Shown piece by piece: positions 1 to 64,000 of a stretch of DNA of 64,000 bases. The position numbers and the translations under genes were made by a program. Position 1 is the stretch's first letter. Each line of letters starts with the position of its first letter. The DNA comes from Sulfurimonas sp. GTDB taxonomy: Bacteria > Campylobacterota > Campylobacteria > Campylobacterales > Sulfurimonadaceae. Where the stretch lies: assembly GCA_030949825.1 (NCBI GenBank), contig JAUZSC010000007.1, positions 62,001 through 126,000 of the forward strand, read 5' to 3'. Under the pieces are notes generated by a model, which saw only the letters and a program-made list of their open reading frames with translations, ran no database searches and was not told the origin of the DNA.

Positions 1-998
1 AGTCACTATATCTGGTTTAATGTTATTATCATATAAAGTGTTTAATACCGCTGCAATGGCAACGACAACAAATTTATCATGATTTTTTTTCACCCACGCA
101 ATGTTCTTTTTAAAAGAAGGTCCTGCAGCAAGTAATAAAATCGGTTTATCTAAAAAAAATGTATTCTCTTTAAGTTGTGTGAGATTTAGAGTTGCATAAT
201 CGTCATTGATGTATTCTAAAGGTCTTAATTCTTTTTTCAGCATCTGCTTGTAAGGAAAGAAAGCGAATCCTTGTGTTGAAAGAGCATTTTTGAATTTGTT
301 TCATTTTATTATTTGAGTGGGCTGGAAAATGTGAATACTTTAAAAATCGATTATTAAAAATGTTCCTTTTAAAAAATCTTTCATTTGTATCAAAAATATA
401 TTTTCATTATCCCCTATACTAAAATAAAGTTCTGCCACTTCCCTAGGCTAGAGTACGATGTCGTGAATAAGGAGAGTTTAAACAATTCAAGATCATCTTC
501 TATAATAAAATATTCTTTTGCTTGGATTTTAGTATGAATGCATTCTATATGCATTCCTAATCCAACGCCTACAAACATAAATTTTTCAATTTTTTTCATT
601 AGGTCATCAGGACTAGTATGATCTACATAGTACTTCATTATTGGCAAAATATCTTCAAAACCCTCAGCTCTATCATCTAATGTCTTTTGATTATCAGCTG
701 AGATATTATAAAGAGGAAAGCCTTCAAAAGAAAGAGATAATTTTTTAAAATCTATTAAATCAGCCAAAGAAGATGAAACAAGTTGGCTATCATCATTATA
801 CAAATAATGAGCACTTTGTAACTCTTTAACATCAAAGTATCCATGAATATATTCTAAATCATAATGACTTGCATAGTCACCTGATTCTATCATTGCATCC
901 AATACATCCAACTTTTGCATGAGTTTTGGATGATTTTTTCTAAAGTAAATAATATTATTTGTGTATATTTCCACAGCTTTTTGTTCTATATTTTCCAT
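1..998 (-). pseudogene. maf: Maf-family flagellin glycosyltransferase, copy A (partial, frameshifted)
   Basis: The 194-residue N-terminal part is the track ORF at 414-998. The homologous reading continues in other frames to the window edge, including a DKPILLLAAGPS-type motif near 110-170 that matches copy B almost word for word. Maf (DUF115, motility accessory factor) proteins transfer nonulosonic acids such as pseudaminic or legionaminic acid to flagellin in the cytoplasm. The frame breaks near 430 and again near 290 within short homopolymers. No nonsense substitution is needed to explain either break, so sequencing indels are likely. The C-terminus lies outside the window. It is a tandem paralogue of the next gene upstream. 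Confidence 0.75.
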
Positions 999-1065
999 AA
1001 ATTTTTCCCATTTATATTAAAATTATGCCACGCAATAATAACTATCAATCCATATTTCCCTAGTT

Positions 1066-3069
1066 CTAACAACGAACTTGAATAAAGTTTTCTAAGGCAT
1101 CACCATATATTTTATTGATATTTTTCATGCCTGCTATAAGTAACTTATCAAGTTTTTTGATATGATGTTTTGAGTTTTTCAAACCTTGAGTATTTAATAA
1201 ATCAAGAAGTAATGGTAATACATACTCAAAATAACTATAGTATACAGAAATAATATTATCGATTTCATGATTTCCAATATAGATAATTTCAGATACAATA
1301 CCCAGCATATCATAAAGATATTTATCAGTACTTGAATAACTAATCTGCTGAGCATATGTATCAATCTTTTCTTTTATTTGCTGAACTATTAGTAACTTCC
1401 TCTTGAGTTCTAAGATATCCTTATCACTCAGTCTGCTCTCGCTATTATCCAAAAATAAACTATAGAGTTCTTTATCAAAACCCTTTTGATTTATTGATTT
1501 AAGCGAACTTACATCTACATCTTCTATACGTTTTGCAATCGTTTGATTAAGTTTTGCACCATCACTTAAATTGTAAATTTTTTGTTCTTCTTTCTTGATT
1601 GTGTCTATATTTTCATATATAGCTTGCACCGATGAATGCATGATTGATGTAGTATAAACCTTGCTTTTAAAGTTACCCATTACTGGAAATATATTCTCAC
1701 TTATACTTATATTTTGCTTTACTGCGTCCTTATCATTTAAGTCAATTATAGACTTATCCTCATAATCTTCTGAGTGGGTAGCCCCTGTTTCTTCATCTAT
1801 TGCTAAATCCAAACCTAATAAATAGACTTCGTGAGTATTAAATAAAAGAGATAAAAATAAAGAATTACTTTCCAACACAAGGGAGATAAGTGAACCACAA
1901 TTTTCAAAATAATCTGCACCCGATGAATGATAAAAGATTTGCTTTTTTTTAAATAAAGTTCTTAGTTTAGAGAGACTAAACGCTCCAAAAATAACGATGG
2001 CATCTTTTAAAAATGTCTCTGTTGGTATACCATCAAACAAGGTAATGAACCTTCATAACCATCAAGATGTGTTACTATATTTGGTCTAATATTATGATTA
2101 TATAAAGTATTTAAAACAGCACTTATTGCTACTATAATAAATTTATCTTTATTCTTTTTTACCCATTCAATATTCTTTTTCAAAGAAGGTCCTGCAGCAA
2201 GTAACAAAATTGGTTTATCTTTGAAAAATGCATTGTTTCTAATCGTATACAAATTGATTGTCTTATACCCATCATGAATATATTCAAAAGGTCTTATATA
2301 TTTTTTTAACTGCTGTTTATACGGGAAAAAAGCAAAACTTTGTGTTGAAAGTGCATTCTGAATTTGCTTAATTTTATTATCTGAATGTGGTGAAAAATAA
2401 GAATACTTCAAGTATCTATTATAAAAAAATGTCCCTTCTAAAAACTTTTTTATTTGAACTAGAAAAGTATTATTATCATCATTTATAGAAAAATAAAGTT
2501 TTGCTGATGCTCCTATTTTTTCATAATCAGTTGTGAATAATGACAACTTAAAGAGTTCAATATCATCTTCGATGATTAAATATTCTTTTTACTTGAATTT
2601 TATCATGTATAAGGGATAAATGACTTCCTAGTCCAACACCAATAAAAATAAACTTCTTAATTTCCTTCATTGATTCAGTCATCTTCGTATGATTCACATA
2701 ATAATTTACAATTGGTAATATATCTTCATAACCTTCTGTCCTATCATCTAAGTTTTTTTGCTTTTCTGGAGAAATATTATAAAGAGGAAAGCCTTCAAAA
2801 GAATCAGAAAATTTTAATAAATTTATTCTCCCTAGTAATGTTTTTGAAATCATTTGATTATTTTCATTATAGAGATAATGATTAGTACTTAATTCCTTTA
2901 CATCAAAGGCTCCGTTTATATATTCTAAGTCATAGTTACTTTTATATGTCCCATCATTTAACATCATTTCAAAAGTATCTAGTTTTTCACTTAATTCTCT
3001 ATGGTTCTCTCTAAAGTAAGTAATATTATTTTGGTATGTTTGGACAGCTTGTTCTTCTATATCTACCAA
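1066..3069 (-). pseudogene. maf: Maf-family flagellin glycosyltransferase, copy B (frameshifted)
   Basis: Three consecutive ORFs (3069-2563, 2546-2007, 2040-1066) join into one protein of about 665 residues, the usual length of Maf/DUF115 proteins. The central LLLAAGPSLKKN motif is typical of the MptE-like Maf core. The first break is at an A5 run near 2590, where removing one A restores the frame (QVKEYLIIEDD). The second is near 2040 after THLDGYEGS. Both look like sequencing indels. The start overlaps the end of the upstream SDR gene by 7 bases, which indicates one operon with the glycan genes. Expected role: O-glycosylation of flagellin Ser/Thr residues before export. Confidence 0.78.
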
Positions 3070-3893
3070 GTGCTTCTTCCTCCATCCATATTTAATGTAG
3101 CTCCATTCATATAGCTACTTGCATCGCTACATAAAAATACTATAGAGGCTTTGTACTCATCTACTTGTGCCATTCTATTGAGGGGAATCAAGGCACTTAC
3201 TTTGTCTACGAACTCTTTGGGGTGCTTGTTATAAACACCACCTGGAGCAAAAGCATTACATCGAACACCTTTATGTGCCCAGTATGTCGCTATGTATTTT
3301 GTCAGACCTATGAGGCCATGCTTTATAACAGAGTATGTCACTGGTTTTACATTTTGCTCTGCATCAGGAATGCCATCTTGTTTGTAGAGATTTTGATTTG
3401 GGGCGATTATCCCTAAATCAGAAGCTATGTTTAAAATCACACCTCTACCATTTTGTGCCATTTCATAGCCAAATATCTTACTGCATAACATTGCTGCGCT
3501 TAAACCTACAGACAGTTCTAAGTTCCATTGAAAAAGGTCAAAATTTTCTAGTCGAGATTGATTAATTTTAGAATCTTTTTCAAACTTAGGATCAATTGCA
3601 GCATTATTTATAAGAATATTTGGAAATTTTTTAAATTCATTATAGATTGTACTTTTAGCTTCTAAAATTTCAACTTCTTTTGTAATATCTACATTTAAAG
3701 TGAGAATTTTTTTAGTATATTTAGCAAAACAATGCTCTTTGAGTGTAACTAATGCTTTATCATTAATATCCAACACTACAACATTGCACTCTGCTTCAAG
3801 AAGTGCTTCAACATGTTGCTTACCTAAAAGTCCAGCACCACCAGTTATGATTGCCAAATTATCTTTGAGATTAAATTTATCATTCACATTCAT
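3063..3893 (-). CDS. SDR-family oxidoreductase of the glycan locus
   Basis: This is a 276-residue short-chain dehydrogenase. It shows the NAD(P)-binding TGGAGLLG motif near residue 18, an NNAA motif, a catalytic Ser in NIASD, and YSVIK holding the Tyr-x-x-x-Lys pair. The C-terminus (GATLNMDGGRS) is that of classical SDRs, which usually work as tetramers. The neighbours resemble PtmA-type oxidoreductases of Campylobacter flagellin glycosylation loci, so a sugar-intermediate substrate is inferred but not shown. It lies between the second SDR and maf copy B on the same strand, with a 7-base overlap with maf. The ORF is intact. Confidence 0.82.
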   Translation of the reverse strand: MNVNDKFNLKDNLAIITGGAGLLGKQHVEALLEAECNVVVLDINDKALVTLKEHCFAKYTKKILTLNVDITKEVEILEAKSTIYNEFKKFPNILINNAAIDPKFEKDSKINQSRLENFDLFQWNLELSVGLSAAMLCSKIFGYEMAQNGRGVILNIASDLGIIAPNQNLYKQDGIPDAEQNVKPVTYSVIKHGLIGLTKYIATYWAHKGVRCNAFAPGGVYNKHPKEFVDKVSALIPLNRMAQVDEYKASIVFLCSDASSYMNGATLNMDGGRSTW

Positions 3894-3901
3894 TTTTATT
3901 C

Positions 3902-4644
3902 CTAAATTATTTTATGAAGTTGTCCGCCATCGACAACCATATTTGAACCTGTTATAAACTCGCTTTTTTGCAAAAATACAACAGTTTTGGCTATATCATT
4001 TGGAGTAGCAAAACTATTTAACGCTACATTTTCTTGTATGTATTTATAAACGCTCTCTTTATCTTTTTGTATTTTTTCATCCCATGTACTTCCACTAAAA
4101 AGAACATTGCCAGGAGAGACACTATTTACTCTTATCTTAAACTTTGCAACTTCATTGGAAAAACTTTTAGAAAAACCTAAAAGTGCTGTTTTAGCACTAC
4201 TGTAAGCTAAAGGAGCCCCGAGGCTTCACATCCTGCTATGGATGCGATAAAAATAATATTTCCACCACTATTTTGCATCACTTTAGCACTTGCATGTGCT
4301 AAAGAAACAGAACTGAAGAAGTTCACATCAAAAACTCGTTTGTACTCTTGTATCTCTACATCATGTCCCGATGTAGATGTACCACTGCCTAAGTTTGCAA
4401 CAACCAAGTCAAGGCTTTTTTCAGCGATTATAATACTTTGTATGCTTGTTTGGATTATAGCATCATCCGTAAAATCACCTTGTATCATGCGGACATTGCT
4501 GCCTAACTCCTCGGCTGTTAGCTCCAAGTCATTCCGATTGCGACCAGTTATGTATACAATAAAATTTTCTTGAATCAATTCACCGGCTATTGCTTTACCA
4601 ATACCCCTGCTAGAACCAGTAACTAACGCAATCTTTTTTTTCAT
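3902..4644 (-). pseudogene. SDR-family oxidoreductase, one frameshift
   Basis: The track ORF (4644-4207) covers only the N-terminal 145 residues: VTGSSRGIGKAI for NADP binding, then NLGSG and a FIAS catalytic Ser. The reading resumes in another frame with APLAYSSAKTALLGF, which has the catalytic YxxxK, and ends in a typical GSNMVVDGGQ tail with stop at 3902. Adding one G to the GGGG run near 4216 restores a normal SDR of about 247 residues. The start lies two bases from the TIM-barrel gene upstream. The substrate is probably a nucleotide- or phospho-sugar, inferred from context only. Confidence 0.78.
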
Positions 4645-4645
4645 C

Positions 4646-5461
4646 TTAAAGATATTTCTTAATATATTTAGATATAAATTCTTTTTGCTCTTGTAGAAGT
4701 ATTAAATCTTCTAAGTAATGTTCACCTTTTGCTGCTTGCATATTAATGTTGCCTCTAAAATTATATTTTTTAAGTAGTTTAAAAACCTTTGTAAATGCCG
4801 CATTTCCAGTTCCAAGTTTGACAGAGCCTCCATCAAGAACTCTATCTTTTATATGTACATCTGAAATATACTCTCCATACGCTTTAAACTCTTCTTTTGG
4901 ATCATATCCAAGAGCAGCAGAATTTCCTATGTCATAATTGACTTTAATATGTTTAGAATCAAATTTTTCAAGGAGTTTTTTAAAATTTTGAGGATTTAAA
5001 TCTGTTTCAAAATTAATATTTATCCCATATTTTTGAGCTAAGGGCAATGCTCTTTTCACAGATGCAACAAGCATATTATACTCTTTTTTATTCTTAAGAG
5101 TAGATTGATCCACGCAGGGTATTACTATATCCACAACATTTAATTGCTTAGCATTTTGAAGAAGTTTTTTTAAGACTTTTTCACTTTTTTTCTGATGCAC
5201 TGAGTGAAGTGGTGCTTCCATAAAATAATCCGCACAGATTGATTTCACTTTCACCCCTGTTAATGCTATTAACGCGTGTATCTCTTGTATCCCTTTTTTA
5301 GACATTAAAGGGTTTTTTTCATAATCATTATAATCCAAAATAAACTCAATATACGAAAAACCAAACTCTTTAGCTATGTTAAACTCAGCTTGCCAATACC
5401 CTATAGGGTGTGCTTGATATCTTCCTTTATATTTTGGAGTAATCGCCCTTGTATAATTCAA
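4646..5461 (-). CDS. TIM-barrel sugar phosphate isomerase/epimerase-like protein
   Basis: This 271-residue protein belongs to the xylose-isomerase-like/AP endonuclease 2 superfamily. Visible landmarks are NFETDL near the middle, KVNYDIGNSAA and SDVHIKDR, which carry the acidic and His residues that bind the divalent metal in this fold. Family members isomerise or epimerise sugars, so a role in making the flagellar sugar is likely but its substrate is unknown. It lies in the glycan operon between a methyltransferase and an SDR. A second domain of this fold is fused to the NeuB homologue at 9528-11420. The gene is intact. Confidence 0.8.
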   Translation of the reverse strand: MNYTRAITPKYKGRYQAHPIGYWQAEFNIAKEFGFSYIEFILDYNDYEKNPLMSKKGIQEIHALIALTGVKVKSICADYFMEAPLHSVHQKKSEKVLKKLLQNAKQLNVVDIVIPCVDQSTLKNKKEYNMLVASVKRALPLAQKYGININFETDLNPQNFKKLLEKFDSKHIKVNYDIGNSAALGYDPKEEFKAYGEYISDVHIKDRVLDGGSVKLGTGNAAFTKVFKLLKKYNFRGNINMQAAKGEHYLEDLILLQEQKEFISKYIKKYL

Positions 5462-5499
5462 TACTTCTCATAATTTTTCCTTTTTTGTAGCGCTACTTA

Positions 5500-6141
5500 C
5501 TAACATAAGTTCGCGTGACCAACGCAAAAAAATTTAACATTACATCGCACAGGGATAAAAGGTGCAATAATGGCACTTACATAGTTCAACAATGGATACT
5601 TCCATAAAAGTGGGAGTTGCCTAAACTTGTATACCTTTACATCTTCAAAACTATGGATTTTGAGTATATCGTGTAAACTAACTGTTGTAAACGGTGTTCT
5701 ATGCGTATAATCATCAAAATATATCTTAGAGTTAGACTCCCAATCAGGGACTAATGTAATGATTATTCCACCTGGTTTTAAAACACGGTAAGCCTCTTTC
5801 ATATACCGTTGAGGATAATAAAAATGTTCTAAAACTGATTTTGAGTAAATTATATCAAAACTATTATCCATAAATGGAAGTGCTTCCTCTTCAACATTCA
5901 TCACGCTTATTTTTATATCTTTACTAAAAGATGGAGCTTCAGGAGACAAGTCCACACCCTCAACTTTAAGTCCTAAATTTTTAAAATTTTGAAGCATTTC
6001 ACCTCTACCACAACCTATCTCTAACATACTCTTTTCTTTTTTCATCTCAAAAGCATTAAAAAGATAATCTGCTAGTTTTGATGGATAATCAGTATAAGGT
6101 GTATTTTCATCACTATATACAACTTTTAAGTAGTCGCTCAC
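5500..6141 (-). CDS. Class I SAM-dependent methyltransferase
   Basis: This 213-residue Rossmann-fold methyltransferase shows motif I MLEIGCGRGEML near residue 39, an acidic VDLS motif II, and FDIIYSKSVLEH followed by RVLKPGGIII, as in UbiE/Methyltransf_11 proteins. The start overlaps the stop of the upstream aminotransferase gene (ATGA overlap at 6138-6141), so the two are probably translationally coupled. It likely methylates a sugar or a glycan-linked group of the flagellin modification pathway, which is inferred from location. The C-terminal end (FCVGHANLC) is abrupt, and a late frameshift cannot be ruled out. Confidence 0.78.
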   Translation of the reverse strand: MSDYLKVVYSDENTPYTDYPSKLADYLFNAFEMKKEKSMLEIGCGRGEMLQNFKNLGLKVEGVDLSPEAPSFSKDIKISVMNVEEEALPFMDNSFDIIYSKSVLEHFYYPQRYMKEAYRVLKPGGIIITLVPDWESNSKIYFDDYTHRTPFTTVSLHDILKIHSFEDVKVYKFRQLPLLWKYPLLNYVSAIIAPFIPVRCNVKFFCVGHANLC

Positions 6142-7940
6142 GCTATCTCCTCAACTATTTCAAGTATAGTCCCATCTATATCGTGAGCATACATTACTTT
6201 TACTTTTCCATCTGGTGAGTTTAAAGGTTTTGAATTACACTTACAGTTATATTGTTGAAGTTTTTCATAAATAGTATCTATATCAGCAACACTAATAGCA
6301 ATATGAGAACAACCAAGTCTATTTGCCGCATAATTATCTTTTTGTCTAAATTCTGAATCTTTATACTCTAAAAGTTCTATGAGTGTTCCATCCTGCGCTT
6401 GGAGTTTTGCCCAGTGAATGGAGGCATTTTTAAGCCCTACAAGTTTCTCCACATACTCGCCCTCTTCAAGCATCTCTTTAAAAAGAGTTAAAGCAGAATA
6501 AATCTTCATAAATGCAACAGATTTTTTCAAATCACGGACAACTATGCCTACATGTCTAAGCTTAAGCATTTTCTCTTCTAAAAGTTCCACTAAGCACTCT
6601 TTATAAACAGAAATCGCTTCTACGAGAGCATCCTCTGGTATTGAAAGTGGTGGTCCTATTTTAATAGTTCCTGAGAGCGTTCGTACAGAATTCACACCCC
6701 TAAGCATCGCTTTGTATATCAAGGCATCTACAAGTTCAATATCCAAATCCTCACTTTGTTCTTTGACAAAAAAGACAGCAGCTACAAGTCCTCTAACACT
6801 AATATACGAAATAATTTCGGGAAACTCTTTTTGCCATTGAAGCAATTCTTTTTCTAAGAGCTTTCCTTTTTCAAATGATTGTTCTACAAGCTTTTCATCT
6901 ATAAGAACATTTAAAGAAGCCAAAGATGCTGCACATGCAAGAGGATTTCCTCCATGCGTGCTATTCATAGAAGCATCAACATTTAAAATTTCTGCTCTTC
7001 CTATAATCGCTGAAAGTGGAATACTTGAAGATATGGCTTTTCCCATACAGACCAAGTCAGGTTCCATACCATAATGCTCAAAGCCAAAGAGTTTTCCTGT
7101 TCTTCCAAAACCTGCTTGTACTTCATCAACTGCTATAAGTACCTTGTTTTGTTTTGCCCATTGAACCATAGCATCTATGTATTTTTGTGGGTAAAACAAA
7201 GCGCCCCAACCTTGATAAGGTTCCATGATGATACCTGCAACATTTTTAATACTAAGTCCCATTTCTTCTAAATTTTTAATATCTCGTAGAAAAAGTTCAT
7301 CGGGCTGAAGTCCACTCTCTTTAACATACCATTCTGTTGGAAAAGGTAAATGGCAAATATCTTTATCGTGATTTACTATCCATTCTTTCCCCCCTTCTTT
7401 TCCACCCAACTGCTGTGAACCCGTTGTTTTTCCATGAAAAGAACCGATAAAACTTATGATAACTATCTTTTGCTTATCGACTTTTCTACCATTTTGTCGC
7501 ATAGTTTTAAAAGCAGCTTCGGTGGTTTCAGAGCCAGTTGTATACAAAATACACTTATCTAAATGAGAAGGAGTCACTTCTAAAAGTCTTTTAAGAAAGT
7601 CTCGTCTTTCTTTAGATGGGTAATAATAGTTGTTGAGTAAAGGTTTTGTACAACTCTTTTGAATTGCTTCTATAACCTTTGGATGAGAGTGTCCAATATT
7701 TGCAACAAATATCGTTGATGTCAAATCTATAAAACAATTTCCATGACCATCAAAAATTTGATAATCTTTTGCGCTATCCCAAAGAATAGGAAGTTGATCA
7801 TGCATAGAGTCCGTTTCATACACTCTTAAATCTTTCATTATCTCTACCGTATCAGGATGAGGAATCGAAGTTCTAATCTCTCGATGTTTTGTTTTTATCT
7901 GTTGTGTTTCTTGCGATTTTAAACTGTAGTGTACTTTCAT
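6138..7940 (-). CDS. Class III PLP aminotransferase in frame with a C-terminal VOC (glyoxalase-like) domain
   Basis: Residues 1-457 form a PLP aminotransferase of the glutamate-1-semialdehyde aminomutase/class III type. The motifs are TTGSETTEAAF, DEVQAGFGRTGK and the Schiff-base Lys in CMGKAISSS. Residues 458-600 form a VOC/glyoxalase-like metal-binding domain (RHVGIVVRDL, then GCSHIAISV). The junction is suspicious. With one more A in the A4 run at 6569-6572 the aminotransferase would stop at TAA just inside an ATG for a separate VOC protein. A real fusion and a one-base artefact therefore both fit. The enzyme probably aminates a keto-sugar of the flagellar glycan. Confidence 0.8.
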   Translation of the reverse strand: MKVHYSLKSQETQQIKTKHREIRTSIPHPDTVEIMKDLRVYETDSMHDQLPILWDSAKDYQIFDGHGNCFIDLTSTIFVANIGHSHPKVIEAIQKSCTKPLLNNYYYPSKERRDFLKRLLEVTPSHLDKCILYTTGSETTEAAFKTMRQNGRKVDKQKIVIISFIGSFHGKTTGSQQLGGKEGGKEWIVNHDKDICHLPFPTEWYVKESGLQPDELFLRDIKNLEEMGLSIKNVAGIIMEPYQGWGALFYPQKYIDAMVQWAKQNKVLIAVDEVQAGFGRTGKLFGFEHYGMEPDLVCMGKAISSSIPLSAIIGRAEILNVDASMNSTHGGNPLACAASLASLNVLIDEKLVEQSFEKGKLLEKELLQWQKEFPEIISYISVRGLVAAVFFVKEQSEDLDIELVDALIYKAMLRGVNSVRTLSGTIKIGPPLSIPEDALVEAISVYKECLVELLEEKMLKLRHVGIVVRDLKKSVAFMKIYSALTLFKEMLEEGEYVEKLVGLKNASIHWAKLQAQDGTLIELLEYKDSEFRQKDNYAANRLGCSHIAISVADIDTIYEKLQQYNCKCNSKPLNSPDGKVKVMYAHDIDGTILEIVEEIA

Positions 7941-7942
7941 AA

Positions 7943-8674
7943 TTATATATTCTCTTTTTTTAAAAATTCTAATAAATCTGAACCATGTCTTTGTATTAAA
8001 TATTGAATATATTCAAACTCTTCCATTGTGTCAATTTCATAGCCATTAGGTGTAATGTAAGCTAAAATTTTCTCACCATACAGTGAATTGTTTATTTTTA
8101 TTTGCTTTACTTTTAGTATATCGACATATCCGTTAGGTATATAAATATTTTTGAATGATTGTCGAGGTTTATTTGCATCTTCTAAGCTGGATGCATCACT
8201 TATTGGTGTGTAATAACCATTAGAAGTGCAAAACCATTTAAAAGGTGATTCTGCTGCTAAATGTGAGGAGCGTAAAGATGTTGCATCTGTATCTAAAATT
8301 AATTTCTCGATAGCTTCATCAATATATTGCACCTCTCTTAAAGGTGTTGTTACTCTTAAAAGAACAATCAAATCTGGAATATAATCTTCTTCTTTTTCTA
8401 AATACTCGAGTGCATGTAGCACATAATCTATATCTTGTGACTTCTCCCCTGCGATTTTATTTGGTCTTAAAAAAGGCACTTCTGCCCCAAAATCTAGCGC
8501 AATATCTCGTATATCAGAAAAATCTGTTGAAACTAAAACTTTATTTATATTTTTTGATGCCTTAGCAGCTGCTATTGTATAAGCAATAAGAGGGTAATCC
8601 TCTAAGAGTTTTATATTTTTTTTAGGAACACCTTTAGAGCCTCCACGAGCAGGAATTAAAGCTAAAATTTTCAT
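7943..8674 (-). CDS. CMP-sugar synthetase (acylneuraminate cytidylyltransferase family)
   Basis: This 243-residue nucleotidyltransferase has the family signature PARGGSKGVPKKN at residues 8-20, which binds CTP. VLVSTDFSDI, LRVTTPLR and the later IYIPNGYVDIL complete the pattern of NeuA/LegF/PseF-type enzymes. It would activate a nonulosonic acid as the CMP-sugar used by Maf transferases. It lies downstream of the NeuB homologue and a methyltransferase and 2 bases upstream of the aminotransferase gene, so it belongs to the same operon. The exact sugar (legionaminic-like, pseudaminic-like or other) cannot be told from the sequence. Confidence 0.85.
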   Translation of the reverse strand: MKILALIPARGGSKGVPKKNIKLLEDYPLIAYTIAAAKASKNINKVLVSTDFSDIRDIALDFGAEVPFLRPNKIAGEKSQDIDYVLHALEYLEKEEDYIPDLIVLLRVTTPLREVQYIDEAIEKLILDTDATSLRSSHLAAESPFKWFCTSNGYYTPISDASSLEDANKPRQSFKNIYIPNGYVDILKVKQIKINNSLYGEKILAYITPNGYEIDTMEEFEYIQYLIQRHGSDLLEFLKKENI

Positions 8675-8676
8675 AC

Positions 8677-9528
8677 TTATCTCTTTATGTATTGGGCAAT
8701 GACTGTATCTGTACTCGCTATACTTGCAAGTTGAGCTTCATAGGCTTTACTTAAGTCTTCTGAATCTAAAAAAGCACCCCATTTTTGATGCCCTCCCGGT
8801 TTATCATGAGAGAGCCAATAAAGATGATTTGATAAAGAGTATCTTTGAATATACTTGATAAATTCCTTCTCAACCCCACTTATTTTTTAAACAACAACTC
8901 TAAAGTTTTGTCATTATAAAGAAAAAGATGTGGACTCCAATATGTAAAGTTTGAGAATGCTTCATTTTTGTAAAGTGTTAAAAGTGCATCATTGGAATTT
9001 GGGACTTCAACTATGAGCTTCCCACCTTTTTTTAATTTCAAAACAAGAAGTTTTAAAATTTCCACAGGATTCGCTAAATGTTCAAGAACATGAAATGCTG
9101 TAATAACATCATATTTTGCATCTTCTAAAGTATTTATATCTTTTGTCAGAGGAACATTGTTTTTTGCATAGTGCGATATTACTTTATTATCGAGTTCAAT
9201 CCCTATAACAGATTTTGCTATTTCTTTAGCCTGTATAAGGTAACCCCCTGCACCACTTCCAAAATCTACAATTTCTTTATTGATTATCATTTCTTTTACA
9301 AATTCAAACCTTCTTTTATCATCGACTAATGTTTCGTTAAGCCACTCTGAAATATTTAAATCTTCAGACATACTCGAATCTTCATAGTATTTCTCAGAGA
9401 TATGTTCTTTTAGAAGATAAAAACACTAAACCACATGCATCGCATTCAAAAATATTTAGCGTGTTATTATCTCGAACACTCCCATCTCTGATGCTATGTT
9501 GAGTACAGCCACATAAATAACATTCCAC
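8677..9528 (-). pseudogene. SAM-dependent methyltransferase with N-terminal Cys-pair motif, two frameshifts
   Basis: A GTG start overlaps the upstream stop (TAGTG). The first section carries CYLCGC and CDACG Cys pairs like those of sugar C-methyltransferase N-terminal zinc-binding segments. The track ORF 9371-8880 holds the SAM domain (VDFGSGAGGYL, FHVLEHL, GGKLIVEVPN). The reading resumes after LLFKK in another frame (WLSHDKPGGHQKWG) and stops at 8677. Removing one A near 9405 and adding one near 8886 restores about 283 residues. It probably methylates a sugar in the flagellar glycan pathway; the specificity is unknown. Confidence 0.72.
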
Positions 9529-11420
9529 TATAGTTTATTTTCCATTCTCTCTAAACTCACCCAAAAACCCTCACCATTATTTTTGTGCCCTTGCCATACT
9601 TCGGGAATAAATGAAGCATCTGGAGAAAGCGTGTTTATGATTGGATAAATATTCTCAAAATCTACATTTCCCTCACCCACTTGAATACCCTCTCCATCAA
9701 CGCCCGTGCCATCTGAAATATGATAATGTGCTGTATAAGGAGCTAACTTTCTTGTGTACTCAATATGATCCCAATCAAATTTATTACAAGCGAGATGCGA
9801 ATGTGAAATATCTTGACAAATACGAAGCTTTGTTTTCTCACAAAAATCGATGACCTCTTCTGGGTTAATAAAAATATTTTGATATCTCTGACCACCAAAT
9901 AACCAAGGAAACGGTGCCATGTTTTCAGGTAATAACTCTACTCCATCCAAGTTCAATTGCGAAATAGAATCAATTAAGTTTTCGTAGTATTAGTGGTCGT
10001 TTTTCTATTTCTAAAACTTCATCTTTTGTAAAGCCACCACAATGAACTACAATCTGAGGAATTGAAGTTTTTGAAAATACTTCTGCATGCCTAAAGTTTT
10101 ATCAATAACTCTTTGAAGATGTGCGATTGATTTTTTTCTATATACTTCATCAGGAGAACAAAGATCTAAAAGATGGTCATCTTCAAAAAGTTCAGGTGCG
10201 TGAACGATATACTCACAAGAATATTCACGTGTTAAGAACTGTGACAAATCTTCTGTAATATCTTTAAAACTCATATGAAATTCTACAGAATCTGGATGTG
10301 TGTTTTCCATCAAAGCATTAATATCATGAAATCTAACTGGTAATGCCCATGTTCTATTAAAATTGTAATTCTTTTTCGCGTGGATAAGCCCGCCTAAGTC
10401 TGATTTAAAGAGTGCTTTTCCTTTTTAATATCTCGAATGGCTTTATAACCAACTATTTTATTTAAATATTGTGGGCTTAAACCTTGTCCAGGGCTCTTAA
10501 TCTCAAACATATCTTTTGTAAAAGTATCGCCTTCTTTTATATCAGCTATTGCATAAATACTTTTAGCTAAGTTTTCTCTATTTATCATCTCACCTTGAGT
10601 AACAATTCTATCTTGATTACTTCCAAGTGCCAGCTCAAGTTCTCGTATCCCATCTACAAGTTTTTTAAAGTCATCGTATTCTAAACTTGCACTATGGTCT
10701 GGTCCTTCCATATTTCTATCGAGCGTAACATGACGTTCTATAATTTTAGCGCCCATAGCAACCGCAGCAATGGATACCGCGATACCTCTTTCATGACCAA
10801 GAATAGCCAACAGGGAACATTATACTGCTCCAATCTTTGTAAATATCTAAGGTTAATATCTTTAAATGGCGCAGGATATGTTGAGTTACAGCGGAAGAAG
10901 TGCAAAATCTGCTTTTAGACGTGTTAAGAACTCTACAGTTTCATCTATCTCTTCTTTACTGCTCATTCCAGTTGATAAAATAAGTGGCTTATTTTTTGCA
11001 ACTAAATATTCCAATAAATCAAAATTTGTCATATCCGCAGATGCTGTTTTAAAAGCAGGAACACCTATTTTCTCAATAGCATCTGCACTTGATTTATCCC
11101 AAGGGGTACACATAAAGATTAGATTTTTACTTCTTGCATATTCAGCTAAAGACTTGTACTGTTCATAAGTAAGTTCAAATTTTTCTAACAAAGCCCATTG
11201 TGTACTGTGTAGAAAGATCGCTACTTGTCATTTCAAGAGCATCACGTGTGTAAAGCTCTTTAAGATTTCGCATTTGGAACTTAACACAATCTACACCAAT
11301 TTTACTCGCTTGATTTATCATCTTTATAGCATTATCATAATTTCCATTATGGTTCGTTCCAATTTCGGCTATTATAAAAACTCTATCGCTTGTACCTATT
11401 TCATAGTTATTAATTTTCAT
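9528..11420 (-). pseudogene. NeuB-family synthase + SAF domain + xylose-isomerase-like TIM barrel (multiple frameshifts)
   Basis: Joined across several one-base shifts, the reading gives about 630 residues. The N-terminal NeuB domain (FIIAEIGTNHNGN, FMCTPWDK, NSTYPAP, GHERG, ERHVTLDR, GPDH) condenses PEP with a sugar to form a nonulosonic acid. A SAF/antifreeze-like domain follows (KSIYAIADIKEGD). A metal-dependent TIM barrel then begins near 10340 (VEFHMSFKDI, ICQDISHSHLACN, FIPEVWQGH). The track pieces are 11420-11175, 11191-10886, 10810-10394, 10313-10047 and 9956-9528. Junctions such as IKKGKALFKSDLGG read straight from SAF into the barrel, so the fusion looks genuine. The start overlaps the kinase gene by 11 bases. 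Confidence 0.75.
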
Positions 11421-12791
11421 ATTTTTCCTTTGTGACCCAACTTCGTAAGCCTATGTTATCAAATGTAAAGGTTTCTATCTCGAAACCTTTTTCTTTAAGC
11501 GAATGCATTAATTTTAATTTATTAAATGTCTGTACATAAAATAAAAAATAACCTCCACCACCTGCGCCAAGTAGTTTTCCACCTAATGCACCATTGCTAA
11601 GAGCATATTCATATATTTCATCCAAGTAAGGCGTTGTTATTTTTGAAGAAAAATTCTTTTTTACACTCCAAGCTTTGTGAAGGAGTTCACCAAAATCATC
11701 AAGTCTTCCCTTTAAGCAAACGAGACTTCATCTCTGTAGCAATTTCTTTTGAAATTTGTGCGAATTCTTGTGCCTTTTCTTTATTCATATTCAACTTTTG
11801 ATCTTCATGAATATTACCTGAGTTATGTGTAATGCCAGAATAACAAAGAATTAAAGAGTCTTCTAGTTCATTTACTATGCTATCTGAAATTCTAAGAGGA
11901 TTAACTATATTGTCATCATCTTTAAATTCCATAAAGTTAAAACCACCAAAGACTGTTGCGTATTGATCTTGCCAGCCACCTGCTAATCCTAGTTCAACTC
12001 TTTCTGCATGAAAAGCAAGTTCGGCTATCTCATAATCAGTAAATTTATTTTCTCTAAAGTTATTAAAAGACCCTATGATTGCGGGAGAGCTGAACTGCTG
12101 AACCACCAAGACCTGAGCCTACAGGAACATCACTGTATGTATAAAGTTCAAATCCAAAGTCAGGGTTAAGAAGCTTAATCACTGATTTGATTAAATCAAG
12201 CTTTCCGTCAAACTGTAACTCAGATATATCACTATAATTCACTTCTTCATCTAAATCATTAGAAAATATTTTTATCGTGTTGTCTGCTCTTTTTTGTAAA
12301 ATAGCATGCGAGAATTTATTAATCGTTGTGTTGAGCACTACTCCGCACTCTTTATAAAAGTATGTGGTAAGATCTGTTCCGCCACCAGCGAAACTAATTC
12401 TAACGGGAGACTTTGCCTTAGAAATGATTTTTTCTTTTTCATTCCAGTTAATATTTTTATGGGAGACCACCGAGACTAATTCATAGTTTTCATTAAGTAT
12501 AGGAATTATTTTTATTCGAGTATCTAATAGTTTTAAAATATTTTCTCTTGATGCATCTTTATCAAATAAATATACAAAATCTTTAAAAATACATGTTTCT
12601 ATTTTTAAGTTTAAATTCTTTTCAAGTAATAAAATCCTACGAATATCTCCATCAGTAGAACTTCCAATGATTTTTTGCTTATCGTGTATAAAAACTATAC
12701 CTGAATGGTTGTTTTCTATTTTGAGCAAGGCATCTTGGATACTTTCATTTTTGCTAATTAAGTATTGTTCTATTTTCATCATAATGCTCAC
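11410..12791 (-). pseudogene. CBS-domain GHMP sugar kinase (frameshifted)
   Basis: Residues 1-120 resemble a CBS pair (TDGDIRRILL, IKIIPILNENYELV). The remainder is a GHMP kinase with AGGGTDLTTYF, the ATP-binding PVGSGLGGSA and a C-terminal LGAGGGGYFLF. The GGGTDL motif is typical of HddA-like heptose/sugar kinases. The three ORF pieces (12791-12063, 12109-11699, 11625-11410) are joined by one-base shifts near 12085 and 11705. The track start is GTG; ATG codons three and four codons later are better candidates. It is the first gene of the glycan operon visible downstream of the flagellin remnant. The kinase presumably phosphorylates a sugar precursor. Confidence 0.72.
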
Positions 12792-12854
12792 TGTTGTACA
12801 TTTTTATATATAGTATCTAAAATAGTGTTTATTTTAAGTTGAAGGACTGAAATT

Positions 12855-12895
12855 AAAAGCCCTGAGAGTAAACCAAGAGGTTTACTCAGGCTTTT
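12855..12895 (-). terminator. Imperfect stem-loop after the flagellin remnant
   Basis: The arms AGTAAACC and GGTTTACT pair around AAGA and extend imperfectly through AAAAGCC/GGCTTTT, giving a T-rich flank on both strands. The hairpin lies just downstream (minus strand) of the truncated flagellin and just upstream of the kinase gene, so it probably ended the flagellin transcript. Confidence 0.55.
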
Positions 12896-12918
12896 AGGAA
12901 GAAAAAAGATTAACTAAC

Positions 12919-13257
12919 TTATTGTAGTAATCTCATTACATTTTGTTGCACAGAGTTAGCTTGACTCATAGCATAAGAACCAGACTGCGCTAAAATATTG
13001 TGTTTAGCAAAAGTTGCACTTTCTGCTGCGAAATCAACATCTCTAATGTTTGATTCTGCTGCTGCAACATTTACTTGTGTTACAGAAATATTTCTAACAT
13101 TAGACTCTAGTTTATTTTGAGCCGCACCAAGTGTTGCGCGTAAAGTATCAACTGCTTTGATTCCAACATCAGCATTTTTGATAGCTATTTCTGCAGAACC
13201 TGCACTTGCTACTCCAAAAGTTACACCACCAGCTAAAGCTGATATGTTTGCACTTTC
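12919..13257 (-). pseudogene. Flagellin C-terminal remnant
   Basis: An open frame of 112 residues, with no start codon and directly preceded by TAG at 13258-13260, encodes only the D0/D1 C-terminal part of a flagellin. It reads [22 protein letters not shown] and later [12 protein letters not shown], ending in the canonical MRLLQ. It is very close to the last 100 residues of the intact flagellin 600 bases away. No N-terminal half, promoter or RBS is visible, so no flagellin can be made from it alone. It could act as a donor for gene conversion, or be the scar of a deletion between tandem flagellin genes. Confidence 0.85.
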
Positions 13258-13326
13258 CTATGAGATTTTACCAACAATCTCTCTAGTGTTTACTATATGT
13301 TTTTCAAGTATACACTACCGCTTATT

Positions 13327-13467
13327 ATGGATTTTTTCAATACGAAAAACCTAAAAAAAGAAATAAAACATATAAAAAAATTTGATAAGCTACTAGAAAA
13401 AGAGTTATTTAATATCGAAGATATATATGAAAGAAGTTTATTGAAGTTTATTGAACAAAAGTGTTAA
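13327..13467 (+). CDS. Small hypothetical ORF, 46 residues
   Basis: A Lys-rich 46-residue reading frame (MDFFNTKNLKKE at the N-terminus) lies on the plus strand in the gap between the two flagellin copies. It has charged, helix-prone composition and no clear Shine-Dalgarno sequence. I recognise no family. It may be chance coding in an AT-rich spacer or the tail end of a lost gene. Confidence 0.25.
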   Translation: MDFFNTKNLKKEIKHIKKFDKLLEKELFNIEDIYERSLLKFIEQKC

Positions 13468-13473
13468 AAAAAT

Positions 13474-13493
13474 ATAAGAGCCGAAGCTCTTAT
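13474..13493 (-). terminator. Flagellin rho-independent terminator
   Basis: A perfect 8-bp stem ATAAGAGC/GCTCTTAT encloses a CGAA tetraloop. On the minus strand it is followed by a T7 run, the classic intrinsic terminator layout. It begins 14 bases after the flagellin stop codon. Confidence 0.85.
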
Positions 13494-13506
13494 AAAGCAA
13501 TAATAC

Positions 13507-14343
13507 TTACTGTAGAAGTCTCATGACATTTTGTTGAACAGAGTTAGCTTGACTCATAGCATAAGTACCAGACTGTGCTAAAATATTTCGTTTAGCAAAA
13601 TTTGCGCTCTCTGAGGCAAAATCAACATCACGAATATTAGATTCCGCAGCATTAACATTTACTTGAGTTACAGAAATATTTCTAACTGTTGACTCTAGTT
13701 TATTTTGAGCCGCACCAATAGTTGCACGTCTACCATCCAATGTTTCAATTGCAGTATCCATACGTGCAATTGTAAGTTGCGCAGATGTTTTAGATGAAAC
13801 TGAATTACTTGCGACACTTGCACCAGTAATAGCACTTACACTATTCGTTGCTAATGCAAGAGTTTGCGTCTCATTTGCATATGCACCAACTTGGAATGTA
13901 AAATTACCCGTTGAGGCACCTGTACCATCAAGAAGATTAACACCATTAAATTTCGTTGTATCACTAATGTCTTGAGCCTGATTTAAAAGTGCTGTTACTT
14001 CTTTTTGGATATATGAACGAGAAGTAGTATCTTGTGTATCATTGGCAGATTGAACTGCAAGAACACGAACTCTTTGAAGAATGTTACCATACTCTTCTAA
14101 TGCACCATCAGCCGTTTGAGCTAAAGCAATACCATCTGTTGAATTTTTAATTGCTTGTCCAAGACCTTGAGACTGAGCAGAAAGTTTGTTAGCAATCGCA
14201 AGACCAGATGAATCATCAGCAGAACGATTAATTCTAAGACCAGATGAAAGTGAGTTAAGACTTTTATCGAGTGCAAGATTGTTTTGAGTAGCGTTTTTGA
14301 ATGCATTCATAGCACCAATGTTTGTGTTAATTCTAAATCCCAT
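13507..14343 (-). CDS. Flagellin
   Basis: This 278-residue flagellin is short because it consists almost only of the conserved D0/D1 regions. The N-terminus is [14 protein letters not shown] with LSSGLRIN, and the C-terminus [15 protein letters not shown] ends in MRLLQ. The middle segment is small and Ser/Thr-rich, offering sites for the O-glycosylation implied by the adjacent maf and nonulosonate genes. It would polymerise into the filament after export by the flagellar type III system. The D1 stretch reads [13 protein letters not shown], unlike Helicobacter or Campylobacter flagellins. The RBS is AAGGA, with a sigma-28 promoter upstream and a strong terminator downstream, so it is probably monocistronic. 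Confidence 0.95.
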
Positions 14344-14418
14344 AATAAATCCTTTTTGGGTCGAAGCCTTTCGCTTCTAATAAATTTTTATCTTGGCTTC
14401 CTTGCCTTGATACTAAAC

Positions 14419-14445
14419 ATATCGGCAGCTCCAAAAATAACTTTA
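14419..14445 (-). promoter_or_regulatory. Sigma-28 (FliA) promoter of the flagellin gene
   Basis: On the minus strand the sequence reads TAAA, a 15-base spacer, then GCCGATAT. This matches the FliA consensus TAAA-N15-GCCGATAA at all but the last base. It lies about 75 bases before the flagellin start, which suits a late, class 3 flagellar gene. Confidence 0.9.
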
Positions 14446-14476
14446 GTAAATTTCTGTTATTTGTTCAATATTTTCT

Positions 14477-15367
14477 TTAATCTTTAAATTTAATTTGCGT
14501 AATCAACATTTTGAAAAACTCTTTAGTCCATATATCAAGCTCTTGTGCATCTGGAATAAATCTAACTGCGTCTTCTTTAGCCGAGTTAATATCTAAATTT
14601 TCTATTCTATCTCTAAGCAGCGTTAGTATAAAATCTTTACCTATGTTTTTAGGTAATTGTACCCCATCTTCATTTTGAAGTTTACAGCTTTGTTGTAGTC
14701 GCGCGTTTAAATGTATTACATCTAGCTCTATATTTTGTGAAATATACCAGACTAAATCATACCAATCTCTTCCCTTTGGTCTTGAAACCCATTTTCTACA
14801 TAAAACAGCATGCATCTTCCCTGCAAATAGTGAGGACATAGTCATACTATTTATCATAAAAGGTCGTGGTGATAAAAGTAATTTTTTCTCTTTTTGAAAA
14901 TTTAATGGTGGGTTTGTATCTACTTCAAATTTTATTTTAACAATTTTATTTTTTGGAAATCTATCTCTAATATCTTTTGGAGCGTTGATTTCTATCATGT
15001 GCTTAAGAGTATTTCCCTTTAAAAAAGCCGATTGTATGCTAGAGTCTTTATTTTTAACAACTACGTCAACTTCAAATCCAAATGAAGCAAGCATCTCAAC
15101 TACAGAAGATTCATAAACAGCTAAATCAAACGCTTCATCTTTTTGAATTAATGAAAAATCTAAATCTTCAGAAAAGCGGGGTAAATCATATAATATTCGC
15201 AGAGCCGTACCACCATAAAACACTGCTTTATCAAAAAAACCTGCATCTGAGAGTCCAAGCAATACTATCTCTTGTAAAATCTCTCTTAGCGCTTCATAAG
15301 CACTATCTTGTGATGATAAGTCATATTTTTGCAACATTTTTAATATTGCAGGATTTGTATTAGACAT
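14477..15367 (-). CDS. AbiEii/AbiGii-family nucleotidyltransferase toxin
   Basis: This 296-residue protein has the FYGGTALRILY...RFSEDLDF pattern of AbiEii-type nucleotidyltransferases at about residues 49-72. The C-terminal half includes KGRDWYDLVWY, also characteristic of the family. AbiEii is the toxin of the type IV AbiE toxin-antitoxin/abortive phage infection system; related toxins modify tRNA acceptor ends. It overlaps its AbiEi partner by 8 bases, giving the usual antitoxin-then-toxin order. It ends close to the flagellin promoter. The gene is intact. Confidence 0.88.
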   Translation of the reverse strand: MSNTNPAILKMLQKYDLSSQDSAYEALREILQEIVLLGLSDAGFFDKAVFYGGTALRILYDLPRFSEDLDFSLIQKDEAFDLAVYESSVVEMLASFGFEVDVVVKNKDSSIQSAFLKGNTLKHMIEINAPKDIRDRFPKNKIVKIKFEVDTNPPLNFQKEKKLLLSPRPFMINSMTMSSLFAGKMHAVLCRKWVSRPKGRDWYDLVWYISQNIELDVIHLNARLQQSCKLQNEDGVQLPKNIGKDFILTLLRDRIENLDINSAKEDAVRFIPDAQELDIWTKEFFKMLITQIKFKD

Positions 15368-16025
15368 TTTTCTTCCTCTTTTTAATAATCAATACTAAAT
15401 TTTTTAAGATTTTTGAATTATAAGCTATTGCTATCTCATATAAAAGATTTATATCAAGTTTGAATAACTCATACTCTTCCACTCTAAGATCATAGAGTAG
15501 ATAATCCCATAATTTCTTTTGTGAGAGAACTCCAAGTTTTCTTTCACTTTTAAGCTTATCACAAAGAGCTTTTTCTTTCGTAGCTATCAACCTCCCACCC
15601 AGCTTATCATCATATAACCAGTCAACTCCTATGGAAAAAACTTTAAGAGACACTTTTTTATAGCTAAATCTTCCTATTGGCGTTTCATATTTTTTTTTAA
15701 GTCCTAGGGTCGCTGATGTTACTTCATAAACTCTTTCAGGTATTAAACCATAATAGGATAGGGCGTATTCAAACGATATATAAGAGGGGGCGTATAACAT
15801 ATTTGCAGCGGATATTTTATCAACGGGCATAGTTTGATACCTAGGGTTAAAAAAATATATACCGCGTTTGAGTCTTATAATATCTTCTTTCTTCAGCATC
15901 TGAGATATTTTTTCATTTACGTTAGCAAATGATTTTATTAAAATATCTGATAACATTTCATGAGTGAAAACAGTCGTAGCGATTTTGTTCTTAATATCAT
16001 ATATATCCATAGTGTAATCATACAC
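15360..16025 (-). CDS. AbiEi-family antitoxin/transcriptional repressor
   Basis: This 221-residue protein has an N-terminal winged-helix region with LKRGIYFFNPRY, followed by the family hallmark YAPSYISFEYALSYYGLIPE. The central and C-terminal parts match the AbiEi_1/AbiEi_4 antitoxin fold. It neutralises AbiEii and in characterised systems binds inverted repeats upstream of its own gene. The start is probably the second Met (MDIYDIK), since the first Met lacks a clear RBS. It forms a two-gene operon with the toxin downstream. Confidence 0.85.
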   Translation of the reverse strand: MYDYTMDIYDIKNKIATTVFTHEMLSDILIKSFANVNEKISQMLKKEDIIRLKRGIYFFNPRYQTMPVDKISAANMLYAPSYISFEYALSYYGLIPERVYEVTSATLGLKKKYETPIGRFSYKKVSLKVFSIGVDWLYDDKLGGRLIATKEKALCDKLKSERKLGVLSQKKLWDYLLYDLRVEEYELFKLDINLLYEIAIAYNSKILKNLVLIIKKRKKNV

Positions 16026-16080
16026 AAAATTTCTATAATTATCTTATTTATATATACTTAATCTTTAAAAAGCAGATTTA

Positions 16081-16276
16081 CTATATACAAATCTTTCCAC
16101 TAGATATATTTAAGAGATGACAGAAGAGTTCACTATCACTCATAAATAGTTTTGATGACTTTATAAATCTTTTTGAGAAAGATCATCAAATACCCTATAC
16201 TCATTCTCAATGCTCGAACACAAGGAGAGATTTTTAAAGCTTCTTGTAAAATACTCTCAACAGAACGTTTGTACAT
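16081..16276 (-). pseudogene. Remnant of a DUF4143-type AAA ATPase
   Basis: The gap between abiEi and the next plus-strand gene is not empty. On the minus strand it starts with MYKRSVESILQEALKISP, the typical N-terminus of AAA_14/DUF4143 ATPases. After a loss of the ATPase core, another frame gives KSSKLFMSDSELFCHLL, which resembles the KxPKLYFxDTGLxxxLL segment of the DUF4143 C-terminal domain. The Walker motifs are absent, so this is an internally deleted, dead gene. The rest of 16026-16407 holds only AT-rich spacer and the promoter of the downstream toxin-antitoxin pair. Confidence 0.55.
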
Positions 16277-16407
16277 TATAAAATCCTAATATTGTAATTT
16301 GCATAAGTAAAGATAGTTTTTTTATATATACTTTCAAGTGAAGAGTATTAAAGTGGGGTTTTAACTATTTATGCCTATAATAACCTAAATAGACAAAAGG
16401 AACATTT

Positions 16408-16665
16408 ATGCATAGTATTTCCGCTACTGAGATTAAACAAAATTCTATGAGACTTCAAGAAGCTTTACGGGGTGACATACTCATCACAAAAAGAGATAAG
16501 CCTTTTGTAGTTGTAATGGACTATGAAAAATATATAAAAATAAACAGTTCAAATGAAGAATGGACATTTTGGTCAGACAATGAAATAGACAACTTTGGAA
16601 AAATAGCAATAGGACTAAGCAATCATGACTACGATGATGAAGAAGAGGACTATGAAAAATGGTAG
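16408..16665 (+). CDS. Phd/YefM-type antitoxin
   Basis: This 85-residue protein starts with SATEIKQNSMRLQEALRGDILITKRDKPFVVV, the Phd/YefM fold that binds operator DNA. It ends in an acidic tail (DDEEEDYEKW) of the kind used to bind a toxin. The stop overlaps the start of the next gene (ATGGTAG), giving the antitoxin-first order and coupled translation typical of type II systems. The Phd-like N-terminus paired with a PemK/MazF-like toxin is a less common but known combination. An AAAAGGAAC ribosome-binding region precedes the ATG. Confidence 0.78.
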   Translation: MHSISATEIKQNSMRLQEALRGDILITKRDKPFVVVMDYEKYIKINSSNEEWTFWSDNEIDNFGKIAIGLSNHDYDDEEEDYEKW

Positions 16666-16980
16666 GACATATATACTACATTAGTATGCCCTACTCTGAC
16701 TTTACAAAAGTCAAGGCAAGACCTGTCCTTGTTTTTCAAATCATTGATAAAAATGATGTTTTAGTTCTACCCCTAACAAGTAACCTAAAACGAGATGGTA
16801 TGCTCATCACAACAGATGACATTCAAGACAGAAGTATTAAAAAAAGATTCTTTCGTGATTGTTCCTAAATTAACAGCTATTGATTCTAGCCTTATCATAG
16901 GAGCGAGATTTATAGCTTCACTTAAAGAAGATAGTTTTATAAAAATTAAAAATGAGCTTTGCTTAAAGTTTAAGTGTTAA
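16659..16980 (+). pseudogene. PemK/MazF-like toxin, one frameshift
   Basis: The first 64 residues (GHIYYISMPYS, KARPVLVFQI, VLVLPLTSN) resemble the start of PemK/MazF endoribonucleases. At the A7 run near 16845-16851 the frame shifts. With A6 the reading continues KKDSFVIVPKLTAIDSSLI to a stop at 16980, giving about 106 residues, normal for the family. It is paired with the antitoxin just upstream. As written the toxin is truncated; an indel error is more likely than inactivation. The predicted role is mRNA cleavage under stress. Confidence 0.7.
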
Positions 16981-17041
16981 AAAGATAAAAATCTCCAAGA
17001 ACAGATAAAACAAGCTTCACTCAAAGTAAGAGAACCTACAA

Positions 17042-18131
17042 TTATTTTCCAAATTTTAATATTCCCCAGAGTTCTAATGTTCTATCGGGTATGAACCAAG
17101 AGTCTTTTTTATCTATAATTTCATCTTTGTATAATGCATTAAAAGCAGATAGAAGAGCTTGTTTTGAGAGCTTATATTCTTCTAAAATATCTTTTTTATA
17201 AAAATCTACATAATTAGCTACTATCTTAAAAGCTTTCTTCTTGTTAAGTGTTAGATTATCGTAAATCATAGAATAAGCTGTATCTTTTGAGAGGATAATT
17301 TCTCTTAATGTCTCATCTATAAAATCTTTAGTAATTTCTTTTTTCTTATGTACAATATATAATATATGGCATATATGTTGAATCAGCTTGGTTTCGAATC
17401 TAGCTTTATCGATGATATATAAAATTAGATCATCATTAATACGCAAGTGCTTTTGAATATACTCTATGTAATTATTAGTATCAATCCCCTCTAGTTCAAA
17501 ATGTGTAGCCATCTCATACAAAGGTGCTTTATATTTAAAAAGCTCCGTTAAGGTATGTCTCTTGCTCCCCAAGAATATATAAGATATATCCATTTTTGTT
17601 TGCATATACTTTCTCATAATCGCATCTATTTTGACATCTTTTATTTTTGATATTTGTTGAAACTCGTCAATAATTAAAACCACTCCTTTTTCTTCACTCA
17701 TTTTAAACAAGACTTTAAATATATCTTCCATGGCATCTTCAAAGCTTAAGTTCATTATAGATGCAGCTATCTTAGTTTTACCACTAACTCCATCAAATAT
17801 AATCTCGAAGCTTGCTCGTGTAAACATTTTAGAAAGTCTTACTATGGATTGGGCTATGCTTCCTTTTTGTGCTTGGGCTATAGCTTTAAGCAATAAGTTC
17901 GCAAAATCATTTTAGATGTTATTTCAAAGATATCTACATAAATACATAAACTATCTTTATCTTGTCTCATATATTCTTGCATTAAAGAACTTTTTCCAAA
18001 TCTTCTAAGAGAGTATATAAGTAGGTTATTGGATGAGTTGGTAATAGAAAATATTTTACTTAATTCTTGTTTTCTTCCAAAAAATGTTTCTTTAGTTGCA
18101 AACGCTTCATATAAAAAGGGGGGGAATTCAT
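17042..18131 (-). pseudogene. ATPase_2-like P-loop ATPase, two frameshifts
   Basis: From an ATG at 18131 the joined reading has a Walker A variant YSLRRFGKSSLM, then a Walker B VLIIDEFQQ and a sensor-like YIFLGSKRH. It ends in a winged-helix-like C-terminus (SWFIPDRTLELW). The total is about 362 residues, close to its relative at 20137-21249. One break is in a C7 tract at codons 3-6 (C8 restores frame), the other in an A4 run near 17910. ATPases of this type often sit in defence or toxin-antitoxin islands; the function is unknown. The IS element begins 18 bases upstream and may have separated the gene from its promoter. Confidence 0.7.
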
Positions 18132-18148
18132 AATTAGTCCTTAAATTT

Positions 18149-18197
18149 GTTTACTTTAGCAAACAATATTACTATATCCATACCTCTCTACACAACT
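18149..18197 (+). repeat. IS terminal inverted repeat, left
   Basis: The 49 bases pair without gaps with 19571-19619; about three quarters of positions match, with perfect 11-bp outer and 12-bp inner blocks. The transposase stop codon lies just inside. Confidence 0.8.
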
Positions 18198-18202
18198 ATC
18201 AT

Positions 18203-19495
18203 CTAAATCTCAATCCCAATAATTTCAACTAATTCATCTCTCATTTTAAAAATATCCTCAACACTAAATTGCCGTAATAAGTCTAATGTTGCTAAATAAC
18301 TTTCTAATCCACTAAGTAAAGCTGGATATGTGAAATCAACACCTCTTTGAATCTGTTTACCACTTAATGATATTAAAAAATCTCGTATTGCCTTTGTATT
18401 ATCACTGTTATCATTTGCAATTTTCCAAATAAGAATACAGGCATTAGAAATGATAAGAAGCCTTTTAAATAGGGCTAGTGGCTCCTTTTGTTGCCACTCT
18501 TCTAAATTAAACCCTGAGGATTTGAGTAGTTTAAAATAGCTTTCTATTTTCCATCTGTAATAATACCACTGCGCTAATGTTTTTGCATCTATCTCTTCAT
18601 CAAAGAGATTAGAAACAAGTAACCACTCTGCTACAACTTCATTTTTATCATTGACTAATCTCTCAACTATAAATCTTAATTTTAGAGTTTTTCCTTTAGT
18701 TCTTTGAAGTTTCCTTTTTCCATTTTTACCTGCTATCATTTTTGTAGCATCTCTTGAGATTGTTATATTGCACTCATTTGCGAATATAGTTACTTTTTTC
18801 TTTTTATAAACTATTTTTTTAACCTCTTTACCAAATGCTAGCTTATCAGCTAATTCTGACTGTTTAATACTTATCGTTTGTTTACTCTTTTCATCATAAT
18901 AATTAACTGTAGAATTCTTCTTACCTCTCAATAAAAAGAGTTGCTTATCTTCATCTAAGCCTCGCATAAAGGCTATGCCATCTGATTCCCTATCAACTAT
19001 ATGAATGATTTTTTTGTCTGTATTTATCGTGTCGCACATATGTTTTGCTCTAACTCTTAGTTCTCCTAAATGAGTTAGATTCATATCTATCTTATCATCA
19101 TATGTTGAGTAAACATTATCTGCTGTTTTAAGGTTATGGTCTAATACTCCTATAGGTTCACCAGTTCTATCACTTGCAGCTATGGCTCCTTGATAGTCAT
19201 AGCCTATTTTCATACATGTATCTTTTCGGTTTTCTGATTTGAGTTCTTTTTTAGAACTATGGTTTTTATAATCTAAATGAGACCAATCTTCTAAGGCTAA
19301 AACATATTTGTCACATTGAGAAACAATCTCTTGTTCTAAATGCTTTTGCAGAGGTTTGTGGAGTTCCTTTATTGTTGCATTTGGATTATTTAAAAATCTC
19401 CAATTGGCTTGAACTTGAGTCATCGGTGGAGTACCAAGCAGTATCTTTAATCCATTTGTAGCTCTCTGTTGAGCATTTATAGCACTCTTTACCAT
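18203..19495 (-). CDS. IS4-family transposase, Tn5-like
   Basis: This 430-residue DDE transposase has the first catalytic Asp in LALEDWSHLDY and the second in HIVDRESDG. The IS4 Y-R-E-K signature is YYYRWKIESYFKLLKSSGF, carrying the catalytic Glu. NWRFLNNPN near the N-terminus matches the Tn5-type N-terminal DNA-binding domain. Upstream of the chosen ATG the frame stays open for 17 codons (DELKSRVYG) to a TAG, similar to the expected N-terminus. The true start is therefore probably further upstream, or the gene is slightly truncated. It would cut and paste the flanking 1.47-kb element. Confidence 0.88.
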   Translation of the reverse strand: MVKSAINAQQRATNGLKILLGTPPMTQVQANWRFLNNPNATIKELHKPLQKHLEQEIVSQCDKYVLALEDWSHLDYKNHSSKKELKSENRKDTCMKIGYDYQGAIAASDRTGEPIGVLDHNLKTADNVYSTYDDKIDMNLTHLGELRVRAKHMCDTINTDKKIIHIVDRESDGIAFMRGLDEDKQLFLLRGKKNSTVNYYDEKSKQTISIKQSELADKLAFGKEVKKIVYKKKKVTIFANECNITISRDATKMIAGKNGKRKLQRTKGKTLKLRFIVERLVNDKNEVVAEWLLVSNLFDEEIDAKTLAQWYYYRWKIESYFKLLKSSGFNLEEWQQKEPLALFKRLLIISNACILIWKIANDNSDNTKAIRDFLISLSGKQIQRGVDFTYPALLSGLESYLATLDLLRQFSVEDIFKMRDELVEIIGIEI

Positions 19496-19570
19496 TACAT
19501 CAAATCTTTTTTTAAACGAAGTTCCATATACTCTACTTTTTAGTTCATCCTAGCAATTTTTGAGCCTTTT

Positions 19571-19619
19571 ATTTGTGTAGAGAGCTATGACTATATCATA
19601 ATTAGTTACTAAAGTAAAC
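19571..19619 (-). repeat. IS terminal inverted repeat, right
   Basis: This is the reverse-complement partner of 18149-18197, with CTAAAGTAAAC at the outer edge and TTGTGTAGAGAG at the inner edge. Confidence 0.8.
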
Positions 19620-19681
19620 TATTTTATTTGCTTTTAAAATTTAAATCGAAGAGAAGAAGATTCAGGAAAGTAGTGTTTAGA

Positions 19682-19777
19682 TATAATTTCGATTGCGGTT
19701 CTGCTGTAGCTATATGCTCAGCACCAACTGCGCATATAGTTTTAGTAAATCCTAAACCGTAAAGGATAGTGATTTAC
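19682..19777 (+). promoter_or_regulatory. Promoter and structured leader of a small ORF
   Basis: A TATAAT box (19682-19687) precedes a leader with two alternative hairpins. GCGGTT/AACTGC plus TGCTG/CAGCA form one; CTATATGC/GCATATAG form a competing perfect 8-bp stem. A third helix pairs TCCT with the AGGA Shine-Dalgarno sequence and GTAAATC with GATTTAC, right up to the ATG at 19778. The layout suggests translational control of the small ORF. It could also be a small RNA in its own right. Confidence 0.5.
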
Positions 19778-19939
19778 ATGTCAAAGATTATAAGACTAAT
19801 CTTAGAAGTCGTTCGCGAAGTACCTAAGTATTTCGCAACGATTAAAACACCGAGAGGGGACAAACCGCTCTCATATGTAAATTATAACATAAAATACTCA
19901 GAAAATTTAAAACTAATTTTACATAAGAATACTTTTTAA
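19778..19939 (+). CDS. Small basic protein of 53 residues behind a structured leader
   Basis: The frame starts MSKIIRLILEVVREVPKYF and includes TPRGDKPLSYVNYN. The first half would form an amphipathic helix and the protein is basic. An AAAGGA Shine-Dalgarno sequence lies 11 bases before the ATG, inside a stem. It is next to an IS, two ATPases and toxin-antitoxin genes. I recognise no family; a small toxin or an IS-associated passenger is possible. Base composition at the 5' end is richer in G and C than the surroundings, which suggests real constraint. Confidence 0.45.
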   Translation: MSKIIRLILEVVREVPKYFATIKTPRGDKPLSYVNYNIKYSENLKLILHKNTF

Positions 19940-19980
19940 GTAAAATAATATTACTAAAGTAATTAAAAGGCTACACAAAT

Positions 19981-20087
19981 GAAAACAATTACACTTAAAG
20001 CAGATGATAAATTCATAAAAAAGCATCGCATGTCTCAGTGAATCAGAACTTATATCTATTAATTTACTCGACCAATATATCCATTAA
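19981..20087 (+). pseudogene. Antitoxin-like remnant
   Basis: The reading MKTITLKADDKFIKK resembles the N-terminal strand of ribbon-helix-helix antitoxins. It stops after 20 codons, but the next frame gives SESELISINLLDQY, as expected for the rest of such a helix. A short AAAAGG RBS-like sequence precedes it. No toxin follows. It is probably a decayed or frameshifted antitoxin. Confidence 0.35.
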
Positions 20088-20117
20088 AATTGACATCCAT
20101 TAAATTAATAGATATAA
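20050..20117. promoter_or_regulatory. 17-bp perfect inverted repeat overlapping a promoter
   Basis: TTATATCTATTAATTTA (20050-20066) is exactly repeated in inverse at 20101-20117, with 33-34 bases between. The right arm covers part of the spacer and most of the -10 box of the following promoter. This is the arrangement of an operator where a dimeric repressor could loop or block RNA polymerase. Confidence 0.6.
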
Positions 20118-20118
20118 T
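20090..20118 (+). promoter_or_regulatory. Sigma-70 promoter of the ATPase gene
   Basis: A perfect TTGACA, a 17-base spacer and a perfect TATAAT lie 19 bases before the ATPase start codon. The RBS AAAGGA follows. Full-consensus promoters are rare in AT-rich Campylobacterota, so strong, tightly repressed transcription is likely. Confidence 0.85.
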
Positions 20119-20136
20119 TACTCTAAAGGATTTTTA

Positions 20137-21249
20137 ATGTTTAAAACAGGCGCTCCAGTAACGGGAAAAGATTTTATCGATAGAAAAAAACATATTCCTC
20201 TTTTTAACACATATTTAGATCAAAATCAATCTTTTATGATTAAGGCTCCAAGAAGATTTGGTAAGACATCTATTATCAAACATTTGTCCCAAGAAAACCC
20301 AAACTACAAATTTGTGTATATTGATATAAAAAGACTAAGTAGTCTACAATCTCTTGCAAACAATATAATTGACAGTGCTTATAAAATATCTACTATTGAT
20401 AACTTTTTATATAAAGCAAAAAACTCTATGTTCGATTTAGTTAAATCAATTCAAAAGATTAAAATAGATGATATCGCAGAAATCACAATCAGGATGTATG
20501 AAAAAGACACACTTGATGAAATGGAATATTTTTTACATAGCTTAGATGTAATGAATACAATAGCAGCTAAAAAAAATATAAATATTAAATTTGTTTTAGA
20601 TGAGTTTCAAGATATTCTTAAAATAGCTTCAAGTGAGATTTTAGATAAGTCCAGGTCTGTTATACAACACCATAACAATATAACATATATATTTTTAGGA
20701 AGTATAGAAACGATTATGACTAAAATCTTTGAACGTAAAGCATCCCCCTTTTTTCATTTTGCGACCATTGTAGAACTACCTCCACTTGATGTAGACGAAC
20801 TGCATACATACAGCAATAATATATTTAATAAAAAGAATATTAAATGTGACTCACTGAAACATCTTTTAAAATATTTAAATGGTCATCCAGACTATTCCTT
20901 ACAAGTACTGCAAAAGTTATATTTTACTGCTATCGCAAATAACATCAACGAACTAACTGAAAAAATTGTATATGAAACTTTAATAGAAGTAATACTTTCA
21001 AATAAAGCATATCTCGAAGAATTGATTTCAAAAGCTAAACAAAAAAAACATCAGCTTGATGTTTTATATTCTATTGCTAACAACAATAAACTAGAACTCG
21101 ATAGTAAAAGTTTATATAATGTTCATAGTTCGCTTGAAGATATCGGTTTGATTAAAAGGATAAAGACGGGAACATACATCATAAATGATATGTTTTTGAA
21201 AATCTATCTACAACAAAAAGATGAGAATATTCAATTAATTGATTATTGA
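20137..21249 (+). CDS. ATPase_2-like P-loop ATPase
   Basis: This 370-residue protein has a Walker A variant APRRFGKTSIIKHL near residue 39, a Walker B FVLDEFQD near residue 155 and a sensor-like TYIFLGSIE. A C-terminal winged-helix-like region follows (LYNVHSSLEDIGLIKR). It shares this plan with the frameshifted ATPase at 17042-18131 on the other side of the IS, so the two are paralogues. Archaeal-type ATPases of this group are common in mobile islands and some act in defence, but no function is established here. Its strong promoter and inverted-repeat operator suggest it is controlled. No partner effector gene follows; topA is next. Confidence 0.75.
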   Translation: MFKTGAPVTGKDFIDRKKHIPLFNTYLDQNQSFMIKAPRRFGKTSIIKHLSQENPNYKFVYIDIKRLSSLQSLANNIIDSAYKISTIDNFLYKAKNSMFDLVKSIQKIKIDDIAEITIRMYEKDTLDEMEYFLHSLDVMNTIAAKKNINIKFVLDEFQDILKIASSEILDKSRSVIQHHNNITYIFLGSIETIMTKIFERKASPFFHFATIVELPPLDVDELHTYSNNIFNKKNIKCDSLKHLLKYLNGHPDYSLQVLQKLYFTAIANNINELTEKIVYETLIEVILSNKAYLEELISKAKQKKHQLDVLYSIANNNKLELDSKSLYNVHSSLEDIGLIKRIKTGTYIINDMFLKIYLQQKDENIQLIDY

Positions 21250-21327
21250 CTTTTCACCATTTAACTTTTTTCGCTACACTTGCAGAACTAAAAACAATTT
21301 TTACTATACTATATATAGGAATACTAT

Positions 21328-23574
21328 TTGAACTTAATTATCGTCGAATCACCTGCTAAAGCTAAGACTATCAAGAACTTTTTAGGTAAAGATTATGAAG
21401 TAATCGCATCTAAGGGTCATATTCGTGATTTACCAAAATCTCGTTTTGGAATCACTGTTGAAGAAGAAACCAATCATCTTATACCTACTTACTCTGTTGC
21501 AAAAGAAAATGCTGCCATTGTTAAAGAGATAAAAGCCCTTGCTAAAAAAGCAGATACGATCTATATCGCGACCGATGAGGATCGCGAGGGTGAGGCTATT
21601 GGTTGGCATATTGCCCATGCTATTAAAAAGGATCCAGCTGAATTACCTAGAATCGTATTTCACGAGATTACAAAAACAGCAATTAAACACGCTCTTGAAT
21701 CTGCTCGTACTTTAGATATGGACATGGTAAATGCCCAACAAGCACGCCGTTTACTTGACCGTGTTGTGGGTTATAAACTCTCACCTCTTCTAGCATCTAA
21801 GATTCAAAAAGGTCTTTCAGGTGGACGGGTTCAGAGTTCTACCCTTAAACTCGTAGTAGACCGTGAACGAGAGATAAAAGCTTTTATTCCCGTTGAATAC
21901 TGGAGTATCGACACTCAGTTTAAAACAAACATAGATGCTAACCTTATTTCTCATAAGGGTGATAAAATTACAAAGATGACTATAGAGAATGAAGCCCAAG
22001 CTAAATCTATAGAAAGAAGTGTAAATGCAGACAGTTATATCATCTCAAAAATAGAGAAAAAACAAAGAAAAAGCTCAACGCCACCACCATTTATGACATC
22101 AACGCTTCAACAAGCTGCATCGAGTAAGCTAGGGTTTACGCCAAAGAGAACGATGATGATAGCTCAAACATTATACGAGGGTGTAAAAACTCCTGATGGA
22201 ACTTCGGGTGTTATTACATATATGAGAACAGATAGTTTAAACCTTGCGGGCGAAGCTGTATCTGCTGTTCGTGGAATTATTGAGAGTCGTTTTGGCGCAA
22301 AGTACCTTCCAAAAGAGCCTAAGGTTTATAGCAAAAAATCTAAGGGTGCACAAGAAGCGCATGAGGCTATTCGCCCTACTATGCTTAACTTCACACCCGA
22401 GATGGCACAAAGTTTTCTAAAAGCTGATGAGATAAAACTTTACCGTTTAATTTATGAGCGTTTTATGTCATGTCAAATGGAAGATGCACAGTTTGAACAA
22501 CAAAGCATTATCTTTACAGGCGATGAAAATGAATTCCGCGCAAGTGGTAGAAGACTAACATTTGATGGTTTTTACGCACTTACAGGGGCAGAAGATAAAG
22601 ATAAACTTCTTCCAACACTTACAAAAGGTGACAAAGCAGAGCTTCAAAGCGTAAAACCTGAGCAACACTTTACAGAACCACCATCACGTTACTCAGAAGC
22701 TAGTCTAATCAAAAAGCTAGAGTCTGAAGGCGTTGGTCGTCCTTCTACCTACGCTCCAACAGTTGCCACGCTAAGTTCTCGTACTTATGTAAACATAGAG
22801 AAAAAGCAAATCGTTCCAACTGAAATGGCTTTTACGGTTACGGACATTCTAGAAAAGCACTTTGCTAACATTGTAGATATCTCTTTTACTGCAAACATGG
22901 AAGAAAAACTCGATGAAGTAAGCGAAGGAAAAGTTGACTGGCAAGATCTTTTAAGTGACTTTTACTTTCCTTTTATGGATCAAGTTGCGGCTGGAAAAGA
23001 AAATATTGTTTCTCTTAAACTTGCTAAACCATTAGGGAGAACCTGTCCTAAATGTGGAGAGAGTGAACTTCTTTTACGTTCTGGTAGATTTGGTAACTTT
23101 ATCGCATGTAGCGGTTTTCCAAAATGTAAATACACTGAACAAGTTGATGAAGAGGGAAATCCTGCTCCAAAACAAGAAAACTTAGCTGATGAAAAATGTG
23201 ATAAATGTGGAAACGACATGCTTATAAAAAATGGTAGAAATGGACAGTTTTTAGCATGTAGCGATTATCCTGATTGTAAAAATACAAAAAGTATAAACGT
23301 AGAAGAAAAACAAAGTGAAACTCCATGTCCAGACTGTGGTGGAACAATAAGTCTTAAAAATTCTCGTCGTGGTCCATTTTGGGGATGTGAGGGTTATCCT
23401 GAATGTAAATTCATCTCTAAATTTGAACCAACAACTATAAAGTGTAAAGAAAAAGGCTGTAAAACAGGTCTTCTTGCTGAGAGAACATACAGAAATAAAG
23501 ATGTGTATGAGTGTGTAAAGTGTAAGGCACGAACTCCTAGAGAAGTTGCATCTACTACGGAAGAAGAAAAATAA
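21328..23574 (+). CDS. topA: DNA topoisomerase I
   Basis: This 748-residue type IA topoisomerase relaxes negatively supercoiled DNA. The TOPRIM domain starts at LIIVESPAKAK and has ATDEDREGEAIGWH. The active-site Tyr is in TYMRTDS. Four C-terminal Cys4 zinc-ribbon repeats follow (CPKCG...CSGFPKC, CDKCG...CSDYPDC, CPDCG...CEGYPEC, and a shorter last one). The start is TTG at 21328, where family alignment demands MNLIIVES. The long ORF is undisturbed, in contrast to the frameshifts elsewhere. Confidence 0.97.
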   Translation: MNLIIVESPAKAKTIKNFLGKDYEVIASKGHIRDLPKSRFGITVEEETNHLIPTYSVAKENAAIVKEIKALAKKADTIYIATDEDREGEAIGWHIAHAIKKDPAELPRIVFHEITKTAIKHALESARTLDMDMVNAQQARRLLDRVVGYKLSPLLASKIQKGLSGGRVQSSTLKLVVDREREIKAFIPVEYWSIDTQFKTNIDANLISHKGDKITKMTIENEAQAKSIERSVNADSYIISKIEKKQRKSSTPPPFMTSTLQQAASSKLGFTPKRTMMIAQTLYEGVKTPDGTSGVITYMRTDSLNLAGEAVSAVRGIIESRFGAKYLPKEPKVYSKKSKGAQEAHEAIRPTMLNFTPEMAQSFLKADEIKLYRLIYERFMSCQMEDAQFEQQSIIFTGDENEFRASGRRLTFDGFYALTGAEDKDKLLPTLTKGDKAELQSVKPEQHFTEPPSRYSEASLIKKLESEGVGRPSTYAPTVATLSSRTYVNIEKKQIVPTEMAFTVTDILEKHFANIVDISFTANMEEKLDEVSEGKVDWQDLLSDFYFPFMDQVAAGKENIVSLKLAKPLGRTCPKCGESELLLRSGRFGNFIACSGFPKCKYTEQVDEEGNPAPKQENLADEKCDKCGNDMLIKNGRNGQFLACSDYPDCKNTKSINVEEKQSETPCPDCGGTISLKNSRRGPFWGCEGYPECKFISKFEPTTIKCKEKGCKTGLLAERTYRNKDVYECVKCKARTPREVASTTEEEK

Positions 23575-23647
23575 ATCTCTCGTCGATAGACATAGCTTTA
23601 GTGCAAGGAATTGAAGCGGGGCTTTGCTCCGATTTAAGGAAACAAAT

Positions 23648-24175
23648 ATGATTAAAATAGGTATTATCTCAGACACCCATAAAAAGCTTAAGAAGGCTAA
23701 AAAAGCTCTCACTATGCTTTTAGAAAATGGTGCTGAGTTTATTGTCCATGCTGGAGATATTGTAGATGCAGAGGTACTTGAACTTCTAAAAAACTGTGGA
23801 AAAAGATATGTCGCAGTCTATGGAAATAATGACTCACATCTACTTTCACTTCATAAGGAGTACAATCTAGTAGAAGAACCTTATTACTTCAAACTCGCAA
23901 ATACAAAGTTCAAACTTATGCATCTACCCTATTATATGGCTACAGATGCTGAAGTTGTTTTATCGGGTCATACCCATATATTTCATAGTGAGTTTCAAAA
24001 TGGCACACTCTTTTTAAATCCTGGTGAAGTCTGTGCTAGAAACAAACCTGTCTCAGGATGTGCTATGCTTGAAGTTACAAATACTACTTTTATCGTCACA
24101 CATTATCAAAGACCAAAGAAAGCGAAGTACTTTACACAAGAGCAGTTTTCATACACAAGGATAAAAAATGTCTGA
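23648..24175 (+). CDS. YfcE/MJ0936-type metallophosphoesterase
   Basis: This 175-residue calcineurin-like phosphodiesterase has the five metal-binding motifs in order: ISDTH, HAGDI, YGNND, LSGHTH and LNPGE. Such enzymes hydrolyse phosphodiesters using Mn or Ni; the natural substrate is usually unknown. I prefer the ATG at 23648 (MIKIGIISDTH), which has an AAGGA RBS, over the upstream TTG in the track. A GC-rich hairpin (CGGGGC/GCTCCG) precedes it. It overlaps bioB by 8 bases, so both are cotranscribed. Confidence 0.88.
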   Translation: MIKIGIISDTHKKLKKAKKALTMLLENGAEFIVHAGDIVDAEVLELLKNCGKRYVAVYGNNDSHLLSLHKEYNLVEEPYYFKLANTKFKLMHLPYYMATDAEVVLSGHTHIFHSEFQNGTLFLNPGEVCARNKPVSGCAMLEVTNTTFIVTHYQRPKKAKYFTQEQFSYTRIKNV

Positions 24176-25013
24176 AGAAATTTTTCTTTGTGCAATTTGT
24201 AATATTAACAGCGGAACTTGCTTAGAAGATTGTAAATTTTGCTCACAAAGTGTGCGTTATAAGGCAGACATAGACCGATATAAACAAAAAGAGATGCAGC
24301 TTATCTTAGATGAAGCAAGAACAGCAAGAGATGCTGGAGCACTTGGCTTTTGTCTTGTGACTGCAGACAAAGGACTCAGACCTAAAACACTTGAATTTGT
24401 TTGTGATGTAGCTAAAACTATTACTAAAGAAGTTCCCCAACTTCGTCTTATTGCGTGTAATGGAACAGCATCTCTTGAGCAACTTCTCGTTTTAAAAGAA
24501 GCAGGAATCAAAGCTTATAATCATAATCTTGAAACTTCAGAGTCTTTTTACAAAGAAATATGCACAACGCATCCTTGGAGTGAAAGATACGAGACCTGTC
24601 AAAATGTAAATAAATCTGGTTTAGTGCTTATAACAGGTGGAATTTTTGGTCTTGGAGAATCCGAGGAAGATAGAGTTTCAATGCTTAAGTCTTTGGAATC
24701 TTTAAATCCAACTTCTGTTCCAATAAATTTTTATCATCACAATGTTGCCCTAGAACTTCAAGCCAACCCATTAACAGTTGATGAGTCTTTAGCCCTTATT
24801 CGGCTCACACGAAAAATGATTCCAAAAGCACAAAGAATTATGGTCGCGGGTGGAAGAGAGTTAATGTTTGGAGACAGACAAGAAGAAATCTTTGAAAATG
24901 GCGCAAATTCAATCGTTGTAGGAAACTATCTAACAACATCAGGTAGAATAGCCAGCAAAGATTTAGATATGTTAAAAACACTCAACCTAGAAGTAGCGAA
25001 AAAAGTAAACTAA
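24168..25013 (+). CDS. bioB: Biotin synthase
   Basis: This 281-residue radical SAM enzyme inserts sulfur into dethiobiotin. The 4Fe-4S/SAM motif is CLEDCKFCSQS at residues 17-27, giving the CxxxCxxC pattern. Typical BioB features follow: YNHNLETS, GGIFGLGE, INFYHHN (in place of the more usual LNP-type loop) and the conserved Arg in MVAGGRE. It is shorter than the roughly 345-residue enterobacterial BioB, as in other Campylobacterota. It overlaps the phosphoesterase gene upstream and is followed within 10 bases by the antiporter gene. Confidence 0.93.
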   Translation: MSEEIFLCAICNINSGTCLEDCKFCSQSVRYKADIDRYKQKEMQLILDEARTARDAGALGFCLVTADKGLRPKTLEFVCDVAKTITKEVPQLRLIACNGTASLEQLLVLKEAGIKAYNHNLETSESFYKEICTTHPWSERYETCQNVNKSGLVLITGGIFGLGESEEDRVSMLKSLESLNPTSVPINFYHHNVALELQANPLTVDESLALIRLTRKMIPKAQRIMVAGGRELMFGDRQEEIFENGANSIVVGNYLTTSGRIASKDLDMLKTLNLEVAKKVN

Positions 25014-25022
25014 GGTATAAAT

Positions 25023-26179
25023 ATGGATGAAAATGTAACACTCATCATTACGATTGCTGTCATTATTGTATTTTCACCATTTTTTGCCAAACTTCTTAAA
25101 CTTCCAACTACTCCTATTGAAATAATACTGGGTTCTATACTTGCTTATCTTGGTTTTATCCATGATGGGCATCTCTTTGAAATAGCCGCTGAAATAGGCT
25201 TTTTATATCTAATGTTTATTGCGGGAACTGAGATCAACCTCAAGGATGTTTTAAAAACTCCCGCATCTATCATAAAAAGAGTCGTTTTTTATCTTAGTAT
25301 TTTATACGCATTTTCCATCTTTTTTTTCACTCTACTTTAACCTTGGAAATATTTTTATTCTTCTTTTACCGCTTATTTCTGTTGGACTTGTCGCTACACT
25401 CAGTAAAGAATACGGAAAGACTCCATGGCTCGACATCTCTATGACTGCAGGAGGGATTGGAGAAGTTGTGAGTATCGCCATTTTAACTATAACCTCAGCA
25501 GGACTAGAATCAGGACTGGGACTAGAACTCTTTAAAACACTTTTTGCACTCATGCTGTTTTTAATTATTATGTTTTTCATTTTCCGTAGCATGCAGTTAC
25601 TTTTTTTGGTGGTACCCTGAAGTTTCCATGCTACTTATGCCACAAAAAGACAATCAAGAGCAAGACATACGACTCTCTCTTGGTATATTTTTACTCCTTG
25701 TAGCATCTATGCTCTACCTCGACCTTGAACTTGCCTTTGGTGCATTTCTAGCGGGAATATTTATTCCAACATTTTTTGAACATAAACATGAACTTCCAGA
25801 AAAACTTGCTTCATTTGGATTTGGTTTTTTAATTCCTATCTTTTTTATTCATATTGGTACAGCTTTTGATTTAAGTGCTTTGGCATTAGATGGTTTAATC
25901 TATAAGGCTTTTCTTATTGTGTTAGCGATGACTTCTATGCGTCTTATTGCATCGCTTGTTTTTATCAAAAACCTTGGCTTTATCGACTCCATTCTTATGG
26001 GACTCTCGCATTCTATGCCTTTAACCTTACTTATAGCAATGGCTACACTCGCATTTAATGCACAGAGTATTGACCAACTTCACTACTATGCTTTTATCTT
26101 AGCGGCACTTTTTCAAGTTATTAGTGTTATGATTATCATCAAACTTATTAACAACTATAAGCTTGCAAGGAGTCTTTGA
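25023..26179 (+). pseudogene. CPA2-family cation/proton antiporter (KefB-like), two frameshifts
   Basis: The joined reading is about 385 residues with many membrane helices. The track pieces are 25023-25340 (N-terminal helices, FFAKLLKLPTTP) and 25628-26179 (LAFGAFLAGIFIPT, a motif of Na/H exchanger domain helices). A middle section in a third frame reads NLGNIFILLLPLISVGLVAT and TAGGIGEVVSIAIL. Breaks fall in T-runs near 25322 and 25603. After the second, WWYPEVSMLLMP joins smoothly. No C-terminal TrkA-N domain follows. The likely role is K+ or Na+ for H+ exchange at the inner membrane. Sequencing indels are likely. Confidence 0.78.
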
Positions 26180-26547
26180 TGCCACGCTCTGTTTTGTTGC
26201 AACTTGCTCGTGATTCCATAGTAGAAGTTTTTGCTGCACAAAGAACTATAGAGAAAGAGCATCTGATCCAAAAGCATCCTTTATTGAGTCAAAAAATAAA
26301 AACGCAGGTAAATATTTATCTAAACAATGAACTCAGAGGAACAGCTGCATCTAGCAATGCTACATCAACATTAATCGAAGATATTATCCGCAATTCAAAA
26401 CGCTCTGCTTTTGAAGATTCTAATTTTTCACCACTTTGCACAAGTGAATACTTGTCGTGTGAAATCGAGATTATACTTACAACTCCCGATGGAGTTATAT
26501 CTGAAAAAGATGAGGCTATTCTAGTAGAGAAGGAAACTTTGTCATAA
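26179..26547 (+). CDS. AMMECR1-like small protein
   Basis: This 122-residue protein begins at an ATG overlapping the antiporter stop (TGATG). The order LLQLARDSI, then NNELRGTAASSN, then AFEDSNFSPL is like the core of the AMMECR1 family (LARxxI, LRGCIG, RFxPL). The usual Cys of LRGCIG is replaced and the protein is shorter than most members. The family's function is unclear. Its 3' end overlaps the convergent msrA gene by 32 bases. Confidence 0.5.
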   Translation: MPRSVLLQLARDSIVEVFAAQRTIEKEHLIQKHPLLSQKIKTQVNIYLNNELRGTAASSNATSTLIEDIIRNSKRSAFEDSNFSPLCTSEYLSCEIEIILTTPDGVISEKDEAILVEKETLS

Positions 26548-27043
26548 ACTTTTGAAGTTTGGGAGCAATAACTGCCTGACAATACCCTTGATTTTCATTT
26601 AATCTATAATAATTCTGATGATAAGCCTCCGCTGGATAAACCTCACCTAAAGTACTTACTTCAGTTACTATAGTGTCTGTAAAATCTTTTTGTCTTTTAC
26701 TTATAAAACTCACTATTTCTTCTTGCATAGCTTCACTTTCATAGTAAATAACAGAGCGGTATTGCGTTCCTCTATCTGCACCCTGTTGGTTGAGAGTAGT
26801 AGGATTATGAATCTCAAAAAATATATCGAGTAAGTTATCTAAACCAATACTATCCGCATCATAAAGTATATCTATTATCTCAGCATGACCCGTTGCACCT
26901 GTACAAATATTTTCATATGTTGGATTGGCTCTAAGACCTCCAGTATATCCACTTACTGCAGATAAAACACCTTTGACATTTAAAAAAACTGCCTCAACAC
27001 ACCAAAAACATCCACCACCCAATACCAATCTACTTCGCTTCAT
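26516..27043 (-). CDS. msrA: Peptide methionine-S-sulfoxide reductase
   Basis: This 175-residue enzyme carries the MsrA active site GGCFWCVEA at residues 10-18, whose first Cys attacks the sulfoxide. TGATGHAE and DRGTQYRSVIYY are also diagnostic. It repairs the S-epimer of oxidised methionine, using thioredoxin. There is no MsrB domain. It is transcribed towards the AMMECR1-like gene and overlaps its end. There is no signal peptide, so it is cytoplasmic. Confidence 0.95.
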   Translation of the reverse strand: MKRSRLVLGGGCFWCVEAVFLNVKGVLSAVSGYTGGLRANPTYENICTGATGHAEIIDILYDADSIGLDNLLDIFFEIHNPTTLNQQGADRGTQYRSVIYYESEAMQEEIVSFISKRQKDFTDTIVTEVSTLGEVYPAEAYHQNYYRLNENQGYCQAVIAPKLQKFMTKFPSLLE

Positions 27044-27199
27044 TGCTAAAATCCTTTAAATTTTTGTCCAATTATTACACAAAAATAGATGTATTGCTTG
27101 TATAAAAGTCTTTAAAATTAAAAGTTAAGAAAATTTATAACTTATATACACTATGATGGGAGTTCTTTAAATACAAGACTATGCTCACAAGGGAAACAA

Positions 27200-27931
27200 A
27201 TGAAAAAATTTACATTATTCTATTTAGTTCTAACGAGCCTAACAGCTATTGCAGCTGAATTTGCATACATTCAACCTATCTCAGTAGAAACTGAGACCGT
27301 ATCTGCTAAAACTTTTGTAGAAGATGACGATAAAGATTCAATAGTAAATAAGCTAGATAAATGCTTAAATACTCCTCTGAATACAAAAGTAGATATGAGA
27401 GGTTGTAAACTTTACCTTGATGACGACAAGGACGGAGTCTCTAACAGAGATGACAAATGTCCAAAAACGAGAAGTGGTGTTAGCGTAAATACAGATGGCT
27501 GTGAACCAGATGCAGATGCAGATGGTGTCATTGACGAAAAAGACGAATGTCCAAATACTAGTAAAGAATTTATTGTTGACAACACAGGCTGTCCACAAAC
27601 TGCAGTTTTAAAAATCGAATTTGCAAGTGGCGACTATAAAATACTTGCAAAAAGTAATTCTAAAATTGAAGAATTTGCTGATTTTCTTCAGCAAAACGAT
27701 GGCTATCAAGTTATTATTTATGGATACACAGACAACTTAGGTCAAGACACTAGAAACAATCAACTCTCTCGAGATAGAGCGCGTGCTGTTATGAATGCAC
27801 TTATAGAACATGGCGTTAATCTCACACGATTAACAGCTATAGGTTTGGGCTCGAAAAATCCTGTCGCAGATAATGCTACAAGTGAGGGTCGAATGAAAAA
27901 TCGCAGAATAGAAGTTGAACTACTTCAATAA
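27200..27931 (+). CDS. OmpA-family protein with thrombospondin type 3 repeats
   Basis: This 243-residue exported protein has an N-terminal signal (KKFTLFYLVLTSLTAIAAE). Asp-rich calcium-binding TSP3 repeats follow at about residues 44-125 (DDDKDSIVNKLDKC, DDDKDGVSNRDDKC, DADGVIDEKDEC). A C-terminal OmpA/MotB peptidoglycan-binding domain has YGYTDNLG and NRRIEVELL. There is no beta-barrel, so it is probably periplasmic or an outer-membrane lipoprotein-like linker to the cell wall. An AAGGGAAAC RBS lies upstream. The next gene starts 20 bases later. A longer OmpA relative is at 45074. Confidence 0.87.
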   Translation: MKKFTLFYLVLTSLTAIAAEFAYIQPISVETETVSAKTFVEDDDKDSIVNKLDKCLNTPLNTKVDMRGCKLYLDDDKDGVSNRDDKCPKTRSGVSVNTDGCEPDADADGVIDEKDECPNTSKEFIVDNTGCPQTAVLKIEFASGDYKILAKSNSKIEEFADFLQQNDGYQVIIYGYTDNLGQDTRNNQLSRDRARAVMNALIEHGVNLTRLTAIGLGSKNPVADNATSEGRMKNRRIEVELLQ

Positions 27932-27950
27932 ATTACATTTAGGAAGACAA

Positions 27951-29089
27951 ATGACACAAATAAATATATTAAAAACAACATTACTTATAATCTTAAGTTT
28001 AAGTTCGTTACATGCAGAGGAAGTAGTTAAAGAGAATAATGCAACTATAGTTCCTGCACAAACAGTTCCACAAGAAGCAATAGCAGTTATCGTAGTTAAA
28101 GAAAAGATTCAAGATGCTAATGATATAACAATCACTATGCCTCCTATTCCAGTTGTGCCAGTTGCAACAACAAAGGTTCCAAAATTAATAATTTTAGACG
28201 CGCGGGGTAATCTTGTTGAAAAAGACTCTATGGATTCATACTATAAAAAAGAAGAGGTTATTTTTTCAAAAAATGTTGCTCCTGCAAAATTTAATAGATC
28301 CTATGGACAAAAAACAGAAAAAGTACTTGTTGGTGACATAAGCAATGGAAGAGTCGCTGCTTATCTACATACTGATTTTATGAGCGTAAAAGAGGTGGAA
28401 GAAAAACTTAAAACTGCGGGCTTTGATATACTCGATTCATTTAAAGTAGATAAAAAAGGAACTGCTACTTCTATTGTTTTTACAAATGCTGCCATGCAAA
28501 AAGGGGCAAGCCAAGCACAAAGAGGCTTTGCTGCATCTATGCGTATAACAGTTGATAAGAAAAACAAACTTTTATCTATTTCCAACCCTATTTATCTTAT
28601 GAAAGCATTCATGCAAGAAGAATACGATAAAGAATTAGCACAAGCGACATTAAAAACTCTAAGAGATACATTTTCTACTCTAAAAAATTCAAAAGAACTT
28701 GTAAAGTTTAATGTACTTGCCAGATTTCAATTTATGGAGAATATGCCCTATTATCAAGATATGAAAGTTGTTTCAGAGGCTACAAATGAAGAACTTCTTA
28801 AAAAGTTAAGAAATCTAAGCAAGTGGTGTTTGAGCAGCATCTCGATAACGGAAGTATTCTTCTTGGTGTAAAACTCAAAAAAAGAACAAGTAAGTTTGTT
28901 AAAAAAACAGGTTATCAAAATGCAGGGCTTCTCCCCTACCCTGTTCTTATAGAAAAAGGCAAAGCTTATATATTAGCACCTCAATACTACATTGCTATTA
29001 TGTACCCAGATCTTAAAATGGGTCAGTTTATGAAAATTTCTACGGTTCCTGGTGCTATTGCAAAAGATATAGATAGAATTTTTCGTTAA
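27951..29089 (+). pseudogene. Exported protein of unknown function, one frameshift
   Basis: An ATG at 27951 with an AGGAAG RBS starts a signal peptide (INILKTTLLIILSLSSLHAEE). A low-complexity Pro/Val-rich stretch and a folded region (YLHTDFMSVKEVEEKL) follow. The frame changes near 28822. Adding one A gives NLSKVVFEQHLDNGSILLG and continues to the stop at 29089, for about 379 residues in all. The C-terminal half (SRSYGQ to FMKISTVPGAIAKDI) looks like a conserved globular domain in which a small ligand might bind. I do not recognise the family. It follows the OmpA-like gene and precedes a methyltransferase. Confidence 0.6.
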
Positions 29090-29103
29090 CCTCTGTAAAC
29101 ACA

Positions 29104-29682
29104 ATGCCTCGTATCGATAGCAAAAAGTTTTACCTTAGTGCTATTGATAAGCATGGGCTAAGTCCTCAAGGTGTCAATTGGATTTCACAAGAAACACAAG
29201 ACCTTCGCTTTAAAATACTTTTAGAACTTCTTCCCACAAATATAAACACACTCGTAGATGCTGGTTGTGGTTTTGCTGACTTTTATATGTATCTTCAAAA
29301 TACACAACATTGTATAAAAAAATATATTGGTATCGATTCTCTCGCAGCCATGTGCACTATAGCCGTCCAAGAGACTAGCCAAGAAATTATACAAGCCGAT
29401 ATTACTAAAGATGCCTTACCTCAAGCAGACTACTATGTGTGTAGCGGTGCTATGAATATTTTAAATCCCTTTGAAGCACATCTCTTTATAAGAAATTGTT
29501 TCAAAGCATCTAGCAAGGCTTTTATATTTAATACTCTCTATGGAGATAAGCAAAGTAATACATATAACTACATGAGCATGGCTCAAATACAAGCTATTGC
29601 TAAAGACCTTCATGTAAAACGCCTCGAGATAAAAGATAACTATATGAAAAACGATATCACAGTAGCTTTCTTTCATGTGTAG
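29104..29682 (+). CDS. Class I SAM-dependent methyltransferase
   Basis: This 192-residue protein has motif I TLVDAGCGFADFY, an acidic IGIDSL and a CSGAMNILNPFE motif IV region, as in small Rossmann methyltransferases. The substrate is unknown. It overlaps the start of the asparagine synthase gene by 8 bases and probably shares its transcript. There is no signal peptide. Related stand-alone methyltransferases are common beside asnB-like genes in this phylum, but I cannot assign a role. Confidence 0.72.
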   Translation: MPRIDSKKFYLSAIDKHGLSPQGVNWISQETQDLRFKILLELLPTNINTLVDAGCGFADFYMYLQNTQHCIKKYIGIDSLAAMCTIAVQETSQEIIQADITKDALPQADYYVCSGAMNILNPFEAHLFIRNCFKASSKAFIFNTLYGDKQSNTYNYMSMAQIQAIAKDLHVKRLEIKDNYMKNDITVAFFHV

Positions 29683-31486
29683 TGTTTTTGGAATTTTAGG
29701 CAACTACGATGAGACACAAGCAAGATATGCATTATCTAAGCTCTCCCATCGTGGTCCTGATTATTGTAGAATCACTCAAGAACAAGAACTCTTTTTTGCA
29801 CACCATAGACTCAGCATACAAAACACAAAAAATAAAACGGATCAACCCTTACGCTATAAAAATATTCTTTTATCCTTTAATGGAGAAATTTATAATTTCT
29901 TAGAACTCAAAGAAATTTTAAAAAAAGATTTTGATTTCAAGACAGATGCTGAGAGTGAGATTCTTCTCGCTGCTTATCTCAAATGGGGTGTTCATTTTGT
30001 ATCGCATCTTCGTGGTATGTTCGCTATTGCCATTCTTGATACTAAAAAACTTTACCTTTTTCGTGACCGACTAGGTAAAAAGCCACTCTTTTACCTCCAT
30101 GAGACTAGCTTCATCTTTGCATCTGAGATAAAAGCACTTGTTCCCTTTTTAAAGAAAAAAGAGATGAATGAGGATGCATTACTTTCATACCTTTCATATC
30201 TAGCCCCAACTGCCCCACATACATTTTTTAAAGGCATTCAAAAATTAGCTTCGGGAGAATACCTTACATTTAACCTCCAAACAAAGAAAATTCAAACACA
30301 AGTATATTTTGATTTACTAGATGCTAGTCCCAACTTAATTACATCTAGAGATGAAGCGATCAGTAAACTTGAGTCATTGCTCAAAGAGTCCATCGATATC
30401 CGTCTTCACTCTGATGTGCCTATGGCTTCTCTTCTCTCAGGAGGTATTGACAGCGCCACTATTAATGCCTATGCACTAAAACAAAACATTAACTTACCTA
30501 GCTATACTATTGGTTATGATGGCTATTCAAAATATGACGAGAGAGAAAATGCAAGGGAAAGTGCCAAAATTTTAGGCTTACAAAATAAAGAAATAATAAT
30601 CTCTCAAAGTGATTTTATAAATACCAGTGCTGAAGTTTTAGATAGCCTTGATGAACCACTTAATGACCCAGCATCTATACCCTTGTACATCCTGTTCAAA
30701 AACATATCTCAAGATGGATATAAAGTTGTTTTAAGTGGCGAGGGAAGTGATGAACTTTTCTTAGGCTACAGACAATATTTTGAGTTCTTAGATATTCAAA
30801 GAGCATCTGCATTAAAACATAAAAATTGGCTAAAAAATTATTTTAAAGCTAATTATTCACACAATAGAGAATGGGAGTACTATAAAAGAATTTTTAACGA
30901 TACCCTCCTTTTTCGTAGCTCTGCAGAAAACTTCACTGACCTACAAAAGAACAATCTTATGAAAAAAAACATAAAAGACAATCAAGCCTTGCACTATATA
31001 CAAGGCTACCGTGATATCTTTAATAAATCAGCGCATACTGATGAAAGTACATGGTACAGCTACATTGATTTGAAACTTTACCAAGCGGAATATTTTCTAA
31101 CAAAACTTGACCGTGTAAGTATGGCACATTCCGTAGAATCAAGAACGCCTTTTTTAGACCATAAACTTGTGTCTACTGTATTTAGTATTTCGCCACATTT
31201 ACGATACGAAGATGAAGTAACAAAATCTTTACTCAAAGAAATCGTACATCCTCTCCTTGGTAATAAGATAATTCAAAGAAAAAAGAAAGGTTTTTCAAGC
31301 CCTTATATGGAATACCTTATTGATGCGAACAAACTTTTACTCATTAAAAGCGTAAACAAACAAACAAATCTTTTCAAGCCAAAGGAATTAGATCAGTTCT
31401 TGTCCGGTGCAAAAAAAGGAGTATTCAAGCAACATATCTGGGGCTTATATGTATTATCAGTTTGGATAAGCAAACACTTACTTTAA
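29675..31486 (+). CDS. asnB: Glutamine-hydrolysing asparagine synthase
   Basis: This 603-residue enzyme starts MCSVFGILG, where Cys2 (after Met removal) is the class II glutaminase nucleophile. HRGPD and SFNGEIYN complete that domain. The synthase domain has the ATP-binding PP-loop SLLSGGIDSA near residue 255, SGEGSDELFLGY and the late SRTPFLDHKLV. It makes asparagine from aspartate, ATP and glutamine. Some relatives act in cell-surface sugar biosynthesis, but nothing nearby supports that here. It overlaps the methyltransferase gene by 8 bases. The ORF is intact. Confidence 0.92.
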   Translation: MCSVFGILGNYDETQARYALSKLSHRGPDYCRITQEQELFFAHHRLSIQNTKNKTDQPLRYKNILLSFNGEIYNFLELKEILKKDFDFKTDAESEILLAAYLKWGVHFVSHLRGMFAIAILDTKKLYLFRDRLGKKPLFYLHETSFIFASEIKALVPFLKKKEMNEDALLSYLSYLAPTAPHTFFKGIQKLASGEYLTFNLQTKKIQTQVYFDLLDASPNLITSRDEAISKLESLLKESIDIRLHSDVPMASLLSGGIDSATINAYALKQNINLPSYTIGYDGYSKYDERENARESAKILGLQNKEIIISQSDFINTSAEVLDSLDEPLNDPASIPLYILFKNISQDGYKVVLSGEGSDELFLGYRQYFEFLDIQRASALKHKNWLKNYFKANYSHNREWEYYKRIFNDTLLFRSSAENFTDLQKNNLMKKNIKDNQALHYIQGYRDIFNKSAHTDESTWYSYIDLKLYQAEYFLTKLDRVSMAHSVESRTPFLDHKLVSTVFSISPHLRYEDEVTKSLLKEIVHPLLGNKIIQRKKKGFSSPYMEYLIDANKLLLIKSVNKQTNLFKPKELDQFLSGAKKGVFKQHIWGLYVLSVWISKHLL

Positions 31487-31825
31487 AGACTGGCAAAATT
31501 TTCAACTTGTTACTTTTTGACATTGTCACCTAAATATTTGAAAATTTACAATAGCCTGCTTTTAGTAAATCTAAATATCCCTCTCTCTTCTCAAAAAACA
31601 CCTTTAAAAGCCTACTATTAGGGGTTAAAATAATTTTGTGATACTAATTTGACAACTTAAGCCTTTATTAATATAGCTTCAACTTATTATCAATAAAAGT
31701 TATGGTAATTTTCATTAAAATTAGTATAATTATTTAAGTTTAGATTAATCTCATAGCTTGTAATATTTTTGCAGTCCGAAAATCTAAACTGATTTTTGAA
31801 ACATAACACAATTCAAGGGGAAAAA
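31487..31825 (+). promoter_or_regulatory. Upstream region of the fccB-like operon with a 5' leader stem
   Basis: This 339-base gap has no gene. A TATAAT box lies at 31725-31730. The sequence expected to begin the RNA, AGTTTAGATT (31737-31746), pairs perfectly with AATCTAAACT (31781-31790). The mRNA would therefore start with a 10-bp stem, a known way to stabilise abundant transcripts. An AAGGGGAAAAA RBS precedes the ATG at 31826. The -35 region is weak, which is usual in Campylobacterota. The rest is AT-rich spacer. Confidence 0.5.
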
Positions 31826-33223
31826 ATGAATATGAATCGTAGAGACGCGTTAAAAGTAGGAGCAGTGAGTGTAGCTGCAGTAGCAGCAACAACAATAAGT
31901 GGTTGTGCAGAGACTGGTACAGCTGGTGCAGCTGCAGGTGGTAAAATGTTAGGTCATCATAAGGTACTTATCATCGGTGGTGGTATGGGTGGACTTACAG
32001 TTGCTAACAACTTAAAGAAAATTGATAAAAACTTTGATGTAGCAATTATTGAAAAAAATGACACTTTTATGGCTTGTCCAGTTTCTAATACTTACTTAGG
32101 TAAATTAGAAGGTATGAACCTAGGTACATTCGTATTTGATTATGCTGCACCAGTTGAAAAATATGGTTATGGTATGTTAAAATCAGAAGTAATCGCTATT
32201 GACCGTGCTGCTAAAGTTGTTACTACAGCTGCTGGTAGAGTTGGTTATGATATTTTAGTATTATCTCCAGGTATTGCTTACAACTACGAAGGTCAATTCC
32301 CAACTTGGTCAAAAGCACACGCTGCCGAAGTTAAAAGAGCTTGTCCTCCTGCAATGATTTCAGGTGGTGAACATGTTGCTTTAGAGCGTCAACTTAAAAA
32401 CATGGATGATGGTGATGTTATTATCGCTGCTCCATTTGGTAAATTCCGTTGTCCTCCAGCTCCGTATGAAAGAGCAGCAATGATCGCTGAATTTATGAGA
32501 AAAGAAGACATTCAAGGTAAAGTATATGTACTTGTTCCAGGTGCTAAATTTGCTAAAATGGCTGCATTCAAAGAATCTGCTAAAGACATTTATGGTGATA
32601 AAATCGTATATGTTCACCATGCAAAAGTTGATGATGTTGATGTTAAAGGTAAAACTGTACACTTCACTCAAATGGTACCATCAGGTAAAAAAGATGAAGA
32701 TGGCGATATGATTATGAAAGCTGTTAAAAAATCTCATAAATACCAAGTTTGTAACTTAATCGTTAATCACAAATCATCTCCAGTAGTTCAAATGGCAACA
32801 TTACAAACAACTGCAGACGCATTCAAAAAAGTTAAAATGGCTGGTTGTACTTTCCAAACTGCAACAGACAAAGATGTTTATGCTGTTGGTGATATTGTTG
32901 GTCACGCTATTCCTCCATCAGGTCAAACTGCTGTATGGGCTGGTAAACAATGTGCACTTGAAATTGCTCACCGTTTACATGGTAAGTCTTATACTCTTGG
33001 TGTTAAAACTACTCCTGTTAAAGCTGCAAATGTATGTTTTTCAATGGTTGGTGGTGCTCCTGAAGAAGGAATTATGGTTACTCACGACTTTAGCTGGACT
33101 GGTGCTGTTATCAAAGGTAAAGGTCATGTTCCTAAAGCTCCAAGTGGTAAATTCCGTTCTAAAAATACTGCAAAAGCTCTTCGTGACTGGTACCGTGGTA
33201 TCACAAGTGACTTATTCGCTTAA
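31826..33223 (+). CDS. fccB: Flavocytochrome c sulfide dehydrogenase flavoprotein-like subunit, Tat-exported
   Basis: This is a two-dinucleotide-domain flavoprotein of about 465 residues. The preferred start is the ATG after AAGGGG, giving a twin-arginine signal (MNRRDALKVG) with a Cys near its end. FAD binding is shown by VLIIGGGMGGL and VYAVGDIVG. ACPVSN holds the Cys expected to bind FAD covalently, and RCPPAPYERAAM matches the FccB signature with the second redox Cys. It would oxidise sulfide in the periplasm and pass electrons to a cytochrome. Codon usage is strongly biased (GGT, GCT), suggesting high expression. A Rieske protein and a cytochrome follow in place of a diheme FccA. Confidence 0.85.
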   Translation: MNMNRRDALKVGAVSVAAVAATTISGCAETGTAGAAAGGKMLGHHKVLIIGGGMGGLTVANNLKKIDKNFDVAIIEKNDTFMACPVSNTYLGKLEGMNLGTFVFDYAAPVEKYGYGMLKSEVIAIDRAAKVVTTAAGRVGYDILVLSPGIAYNYEGQFPTWSKAHAAEVKRACPPAMISGGEHVALERQLKNMDDGDVIIAAPFGKFRCPPAPYERAAMIAEFMRKEDIQGKVYVLVPGAKFAKMAAFKESAKDIYGDKIVYVHHAKVDDVDVKGKTVHFTQMVPSGKKDEDGDMIMKAVKKSHKYQVCNLIVNHKSSPVVQMATLQTTADAFKKVKMAGCTFQTATDKDVYAVGDIVGHAIPPSGQTAVWAGKQCALEIAHRLHGKSYTLGVKTTPVKAANVCFSMVGGAPEEGIMVTHDFSWTGAVIKGKGHVPKAPSGKFRSKNTAKALRDWYRGITSDLFA

Positions 33224-33244
33224 TCTCGACTCCTACAAAACTTT

Positions 33245-33268
33245 AAAGAAGGCGCTTATGCCTTCTTT
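33245..33268 (+). terminator. Stem-loop after the fccB-like gene
   Basis: AAAGAAGGC and GCCTTCTTT form a perfect 9-bp stem with a 6-base loop, 22 bases after the stop. The T-rich 3' arm gives a partial intrinsic terminator. It may cut the transcript so that the flavoprotein is made in excess over the Rieske and cytochrome genes. Confidence 0.6.
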
Positions 33269-33347
33269 ACTCTAATACAAATTCTAAGTACTATTTTTAT
33301 ATTATTTAGAATTGTTATTTACAATTAAAAAACTAAAAGGAACACCC

Positions 33348-34076
33348 ATGGAAAGAAGAAATTTTCTAAAAGTTGCTGGTGCAACTGGAGCGATGATAGC
33401 TGTTTCACCTTCAACAATTACAGGTGAATTACGCGCAAGTGATGGAGCATTATTTAGAGCCTACGAAAGAGTACAGTTAACAGATGCTGAGGGAAATCCT
33501 TTAAAAACTTCTGCATTAAAAAAAGAAGAAAACTATGTTTTTAATTATCCTCTTGTTGCTACGCCTGCTATATTACTAGACTTGCCAGAAGCTACACAAA
33601 AAGATGTTGAGCTCTTATCTGAAGATGGTGAAAAATATATCTGGAAAGGTGGCACAGGTTCAAAAGGAACTATAGTTGCATATGTTGCGATATGTGCACA
33701 CCAAATGGCGCACCCTACACCTGATGATAGTTTTATTCAGTACTGTAAAAAAGGTGAATCAGGTGTATTTGCTGATAAAGCTGGAATTATTTGTTCATCA
33801 CATATGGCTTTTTATGACACTGGATCTGGATGTAAGCGAGCAGAAGGTAGTCCTGCAACTGAACCTTTAGCGGCTATTGTTCTTGAAATAGCCCAAGATG
33901 ATACTATCTGGGCTGTTGGTGTTTTAGGACCTGAGAGATTTAAAAGCTATTTAAAAGTTTTCAAACCAGAGATGAAAAAATACTATGGTGGAAAAAGAAA
34001 AGCTAAAAAGCAAACAACTGGAACTGCTACAACCCTAGCACTTAAAGATTACACTAAAGAAATAATCATATACTAA
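33348..34076 (+). CDS. Tat-exported Rieske [2Fe-2S] protein
   Basis: This is a 242-residue protein. The ATG at 33348 (MERRNFLKVAG) follows an AAAAGGAAC RBS and gives a twin-arginine signal; the track's earlier TTG is unlikely. The Rieske cluster ligands are C117-A-H119 and C149-S-S-H152. C133 and C162 could form the disulfide seen in bc1-type Rieske proteins. The fold would carry one [2Fe-2S] cluster in the periplasm. It lies between an FccB-like flavoprotein and a small cytochrome c, so it probably relays electrons between them. The C-terminal 30 residues are Lys/Thr-rich. No cytochrome b gene is nearby. Confidence 0.82.
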   Translation: MERRNFLKVAGATGAMIAVSPSTITGELRASDGALFRAYERVQLTDAEGNPLKTSALKKEENYVFNYPLVATPAILLDLPEATQKDVELLSEDGEKYIWKGGTGSKGTIVAYVAICAHQMAHPTPDDSFIQYCKKGESGVFADKAGIICSSHMAFYDTGSGCKRAEGSPATEPLAAIVLEIAQDDTIWAVGVLGPERFKSYLKVFKPEMKKYYGGKRKAKKQTTGTATTLALKDYTKEIIIY

Positions 34077-34093
34077 ACCCCAAGGATAAAAAA

Positions 34094-34510
34094 ATGAAAA
34101 AAATAATAGTAGCAATAATAGCAATCATGTTAACATCTTCTCTTTTTGCATCTGATGTAAAAGCAACAAAAGCTGAGAAAAAGCTTGCATCAGATATGCG
34201 TGTTATGCTTGACTCAATCGTAGATATGCAAAAAGCTGGTTTTTATGATGATGTTAGAGTTATCAAAAAAGCAACAGATAGACTTATAGTAAGTCTTGAT
34301 TCTCTTTTAGCAGTTGACCCTGCTTCATATTTGCCTAAAGAACAAAAACACGCTGGTAAGTTTGCTAAAAAGAGAGAAAAAATGATTCGAATGTATGCCA
34401 ATGACTTATTAGAATCTTTAGAGGCTAAACAATACGATGATGTAATCGAAAATTATAATCAAATTATTAGACAGTGCTATTCTTGCCACCTTCGCATTAG
34501 AAGAAGATAA
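34094..34510 (+). CDS. Class II-like cytochrome c, periplasmic
   Basis: This 138-residue protein has a Sec signal (KKIIVAIIAIMLTSSLFA). The single heme motif CYSCH lies close to the C-terminus (residues 128-132), as in cytochrome c' and other class II four-helix-bundle cytochromes. The body is helical and rich in Lys and Glu. It is 17 bases after the Rieske gene and in the same operon, so it may be the electron acceptor of the flavoprotein-Rieske chain. Its heme ligands cannot be told; class II types are often five-coordinate. Confidence 0.8.
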   Translation: MKKIIVAIIAIMLTSSLFASDVKATKAEKKLASDMRVMLDSIVDMQKAGFYDDVRVIKKATDRLIVSLDSLLAVDPASYLPKEQKHAGKFAKKREKMIRMYANDLLESLEAKQYDDVIENYNQIIRQCYSCHLRIRRR

Positions 34511-34548
34511 GTAGGTTTTTTCCTATTAACTATCTTCTTGTACTTGCC

Positions 34549-35385
34549 ATGCTCCTTTGGGGTGGTGGCTGGACTGCTTTAAAAATCCTTACGCTTGCTC
34601 TTCCAATGGATATTATTATATTCTGGCGTTTCTTTCTTATGTCACTTACTTTTTTACCTATTCTTTATTTTTTAAATAAGCCAATCACTCTCAATATATC
34701 AAGTATGAAATTTATACTTACAAGTTCATTTTTAAATATAGCTTTTATGATCTCTTCTTTTTTAGGAGTAAAACATGGCTATGCTGGAGCAGGTTCAGTA
34801 ATTATCACAACTTTAAGTCCAGTTATAACTTTTATACTTGTAGTTATTATATTTAGAAAAAGACTAGATAACTTACAATATATTGGACTTTTCATAGGAA
34901 TTGTGGGAGCAATTATAATTCTTCAATTAAATGATTTATCATTATTTTTTAATGGCTCAAATACTTACTTTTTATTATGTGCTCTTATTTGGGCTGGAGT
35001 TACTATTCTTTCCCAACATTCGCACAAGCATATACATCCAATCCATTACAGCTTTTTTATCTCTCTTATCGCAACTATAGCCTCTTTTACTTACGCTTAT
35101 GATTCAAATTTAGCAAGTGTGTTTGATCAGAATTTAGAATTTTGGATAGCCTTACTTTATCTTGCTGTATTAGGGCAAACATTAGCTACTACAATCTTTT
35201 TTATTGCTAGTGGAAAACTTGGTAGCGAGAAAACAAGTTCTTATATGTTTTTAGTACCAATTTTCGCATTACTAAGTGCTTGGATTGTCCTCGATGAGCC
35301 TATGGAGATACATATAATAGTCGGGGGCATATTAAGTACGATGGCCGTCGTATTTATAAATAAGAAAAGAGGTCAATTCTCTTAA
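34549..35385 (+). CDS. EamA/DMT-superfamily transporter
   Basis: This protein of at least 278 residues has about ten hydrophobic helices in two EamA repeats (MLLWGGGWTALKIL and ALIWAGVTILSQHS mark the repeat starts). YLAVLGQTLATTIFF and AWIVLDEPMEIHIIVGG are typical of the family. It probably exports a small metabolite through the inner membrane; the substrate is unknown. The open frame extends back before the ATG (INYLLVLAMLLWGG), so the real start is likely 20 or so codons upstream at a non-ATG codon or an altered ATG. It directly follows the cytochrome gene. Confidence 0.8.
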   Translation: MLLWGGGWTALKILTLALPMDIIIFWRFFLMSLTFLPILYFLNKPITLNISSMKFILTSSFLNIAFMISSFLGVKHGYAGAGSVIITTLSPVITFILVVIIFRKRLDNLQYIGLFIGIVGAIIILQLNDLSLFFNGSNTYFLLCALIWAGVTILSQHSHKHIHPIHYSFFISLIATIASFTYAYDSNLASVFDQNLEFWIALLYLAVLGQTLATTIFFIASGKLGSEKTSSYMFLVPIFALLSAWIVLDEPMEIHIIVGGILSTMAVVFINKKRGQFS

Positions 35386-35447
35386 CAAGTCTGTAATATT
35401 ATTTATTGTAATATTCTTTATAAGAAAATTATTAATTAAGGATTTAT

Positions 35448-36632
35448 ATGAAAAACATTCTCATCTTAGGTGGTGGTTTTGCTGGTGTAGAAGCTGCAAT
35501 TTACCTCAAAAAACAAAAATTTAATGTGACACTTGTGAGCGATAGAGATTACTTTTATATTTATCCAACTTCTATATGGGTAGCGACAAGAGAAAGTGAA
35601 TTTAAAGATGTCTGTGTAGATTTAAAAGAGCTCCAAAAGGCACATGGCTTTAGTCTTATTGTTGATTCTGTTAAATCATTATCTGCAAAAGAAAGTACTG
35701 TTACGCTAGAGAGTGGAAAAATTCTCAATAATTATGATTACCTCATTGTTGCAATGGGCGCACATAAAATGAAACCAAAGGGTGCAGCAAATACTCTGTC
35801 AATATGTGGCGCACCTGAACAAGCCCTACTTATTCGAGACAAGATAGATGCTCTTATAGAAAAAGGAAGTGGTAAAATTTGTTTTGGTTTTGGGGCTAAT
35901 CCGCATGATACATCTGCGGTACGCGGGGGACCTGGTTTTGAGCTTATGTTCAACCTGCACAATCTACTTGAGAAAAAAGGTATTCGGGACAAGTACGAAC
36001 TAACATTTTTTGCACCAATGCCTGAGCCAGGAAAAAGAATGGGTCCCAAAGCACTTAAAATGATGGGTGGATTTTTTGAAAGACTTAATATCAAAACACA
36101 CTTTGGAAAAAAAATAGATAGATTTTTAAAGTCAAGCATCGTATTTGAAGATGATTCACGATTAGAATCCGACTTTACAATGTTTATTCCTGCAGGCGAT
36201 GGTCATGGACTTTTAAAAAAATCAGGCTTACCAATGAATGATGCTGGATTTATTAAAACTGATGATTTCTCTCAAGTTATTTTTGAAGATGAAACAATGC
36301 CGACAAATATATATGCCATAGGTGATGTAGCTGCACTTGAAGGTTACGAGTGGAGAGCAAAACAAGGTCATATAGCAGAAGTAATGGCAAGAAATGTCGC
36401 ACATAATATTTACGCGAGAGAGCATGGCTCAAATGATTTTAAAGGTTATAATGAGCATCTAAATATTCTTTGTCTTATGGATACAGGTGATGGAGGGGCA
36501 ATGATTTATAGAGATGAAAAAAGAGCCTTCATGATACCGATGCCCTTTATTGGACACTGGCTGAAAAAAGGCTGGGGTTTATACTGTCGTTATTCAAAAT
36601 TAGGGAAAATTCCTCGAATACCCGGGATGTAA
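35448..36632 (+). CDS. Sulfide:quinone oxidoreductase-like FAD flavoprotein
   Basis: This 394-residue two-dinucleotide-domain flavoprotein has the FAD-binding ILILGGGFAGVEAA at the N-terminus and IYAIGDVAAL near residue 285. The middle part (CFGFGANPHDTSAVRGGPGFE) and the C-terminal LCLMDTGDGG resemble SQR subgroups found in Campylobacterota. Several Cys are present, but I cannot assign the catalytic pair by eye. There is no signal peptide, so it is probably a peripheral inner-membrane protein that reduces quinone. NADH dehydrogenase-like activity is an alternative. It follows the EamA gene with a 62-base gap. Confidence 0.68.
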   Translation: MKNILILGGGFAGVEAAIYLKKQKFNVTLVSDRDYFYIYPTSIWVATRESEFKDVCVDLKELQKAHGFSLIVDSVKSLSAKESTVTLESGKILNNYDYLIVAMGAHKMKPKGAANTLSICGAPEQALLIRDKIDALIEKGSGKICFGFGANPHDTSAVRGGPGFELMFNLHNLLEKKGIRDKYELTFFAPMPEPGKRMGPKALKMMGGFFERLNIKTHFGKKIDRFLKSSIVFEDDSRLESDFTMFIPAGDGHGLLKKSGLPMNDAGFIKTDDFSQVIFEDETMPTNIYAIGDVAALEGYEWRAKQGHIAEVMARNVAHNIYAREHGSNDFKGYNEHLNILCLMDTGDGGAMIYRDEKRAFMIPMPFIGHWLKKGWGLYCRYSKLGKIPRIPGM

Positions 36633-36748
36633 AATAACCTTCTGGTTTAAGGGACATTATGTCCTCTTAAGCTCATATTTAGCAATTAACAGACACTTTG
36701 TCCAAATAACGCAATATTACTTGAATAAATAGTTATCATCTTATGAAA

Positions 36749-36780
36749 TTGACTTTTAAATGTAATTACATTATAATTAC
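36749..36780 (+). promoter_or_regulatory. mazEF promoter with operator-like inverted repeat
   Basis: TTGACT, a 17-base spacer and TATAAT lie 18 bases before mazE. The inverted repeat GTAATTA/TAATTAC (36762-36768 and 36774-36780) overlaps the -10 box, fitting autorepression by the MazE/MazF complex. Confidence 0.78.
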
Positions 36781-36795
36781 TTAAAGGAGTTAATT

Positions 36796-37056
36796 ATGAC
36801 TATGCTCACAAAAATTGGAAATTCACAAGGTATTAGAATCCCTAAGCCTTTAATTCAACAAGCACATCTTGAAAATGTTAGTTTAGAATTAGAAGTATTA
36901 GAAAATGGTTTATTAATCAAACCGCTTAATAATACAAGAAGAGATACTTGGAGAGAAAATATTGAGAAAGTAACCTCTAATTACAAGGGTACGGAAGATG
37001 AAGGACTTTTAGAAGATTTACTTAACGATAATGATTTAGAAGAATATGAATGGTAG
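36796..37056 (+). CDS. mazE: MazE-type antitoxin (AbrB-like)
   Basis: This 86-residue protein has the swapped-hairpin AbrB/MazE DNA-binding start (LTKIGNSQGIRIPKPLI). Its acidic, disordered C-terminal tail (EDLLNDNDLEEYEW) would bind the toxin. It represses its own promoter together with MazF in known systems. It overlaps mazF by 7 bases and has a strong AAAGGAG RBS, as expected for antitoxin excess. Confidence 0.9.
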   Translation: MTMLTKIGNSQGIRIPKPLIQQAHLENVSLELEVLENGLLIKPLNNTRRDTWRENIEKVTSNYKGTEDEGLLEDLLNDNDLEEYEW

Positions 37057-37376
37057 TAAATATCAAAAGATATGAGATTTATCTTGTTAAGTTAAATCCA
37101 ACTGTTGGTTCTGAAATTCAAAAGACTAGGCCATGCATAGTGATTTCCCCAAACGAAATGAATGTTTTAAAAACAGTCATTATTGCTCCAATGACTTCTA
37201 AGGGGTTTGGCTTTATATTTCGACCTAAAATAAAATTTGAAAAAAAAGATGGTTTAGTATTATTAGATCAGATGAGAACAGTTAATAAAACAAGACTTGT
37301 AAAAAAGCTTGGGGATGTTGATACAGCAACATCAAAAGAGATTTCAAAAATGCTTGTTAACATGTTTGAACTGTAA
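37050..37376 (+). CDS. mazF: MazF-type mRNA endoribonuclease toxin
   Basis: This 108-residue PemK/MazF protein shows the family path: YEIYLVKLNPTVGSEIQKTRPCIVIS, IIAPMTSKG and the conserved LLDQMRTVNKTRL near the end. It cleaves single-stranded RNA at short motifs when freed from the antitoxin. Translation starts inside the mazE stop region (ATGGTAG). A second, frameshifted PemK-like toxin is at 16659. The gene is intact. Confidence 0.92.
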   Translation: MVVNIKRYEIYLVKLNPTVGSEIQKTRPCIVISPNEMNVLKTVIIAPMTSKGFGFIFRPKIKFEKKDGLVLLDQMRTVNKTRLVKKLGDVDTATSKEISKMLVNMFEL

Positions 37377-37381
37377 TCTCT

Positions 37382-37442
37382 CACTCCCATACAACGCTTG
37401 GGAGTGTATAAAGACGGAAATACTATTAAGTATTTCCTTTTT
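37382..37442 (+). terminator. Double hairpin terminator between mazF and the CNNM gene
   Basis: CACTCCCA/TGGGAGTG forms a first 8-bp stem. GGAAATACT/AGTATTTCC forms a second 9-bp stem with an ATTA loop, followed by a T5 run on the plus strand. The second stem includes the last codons of the convergent CNNM-type gene, so it may end transcription from both sides. Confidence 0.82.
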
Positions 37443-38469
37443 CTTTTCGCTTAGCTTTCATATTACTTTTTGCTAGTTCTCTCATATCTACAGTTGTATC
37501 ACTCTCATCAACTATCTCAACACCTAGTATCGTCTCAACACAATCTTCAAGTGTTATAATCCCATCTGTTTGATCGTAATTATCTATAACCAAAAACATA
37601 TGTTCTTTTTTTGATATAAACATATCGAGTGCTTTACTAACAGGTATATTTTCATTTAGAGAAAAAATATCTTTTTTAAGACTTCCTACACTTACGCTTC
37701 CATCTTGAAGCGCTTGTTGGAAAATCTTTTTAGTGAGTACAATTCCTGTCACATCTTCTATAGAATCTCTATAAATTGGAATACGAGAAAATTTAAAAAT
37801 ATTAGGTTCAGTATCTATGACTTCTTGTATACTCATACTTTCATCAAGGGCAAAAACCACACTTCTTGGAGTTAAAACTTCACTTACTTTAATGTTATCA
37901 AGATTCAATATGTTTTCTATAACATCAGACTCTTGTTCATCAATAACACCATCATCTTCACTCATTAACATACTCTGTAAAAGTTCTTCTTTGGTTAAGG
38001 TATGGGCATCGCCTTTGCCTTTAGAAATCTTATTTGTTATAAAAAGGGTAGTAAGGATAATCGGATATGTTATCCATATAAAAAATCTAATAAAATAAGC
38101 AGTCATAGGAGCTAACTCTTTCCAATATACAGCACCGATAGTTTTTGGAATAATCTCAGAAAGAAATAAAATAGCAAAAGTCATAATAACAGAGATTATA
38201 ACAACAGCATCATTTCCAAAAAGGATAGATGCTTGCGCTCCAACCGCTGCAGCACCAAGCGTATGCGCAATTGTATTTAAAATCAATATAGAAGCAATTG
38301 ACTTGTTAATATTTTCTTTATGTGAACGAAGAAGCTTCCCAAGAACTGGTTTTTCTTTTTCTAAAACAGCTACATATGACATGTTCACTGATAACAGTAC
38401 TGCTTCTAAAATAGAGCATATAAATGATATCCCAACCGCAAGGGCGAAATAGAGTATTAATAAATCCAA
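37426..38469 (-). CDS. CNNM/CorC-family transporter (DUF21 + CBS pair)
   Basis: This 347-residue protein has an N-terminal DUF21 membrane domain with about four helices (ISFICSILEAVLLSV, LSEIIPKTIGA). A cytoplasmic CBS pair follows (VLTPRSVVFAL and FLVIDNYDQTDGIITLEDCVETILG). Such proteins are linked to magnesium or cobalt efflux and were once called hemolysin-like. The usual C-terminal CorC_HlyC domain is missing, so the protein is a short type. It lies 22 bases downstream of mgtE on the same strand, giving a magnesium-related pair. Confidence 0.87.
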   Translation of the reverse strand: MDLLILYFALAVGISFICSILEAVLLSVNMSYVAVLEKEKPVLGKLLRSHKENINKSIASILILNTIAHTLGAAAVGAQASILFGNDAVVIISVIMTFAILFLSEIIPKTIGAVYWKELAPMTAYFIRFFIWITYPIILTTLFITNKISKGKGDAHTLTKEELLQSMLMSEDDGVIDEQESDVIENILNLDNIKVSEVLTPRSVVFALDESMSIQEVIDTEPNIFKFSRIPIYRDSIEDVTGIVLTKKIFQQALQDGSVSVGSLKKDIFSLNENIPVSKALDMFISKKEHMFLVIDNYDQTDGIITLEDCVETILGVEIVDESDTTVDMRELAKSNMKAKRKEKGNT

Positions 38470-38491
38470 GTTTTACAACATCCTTTAATAA

Positions 38492-39820
38492 TTAAAATAA
38501 AATCAAGGTCGCTAAGCCTAAAAAGCTAAAGAAACCTACAATATCTGTAACTGTAGTTAGAATAACCGTACTGCCTATAGCAGGATCGATATCTAACTTC
38601 TTTAAAAACAATGGTACACTCGCACCAAAAAAACCAGCCATTAAGAGGTTAATAATCATACTTAGAGCAATCACGACACCAAGAAAATCAATCCCAAACC
38701 AAAAGTGTGCAATTATTCCAATAATAGTAGCAAATATAATACCATTAAGAAGTGAAATTGTAACTTCTTTTTTAATAATCCGCATAGCGTCACCCTGAGA
38801 GATTTCTCTCAGTGCTAACTGTCTTACAACAACAGTAAGACTTTGCGTTCCAGCATTACCACCCATTGAAGCAACGATTGGCATCAAAATAGCAAGTGCA
38901 ACCATGCTTTGTAAGGTCTCGGCAAAAAGAGCAATCACTAAAGAAGCTCCAATAGCAGTAAAAAGATTTATGCCAAGCCATGTTGCCCTCTTTAACCCTG
39001 CATTTAAAATTTCTACTTCTTCTTCAGCCTCATCATCAACACCAGCAAGATTATACATCTGCTCCGTTGCTTCATCTTGAATAACATCATAAATATCATC
39101 CGAGGTAATACGACCTTGCAAAATTCCATAAGTATTTACAATAGCTAAAACAGATAAGTCATACTCTTCAAAAATATGAACAATCTCTTTTATACCATCT
39201 CTATCTTCTGCTTTTATTGGTTCAAAGCTATCATCGCTTTGTTCAATATTTTCTAAAACAGTTTTTGAGAAATCAAAAATCAGAAGCTCATCTAAACCAA
39301 CAGCATATTGAAGCTTATTATCTTTGTTTACAATAAAAAGATTTTGAACATTTTCAAGTTCATTTTCTTTTCTCAAATATGCAAAGCGCTTAATAACATC
39401 TTGAACAACTTCTTCTTTATATGCAGTGAATATCTCCAGTTGCATATAAGCGCCAGCTTCATCTTCATCGTACTTTTGCAGATGCGTAATCTCTTGTTTA
39501 TCTTCTTCATCCAAAGACTCAAATACCTGAGATGCTTTTGTTTCATCAACTTCTTCAAGCTCTTGCATAAAGTCAGTTCTATCATCTGATTCGAGTTCTG
39601 TAAGCGCGTGGGAGAGTTCATCAATACTTAGAGATTCTACGACATCATCAAAGTATCTATCAGGAAGAGCAAGGGCTACATCACCTAGTAAATCTTTTGG
39701 TACAAGTTTTAATGCTAAAGAAAATTCACTATCATCAAGACGCTTTAAAAGCTGTGCTATTTCTGATGGGTATATCTCGCTAATATCGTGCGATGTTAAG
39801 TACTCTTGTAGTTGATTCAT
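38492..39820 (-). CDS. mgtE: MgtE magnesium transporter
   Basis: This 442-residue protein has the MgtE N-terminal helical domain (ALALPDRYFDDVVESL), a CBS pair (TAYKEEVVQDVIKRF and ITSDDIYDVIQDEATEQMY) that senses Mg2+, and five membrane helices. The signature PIVASMGGNAGTQSL marks the pore region. It imports Mg2+ through the inner membrane with gating by the cytoplasmic domains. It is transcribed ahead of the CNNM gene. The start follows a clear gap of 60 bases from nifU. Confidence 0.95.
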   Translation of the reverse strand: MNQLQEYLTSHDISEIYPSEIAQLLKRLDDSEFSLALKLVPKDLLGDVALALPDRYFDDVVESLSIDELSHALTELESDDRTDFMQELEEVDETKASQVFESLDEEDKQEITHLQKYDEDEAGAYMQLEIFTAYKEEVVQDVIKRFAYLRKENELENVQNLFIVNKDNKLQYAVGLDELLIFDFSKTVLENIEQSDDSFEPIKAEDRDGIKEIVHIFEEYDLSVLAIVNTYGILQGRITSDDIYDVIQDEATEQMYNLAGVDDEAEEEVEILNAGLKRATWLGINLFTAIGASLVIALFAETLQSMVALAILMPIVASMGGNAGTQSLTVVVRQLALREISQGDAMRIIKKEVTISLLNGIIFATIIGIIAHFWFGIDFLGVVIALSMIINLLMAGFFGASVPLFLKKLDIDPAIGSTVILTTVTDIVGFFSFLGLATLILF

Positions 39821-39880
39821 GTGTGTAATTATAGCGTATTAATGAAGGAAAATTTTATTCCACAAAAATGTGGAATAAAA

Positions 39881-40861
39881 TTAGATTGGTAAAACTCTGA
39901 TTTTTGTAGAAAGTTTTTCTTTAAGTGTCGATTCGATTGCGTAAAGTGTACCTGTTGAACTTGAAGCACAACCATCACATGAACCTAAATAACGAATATA
40001 GATATCGATATTTTCTTCAGTAGTTTTGATATCAATAACTTCCATATCTCCACCATCCATGATTAAAAATTGACGAACATTTTCATCAACGATAGCATCT
40101 ACTGCTTTAATCTGTTGAACAAGAGTCATTGTCTCAAAGTTTGCTGTACCCGCTGCACTTGCATCCGCTGCATTTTTCATTTTCTCAGCATCCATCTCTT
40201 TTCGAGTATCTGCTAAAATATCTACAAGGTAATAATCCATAGCTTCATGTCCACCTGGCTTAATACAAGACTTACAAAACCCACCAGCTTTAGTATAATC
40301 TGTAATTTGTTCAACTGTTGTAAGGTCATTTAGCTTGATAACTTCTTGAAGTGTACCTAAAGATACACGAGCACATTCACAAACGATGATTTCAGTTTCA
40401 AAACTTTCAGACTCAACACCTAAATATAAACCTGCCGCTTTTTTAATTACATCATAAGCCATTACAGAACAATGCATTTTTTGTGGTGGAACAGCTGGTG
40501 TTTCTGGATCATCACGAAGTGCTAGTTCAACATCAATATTTGTAATTTTAACTGCTTCTTGTACTGTTTTACCAATACAAAGTTCAGTCATAACATCAGA
40601 AGATGCGATAGCTGTACCACAACCAAAAGATTTAAACTTTGAGTTTACAATTTCGTCACTTTTAGGATCAATTTCCCAATACAAACGCACTGCATCGCCA
40701 CAAGACTCTGCACCAAAATCTGCAACAATAAGTTTATTACCACGATCTTCAACTTCACCCTCAAATAATTCACCTTGGTGTTGAGGATTGTTCATCAGCG
40801 TAGTAACTTTATTTGAATACGCGTCCCAAAGGGACTCGTTTAACATATCTGCTTTTGCCAT
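39881..40861 (-). CDS. nifU: NifU iron-sulfur cluster scaffold
   Basis: This 326-residue modular NifU has three parts. The N-terminal IscU-like scaffold has KFKSFGCGTAIASSD and a later Cys in KMHCSVMA. A central BFD-like [2Fe-2S] domain has CECARVSLG and FCKSCIKPGG. A C-terminal Nfu domain has GSCDGCASS. It assembles Fe-S clusters with sulfur from NifS and delivers them to proteins. In Campylobacterota this pair is the general Fe-S system and is not tied to nitrogen fixation. It follows nifS by 33 bases, so both form an operon. Confidence 0.96.
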   Translation of the reverse strand: MAKADMLNESLWDAYSNKVTTLMNNPQHQGELFEGEVEDRGNKLIVADFGAESCGDAVRLYWEIDPKSDEIVNSKFKSFGCGTAIASSDVMTELCIGKTVQEAVKITNIDVELALRDDPETPAVPPQKMHCSVMAYDVIKKAAGLYLGVESESFETEIIVCECARVSLGTLQEVIKLNDLTTVEQITDYTKAGGFCKSCIKPGGHEAMDYYLVDILADTRKEMDAEKMKNAADASAAGTANFETMTLVQQIKAVDAIVDENVRQFLIMDGGDMEVIDIKTTEENIDIYIRYLGSCDGCASSSTGTLYAIESTLKEKLSTKIRVLPI

Positions 40862-40893
40862 AATATTTTCCTTATATTTTATTTATTTATTTT

Positions 40894-42138
<1,245 letters not shown>

Positions 42139-42153
42139 TCATTATTCTTAAAT

Positions 42154-42170
42154 AAGACAATTTTTGTCTT
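42154..42170. promoter_or_regulatory. Palindrome upstream of nifS
   Basis: AAGACAATTTTTGTCTT is a perfect 7-bp inverted repeat around three T. It lies 43 bases before the nifS start, between nifS and the divergent hypothetical gene. It could bind an Fe-S or metal-responsive repressor; the regulator is unknown. Confidence 0.45.
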
Positions 42171-42235
42171 CTTTTACTTTCGACATAATAATAGCTTTGT
42201 GATTATGATATGCTTAAGAGAAACTGAGTTCGTAT

Positions 42236-42265
42236 TTGGTTTAAGAAATCAAAAAACGCTATAAT
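42236..42265 (+). promoter_or_regulatory. Sigma-70-like promoter of the hypothetical gene at 42314
   Basis: TTGGTT, an 18-base spacer and TATAAT lie about 50 bases before the start codon. The RBS TAAGGA follows. Confidence 0.6.
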
Positions 42266-42313
42266 GCTTCTAAAATAAACTTTAAACACACAAAGAAACA
42301 TAAGGACTTATAC

Positions 42314-42817
42314 ATGTGCAACTTTAATCAACAAAACGCAGATACAAAAGCACTCATCCATCTCTTTATGAAAAAGGCGGCTGAGAATGTTGGTGGAGCT
42401 AACTATCTACTTGCCCTCATCGAAGCGATGAAAGAAAAAAAACCAAATGCTCTTATGCACAATGCCAAACAAGTCAGCTCTAACAATACTATTATAAAAT
42501 GGAACAAAGTTGTTTTTAAAGACAAAGTAGATGTTTTACAAGCGATTTTACTTGAACATAAAAGTTCTGAGGATCCAGATTTCAATATTTTAAACCATGA
42601 AAATGCAAAAAAAAGAAAACTTATTCTTAATGCTGTTAAGACTCTGTCTCCAGTAGAATTTGTAGTAACTCCACAAAATGAAAATGACGGAGCAGGGTTT
42701 AGTTTTAAAATTTTTGAAATTATCGATGATGCAAATGTAAAACTCAATCCTATCTTTGTAGCAATGTTCTTTTGTTCAACAGATTTTACAAAAAAAGCGT
42801 TAAAATATCAGATATAA
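42314..42817 (+). CDS. Hypothetical cytoplasmic protein
   Basis: This 167-residue protein (MCNFNQQNADTKALIHLF) has no signal peptide or membrane helix. It is predicted to be mixed alpha/beta, with a polar central part (KVVFKDKVDVLQAILLEHKS). I recognise no family. It is divergent from nifSU and 9 bases ahead of the DUF4197 gene, so both share the promoter at 42236. The clear RBS and promoter support real coding. Confidence 0.65.
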   Translation: MCNFNQQNADTKALIHLFMKKAAENVGGANYLLALIEAMKEKKPNALMHNAKQVSSNNTIIKWNKVVFKDKVDVLQAILLEHKSSEDPDFNILNHENAKKRKLILNAVKTLSPVEFVVTPQNENDGAGFSFKIFEIIDDANVKLNPIFVAMFFCSTDFTKKALKYQI

Positions 42818-42826
42818 GGAACGAAT

Positions 42827-43669
42827 ATGTTTAAAACTAAAAAAACACTTTTAGTTACTGCTATTCTTGGGGGAAGTCTACTCTTTCAAGGATTTGGCTT
42901 TAATGATATGTTTGACAAAGTCAAAGATTTTTCAAAATTTTCTAAACCAGGCGACTTAACTCCAAAAGAGATAATGGAAACAATGACGGGTGGAGTTTTA
43001 AGTACGGACATGATTACAAAAGCCTTTAAAGAAGCTCTTAAAATCGGTGTAGAAAAAGCGGTGGACACATTAGGTCAAGAAGGTGGGTTTTTAGATAACC
43101 CTGCGACTAGAATTCCTCTTCCAGCACCATTTAGCACAATGGAAACTGGTATCCGCGCTGCTGGTGGAGGAAAAATGATAGATGATTTTGTTCGCTCAAT
43201 GAACAGAGCTGCTGCAAAAGCAGCACCTCAAACTGCTGGAATATTTGTAGCTTCTATTGATAAGATGTCATTTAATGATGCAGCTGATATTTTAATGATG
43301 GATGGAAGTCCTGCTACTGACTATTTTGCTGAACATACACGCGTTGAACTAAAAGAATTGATTCGACCTCTTGTTATAGAAGCTATGAAAGAAAATAATG
43401 TCTATAAATACTACAATGCTCTGAGTAAGGTAGCAAATCCTGGAATTAAGCTTTTTGCTAAAGGTGCAAACTTTATGGGTATGGCAGAAAAATTGCATAT
43501 GGATAAATTCGTTCCCGAGAAAGGTGTAAACCTAGATGATTACATAACACAATACACAATCGATGGGATTTTTCTTATGATTGGGATGCAAGAAAGACTT
43601 ATTCGTACAAATCCAGTGCATCAAACATCTGCTAGACTTAGAAAAGTTTTTGGTAGTGTGATGCCATAA
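42827..43669 (+). CDS. DUF4197-family exported protein
   Basis: This 280-residue protein has a signal peptide (KTLLVTAILGGSLLFQGFGF). The body carries KAFKEALKIGVEKAVDTLG, NPATRIPLP and VRSMNRAAAKAAPQTAGIF, which match the DUF4197 family (ALKEALxxG, IPLP, MNRAAExA). It is helical and probably periplasmic or lipid-anchored. Its function is unknown. It follows the hypothetical gene with a short gap and an AAGGA RBS. Confidence 0.8.
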   Translation: MFKTKKTLLVTAILGGSLLFQGFGFNDMFDKVKDFSKFSKPGDLTPKEIMETMTGGVLSTDMITKAFKEALKIGVEKAVDTLGQEGGFLDNPATRIPLPAPFSTMETGIRAAGGGKMIDDFVRSMNRAAAKAAPQTAGIFVASIDKMSFNDAADILMMDGSPATDYFAEHTRVELKELIRPLVIEAMKENNVYKYYNALSKVANPGIKLFAKGANFMGMAEKLHMDKFVPEKGVNLDDYITQYTIDGIFLMIGMQERLIRTNPVHQTSARLRKVFGSVMP

Positions 43670-43730
43670 ACCTATTTTAAACCTTAAATGATATAATCGC
43701 TAAAATAATTATATAATTAAAGGTTACAAA

Positions 43731-44990
43731 ATGGCTCAAACCATAACAGAAAAAATATTTTCACAACATCTAGACCGTGAAGTATATGCGGGTGAAATAA
43801 TCCGCTGTGACATCGACATGGTTATTGGAAATGATATAACAACCCCTATCTCTATCTCTGCTTTTAATCTTAGTGGCGCAACAGAGTTAGCTAATCCTGA
43901 TGGTTTTTCTATCGTTTTAGATCACTTCATTCCTGCAAAAGATATCGCTTCAGCAAATCAAGCAAAAATCTCGCGAGTATTTGCAAAACAACATAAACTT
44001 AAAAACTTTTTTGATGAAAAGGACATGGGAATCGAGCATGCACTTTTACCAGAAAAAGGTCTTATCGTTCCTGGTGATGTAATCATTGGTGCGGACTCTC
44101 ATACCTGTACACATGGAGCACTTGGTGCATTCTCAACAGGAATGGGTTCAACTGACCTTGCATTTGCTATGATTACAGGGGGAAATTGGTTTAAAGTTCC
44201 TGAGTCAATCAAGGTTAACCTTAGTGGTAAGCCAAAGAAACACACAACGGGTAAAGATATAATCTTAGAAATAATTCGTCTTATCGGAGTTGATGGCGCA
44301 TTGTATAAAACTTTAGAGTTTACAGGAAGCACAATCGCGCATTTAACTATGGACGATAGATTTTCAATGTGCAATATGGCTATAGAAGCTGGAGCAAAAA
44401 GTGGAATCGTTGCCTACGATGATGTAACAAAAGAATTTTTAGCAGATAAGAATTTGGCAAGAGAACCGCGTATACATTCTTCAGATGCGGATGCTTCTTA
44501 CTGCCTCACACTCGATATTGATGTTGCAAATCTTGAACCAGTAATCGCATACCCATTTTTACCCTCAAATGGGCATCCTGTAAGTAAAGCTGTTGCAGAT
44601 AAGATTAAAATAGATCAAGCATTTATTGGAAGTTGCACAAATGGTAGACTCAGTGACCTCAAGACTGCAGCAGAAATTCTAAAAGGAAAAGTAGTGCATG
44701 AAGATGTACGCTTAATCGTAACTCCAGGAACACAAAAAATTCTAAAAGAAGCCTATAAACTTGGATATATGGATATTATTATAGATGCTGGGGGAGTAGT
44801 TTCAAACCCTACCTGTGGCGCTTGTCTTGGTGGCTATATGGGAATTTTAGGAGATGATGAAGTGGCTGTTTCTACAACGAACAGAAACTTCGTTGGGCGT
44901 ATGGGTTCTAGAAGTTCTAAGGTTTATTTAGCAAATTCTGCAGTTGCGGCTACTTCTGCTATAGCAGGCTATATTTCAGATCCACGATAA
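43731..44990 (+). CDS. leuC: 3-isopropylmalate dehydratase large subunit
   Basis: This 419-residue aconitase-family protein isomerises 2- to 3-isopropylmalate in leucine synthesis. The Fe-S ligands are in IGSCTNGRLSDL and PTCGACLGGYMG, and GADSHTCTHGALG is the active-site stretch. It is the shorter archaeal/epsilon type. The small subunit leuD does not follow here. A TATAAT-like box near 43692 and an AAAGG RBS precede it. The cluster is likely supplied by NifU/NifS, encoded 1.6 kb away. Confidence 0.92.
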   Translation: MAQTITEKIFSQHLDREVYAGEIIRCDIDMVIGNDITTPISISAFNLSGATELANPDGFSIVLDHFIPAKDIASANQAKISRVFAKQHKLKNFFDEKDMGIEHALLPEKGLIVPGDVIIGADSHTCTHGALGAFSTGMGSTDLAFAMITGGNWFKVPESIKVNLSGKPKKHTTGKDIILEIIRLIGVDGALYKTLEFTGSTIAHLTMDDRFSMCNMAIEAGAKSGIVAYDDVTKEFLADKNLAREPRIHSSDADASYCLTLDIDVANLEPVIAYPFLPSNGHPVSKAVADKIKIDQAFIGSCTNGRLSDLKTAAEILKGKVVHEDVRLIVTPGTQKILKEAYKLGYMDIIIDAGGVVSNPTCGACLGGYMGILGDDEVAVSTTNRNFVGRMGSRSSKVYLANSAVAATSAIAGYISDPR

Positions 44991-45015
44991 ACTTCTACTT
45001 TTTAGTAGTAACCTC

Positions 45016-45039
45016 ACCTAAAACTCATAAGTTTTAGGT
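45016..45039 (+). terminator. Stem-loop after leuC
   Basis: ACCTAAAACT and AGTTTTAGGT form a perfect 10-bp stem with a CATA loop, 26 bases after leuC. No T tract follows, so it may end transcription only partly. A TATAAT box at 45051-45056 starts the next gene. Confidence 0.65.
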
Positions 45040-45073
45040 AGAATTTCATTATAATTTAATATAAGGACACACA

Positions 45074-46261
45074 ATGAAGAAATTACTTCTTATTCCTGCT
45101 TTACTGGGAACAATAGCTTTTGCTACAGACTACAACTACGAAATCACACCTCTTATAGGCTATAATGTTGCTGAGGGTAACCTTAACTTAGAAAACAAAG
45201 TTATGACTGGACTTGAAATGCAATTTAACGATGTTGATGCTGCAATCAAACCTGAAATATCACTTTTACACTCAGGTGGAGTTAATAGTGAAAAAACATT
45301 ACCAACAAATACAACAAATGTAACACGCCTTGGACTTAATGGTGTTTACGAATTTGGCGCTTCTGAATCAGTGGTTCCTTTTGCTAAAGCTGGTATTGGT
45401 TATGAGCATATGAACAGAGATATTGCAAACAATAGTGATGGCGCGTATGTAGATGCTGGAGCTGGTGTTAAAATTCCTTTTACTGAAGCACTTGCGCTTA
45501 AACTTGAAGCACTTTATATGCTTAAATACAATAACAACTCTGCTGGTGGAAACTGGGGAGATAGTAACTTAGCATTATTAGCTGGTCTTAGCTATTCTTT
45601 TGGCGCAAAAGCACAGCCTGTTGCTCCAGCTCCAGTTGATGGCGATGATGACAACGATGGTGTTTTAAACTCTATGGATAAATGTCCTACTACAGCTGCT
45701 GGTAAATCAGTAAATGCTGAGGGTTGTTTTATTGATGGCGATGATGACAACGATGGTGTTTTGAATTCTATGGATAAATGTCCTACTACAGTTGCTGGTA
45801 AATCAGTAAATGCTGAGGGTTGTTTTATTGATGGCGATGATGACATGGATACTGTTTTAAATGCTATGGATAAATGTCCTAACTCTCCTGCTGCATCGGC
45901 TGTAAATGCAGAAGGTTGTCCAATTGTTATTAACTTACATATTAATTTTGAAAATGATTCATTTGAGGTAGATGCTGCTTCAGATACAAATATACAAGAT
46001 TTTGCAGACTTTTTAAATAAATACCCTGCTTATAATGCTAAGATCGTAGGACATACAGATAGCCGTGGTCCTGCAAGTTATAATCTTGGTCTTTCTGCTA
46101 ACAGAGCGAACGCTGTTAAAAACTTAATCGTTGATAAAGGTGTTAGTGCGGATAGACTTCAAGCTATTGGTCTTGGTGAAGATTCTGCAATAGCAGATAA
46201 TCAAACTAAAGAAGGTCGCGCACAAAACAGAAGAATCGAAGCTGAGTTACTTATAAAATAG
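45074..46261 (+). CDS. OmpA-family outer membrane protein with TSP3 repeats
   Basis: This 395-residue protein has a signal peptide (KKLLLIPALLGTIAFA). Residues 20-180 form an eight-strand beta-barrel-like region ending LAGLSYSFGAKA. Three 32-residue Asp-rich TSP3 repeats follow (DGDDDNDGVLNSMDKC). A C-terminal OmpA peptidoglycan-binding domain has VGHTDSRGP and QNRRIEAELL. It would anchor the outer membrane to the cell wall. The repeats are nearly identical at DNA level and could change number by recombination. The stop lies directly before mobA. Confidence 0.92.
   Translation: MKKLLLIPALLGTIAFATDYNYEITPLIGYNVAEGNLNLENKVMTGLEMQFNDVDAAIKPEISLLHSGGVNSEKTLPTNTTNVTRLGLNGVYEFGASESVVPFAKAGIGYEHMNRDIANNSDGAYVDAGAGVKIPFTEALALKLEALYMLKYNNNSAGGNWGDSNLALLAGLSYSFGAKAQPVAPAPVDGDDDNDGVLNSMDKCPTTAAGKSVNAEGCFIDGDDDNDGVLNSMDKCPTTVAGKSVNAEGCFIDGDDDMDTVLNAMDKCPNSPAASAVNAEGCPIVINLHINFENDSFEVDAASDTNIQDFADFLNKYPAYNAKIVGHTDSRGPASYNLGLSANRANAVKNLIVDKGVSADRLQAIGLGEDSAIADNQTKEGRAQNRRIEAELLIK
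45638..45925 (+). repeat. Three 96-bp tandem repeats in the OmpA gene
   Basis: Units start at 45638, 45734 and 45830, each 96 bases (32 codons, beginning GATGGCGATGATGAC). The first two differ at only three positions; the third is clearly diverged. They encode calcium-binding TSP3 units. Confidence 0.9.
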
Positions 46262-46849
46262 ATGACAAAGATCCCCTGCGTAATTTTTGCAGGTGGGAAA
46301 AGCTCTCGCATGGGAGAAGACAAAGCGCTTCTCCCTTTCTCTAACTTCTCAACTCTCAGTGAGTTTCAACTCCAACGATTAGAAAAGATTTTTCTAAATG
46401 TTTATATTTCATGTAAAGATTCTAAAAAATTTCCCTTTAATGCAAACTTTATTCTAGATGCTAATGATTCAAGTACTTATGCACCTACTGCCGGCTTTGT
46501 TGCAAGTTTTAAATACTTAAAAGAAGATTCATTTTTTGCCATAAGTGTTGACTCGCCCTTTATCTCTAAAGAAGTTATTCAAAAAATCATAGATGCAGAT
46601 ACAGTTGAGTTAGATGCTACAATCGCTAGAACTGACAAAGGGATGCAACCCTTATGTGGTATTTATCATCGTACATTAGCATCTGCTTTTATACAGATGC
46701 AAGACAATAATACACATAAGCTTGGACAGCTCCTTAAAACATCAAATACGCAGTATCTAAACTTTGAGGATAGCAATATCTTTTTAAACCTAAATGAACC
46801 ACAGGATTATCAAAAAGCACTAAGACTTGTTAACACCCCTTCGCTATAA
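46262..46849 (+). CDS. mobA: Molybdenum cofactor guanylyltransferase
   Basis: This 195-residue nucleotidyltransferase starts with FAGGKSSRMGEDKALLPF, the GTP-binding motif of MobA. ISVDSPFIS and QPLCGIYHR follow, as in the family. It links GMP to molybdopterin to make the bis-MGD cofactor. The ATG follows the OmpA stop directly, and there is no strong RBS. It lies ahead of moaC, so the two form a cofactor operon. Confidence 0.9.
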   Translation: MTKIPCVIFAGGKSSRMGEDKALLPFSNFSTLSEFQLQRLEKIFLNVYISCKDSKKFPFNANFILDANDSSTYAPTAGFVASFKYLKEDSFFAISVDSPFISKEVIQKIIDADTVELDATIARTDKGMQPLCGIYHRTLASAFIQMQDNNTHKLGQLLKTSNTQYLNFEDSNIFLNLNEPQDYQKALRLVNTPSL

Positions 46850-46878
46850 TGGTATAAATACTATACTAAAGAGAAACT

Positions 46879-47349
46879 ATGAACCTAACTCACCTAGACG
46901 AAAATCAGAGACCAAAGATGGTTGATGTATCTGATAAAGATCAAACAACACGCGTAGCAGTAGCAAGTGGAATTATACAAATGAGTCAAGATGCTTACGA
47001 TGCCATAGTGAGTGAAAAAACAAAAAAAGGTCCAGTCCTTCAAACAGCCGTTATTGCAGCAATAATGGGTGTTAAAAAAACTAGCGAATTAATTCCAATG
47101 TGCCATCCACTCAATCTAAGTGGAATTAATTGCGATGTAGAAGAGTTGTCTGAGCTACCAGGTTTTAAACTCACCGTTACGGCTAAACTTCGTGGTCAAA
47201 CCGGTGTTGAGATGGAAGCTTTAACTGGAACAAGTATTGGGCTTTTAACAATCTACGATATGGTTAAAGCAATCGACAAGGCTATAATTATACAAAGCGT
47301 TCAACTAGAGAAAAAGTCAGGAGGTAAAAGTGGAGATTTTAAACGATAG
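46879..47349 (+). CDS. moaC: Cyclic pyranopterin monophosphate synthase
   Basis: This 156-residue MoaC has [26 protein letters not shown] and [20 protein letters not shown], with the catalytic Lys in KKSGGKS. It forms cyclic pyranopterin monophosphate, the second step of molybdopterin synthesis, as a hexamer. A TATAAT at the end of mobA may start its own transcript. It overlaps the DUF493 gene by 20 bases. It could serve SoxC downstream. Confidence 0.95.
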
Positions 47350-47599
47350 GCAAGAGAAATTAGAACTAAGCTATCCTTGTAATTGGTCTTATAAACTTAT
47401 TGGATATGAAAAAGAAGCTATCCAAAAAGCAATTCATGATGTAATAATTGAGAGGGATCATAAGTTAGAACATTCAAATAAAAGTAAAACTGGTAAATAT
47501 GTGAGTATGAATTTAGACTTAGTAATACAAAATGAAGATGAAAGAAATTTTATTTTCGAGGCTCTCAAAAAACATCAAAATATTAAAATGGTACTATAA
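47330..47599 (+). CDS. DUF493 (YbeD-like) protein
   Basis: This 89-residue ferredoxin-like-fold protein ([23 protein letters not shown]) matches the DUF493 family, whose E. coli member is YbeD. The start is GTG inside the moaC end, with an AGGAGG RBS in the moaC coding part. ACT-like folds suggest a regulatory role, but the function is not known. The next gene follows after 10 bases. Confidence 0.8.
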
Positions 47600-47609
47600 A
47601 AGGAATATT

Positions 47610-48665
47610 ATGAAATTAGAACAACTACAAAGAGATTTAAATACTTCATATAATGTTAAATTAGAATCAACTGATTTAAGAATAGCAAATATTGTACAGC
47701 ATCTCTCAGATGAATGGAATGTAACTATAAATAGACTTACATTAAGTGAGATGCAAGTACTTAGCTCAACTATCTTAGAGATAGAAACTAGCGTTCTTCA
47801 CAATGAAGTAGAAACTTTACTTGCACAAAAAGAGCAAATCGAGCGAAAACTTGATAAAAAGTCACATGATTTACAAGAAGCGAAATATACTATTTTCAAT
47901 GCAATAGAAGCACAATTAAGCACAAGTGATAATGAAGCATTGTCAAAACTTCATCAGGTTAAAATGCAAACCATTGATTTATATGACTTTTTAGGCGAAA
48001 TAGCCGAATCTGCAATAATTACTGCATTAGAAAAAGATACAGAAATTAACGATACTATAGAAGAAGTTATTAAAGATATTACCTTTGAAGCAATCAAGCA
48101 AGGTTCGCTAAATACACTTAGAATTCGTAAAATACTCTCTATAATTTTACATGCGGGCATAGAAATAGCAGAGGCCTCTCCTGTAAAAGCAGAAGCTATA
48201 CTTAGTCCAACATTAAAAGGTATGCATGCAGGTCTTATGCATGCTATTACGCGCTTTAAACAACGATTGGCATTTATTCCTATAGAAGCTAAGCATATTC
48301 TGATAGAAGACTATGAAACTATCATAGATGACTTAAACCATACAGATGCTCTCTTTGCACAAGTACTTACTGTTCAAGCAGATGAAAGCACAGAAGAAAT
48401 TGCAAGAAGTTTACAAAAAATAAATAAAGACATGCACTCTGATTTAGATGAACTGCTTCGTATATCTAAAGAGACCGCAGATGTTATGAAAAATAGATTT
48501 TCTTCACTTGCAGTTCAAGCAGTAAAAAAAGCAGATAAAGCACTTCGCTCACCAAAAGCAGTAGAAGCAAAAAGAATGGGAAAACAAGCCCTAGAAGTTG
48601 CTAAAACAGCATTAGATACTGCCTTAAAGTCAGCCAAAGGGGCAATAGAAAATAATAAGAAATAA
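47610..48665 (+). CDS. Helical protein of unknown function
   Basis: This 351-residue protein starts at ATG 47610 after AAAAGGAA. The track's earlier start is unlikely because it overlaps DUF493. It is almost all alpha-helical, with coiled-coil parts (LLAQKEQIERKLDKKSHDLQEA) and a Lys/Ala-rich end (ALDTALKSAKGAIENNKK) that resembles histone H1-like or phasin-like tails. It may bind nucleic acid or surfaces. I do not recognise the family with confidence (possibly DUF6781). It is the last gene of the mobA-moaC operon. Confidence 0.65.
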   Translation: MKLEQLQRDLNTSYNVKLESTDLRIANIVQHLSDEWNVTINRLTLSEMQVLSSTILEIETSVLHNEVETLLAQKEQIERKLDKKSHDLQEAKYTIFNAIEAQLSTSDNEALSKLHQVKMQTIDLYDFLGEIAESAIITALEKDTEINDTIEEVIKDITFEAIKQGSLNTLRIRKILSIILHAGIEIAEASPVKAEAILSPTLKGMHAGLMHAITRFKQRLAFIPIEAKHILIEDYETIIDDLNHTDALFAQVLTVQADESTEEIARSLQKINKDMHSDLDELLRISKETADVMKNRFSSLAVQAVKKADKALRSPKAVEAKRMGKQALEVAKTALDTALKSAKGAIENNKK

Positions 48666-48666
48666 C

Positions 48667-49659
48667 TTACTTAGGGATCTCTTTTACTAAGGGGTTTCCT
48701 TTTTCTACCTCTATCCCACCCAGAGATTTTAGAATCTCTTCGATTTCTTTATCAAGCTTATCAATATATTCTAACTGTTTATAATCACTTATCGCTAATG
48801 AATGTTCCCAAGTAGCGAGAGTGGGCATTCCTATTACTAATTTATTTTCACCTTTTCTTTTATAAATATACATAGAACAAGGTGCAAATACTCCTGCTTC
48901 TGGCCTAGCATTTTCTCCATCAAGGATTGCATAGGTGAAAGGGATATGACATAAATCATAGGACCAAAAAGATTCATACTCTGGCATAACATCTTCTTCA
49001 TCATTTACACTTTTTTTAATATTGTAAAAACCTGTGATAACAAAATCTTTCATCTCAAAAGCCTCTTCAAAATTCTCTTGAAACGCATCTAAAAAATCAT
49101 CTATATCTTCAGGTTCATCAAATACAATTTCATAATTTATTATGCGTTTTTTTGCGAAACTATTTAAAGGTAAGTGAGATTTTTTTCCACCAAGAACACC
49201 ATGAATCAGCCTATCTAAAGGTACAAAAGAAGCTATATACTCTTCTCTAATTTCTTCATCATCTATTTCTAAAATGTCCAATATTGCCTCTGGAGTTAAG
49301 TGTGCAATAATAGTTTTCATATCAGATTTTTTTCTATAATTCAAAAGATTAAATGGACTAAAAGCAGCAAGTCGGGGATCTTTATTTAAAAGAGGGCGGA
49401 CAACACTTTCATTCATTATTGAAGAAAAACCAATAAGACTTAAATCAGTCGAACCAAAATGTTGTTCATATGCGTCATTAACCCTATGGTGAGGGTCATT
49501 AAGGAAGAAACCAATATCTTTTAAATCATCCTCTAAAAATGTGTAAAACGCTTCATCATTAGGTGTATCAAAAGTATAAAGAACTGCTAAATTTTTACTA
49601 GCATTTGCAAAACTCACAGTAAAAAGGAGGAGTGTAAATATTTTACAGATTAATGTCAT
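48667..49659 (-). CDS. Exported DUF302-domain protein
   Basis: This 330-residue protein has a Sec signal (ICKIFTLLLFTVSFANA). It probably contains two DUF302-like domains; the second ends AGVFAPCSMYIYKRKGEN, with the family's PCxxxxY pattern. DUF302 proteins are often near sulfur-oxidation genes and are thought to bind small ligands in the periplasm. It is convergent with the helical protein gene and follows a thioredoxin-like gene on the minus strand. A related DUF302 protein is at 50100-51044. Confidence 0.75.
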   Translation of the reverse strand: MTLICKIFTLLLFTVSFANASKNLAVLYTFDTPNDEAFYTFLEDDLKDIGFFLNDPHHRVNDAYEQHFGSTDLSLIGFSSIMNESVVRPLLNKDPRLAAFSPFNLLNYRKKSDMKTIIAHLTPEAILDILEIDDEEIREEYIASFVPLDRLIHGVLGGKKSHLPLNSFAKKRIINYEIVFDEPEDIDDFLDAFQENFEEAFEMKDFVITGFYNIKKSVNDEEDVMPEYESFWSYDLCHIPFTYAILDGENARPEAGVFAPCSMYIYKRKGENKLVIGMPTLATWEHSLAISDYKQLEYIDKLDKEIEEILKSLGGIEVEKGNPLVKEIPK

Positions 49660-49684
49660 TGTAAAGCCTTTATATCAAATATAA

Positions 49685-50077
49685 TTAGTCTTTTAGTAAC
49701 TCAACTTCATCAAGTATATCATAAAAGCCTGCGGGTTCTCTACTTCCAGCATCTGAGAGAATGGTATCACCCTTTGGGCTTGTAAAGTAATGTCTAGGAA
49801 CACCTTGAGTTACAAATTGAGGGGGAACATAATGTTGGTCGCGCGAGAGATAAACGGGTATAAAATTTTTATGTAATCTTTGCATAACTTCTTTTTTAGA
49901 GAGTGTTAAGTCTTTAAATCGTTCGCAAAATCTACAATCGTCTGCGCCAATAAATACATATACATCTTTATTTTCTTTTTGTGCAAGGTCAAGCGCTTTA
50001 TCATAGTCATGAAGCCAATTTAGCTCATAGCCATGAATCGATGAGATAAGAATAAATACTAAAAATATACTTTTCAT
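49685..50077 (-). CDS. Periplasmic thioredoxin-like protein
   Basis: This is a protein of about 130 residues with a Sec signal (MKSIFLVFILISSIHG); the ATG at 50077 is better placed than the track start. The redox motif DDCRFCERF gives a CxxC active site, and QGVPRHYFTSPKG has the cis-Pro of the fold. It resembles DUF255/SoxW-like proteins. Between two DUF302 genes and near sox, it could reduce periplasmic disulfides or Sox carriers; this is inference. Confidence 0.8.
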   Translation of the reverse strand: MKSIFLVFILISSIHGYELNWLHDYDKALDLAQKENKDVYVFIGADDCRFCERFKDLTLSKKEVMQRLHKNFIPVYLSRDQHYVPPQFVTQGVPRHYFTSPKGDTILSDAGSREPAGFYDILDEVELLKD

Positions 50078-50099
50078 AAATATTCCTTTCATCTAAAAT

Positions 50100-51044
50100 T
50101 TACTCTACTGTTTCGTTCACTACGCTAATAATTCTTTTTTGTGCAGCATCTAGTACTTTTAATGACTCTTTGTCATCGATAGCCAAAGAACTAATCCAGT
50201 TATTTACCGATGGGAATTCCATTGTTACAAGAGAAGAACCTTTTTCTTTATACATATAGAATGTACATGGAGCAAGCGCACCAGCTTCAGGATGTTTTTT
50301 TTTGCTATTTGGAAAATTACAGGAAGTTTACATATAGAATACGCATCAAAGAAATCATATTTATCATATCCAGCTTCTTTAAACTCTTCACCTAAATTAT
50401 TAAAACCAGCAATTACAAATCCGTAAGTTTCAATTGAACCTTCTAGTTCTTCTTGAACACCTTCTATCTCTTCTTGCACAGCTTCTGCTTCTGTTTCTTC
50501 CATCTCAAATGTAAAAGTAGTTACTAAATCACCTGTTACTTTTGCTGGCTTGTACTTTATTTTTTCAAAATGACCATTTGGTAAAGCTTTAGCAAGTGTA
50601 TTTTTTATGAGTGTAGCATATGCTTGCATATGTTTATTGTTTGCAGGAATTCCAGTAATCTTAGCCATTCCATCAATTGATAAAGATGAAACTGAAATAT
50701 CATTTGAACCATTATTCATATAAAACGACATACTTAAAGGTGCAAAAAGTGCTGCTCTTGGAGATATTTTCACTAACTCTAAAACTAAATCTGCCTTATA
50801 AAGAGTAAACAGGTGAAACATTTTTTGGTGTGTTTTTTTTAAACTTACCATTGAACGCTATATTCATATCGTTGTTTCCAGAGATTAGAAAACCAGCATC
50901 TTCAAAAGTCTTCTCTATAGAAGCTCCTGTTATTTTACCATCTGAGTTATCAGTAGTATAAATCTGAATGTCATCTGTAGCATTTGCTAATAAACCCGTT
51001 GTCAAAATCATTGCTATAACTAAGCTTTTTATCATTTTTATCAT
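50100..51044 (-). pseudogene. Exported DUF302-domain protein, two frameshifts
   Basis: The joined reading starts MIKSLVIAMILTTGLLA as a Sec signal (51044), continues KADLVLELVKISPRAALFAPLSMSFYMN in a second frame and ends in a third. The last part is HPEAGALAPCTFYMYKEKGSS, the DUF302 motif, with stop at 50100. The breaks fall in T8 runs near 50825 and 50300, so they are likely indels. With about 313 residues it is a paralogue of the protein at 48667-49659. It lies 10 bases after the MOSC gene. Confidence 0.72.
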
Positions 51045-51053
51045 TATATTCCT

Positions 51054-51494
51054 TTATTTTCCTAGAAGATAAATATTATCACCCTTGTGGATTACTCCAT
51101 TAGTAAGTACTTGCGCAAATATACCTCTATCATTTTTAAGCAATATAGGTAACTGTGGATCAACTTTTGATAAGCTTTTACACATCGTACAGTTTTGACT
51201 AATTTCTAATACTAAATCACCAATTAAAAGTCTTTGCCCTGCTTTTAAATGATAAGGATTGTAATCGATTAAAAGATTTTCACCTAATAAACCATATGTT
51301 ATCTCTATACCATTAGCTTGCGCCATCTCATAACTTTGCACTGAAGTAATCAGTACTGACCTTTGTATATCTTTGTTATAATATTTATCTTCTATAACAC
51401 CCTTAGTGTCAAGGGCTAATTCATCTGTATTTATCTTTTGATTATTACTTGAATAATACAGTTCTATAATCTTTCCAACTTCTTGCTTTTGCAC
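51054..51494 (-). CDS. MOSC-domain protein
   Basis: This 146-residue protein has the MOSC signature LGENLLIDY and a Cys pair in CTMCKSL. MOSC domains bind molybdenum cofactor and carry sulfur on a Cys; stand-alone members move sulfur or reduce N-oxides. It belongs to the minus-strand DUF302-thioredoxin group near sox. With mobA/moaC close by and the Mo enzyme SoxC, a link to cofactor sulfuration is possible but unproven. Confidence 0.82.
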   Translation of the reverse strand: MQKQEVGKIIELYYSSNNQKINTDELALDTKGVIEDKYYNKDIQRSVLITSVQSYEMAQANGIEITYGLLGENLLIDYNPYHLKAGQRLLIGDLVLEISQNCTMCKSLSKVDPQLPILLKNDRGIFAQVLTNGVIHKGDNIYLLGK

Positions 51495-51614
51495 AATATA
51501 CCTCCTGAATCTTTAATATTTAATCTCATCAGGAAGTATAAAGGTAAAGTTACGCAGAAGAATCAGCAAGTCCTTATCTAATTATTCTGGCTTGCTAAAA
51601 GAGAAGTCGACGAA

Positions 51615-52751
51615 TTATTCTTCGTCTTCGTCTTCATCTTCTTCGTCTTCATCTTCCTCATCGTCACCATCGTACATTTCTAGTTCTTCATAAGATCTAA
51701 AAACATTACCTGGGCTTAAAAGATAATACAAGTCTTTCTCTCTAAATTCTTCAAGTGTAACATATTTAGTAATGTAATCAGGATCGATTTCATCTTCAAT
51801 ACCTTCAAGAACTCTATTTTTCAAAAGACTAAAATATTGAACACATTCATCATCAGCTGTTTGATCTGTAATAAAACCATGACCAGGAACTAAATGATTC
51901 CAATCTCTAGCTTGAATTGCCTTAAGCGCTTCAAGTTGACCGATAACAATACCATCTCTATTTGAAGTCACGCGACCATTCATAACAACATCAGCAACGA
52001 GTACAACTTTATCTTCAGGAAGATATAAAAACCAATCTTCTTCAGAGTGAGCATAACCAACTTTTACATATTCCATTTTAATACCATGAAGTGTAAATTC
52101 TGTTGTATCATCAAAAGTTTTTTCAATAGGAGCTAGTTTAGTACCTCTAATTGCATTTTGATAAAGCGCTCGAATCATTCTCGTTTGAGGTGGAATCTCA
52201 CGCGTATTTTCATTTGCTTTACCAGTATGTTCATCAAAACCTAAGTAATTTACATTAATAGATTTAGGACCATATATCACAGCATTTTGCGTCTCTGTAT
52301 AGTAATTATTACCTAACCAGTGATCATCATGCTCATGACTTACAATAACTGTTTTAACAGGTAAATCAGCAATCTTTCTCATAGCTGCATGCGCTTGTTT
52401 AGCAAAAATATACGATGGTCCAGTGTCCCATGCAATCCAACTATCATCACCTTGTATGTAACAACTGTTTGACATATCACCAGCATTTTCTTTAGTTGGC
52501 ATTTCCATAGCACCAAAGAAACACCATACTCTGTCACTCACTTGTACAGGTTTTAAATTATAGTCCCATTCTGGATTTCTTCCAGTACGAGAGCCTTCTT
52601 TAAAACCTTCATGATGCCAATCGTAAACAATAAAGTTACCATCTACATCAAGCTTGTTAGGCTCTGCAACTACAATGCTTTTATTAAAAATAAATGGCAT
52701 AGATACAACAAATGCCAAGATTAGAAATAAAATAATTAATTTAACTTTCAT
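51615..52751 (-). CDS. Periplasmic metallo-beta-lactamase-fold hydrolase (SoxH-like)
   Basis: This 378-residue protein has an N-terminal signal anchor (IILFLILAFVVSMPFIF). The metal motif is VSHEHDDHWLGN (HxHxDH), with the later AHSEEDWFLYLP and LVPGHGF completing the dizinc site. It resembles SoxH and quinoprotein-linked zinc hydrolases. The last 17 residues are almost all Asp/Glu (EEDEDEEDEDEDEE), which is unusual. It is the last gene of the soxCDYZ operon, a known place for SoxH in Sulfurimonas. Confidence 0.85.
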   Translation of the reverse strand: MKVKLIILFLILAFVVSMPFIFNKSIVVAEPNKLDVDGNFIVYDWHHEGFKEGSRTGRNPEWDYNLKPVQVSDRVWCFFGAMEMPTKENAGDMSNSCYIQGDDSWIAWDTGPSYIFAKQAHAAMRKIADLPVKTVIVSHEHDDHWLGNNYYTETQNAVIYGPKSINVNYLGFDEHTGKANENTREIPPQTRMIRALYQNAIRGTKLAPIEKTFDDTTEFTLHGIKMEYVKVGYAHSEEDWFLYLPEDKVVLVADVVMNGRVTSNRDGIVIGQLEALKAIQARDWNHLVPGHGFITDQTADDECVQYFSLLKNRVLEGIEDEIDPDYITKYVTLEEFREKDLYYLLSPGNVFRSYEELEMYDGDDEEDEDEEDEDEDEE

Positions 52752-52759
52752 AAGTATCC

Positions 52760-53065
52760 TTATTTAATTTTTTTCTTACCTGTTTGTTTTGTACCATGGT
52801 TATCAGTAGTTTCAAAAACGATTTTATCGCCTTTTTTACCTTTGAATTTGAATTTAACAAGTGGATTTTCTGACATGAAACCACTCATTGTTACTTCATA
52901 AACAACTGCGTCATTTACTTTAGCTATTACATGGTTAATATATTCTGGTTTGATACCTTTTTTAACTGACTCTTCTCTATCAGCCATAAGGCTTGTAAAC
53001 ATTGCTTTAACTTTTACAATACCTTTTTTTTCTTTTGCTTTGATTTTCATTTTTTTCTTTGCCAT
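52760..53065 (-). CDS. soxZ: Sulfur carrier subunit SoxZ
   Basis: This 101-residue protein starts at the internal ATG (MAKKKMKIKAKEKKG) with an AAAGGAAC RBS; the track start would overlap soxY. The Ig-like SoxZ fold shows KAMFTSLM, INHVIAKVND and NPLVKFKFKGKKGD. It pairs with SoxY, which carries sulfur intermediates between Sox enzymes in the periplasm. It has no own signal, as is normal, and is co-exported with SoxY. Confidence 0.93.
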   Translation of the reverse strand: MAKKKMKIKAKEKKGIVKVKAMFTSLMADREESVKKGIKPEYINHVIAKVNDAVVYEVTMSGFMSENPLVKFKFKGKKGDKIVFETTDNHGTKQTGKKKIK

Positions 53066-53129
53066 TTTAGTTCCTTTATATTTTATTATTTTTTCTAACA
53101 TTTCTAAATTATAGGGCGATGGGGTTAAA

Positions 53130-53594
53130 TCAACCTCCACAACCACCTATTGATACATCTATCTCTTTAGTTGCCATATATAAAGCACCAGTTCCTCTTA
53201 CTTTACCAACAACTGTAACGAATGCAGTTTGTCTCATTTTAATTCTGAAATCATAATCTATGATTGCGCCTGCAGGTATTGAGAACACACATGATAAACA
53301 TCTAGGGTTAGCATCTTGGAAAAGTGCAAATGACTCTAAATCAAGTGATGATTTAACAGTAATTGGAATTGATCCACCATTTTCAGCTAGTTTTGGAGCT
53401 TTAAATGAGAATAATTTCTCATCAGTTTTCATGCCAGCGCTTCCGTAAAGTGCTTTAATACCGTCTGCTGTTTTCTCTACTTCCCATGCTTTTGGCATAG
53501 TTGTTCTAAAGTTTACTGCTCTTAAATCCGTTGTTGGTGCAACTATAGCAGCAAATGCCGCTAAACCTACGCCTAAAAATTTTCTTCTATCCAT
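53130..53594 (-). CDS. soxY: Sulfur carrier subunit SoxY
   Basis: This 154-residue protein has a Tat signal (MDRRKFLGVGLAAFAA). Its C-terminal IGGCGG is the hallmark Cys that binds thiosulfate-derived sulfur as a swinging arm. The middle NPRCLSCVFSIPAGA carries two more Cys, unusual for SoxY of classic Paracoccus type. It is exported with SoxZ. The gene is between soxD and soxZ. Confidence 0.95.
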   Translation of the reverse strand: MDRRKFLGVGLAAFAAIVAPTTDLRAVNFRTTMPKAWEVEKTADGIKALYGSAGMKTDEKLFSFKAPKLAENGGSIPITVKSSLDLESFALFQDANPRCLSCVFSIPAGAIIDYDFRIKMRQTAFVTVVGKVRGTGALYMATKEIDVSIGGCGG

Positions 53595-53614
53595 TTTATT
53601 TTCCTTATTTTAAT

Positions 53615-54853
53615 TTAATGTTTTTCTTTACTATTTTCTATCATCCACTCAACTATCAGTTTAACATCTGAAGGTAATAAATCATCATTACCACCTTTAG
53701 CTGGCATTCCACCCATACCGTTTATAGCATTGTAGATAACTTTCTCTTTACCCTGAGCCATAAGTTCACGCCATGCGTTTGCATCACCAACCGCTGGAGC
53801 ACCCATCATATCAGTAGCATGACAAAGTTTACAAGATTCATTATACATTGTTTCGCCTTTAGAAACAACACTGTTTTCGTCTACTGGTGGTAAATCTCGT
53901 GCAGTTGCATAAGGTGGTCTTACATCAGTCATCTCGTAACCAATTCTAACTACTGAAGCTTCTGTTTTACCGTCTAATCCACCTAAGTCTTTACAGTCTT
54001 TCATACATCTTTGAGCTATTGTTCCGCCAGAACCAATATTTTTAGCACGATCAGCAAAAAATGCTTTTACATCAGCTGGACCAGTTGGACCATCAATATT
54101 TGGATAAAAACCATCATTATTTGCTAAAACAACTTTTGTTAATTTTTCTGCATTTAATACATACTCATCATCCATTTCTACGCCATCAATAACTACCTCA
54201 TTTTGAGCTAGAATATACGCTGTAATAGCATATGTTTCATTAGCACTTAAACTTTTAGGTGTTGCATATGGCATAGCATCTCTGATATATGTGAAAAGAG
54301 TAGTAGCTTTTGGCCAGTATGTACCAACAGTTCGTTTTGGTGCATCAGTTGCTCCATACGCTCTTTGGTTCTTAAGCGTAATAACGATACCATTTTCATC
54401 TTTACTTTGGTTACCACCCGCGAGTTGTGGATAACCATTACCACCGCCACCAAAGTCACCATGACACGATGCACATTGTGCTTCATAAAGCTCATCGCCT
54501 TCTTCAACAGAGCCTTCACCTGCAGGTAAACCTGTACCATCTGGTAATGCATCTACATCCCATGCTGCGATTTCATTTGCAGTTGGCGTTCTACCAAAGC
54601 TAACACCCTTAGTGCTTTGCTCATTGTAGCGGTATGCAGTTTCAACTCCATGCGCTCTAACATATGTAACACCACCATCAATAGCAGTATTATGCTTAAT
54701 TGCATAAGCACCTGTTGTATTTGTTGTTGTAGCCATACTGGCACTTGAACCAGTCGCATTAGAAGCAGAGCAACCTACTGCACTAAGTAATAGTACAGAA
54801 GCAGCAAAGGCTGAAGTTCCGATTACAATTGATTTACGATCTAATTTGAACAT
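53615..54853 (-). CDS. soxD: Sulfane dehydrogenase cytochrome subunit SoxD
   Basis: This 412-residue diheme cytochrome c has a signal with a lipoprotein-like Cys (LLLSAVGCSAS). Heme motifs are CASCHGDF near residue 126 and CKLCHATD near residue 340. Met ligands are likely in RDAMPYATP and GGMPAKGG. It takes electrons from SoxC during oxidation of SoxY-bound sulfane sulfur. It overlaps soxC by 20 bases, so the two are made together. Confidence 0.93.
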   Translation of the reverse strand: MFKLDRKSIVIGTSAFAASVLLLSAVGCSASNATGSSASMATTTNTTGAYAIKHNTAIDGGVTYVRAHGVETAYRYNEQSTKGVSFGRTPTANEIAAWDVDALPDGTGLPAGEGSVEEGDELYEAQCASCHGDFGGGGNGYPQLAGGNQSKDENGIVITLKNQRAYGATDAPKRTVGTYWPKATTLFTYIRDAMPYATPKSLSANETYAITAYILAQNEVVIDGVEMDDEYVLNAEKLTKVVLANNDGFYPNIDGPTGPADVKAFFADRAKNIGSGGTIAQRCMKDCKDLGGLDGKTEASVVRIGYEMTDVRPPYATARDLPPVDENSVVSKGETMYNESCKLCHATDMMGAPAVGDANAWRELMAQGKEKVIYNAINGMGGMPAKGGNDDLLPSDVKLIVEWMIENSKEKH

Positions 54854-56135
54854 TGTTTACCTCCCCTTTAGCATTAATTTCCCAAGTATGTATCGCATTT
54901 CTATGATATACGCCCTCAACACCAACAACTTTTTTCTCTTCATTAACAGTTGGTTGAACATTATCAGAATCATCGTATGAACGACTTGCTAATAATAATG
55001 GTTTTCCTTCATATTTGTACATGTAAGAAAATCTAGTCCATGCTTTAGGAAGTACTAAACCTTTAAGAGAAGCCTCTACCCAGTTTTTACCACCATCAAA
55101 AGTAATATCTACACCTTTAATAGTTCCGTGTCCAGACCATGCTAAACCTTCAATCTCAATTAAGTCACCTTTTTTAAGATCAGTCCATGGTACTTCAGGA
55201 CAAGGTGAAGTAATAACAGAGTTTGTTTCAAGCGCATAAAAATGCTGAATAGCTTTACCACTTGCAGTAAGGGCTGTATACTTAGAAGTTTCTTCTTTAG
55301 CATACCATGGTTCAGTACCAAATTCTAGTCTTTTAAGCCATTTAACACATAAGTTAGCTTCCCAACCCGGCGCCATTAAACGAACTGGATAACCCTGCTC
55401 ATCTCTTAATGCTTCACCATTTTGTCCCCAAACTAACATAACATCTTCAAGAACTTTCTCAATTGGTAATGTTCTACTCATTTCAGAACCATCACTACCC
55501 TCAGCAAGCATCCACTTAGCTTCTGGTTTAAGACCAAGTTCATCAAGAATTGTTTTTAAACGAACACCTGTCCATTCTGTACAACTCATCATACCTCTAA
55601 CAAATTGTACTGAATTAAACTGTGGACCTTTCCACTCTGCAGCACCATTTGATGGACATTCTAAAAATAAGATTCTGCTTTCACTTGGATATCTCTTAAG
55701 TTGTTCTAAAGTTAAAACTATAGGCTTCTCAACAAGACCATGAATCATTAATCTAAATTTATTTGGATCAATATGCGCTACACCATTATGAGTACGAGTA
55801 AAGTGTAAACCATTTGGAGTAATGATACCTTTTTGCTCATGTAATGGTGTCATTGAAATTGCAGCGTGCATATCTCCAGCAGAAGACATAAGTGCTGATG
55901 TTCTTCTAACAACATTATGCTCATACTTTGATGGTACACCGTAAGGGTTTTCATTAATCTCAGACCCTAAAGTTGTTCCCCATTTAGGATGATGCATAAT
56001 ATTTTCATCATCCGCGAACACTGTTGCTGGAGCTAATATTGTAGCAGCCGCAGCAGCACTAACAGTTGCTGTTCTTTTGAAAAAATCTCTTCTACTAACA
56101 GATGCTAATTCTTCTGTTTCGAATTCTTTATTCAT
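54834..56135 (-). CDS. soxC: Sulfane dehydrogenase molybdenum subunit SoxC
   Basis: This 433-residue sulfite-oxidase-family protein has a Tat signal (SRRDFFKRTATVSAAAAA). The Mo-ligand Cys is in ILFLECPSNGAAEW. MAPGWEANLCVKWLKRLEFG and the dimerisation domain with VDITFDGGKNW are typical. With SoxD it removes six electrons from sulfane sulfur on SoxY. It is the first gene of the soxCDYZ-soxH operon and needs molybdopterin. Confidence 0.96.
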   Translation of the reverse strand: MNKEFETEELASVSRRDFFKRTATVSAAAAATILAPATVFADDENIMHHPKWGTTLGSEINENPYGVPSKYEHNVVRRTSALMSSAGDMHAAISMTPLHEQKGIITPNGLHFTRTHNGVAHIDPNKFRLMIHGLVEKPIVLTLEQLKRYPSESRILFLECPSNGAAEWKGPQFNSVQFVRGMMSCTEWTGVRLKTILDELGLKPEAKWMLAEGSDGSEMSRTLPIEKVLEDVMLVWGQNGEALRDEQGYPVRLMAPGWEANLCVKWLKRLEFGTEPWYAKEETSKYTALTASGKAIQHFYALETNSVITSPCPEVPWTDLKKGDLIEIEGLAWSGHGTIKGVDITFDGGKNWVEASLKGLVLPKAWTRFSYMYKYEGKPLLLASRSYDDSDNVQPTVNEEKKVVGVEGVYHRNAIHTWEINAKGEVNNVQIRS

Positions 56136-56617
56136 AAATTCTCCTCTTTTAATTGATTTACTATTTTCATTATATTCAATTCTGCTCTCTTTTTATCACA
56201 AAGTTGGCACAAAAGCAGATTATACCATTTTTAACTTTTTAAAGTTGCTTTTATAAGTATCAGGTATCTAAGATATAAAATATCCCTATACTGTGTTACG
56301 AATAGAAACACGATATATATAAATATATAATAATATTTATAAGTTTTATAAGGACTATTGACACAAAGCCTTAAAACTGATGATTAGTTTTTTTCAAATA
56401 CTCTCGCGATAAGGTCTATCATCTTTCTAAGAATTAATATCGATCCATAAACGATGAAAGTATATAAAAAAAGGATGAGAAAAGTTAGCTTTTTCATACA
56501 TAAGATTAAATCTAGTAATGGGGTCAGTGAATAAGTCACTATGCATGATAAAAGTCAAAATAAAAAAATGTCAGTAGATAATAAAAAAACTCTTTTTTGA
56601 TTTGCCCTTTAAATCGA
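56136..56617 (-). promoter_or_regulatory. AT-rich region upstream of soxC
   Basis: This 482-base gap holds the soxC promoter. An AAAAGAGGAGAA RBS lies just before the soxC start. I see no clear -35/-10 pair or sigma-54 site. The only candidate gene inside is a 37-codon reading frame on the minus strand. Confidence 0.4.
56384..56497 (-). CDS. Possible small membrane protein, 37 residues
   Basis: The frame MKKLTFLILFLYTFIVYGSILILRK would form one membrane helix with a basic start and an amphipathic end (MIDLIARVFEKN). It has no clear RBS. It lies between the hypothetical gene and soxC. Its form is like many real small proteins, but chance in AT-rich DNA is possible. Confidence 0.33.
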   Translation of the reverse strand: MKKLTFLILFLYTFIVYGSILILRKMIDLIARVFEKN

Positions 56618-57058
56618 TTAAGCATCTTTAGGCACATTTTCTTTTAATTCGATAAATAATTCTTTTCTCTTAATCACTAAGTTTTCTATAATAGTAGCTC
56701 CAACTTCTTCTCTATCTTGCCAATCTTCCTCATGGTAAATATCAAATAGTTTTTTGAAATACTCATAATGACTATCTGCACTTGTGATTTTGAAGAAGTA
56801 ATATCTTCTGTAGCTTATATCATCAATATCACAAATAGCAATTATTTTACCCATAGAGTCCGGATAGACTTCTTCTTTTATCCAATCTGTAAAAGACTCT
56901 GATTCTTTAAACCAATTGTATAAATGTAAATCTGAATCTTTAAAGAGTTCATAACTCTGGGCTTGTTCTTCATTTAATTCAAAAGAATAAATATTTTCAT
57001 CTAATTCAAATGTTTTAGTTGTATCATCATAGCTAACGAATTCAAATTTTACTTGCAT
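56618..57058 (-). CDS. Hypothetical acidic protein
   Basis: This 146-residue protein (VKFEFVSYDDTTKTFELDENIYSFEL) is very acidic and rich in Phe and Tyr. It has no signal or membrane helix. I recognise no family. It lies between the Tat-exported sqr gene and soxC on the same strand. Long open reading and regular codon use support coding. Confidence 0.6.
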   Translation of the reverse strand: MQVKFEFVSYDDTTKTFELDENIYSFELNEEQAQSYELFKDSDLHLYNWFKESESFTDWIKEEVYPDSMGKIIAICDIDDISYRRYYFFKITSADSHYEYFKKLFDIYHEEDWQDREEVGATIIENLVIKRKELFIELKENVPKDA

Positions 57059-57118
57059 CTAGAAATCCTGATTATAAAAAGTTTTGTTGGAAAATTTTAT
57101 TTTGTGAAAGACGAAAGG

Positions 57119-57152
57119 AGGGAGAAAAAGAAATTTTCTTTCTCTCTAAGAT
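57119..57152 (-). terminator. AT-rich hairpin after sqr
   Basis: GAGAAAAAGAAA and TTTCTTTCTCTC pair across a short loop just after the sqr stop. On the minus strand a T- and C-rich stretch follows. Likely a weak intrinsic terminator. Confidence 0.5.
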
Positions 57153-57154
57153 AA

Positions 57155-58651
57155 TTAAGCTTGTCCTGTTTTAAGCATCCCTATCATTGTCATTGGTTTG
57201 AGTGCGTACACTTTCATTAACCACCAAATCCATCTCTCAACTGTTGGGTCAAGTGGTACTAATGGAGTAGGCTTAACTGTCCAGTCAAACTCAGCAAGCA
57301 TAACTGTACCAATATCTGTAATAAGTGGACAAACAGTATAACCAGCATATTTAGCAGGTAAGGCTTTTCCTTCCATCTGAGCGATAAGATTATCTACAAG
57401 AATTTTATATTGTTTTCTAATTGATCCACCCGTTTTACCCATTGGTACTTGAGCGATATCTCCGATTGCAAAAACATTGTCAAATTTAACATGCTGAAGT
57501 GTTTCTTTGTTTACAGGTACCCAACCTTTTGCTGAACCTATATCTGATTCAGCAACTTCTCTAGGAGCAACAGCATCTGGAGTAATATGAATAAAGTCAT
57601 AAGGAACATTTACTCTTTCATGTTTAGAAATAACTTCAAAGTCTCTCATAATTGGATCGTAAGGACCTTTTTCTTGCCACTTAGCATCAAAGCTTGCAAT
57701 TTTCTTTTCTTTATCAATAGCTACAAGATTATGTCTATAGTGCCATTTAAAATTTTCTCTTTTAAACTGACCAACTATAGCGTCATGGTATTCGGGAACA
57801 CCAAACATAGCTCCACCATTTGGATAAAAACTAAGTTCAGCACCATCTCTAGCACCTGCTTCTTTTAGTCTTGCATTAGCAAGATACATGATTTTCTTTG
57901 GAGCACCACCACATTTGATTGGAGTACTTGGATGTGTGAAAAGAAATTGTACTTTTTTCTCGCCCTCTTTAACATTTTTTGCAAGCTCGATATACTTTTG
58001 CATTTCTGTCCAAGTCTTTTCAGCACCTTCTGCAGTATAGATTGAACAAATTCCTGTATCTTCACCAATAGCTTTATGAAGTCTTGTATTATCTCCAGAT
58101 GAGTATGCACGACCAGCATGTTCTAAACCTTCAAGTCTTTCAAAATCAAGTTGCAAACCAGTAGCTACGATTAAGTAATCGTATGTAACAACCTGACCCT
58201 TTGCTGTAGTTACTTCGTTATTTGTTGGATTAAAGTCAATAACTTTATCTTTGATTATCTTTACTCCATCAGGAACATAATCATCTCTCTTAAACTTAAT
58301 ATCATCAATATCCCAAATACCTGCAGCAACAAGTGTTTGTCCAGGTTGATACGATACAGATAATTCTTCAGGTTCAATAACAGTAATATCTGGATTTTCA
58401 AGATGATTTGTTAGTCTTGTCGCTGTACTCATTCCAGCAAGTCCACCACCAACGATTACGATCTTAGCGTCAACACCTGATTTAACAAGTTCTAATTGCT
58501 CTTTTTCCATTGCTGAAGCATTAGTAGTACCCATGAAAAGACCTGCACTAGAAAGACCTGCTAACTTCATAGCATCTCTTCTATTCATACCTTTTGAAGA
58601 TAAGTCTTTATCCATCTCCGATAACATTTTATTAAGATATTTATAATCCAT
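57155..58651 (-). CDS. sqr: Sulfide:quinone oxidoreductase, with twin-arginine N-terminus
   Basis: This 498-residue flavoprotein oxidises sulfide and reduces quinone. After about 20 residues comes a Tat-like signal (MNRRDAMKLAGLSSAGLF). FAD binding is shown by IVIVGGGLAGMST and VFAIGDIAQVP. The catalytic Cys are probably in PIKCGGAPKKIMYL and GYTVCPLIT. The IKCGGAPxKIMY motif is like type II SQR, though the Tat export and long N-terminus differ from mitochondrial-type enzymes. A C-terminal amphipathic part (WIWWLMKVYALKPM) would hold it to the membrane. It is placed near sox, giving a joint sulfide and thiosulfate pathway. Confidence 0.9.
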   Translation of the reverse strand: MDYKYLNKMLSEMDKDLSSKGMNRRDAMKLAGLSSAGLFMGTTNASAMEKEQLELVKSGVDAKIVIVGGGLAGMSTATRLTNHLENPDITVIEPEELSVSYQPGQTLVAAGIWDIDDIKFKRDDYVPDGVKIIKDKVIDFNPTNNEVTTAKGQVVTYDYLIVATGLQLDFERLEGLEHAGRAYSSGDNTRLHKAIGEDTGICSIYTAEGAEKTWTEMQKYIELAKNVKEGEKKVQFLFTHPSTPIKCGGAPKKIMYLANARLKEAGARDGAELSFYPNGGAMFGVPEYHDAIVGQFKRENFKWHYRHNLVAIDKEKKIASFDAKWQEKGPYDPIMRDFEVISKHERVNVPYDFIHITPDAVAPREVAESDIGSAKGWVPVNKETLQHVKFDNVFAIGDIAQVPMGKTGGSIRKQYKILVDNLIAQMEGKALPAKYAGYTVCPLITDIGTVMLAEFDWTVKPTPLVPLDPTVERWIWWLMKVYALKPMTMIGMLKTGQA

Positions 58652-58776
58652 ATTTATCCTTTTATTTATTTGAACTTATAATTTGATAATACATTACCGT
58701 AAAATATGTAATGAATGACTTAAATTTCTGTGTTTATTCTAAAAAATAGTGCTATGTGATAAAATTGTAACATTAT

Positions 58777-59136
58777 TTATATCGACAATTCAGGCTTTAC
58801 TATACCTAAGAGAATATATTTTTGCTCTTCATCATCAATAAAAAACACTATTGTTAAACCTTGATTTTGAATATCTTTAATATTCTCATTATCAAAATAG
58901 ACAGATTGTTTATATTTTCTTACTTTAGTATGCATGTTAACAATTATAGTATCAAGATAAAGTTTAAAACTTTTTCCATCTGCTTCATTATGCTCTTTTA
59001 GTAAGTCTTTTAACTGCTCTGTATAAAGATTTGATGATAAAACCTTCATTCCAGGATAGTAGGGAGAAAAAGTAGTTCCTTTTTCTAGATAATTATCTAA
59101 TTCTTTGTGTAAAGCCTGCTTTATATCATTTTGCAT
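58777..59136 (-). CDS. Hypothetical protein
   Basis: This 119-residue protein (MQNDIKQALHKELDNYLEKG) has no signal or membrane helix and is mixed alpha/beta. The end IVFFIDDEEQKYILLGIVKPEL forms likely strands. I recognise no family. It lies between a cytochrome c gene and sqr on the same strand. Confidence 0.55.
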   Translation of the reverse strand: MQNDIKQALHKELDNYLEKGTTFSPYYPGMKVLSSNLYTEQLKDLLKEHNEADGKSFKLYLDTIIVNMHTKVRKYKQSVYFDNENIKDIQNQGLTIVFFIDDEEQKYILLGIVKPELSI

Positions 59137-59209
59137 TACTATCCTTAGTCACTTTATTTACTTGTGCATTTAAAAATTCTGTAGGGGGTATTTATTTAGG
59201 AGAGATAAG

Positions 59210-59231
59210 AGCATATGCTTTCGCATATACT
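59210..59231. terminator. Stem-loop between the hypothetical and cytochrome genes
   Basis: AGCATATGC and GCATATACT pair over 9 bp with one G-U, with a TTTC loop (GAAA on the minus strand). It lies directly after the cytochrome stop. The T-rich flank is on the plus strand, so its direction is unclear. Confidence 0.5.
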
Positions 59232-59233
59232 TT

Positions 59234-59593
59234 TTATTTAATTTCAGTCGCGATGTACTCAGCAAGCGCATCTATCTCTTCGTAAGAAAGATCTATAAGC
59301 GTACTTTTCATAAGTTGACCATAACCATACTTGTTCACACTTCCGAATCTGTAAGCTTTTAGCTCTTTTGCTAAAGCATCTGCATTTAAGCCATTGATTG
59401 GAGCATATTCAATTCTAGAAGAACCTTCAAATGTAGTTTGTTGTCCATTAGCACTATGGCATTGGATACATTCTTTTTTATAAATTGCTTCAGCATTTGG
59501 TGCTAGCAATACACCTGATTTGTATATTGGCGTGCTATCTGCAGCCATTAAAGTAGCACCTGCTAGTAATGCCCCAAGAATAATTTTTTTCAT
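59234..59593 (-). CDS. Small periplasmic cytochrome c
   Basis: This 119-residue protein has a Sec signal (KKIILGALLAGATLMAA). One heme motif, ECIQCHSANG, lies near residue 42, and the likely Met ligand is in YGQLMKSTLIDLS. The C-terminal DALAEYIATEI is typical of class I cytochromes. It is about 100 residues when mature and could shuttle electrons from Sox or sulfide enzymes to a terminal oxidase. Confidence 0.88.
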   Translation of the reverse strand: MKKIILGALLAGATLMAADSTPIYKSGVLLAPNAEAIYKKECIQCHSANGQQTTFEGSSRIEYAPINGLNADALAKELKAYRFGSVNKYGYGQLMKSTLIDLSYEEIDALAEYIATEIK

Positions 59594-59709
59594 TTTGAAC
59601 CCTTAAATTATAAAGTTAATGTCACATTATAATCACAAAAATCTTAAATTAACTAGAAATTAGCTTCGCATCTAGCTATTTTAATAATTTATGTTACTTA
59701 TAAGCTATC

Positions 59710-60783
59710 CTAGAGATAATATTTTTTAAAACCACTCATATTTGAACCCATATTCAAAAGTAACATGTCTGCGATTACAAGTGCTGCCATTGATTCACAT
59801 ACAACTGTTCCACGGATTGCTACGCAAGGGTCGTGCCTACCCTTAAGAGAGAAATCAAGTTCTTCATTTTCAGTATTTACAGTATGTTGTTCTTTAAAGA
59901 TGGAGGGGGTGGGCTTAAAATAGATATTGAGTACAATATCTTCTCCATTACTTATTCCACCTAAAATTCCACCTGCATGATTTGTTTCAAAACCATTTGA
60001 ACGGATTTGGTCATTATTATCTGAGCCATGTGCATTTGCACTTAAAACTCCATCACCAATTTCCACAGCTTTTACAGCATTTATGCCCATCATAGCATCT
60101 GCTAAAACTGCATCGAGCTTATAATACAAAGGCTGTCCAAGTCCAACAGGAGTTCCTTGAATCATAACTCTAGCAACTCCACCAACAGAATCATGATCTT
60201 TCTTTGCTTTAAGTATTGCATCTTTTTGTGCTTTTTCAACTGAAGCGTCAAGCGCATAAATCAGACTTCCTTTTGCCTTTTCATAATCAAAAGTATTGGA
60301 CTTGATTCCAGCAACTTGTGAGATACCGCTTTGAACAGTAATATCTAAACTATGAAGTAAAAGTTTCGCAATCGCTCCCGCAGCAACTCTACATGCAGTT
60401 TCTCTTGCCGAACTTCTTCCACCACCACGGTAATCTCTTAAGCCATATTTATGAAAATAAGTAAAGTCTGCGTGCCCTGGACGAAACACATCTTTAATAT
60501 TTGTATAATCTTTTGACTTTTGGTTTGTATTGTAAATTATCATCGCGATTGGAGTACCCGTGCTAAGTCCTTCAAATACACCCGATAAAATCTCTACTTT
60601 ATCAGCTTCTTTTCTAGCAGTTTCAAACTCAGACTTTCCAGGTTTTCTTCTGTCTAATTCAGATTGAATATACTCTTCATCTATTTTGAGTCCAGCAGGA
60701 ACTCCATCAAGTAAACATCCTATTGCTGTTCCATGTGATTCACCAAATGTACTAAACTTTAACTTCTGTCCAAAACTATTCAC
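59710..60783 (-). CDS. aroC: Chorismate synthase
   Basis: This 357-residue FMN-dependent lyase makes chorismate from [22 protein letters not shown] at the start, [27 protein letters not shown] in the middle and the late RHDPC are diagnostic. It uses reduced FMN without net redox change. It overlaps rnc by 8 bases at the start, so both form an operon. Confidence 0.97.
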
Positions 60784-61462
60784 TACTATCTCCCTTAAGT
60801 ACTTCTAATGCCATTTTTGCAGCCTCTTGTTGTGCTATTTTTTTACTCTTACCGATTGCTCGAGCATATTCTTTGTCTTGAATATTTACAGCGACTTCAA
60901 ACTCTTTTAAATGATCCGGTCCACGACTCGCAACGACTATATACTCAGGGGTAATTCCAAAACGCGCCTGCGTAATCTCTTGAAGTAATGTTTTAAAATC
61001 ACTAAACAAATAATCTAATGATATTTCTTTATGATTTTTTTCTATCAACATAATTGCTATAGTATCTACAATTTTGAGGCCTGCTTCTAAATAAATAGCA
61101 CCCATAACTGCTTCAAAAGCATTTGAAAGTAAAGATGATTTTTCTCGGCCACCATTGCTTTCTTCCGCATTGGAGAGCAATATATAATCTCCCAAATTCA
61201 AGTAACGCGCAAGTTTCTCAAAACCAGTTTCATTCACCAAAGATGCGCGTATCTTAGATAAATTTCCCTCTGCTGATGAAGAGAATTTTTTAAACAAATA
61301 CTCCCCAACAACTAAGTCCAGTACAGCATCCCCCAGAAATTCTAATCTTTCATTATCATAGGGCTTCTTAAAACTCTTGTGCGTGAGCGCTTCGGTAATA
61401 AGTTTAGTGCCTTTAAACTCATAACCCAAACTCAATTCTAACTGCTTTATATTTTTAAGCAT
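60776..61462 (-). CDS. rnc: Ribonuclease III
   Basis: This 228-residue enzyme has the RNase III signature [21 protein letters not shown] and the acidic metal residues in [16 protein letters not shown]-terminal dsRNA-binding domain has [16 protein letters not shown]. It cuts double-stranded RNA in rRNA and mRNA processing. It lies between the TPR gene and aroC. Confidence 0.96.
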
Positions 61463-61491
61463 TTTATAATCCTTCTTTTATGTTTTGTAAA

Positions 61492-62538
61492 TCATTGAAA
61501 AGAGTTACTCTCTTGACTATAATTTCTATGGAAATCTTTTGCTAAGCTAAACTCAACACCGATAGAGTCAATGGCATGACACGAACTGCATCTATGAAAT
61601 GCAAAAGGGTAAAGCTGCTTACAATTGTCACAAATATACTCAAAACTCAATGTTGCACTTGCCTTTCCCTCAAGGTTAATAAGTGCATCAAATTCAAAAA
61701 TATTACTTTTTAAACTCAACGAAACATCGCCTCTAGCTGTATATAAATCTCTCAAGTATGTATTTTGCTCAATCACTTTAAGGTCTAAATCTGACTCTTT
61801 AAGACTCCACAGTATGTCAACAATTCTCTCTGACTTAGAATTATCAAAATTTTCCCATGCCAAAGCAGGATTTACTCGAAATAAATATTCAAATACTAAG
61901 TAAGCTAATTGATGCGAATCATTGTATATCCCGATTAGCTTATCTGCTTTTTCTTCTTGGCTAAGCTGAGCATCATTGAGAAGTGCTAAAACCCTGAGGT
62001 ATACGCTATCGCATAAAATATCTTTTTTTAACTCACATAAAGGTTCTAAAACTTCTATAGCAGATTTATAATCTTTCATGTATTCATAAACTAAAAGTAA
62101 TGTTTCTAATGCCTGTGGTGTACGAGGATTTTTTCTCAGTATCTCTAAAAAAATATGTTTAGAACGCTCTAAAAAACCTGCTTTAAAGTATGTTTTACCA
62201 AGCAAGTACATAATCTCTATCTGGTTTTGCTTATCAAGCCTTTCTAGTATCTCATTATAAATTTCAATACTTTTATCGTAGTTTCCACTTTTAAAATACG
62301 AAGATGCAAGGAGCATCCATGATTTTTGAGACAACTCATTGCCCGAAACAAGCTCTTTTAACTCACCTTTTTTTGGAAGTGTTCTGAATTGTTTTAAAAA
62401 CTTATCTAAACTTCTGTAATCTTCTTTTCTCTTGTATCTACCCCACCAATAGGACAGGAAAGTAACAATAAAAATAAGTGTGAAAAATATAATCACGGAA
62501 AAAAGTGGGTCGCGAAATTCTAAGAGAAATATATTCAT
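61492..62538 (-). CDS. Membrane-anchored TPR protein with C-terminal zinc ribbon (LapB-like)
   Basis: This 348-residue protein has an N-terminal membrane helix (SVIIFFTLIFIVTFLSYWW). TPR repeats follow, including SYFKSGNYDKSIEIYNEIL and TYFKAGFLERSKHIFLEIL. A C-terminal rubredoxin-like ribbon has CDNCKQLYPFAFHRCSSCH. This order matches LapB/YciM, which regulates LpxC and LPS assembly in E. coli. The same role here is likely but unproven. The gene is 29 bases upstream of rnc. Confidence 0.78.
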   Translation of the reverse strand: MNIFLLEFRDPLFSVIIFFTLIFIVTFLSYWWGRYKRKEDYRSLDKFLKQFRTLPKKGELKELVSGNELSQKSWMLLASSYFKSGNYDKSIEIYNEILERLDKQNQIEIMYLLGKTYFKAGFLERSKHIFLEILRKNPRTPQALETLLLVYEYMKDYKSAIEVLEPLCELKKDILCDSVYLRVLALLNDAQLSQEEKADKLIGIYNDSHQLAYLVFEYLFRVNPALAWENFDNSKSERIVDILWSLKESDLDLKVIEQNTYLRDLYTARGDVSLSLKSNIFEFDALINLEGKASATLSFEYICDNCKQLYPFAFHRCSSCHAIDSIGVEFSLAKDFHRNYSQESNSFQ

Positions 62539-62556
62539 TTTATCTATTTATCTCCA

Positions 62557-63024
62557 TTAGTCATAGACTACGATTCCATAATCATTTTTAAGATTATAAA
62601 AAGCGCTGCTTCCAACTAAGTCTAAGTCTTTCATTTTCCCGAGTTGGACTAGAGAATTTTTAGATACTTTGATACCATTCTCACGAAAAAACTTCTTAAT
62701 ATTTACAAACTTTACATCTTCAACAAATTTGTACTCAAACTCTCTGTGTAGCTTCATTTTATCGCTTGAGAACAAGTGTTCATTTACATGTAGTTGATCA
62801 CTCGCGAATTTTATAGGTAGATGCCCAGATAGATCTGTTAAAATCGACTCTACATGTTCATACTTCTGAGGAAGTGTTTCTTTTTGAAGGAAAATATATT
62901 TATTGTTTAGTTTTAGGTTTGGTGTATTTTTCCAGTACTTATAGGCTGGATTAGAAACACCAAGTTTTTTTGAAATTTCCCTCCAGAGCCAAAATGAATT
63001 TAATGTATTTGGTAAATGTGACAT
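62557..63024 (-). CDS. Hypothetical protein
   Basis: This 155-residue protein (FWLWREISKKLGVSNPAYKYWKN) is basic with no signal or membrane helix. The N-terminal part has a helix-turn-helix look, and INKNSLVQLGKMKDLDL-like features near the end suggest DNA binding, but I recognise no family. It lies 18 bases ahead of the TPR gene on the same strand and may be cotranscribed. Confidence 0.6.
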   Translation of the reverse strand: MSHLPNTLNSFWLWREISKKLGVSNPAYKYWKNTPNLKLNNKYIFLQKETLPQKYEHVESILTDLSGHLPIKFASDQLHVNEHLFSSDKMKLHREFEYKFVEDVKFVNIKKFFRENGIKVSKNSLVQLGKMKDLDLVGSSAFYNLKNDYGIVVYD

Positions 63025-63087
63025 CCACTTTTCTCCTTCAAGAAATTAAATAAGCTTTATTATATACCTTTTACTTTAAGAGTTTAA

Positions 63088-64000
63088 TTAAAACGAAGCA
63101 ACAACTAGTTTTGTAACTATAAAACCACCTACGACTAACCATATAAACATAGAAAGAGCCGTATAAATTGGGGCTAAACCAAGTCCACGAAACTTAGAAA
63201 AAATTGTTCCCATCCCCAGAGCTGTCATTGCCATAGTTAGCAAGAAAGTATCTATCTCATTAATAATATCAACTATATTTTGAGGAACAAGCCCGAGTGA
63301 ATTAAATCCAGCCATACCAATAAAATAAACTGCGAACCATGGAATAACAAGGGCAACTTTGCTTCCCTGTAGTCCAGATTTTTTAGCCTCGTATGAAAGA
63401 TAAATTCCTAAAACAATAAGTAAAGGAGCAATCATAATAACGCGCGTCATCTTTACAATAACAGCAGAGTTTGCCATATCAATAGGAGCACCAGCGATAG
63501 ATGCAGGAACTGCTACAACTTGGGCAACCTCATGGATTGTTCCACCCACATATATACCAAATTCTTGTGGAGTCATGTGCATAAATCCTGTGGCAGGCTC
63601 AATTATAGTGGCATAAAGTACAGGATATAAAAACATAGAAATAGTTCCAAAAAGCACAACCATTGAAACCGCGATTGCAGTTTTATGTTCTTCTGCTTTG
63701 AGTACTGGTTCAGTTGCTAAAACTGCTGCTGCTCCACATACTGAAGCCCCAGATGCTGTAAGCATCGAAGTGTCTCTGTCCATTTTAAAGACTTTAATAC
63801 CTAGATATGTTCCGATTAAAAATGTGCTACTTAACATAATGAGTGAAACCATAAAGCCGCTCATTCCAACCTCAGCAATTTGCTGAAAAGTTATTCTAAA
63901 GCCATAAAAAACAATAGCAAATCGAAGTATTTTTTTTCCAGAAAAAGTAATTCCACTAGCCCATTCTTTAGGCGCATGATTATGCAAGGTATTTGCATAA
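63088..64000 (-). CDS. YeiH-family putative sulfate exporter (partial)
   Basis: The 299+ residues have about ten membrane helices. TASGASVCGAAAVLATEPV and GGTIHEVAQVVA are the marks of the YeiH/UPF0324 family. Some members are linked to export of sulfate or to sulfur-compound transport, which would suit an organism making sulfate from thiosulfate; this is inference. The track start is a TTG, and the frame runs open to the window edge (YANTLHNHAPKE), so the gene begins outside. Confidence 0.85.
   Translation of the reverse strand, partial: YANTLHNHAPKEWASGITFSGKKILRFAIVFYGFRITFQQIAEVGMSGFMVSLIMLSSTFLIGTYLGIKVFKMDRDTSMLTASGASVCGAAAVLATEPVLKAEEHKTAIAVSMVVLFGTISMFLYPVLYATIIEPATGFMHMTPQEFGIYVGGTIHEVAQVVAVPASIAGAPIDMANSAVIVKMTRVIMIAPLLIVLGIYLSYEAKKSGLQGSKVALVIPWFAVYFIGMAGFNSLGLVPQNIVDIINEIDTFLLTMAMTALGMGTIFSKFRGLGLAPIYTALSMFIWLVVGGFIVTKLVVASF

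Follow-up and report, generated by a model that had tools for sequence, protein, structure and literature searches.

Discussions of how Sulfurimonas oxidizes sulfide usually center on the quinone-linked SQR. Among the described systems that use a flavocytochrome c sulfide dehydrogenase (FCSD) flavoprotein instead, the LSSB cluster, reported in 2012 from an Aquificae metagenome, carries dhsU1, a Rieske gene and dhsU2 followed by soxXYZAB, with a flavocytochrome-like ORF (PMC3504083). Its DhsU1 is a monomeric FCSD flavoprotein that oxidizes sulfide, not S0, sulfite or thiosulfate, and that does so alone with horse cytochrome c as the acceptor (PMC3504083).

For the genus itself, FCC genes were said in a 2015 review to be absent from all Sulfurimonas genomes (PMC4584964). 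In the main texts of three further papers, an FCSD gene of Sulfurimonas pluma is presented as a “non-canonical” Fcc (PMC10066037), Fcc is described as widespread in Campylobacteria (PMC12403661, PMC12029903), and, in a 2025 paper, Fcc is assigned to all members of the genus Sulfurimonas (PMC12029903). The main texts searched give the flavoprotein gene and its tree only, and neither a Rieske protein nor a class II cytochrome is mentioned in them. In the literature searched, which lay mostly outside subscription journals, no paper on a unit of a Rieske protein and a class II cytochrome in Campylobacterota was found.

Gene Organization of the Locus

The window analyzed in this study is a stretch of 64,000 nucleotides from Sulfurimonas sp. 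(contig JAUZSC010000007.1, positions 62,001 to 126,000 of the forward strand). The preliminary description of this DNA, made from the letters alone, had placed three genes at positions 31826-34510, and the ORFs that we obtained match it exactly, all on the plus strand. Gene 1 (31826-33223) encodes an FCSD-family, FccB-type flavoprotein of 465 aa with a Tat signal, as assigned from Pfam and PDB relatives. Gene 2 (33348-34076) encodes a Rieske [2Fe-2S] protein of 242 aa with a twin-arginine start, identified by Pfam, by profile and by its FCSD neighbor. Gene 3 (34094-34510) encodes a one-heme cytochrome of class II (cytochrome c′ fold) of 138 aa, whose signal is of the Sec type by inspection. 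Because the gap between genes 2 and 3 is 17 bp and the gene order is common to related loci, we infer that the three genes are co-transcribed.

A genome search found one FCSD gene and two Rieske genes, the other Rieske copy lying on contig C8. The unit had been described as lacking the usual cytochrome subunit FccA, and we likewise found no FccA/SoxE homolog in the genome with one SoxE query (best E 0.14). The class II cytochrome was the only heme protein seen in the operon, which had neither an FccA-type neighbor of the flavoprotein nor a sox gene.

Several other features of the window were recorded. A second SQR-like FAD oxidoreductase (35448-36632) lies just downstream of the unit and adjoins it only in Sulfurimonas-like relatives. 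A sox cluster occupies 51615-58651 on the minus strand, with SoxC (TIGR04555) and SoxZ both over the cut-off, SoxY, a cytochrome that is likely SoxD, a SoxH-related metallohydrolase and an SQR-like flavoprotein. Surface-sugar biosynthesis genes at 9528-12791 occur in short pieces in different frames (e.g., 10394-10810 and 10886-11191), a pattern suggestive of frameshifts or of errors in the assembly.

Conservation of the Unit in Campylobacterota

To place the locus in its phylum, 397 Campylobacterota genomes were surveyed; because the sample contains related, non-independent genomes, the counts are given without a probability. The Rieske profile gave strong matches in 40 of the 397 genomes (41 genes, 15 genera and 8 families), and two weak matches (G109 and G188) were dropped as noise. 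FCSD flavoproteins were present in 88 genomes, 48 of which have no Rieske protein of the gene 2 family. All 41 Rieske copies adjoin an FCSD gene, although for one copy, located where its contig ends, the neighbor is an FCSD fragment; the adjacency was established by reading 100 neighborhoods and, for two others, by comparing coordinates. Orthologs of the gene 3 cytochrome, scoring 126 bits or more, were found in 28 genomes and adjoin a Rieske gene of the gene 2 family in every one of them, whereas the next-best group of gene 3-like proteins scores 106 bits or less and is located elsewhere. About 12 of the 40 Rieske genomes have no cytochrome ortholog, one of them at a contig edge.

The order of flavoprotein, Rieske and cytochrome genes is kept in most of 21 named loci recovered by sequence search, and their flanking genes vary. 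Since the flanks differ between families and lineages, the trio itself is conserved as a unit. By the adjacency counts, the association is not a chance arrangement of one contig. The grouping of FccB-type flavoprotein, Rieske protein and class II cytochrome proposed in the preliminary description thus recurs across the genome survey, where the genes stay together. Plasmid searches returned comparator FCSDs only, with no Rieske relatives. As a separate observation, many stand-alone Campylobacterota FCSDs (L106-L142) have neither a Rieske nor an FccA gene adjoining them.

Features of the Three Proteins

The gene 1 protein matches the Pfam families FCSD_central (2.5e-22, 79.6 bits) and FCSD-flav_bind (1.4e-8, 35.4 bits), both above the cut-offs, and its best PDB relatives are the FccB chains 5n1t, 3vrd and 1fcd. 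The closest named relatives are from Sulfurimonas MAGs, at 84 and 83% identity. Cys84 (codon 32075-32077) aligns with the Cys that binds FAD in known FccB (5n1t, 3vrd), and the two cysteines of the redox-active pair, Cys209 (32450-32452) and Cys404 (33035-33037), align with those of known FccB and are invariant in alignment A1. The Glu near this pair is also kept in the alignment to known FccB. At the N-terminus, a reading of sequence patterns reveals a twin-arginine motif (RR, residues 5-6) followed by the lipobox ISGC with Cys27 (31838-31906). Because the Tat motif is followed by a lipobox in about 34 of 37 members of the same FCSD group, again by pattern only, the flavoprotein is probably a membrane-anchored Tat lipoprotein.

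Two features at the nucleotide level may bear on the expression of gene 1. Its similarity to the codon usage of EF-Tu (0.712) ranks first among the 63 ORFs of the window, against a median of 0.498 and 0.669 for flagellin, in agreement with the strong codon bias noted in the preliminary description; gene 2 comes 20th and gene 3 comes 13th. Just 3′ of gene 1 lies a 10-bp hairpin (33244-33269), which resembles a terminator when read on the minus strand and, on the plus strand, folds into a stable RNA structure (z −5.4). In five relatives, the same position between the flavoprotein and Rieske genes is taken by hairpins whose stem sequences differ, and the element is possibly a partial terminator that reduces read-through or a stabilizer of the 3′ end.

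For gene 2, Pfam returned TAT_signal, with the Rieske family just under the cut-off for the single protein and above it in the genome search, and profile matches included Sulfolobus SoxF (1jm1) and arsenite oxidase AioB. The cluster ligands had been read as C-A-H and C-S-S-H; these motifs (C116-A-H118 and C149-S-S-H152; 33693-33803) are invariant in alignment A2 and occur in 55 of 55 distinct relatives. Directly around the second motif, the window encodes CSSHMAFYD (33792-33818), with Ala then Tyr, where most relatives have CSSHLSAFD or CSSHLSAYD, with Ser. Loss of a hydrogen bond from this Ser may lower the potential of the cluster.

The gene 3 protein alone gave no match to Pfam, and a sequence search against the PDB returned nothing significant. 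However, 18 of 19 aligned orthologs match PF01322, Cytochrome C′ (E ≤ 0.5; best 5.7e-6). The AlphaFold model is a four-helix bundle (pLDDT 86), for which cytochrome c′ entries were the best hits of a fold search against the PDB (E about 0.004, TM about 0.65). The single heme site, as earlier placed near the C-terminus, is C-Y-S-C-H at residues 128-132 of 138 (34475-34489), whose cysteines and His are invariant in 42 of 42 orthologs. A candidate axial ligand, Met35 (34196-34198), is likewise Met in 42 of 42 and, in a weak profile match (E 0.45), aligns with Met7 of cytochrome cb562, the axial heme ligand of that protein. Met35 is therefore the likely second heme ligand, and its invariance and its alignment with Met7 suggest that the gene 3 product is an electron-transfer protein with a His/Met heme. 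The predicted lipoprotein anchor, the hairpin 3′ of gene 1, Met35 and the association of related operons with soxYZ described below go beyond the preliminary description. Elsewhere in the genome, the one distant gene 3 paralog, L174 (contig C8, about 250482-250889), adjoins the gene of an apparent membrane-fusion (efflux) protein, and the pairing of a gene 3 paralog with a membrane-fusion-like gene recurs at L010:11975-13224.

Proposed Electron Route

Taken together, we consider it somewhat probable that the unit is an FCSD-family sulfide dehydrogenase of the periplasm in which two separate electron carriers functionally replace the usual cytochrome subunit. As such, it is probably an uncharacterized electron route from sulfide to respiration in sulfur-oxidizing Campylobacterota. 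By analogy with the family, and given the conserved residues, sulfide would attack the Cys209-Cys404 disulfide beside the FAD held by Cys84, and would be oxidized to zero-valent or poly-sulfur with reduction of the FAD. The reduced FAD would then reduce the co-encoded Rieske cluster one electron at a time, and the electrons would continue through the class II His/Met cytochrome to the cytochrome c pool and the terminal reductases. A lipid anchor is predicted for the flavoprotein, which, judging from codon use and the hairpin, would be made in excess over the two carriers and might form a complex with them.

The support for a Rieske relay is genetic: the Rieske gene never occurs without an FCSD gene, the cytochrome ortholog never occurs without the Rieske gene, and the cytochrome is sometimes absent. 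The sulfide dehydrogenase reading is further favored by the retained FCSD domains and key cysteines, by a cytochrome fold and Met35 that suit electron transfer, by the pairing of one Rieske family with two FCSD clades, by the negative SoxE query and by the published sulfide-oxidizing activity of DhsU1 (PMC3504083). Neither carrier is universally needed, because 48 of the 88 FCSD genomes have no Rieske protein and about 12 of the 40 Rieske genomes have no cytochrome. The reduction of horse cytochrome c by DhsU1 alone (PMC3504083) likewise speaks against a strict need for the Rieske protein. If the unit carries electrons from sulfide to cytochromes, energy-yield estimates for the abundant Sulfurimonas-type bacteria would change, as would gene-based readings of “fccB”, and the partner gene, Rieske or FccA, would be a marker separating enzyme types.

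Phylogeny and Relation to the Sox System

An FCSD tree of 124 sequences, built by a quick method and with several long branches flagged, resolved three groups. The first joins known FccB and SoxF with those FCSDs of Arcobacteraceae whose genes are immediately preceded by the gene of a short one-heme cytochrome; at these loci (L144-L155) the upstream gene encodes a 98-aa one-heme class I cytochrome, a short FccA-like partner. The second holds the window protein and has a Rieske neighbor in 34 of its 39 rows, and the third mixes Rieske-linked FCSDs (21/45) with stand-alone ones. The Rieske label changes 7 times on this tree, compared with 41 in shuffles. According to the Rieske tree, the two Rieske-linked FCSD groups are served by a single Rieske family, which switched partners about 7-8 times. 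The FAD-binding Cys is replaced by Gly in nine FCSDs, and such proteins are found in the soxYZ-linked clade (L023:4693-6099, L017:4307-5653, L091, L092 and L097), where the FAD may be bound non-covalently or the proteins may serve a different function.

The main rival to the proposed sulfide dehydrogenase is a role as a SoxF-like accessory of the Sox system, in which the flavoprotein reactivates SoxY or loads it with sulfide-derived sulfur and the Rieske protein and cytochrome supply or remove electrons. The link to Sox genes is visible in the related operons, 12 of which contain soxY and soxZ, as well as in genome content, SoxY being present in 33 of 40 Rieske genomes compared with 85 of 357 others; in the window, the soxCDYZ cluster lies about 18 kb away. 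A title cited in PMC3504083 further indicates that Chlorobaculum SoxF stimulates thiosulfate oxidation in vitro. However, the FCSDs at the soxYZ loci, where complete, belong to the third group and not to that of the window protein, and the known SoxF sequences fall outside both Rieske-linked groups, those of Paracoccus and Ruegeria being placed with FccB. Moreover, seven of the 40 Rieske genomes have no SoxY, including three of the window's own genus with the full trio, so that the unit can work without Sox, which is not essential to it. An accessory role is hence in our judgment unlikely.

In the sister FCSD clade, where the same Rieske family often lies beside SoxYZ, the latter may take the sulfur, and a transfer from FCSD to SoxY is directly testable in these soxYZ-containing relatives. 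A farther-reaching form of the sulfide dehydrogenase reading is that the unit is a distinct enzyme type in which electrons can leave a lipid-anchored FCSD only through a dedicated Rieske protein, the chain from FAD through [2Fe-2S] to a class II heme being previously undescribed in sulfur oxidation, and that a second FCSD clade with the same Rieske family passes zero-valent sulfur directly to SoxYZ. This we put forward tentatively, as a possibility that is rather doubtful at present.

Another explanation is that the flavoprotein reduces class II or other soluble cytochromes directly, with the Rieske protein as a side component, such as a second entry point, a redox buffer or an assembly factor. 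It would fit the reduction of horse cytochrome c by DhsU1 alone (PMC3504083) and the common occurrence in the phylum of stand-alone FCSDs without a Rieske gene. Nevertheless, the Rieske gene is the more constant of the two partners in the operons, being retained where the cytochrome is missing, and we regard direct reduction as quite improbable. It is highly improbable that the unit runs reductively and uses the cytochrome pool as the electron source for reducing polysulfide or elemental sulfur. The potentials of Rieske and His/Met class II centers are usually too high for sulfur reduction. The gene set alone leaves the direction unfixed, and sulfur reduction or disproportionation supports growth of some Campylobacterota (PMC12403661), but characterized FCSD enzymes oxidize sulfide (PMC3504083).

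Comparison With Known Systems

The unit, read as a sulfide dehydrogenase with separate carriers, is not wholly new, as a link between FCSD and Rieske genes in Aquificae (PMC3504083) and FCSD genes of Sulfurimonas have already been published. With FccAB (1fcd, 3vrd and 5n1t), the gene 1 protein shares the flavoprotein family, the FAD-binding Cys, the redox-active Cys pair and Tat export. It differs in being a predicted lipoprotein of a separate tree group, accompanied by a Rieske protein and a class II cytochrome, with no FccA-type cytochrome adjoining it or found in the genome by the SoxE query. SoxF/SoxEF of Paracoccus, Ruegeria and Chlorobaculum is an FCSD flavoprotein too, and the sister-clade operons related to that of the window hold soxYZ, whereas the window operon has no sox gene and the SoxF proteins of Paracoccus and Ruegeria group with FccB.

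Of the two carriers, the Rieske protein has its closest solved relatives by profile in Sulfolobus SoxF (1jm1) and AioB, its second motif being AioB-like, but the sequence similarity is weak, the spacer between the ligand motifs is long (31 residues in most members of the family) and the operon partner differs. The cytochrome shares the four-helix bundle and the C-terminal CxxCH with cytochromes c′/c556 of class II; in contrast to the five-coordinate, gas-binding heme of cytochrome c′, its Met35 suggests a six-coordinate heme.

The “non-canonical” Fcc described from Sulfurimonas pluma and from other Campylobacteria (PMC10066037, PMC12403661, PMC12029903) are likewise FCSD flavoproteins, and they share phylum and genus with gene 1. 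The Aquificae LSSB cluster shares with the window an FCSD gene adjoining a Rieske gene and the same conserved cysteines, and its flavoprotein has measured sulfide dehydrogenase activity. It comes, however, from a different phylum, and there two FCSD genes flank one Rieske gene with sox genes attached.
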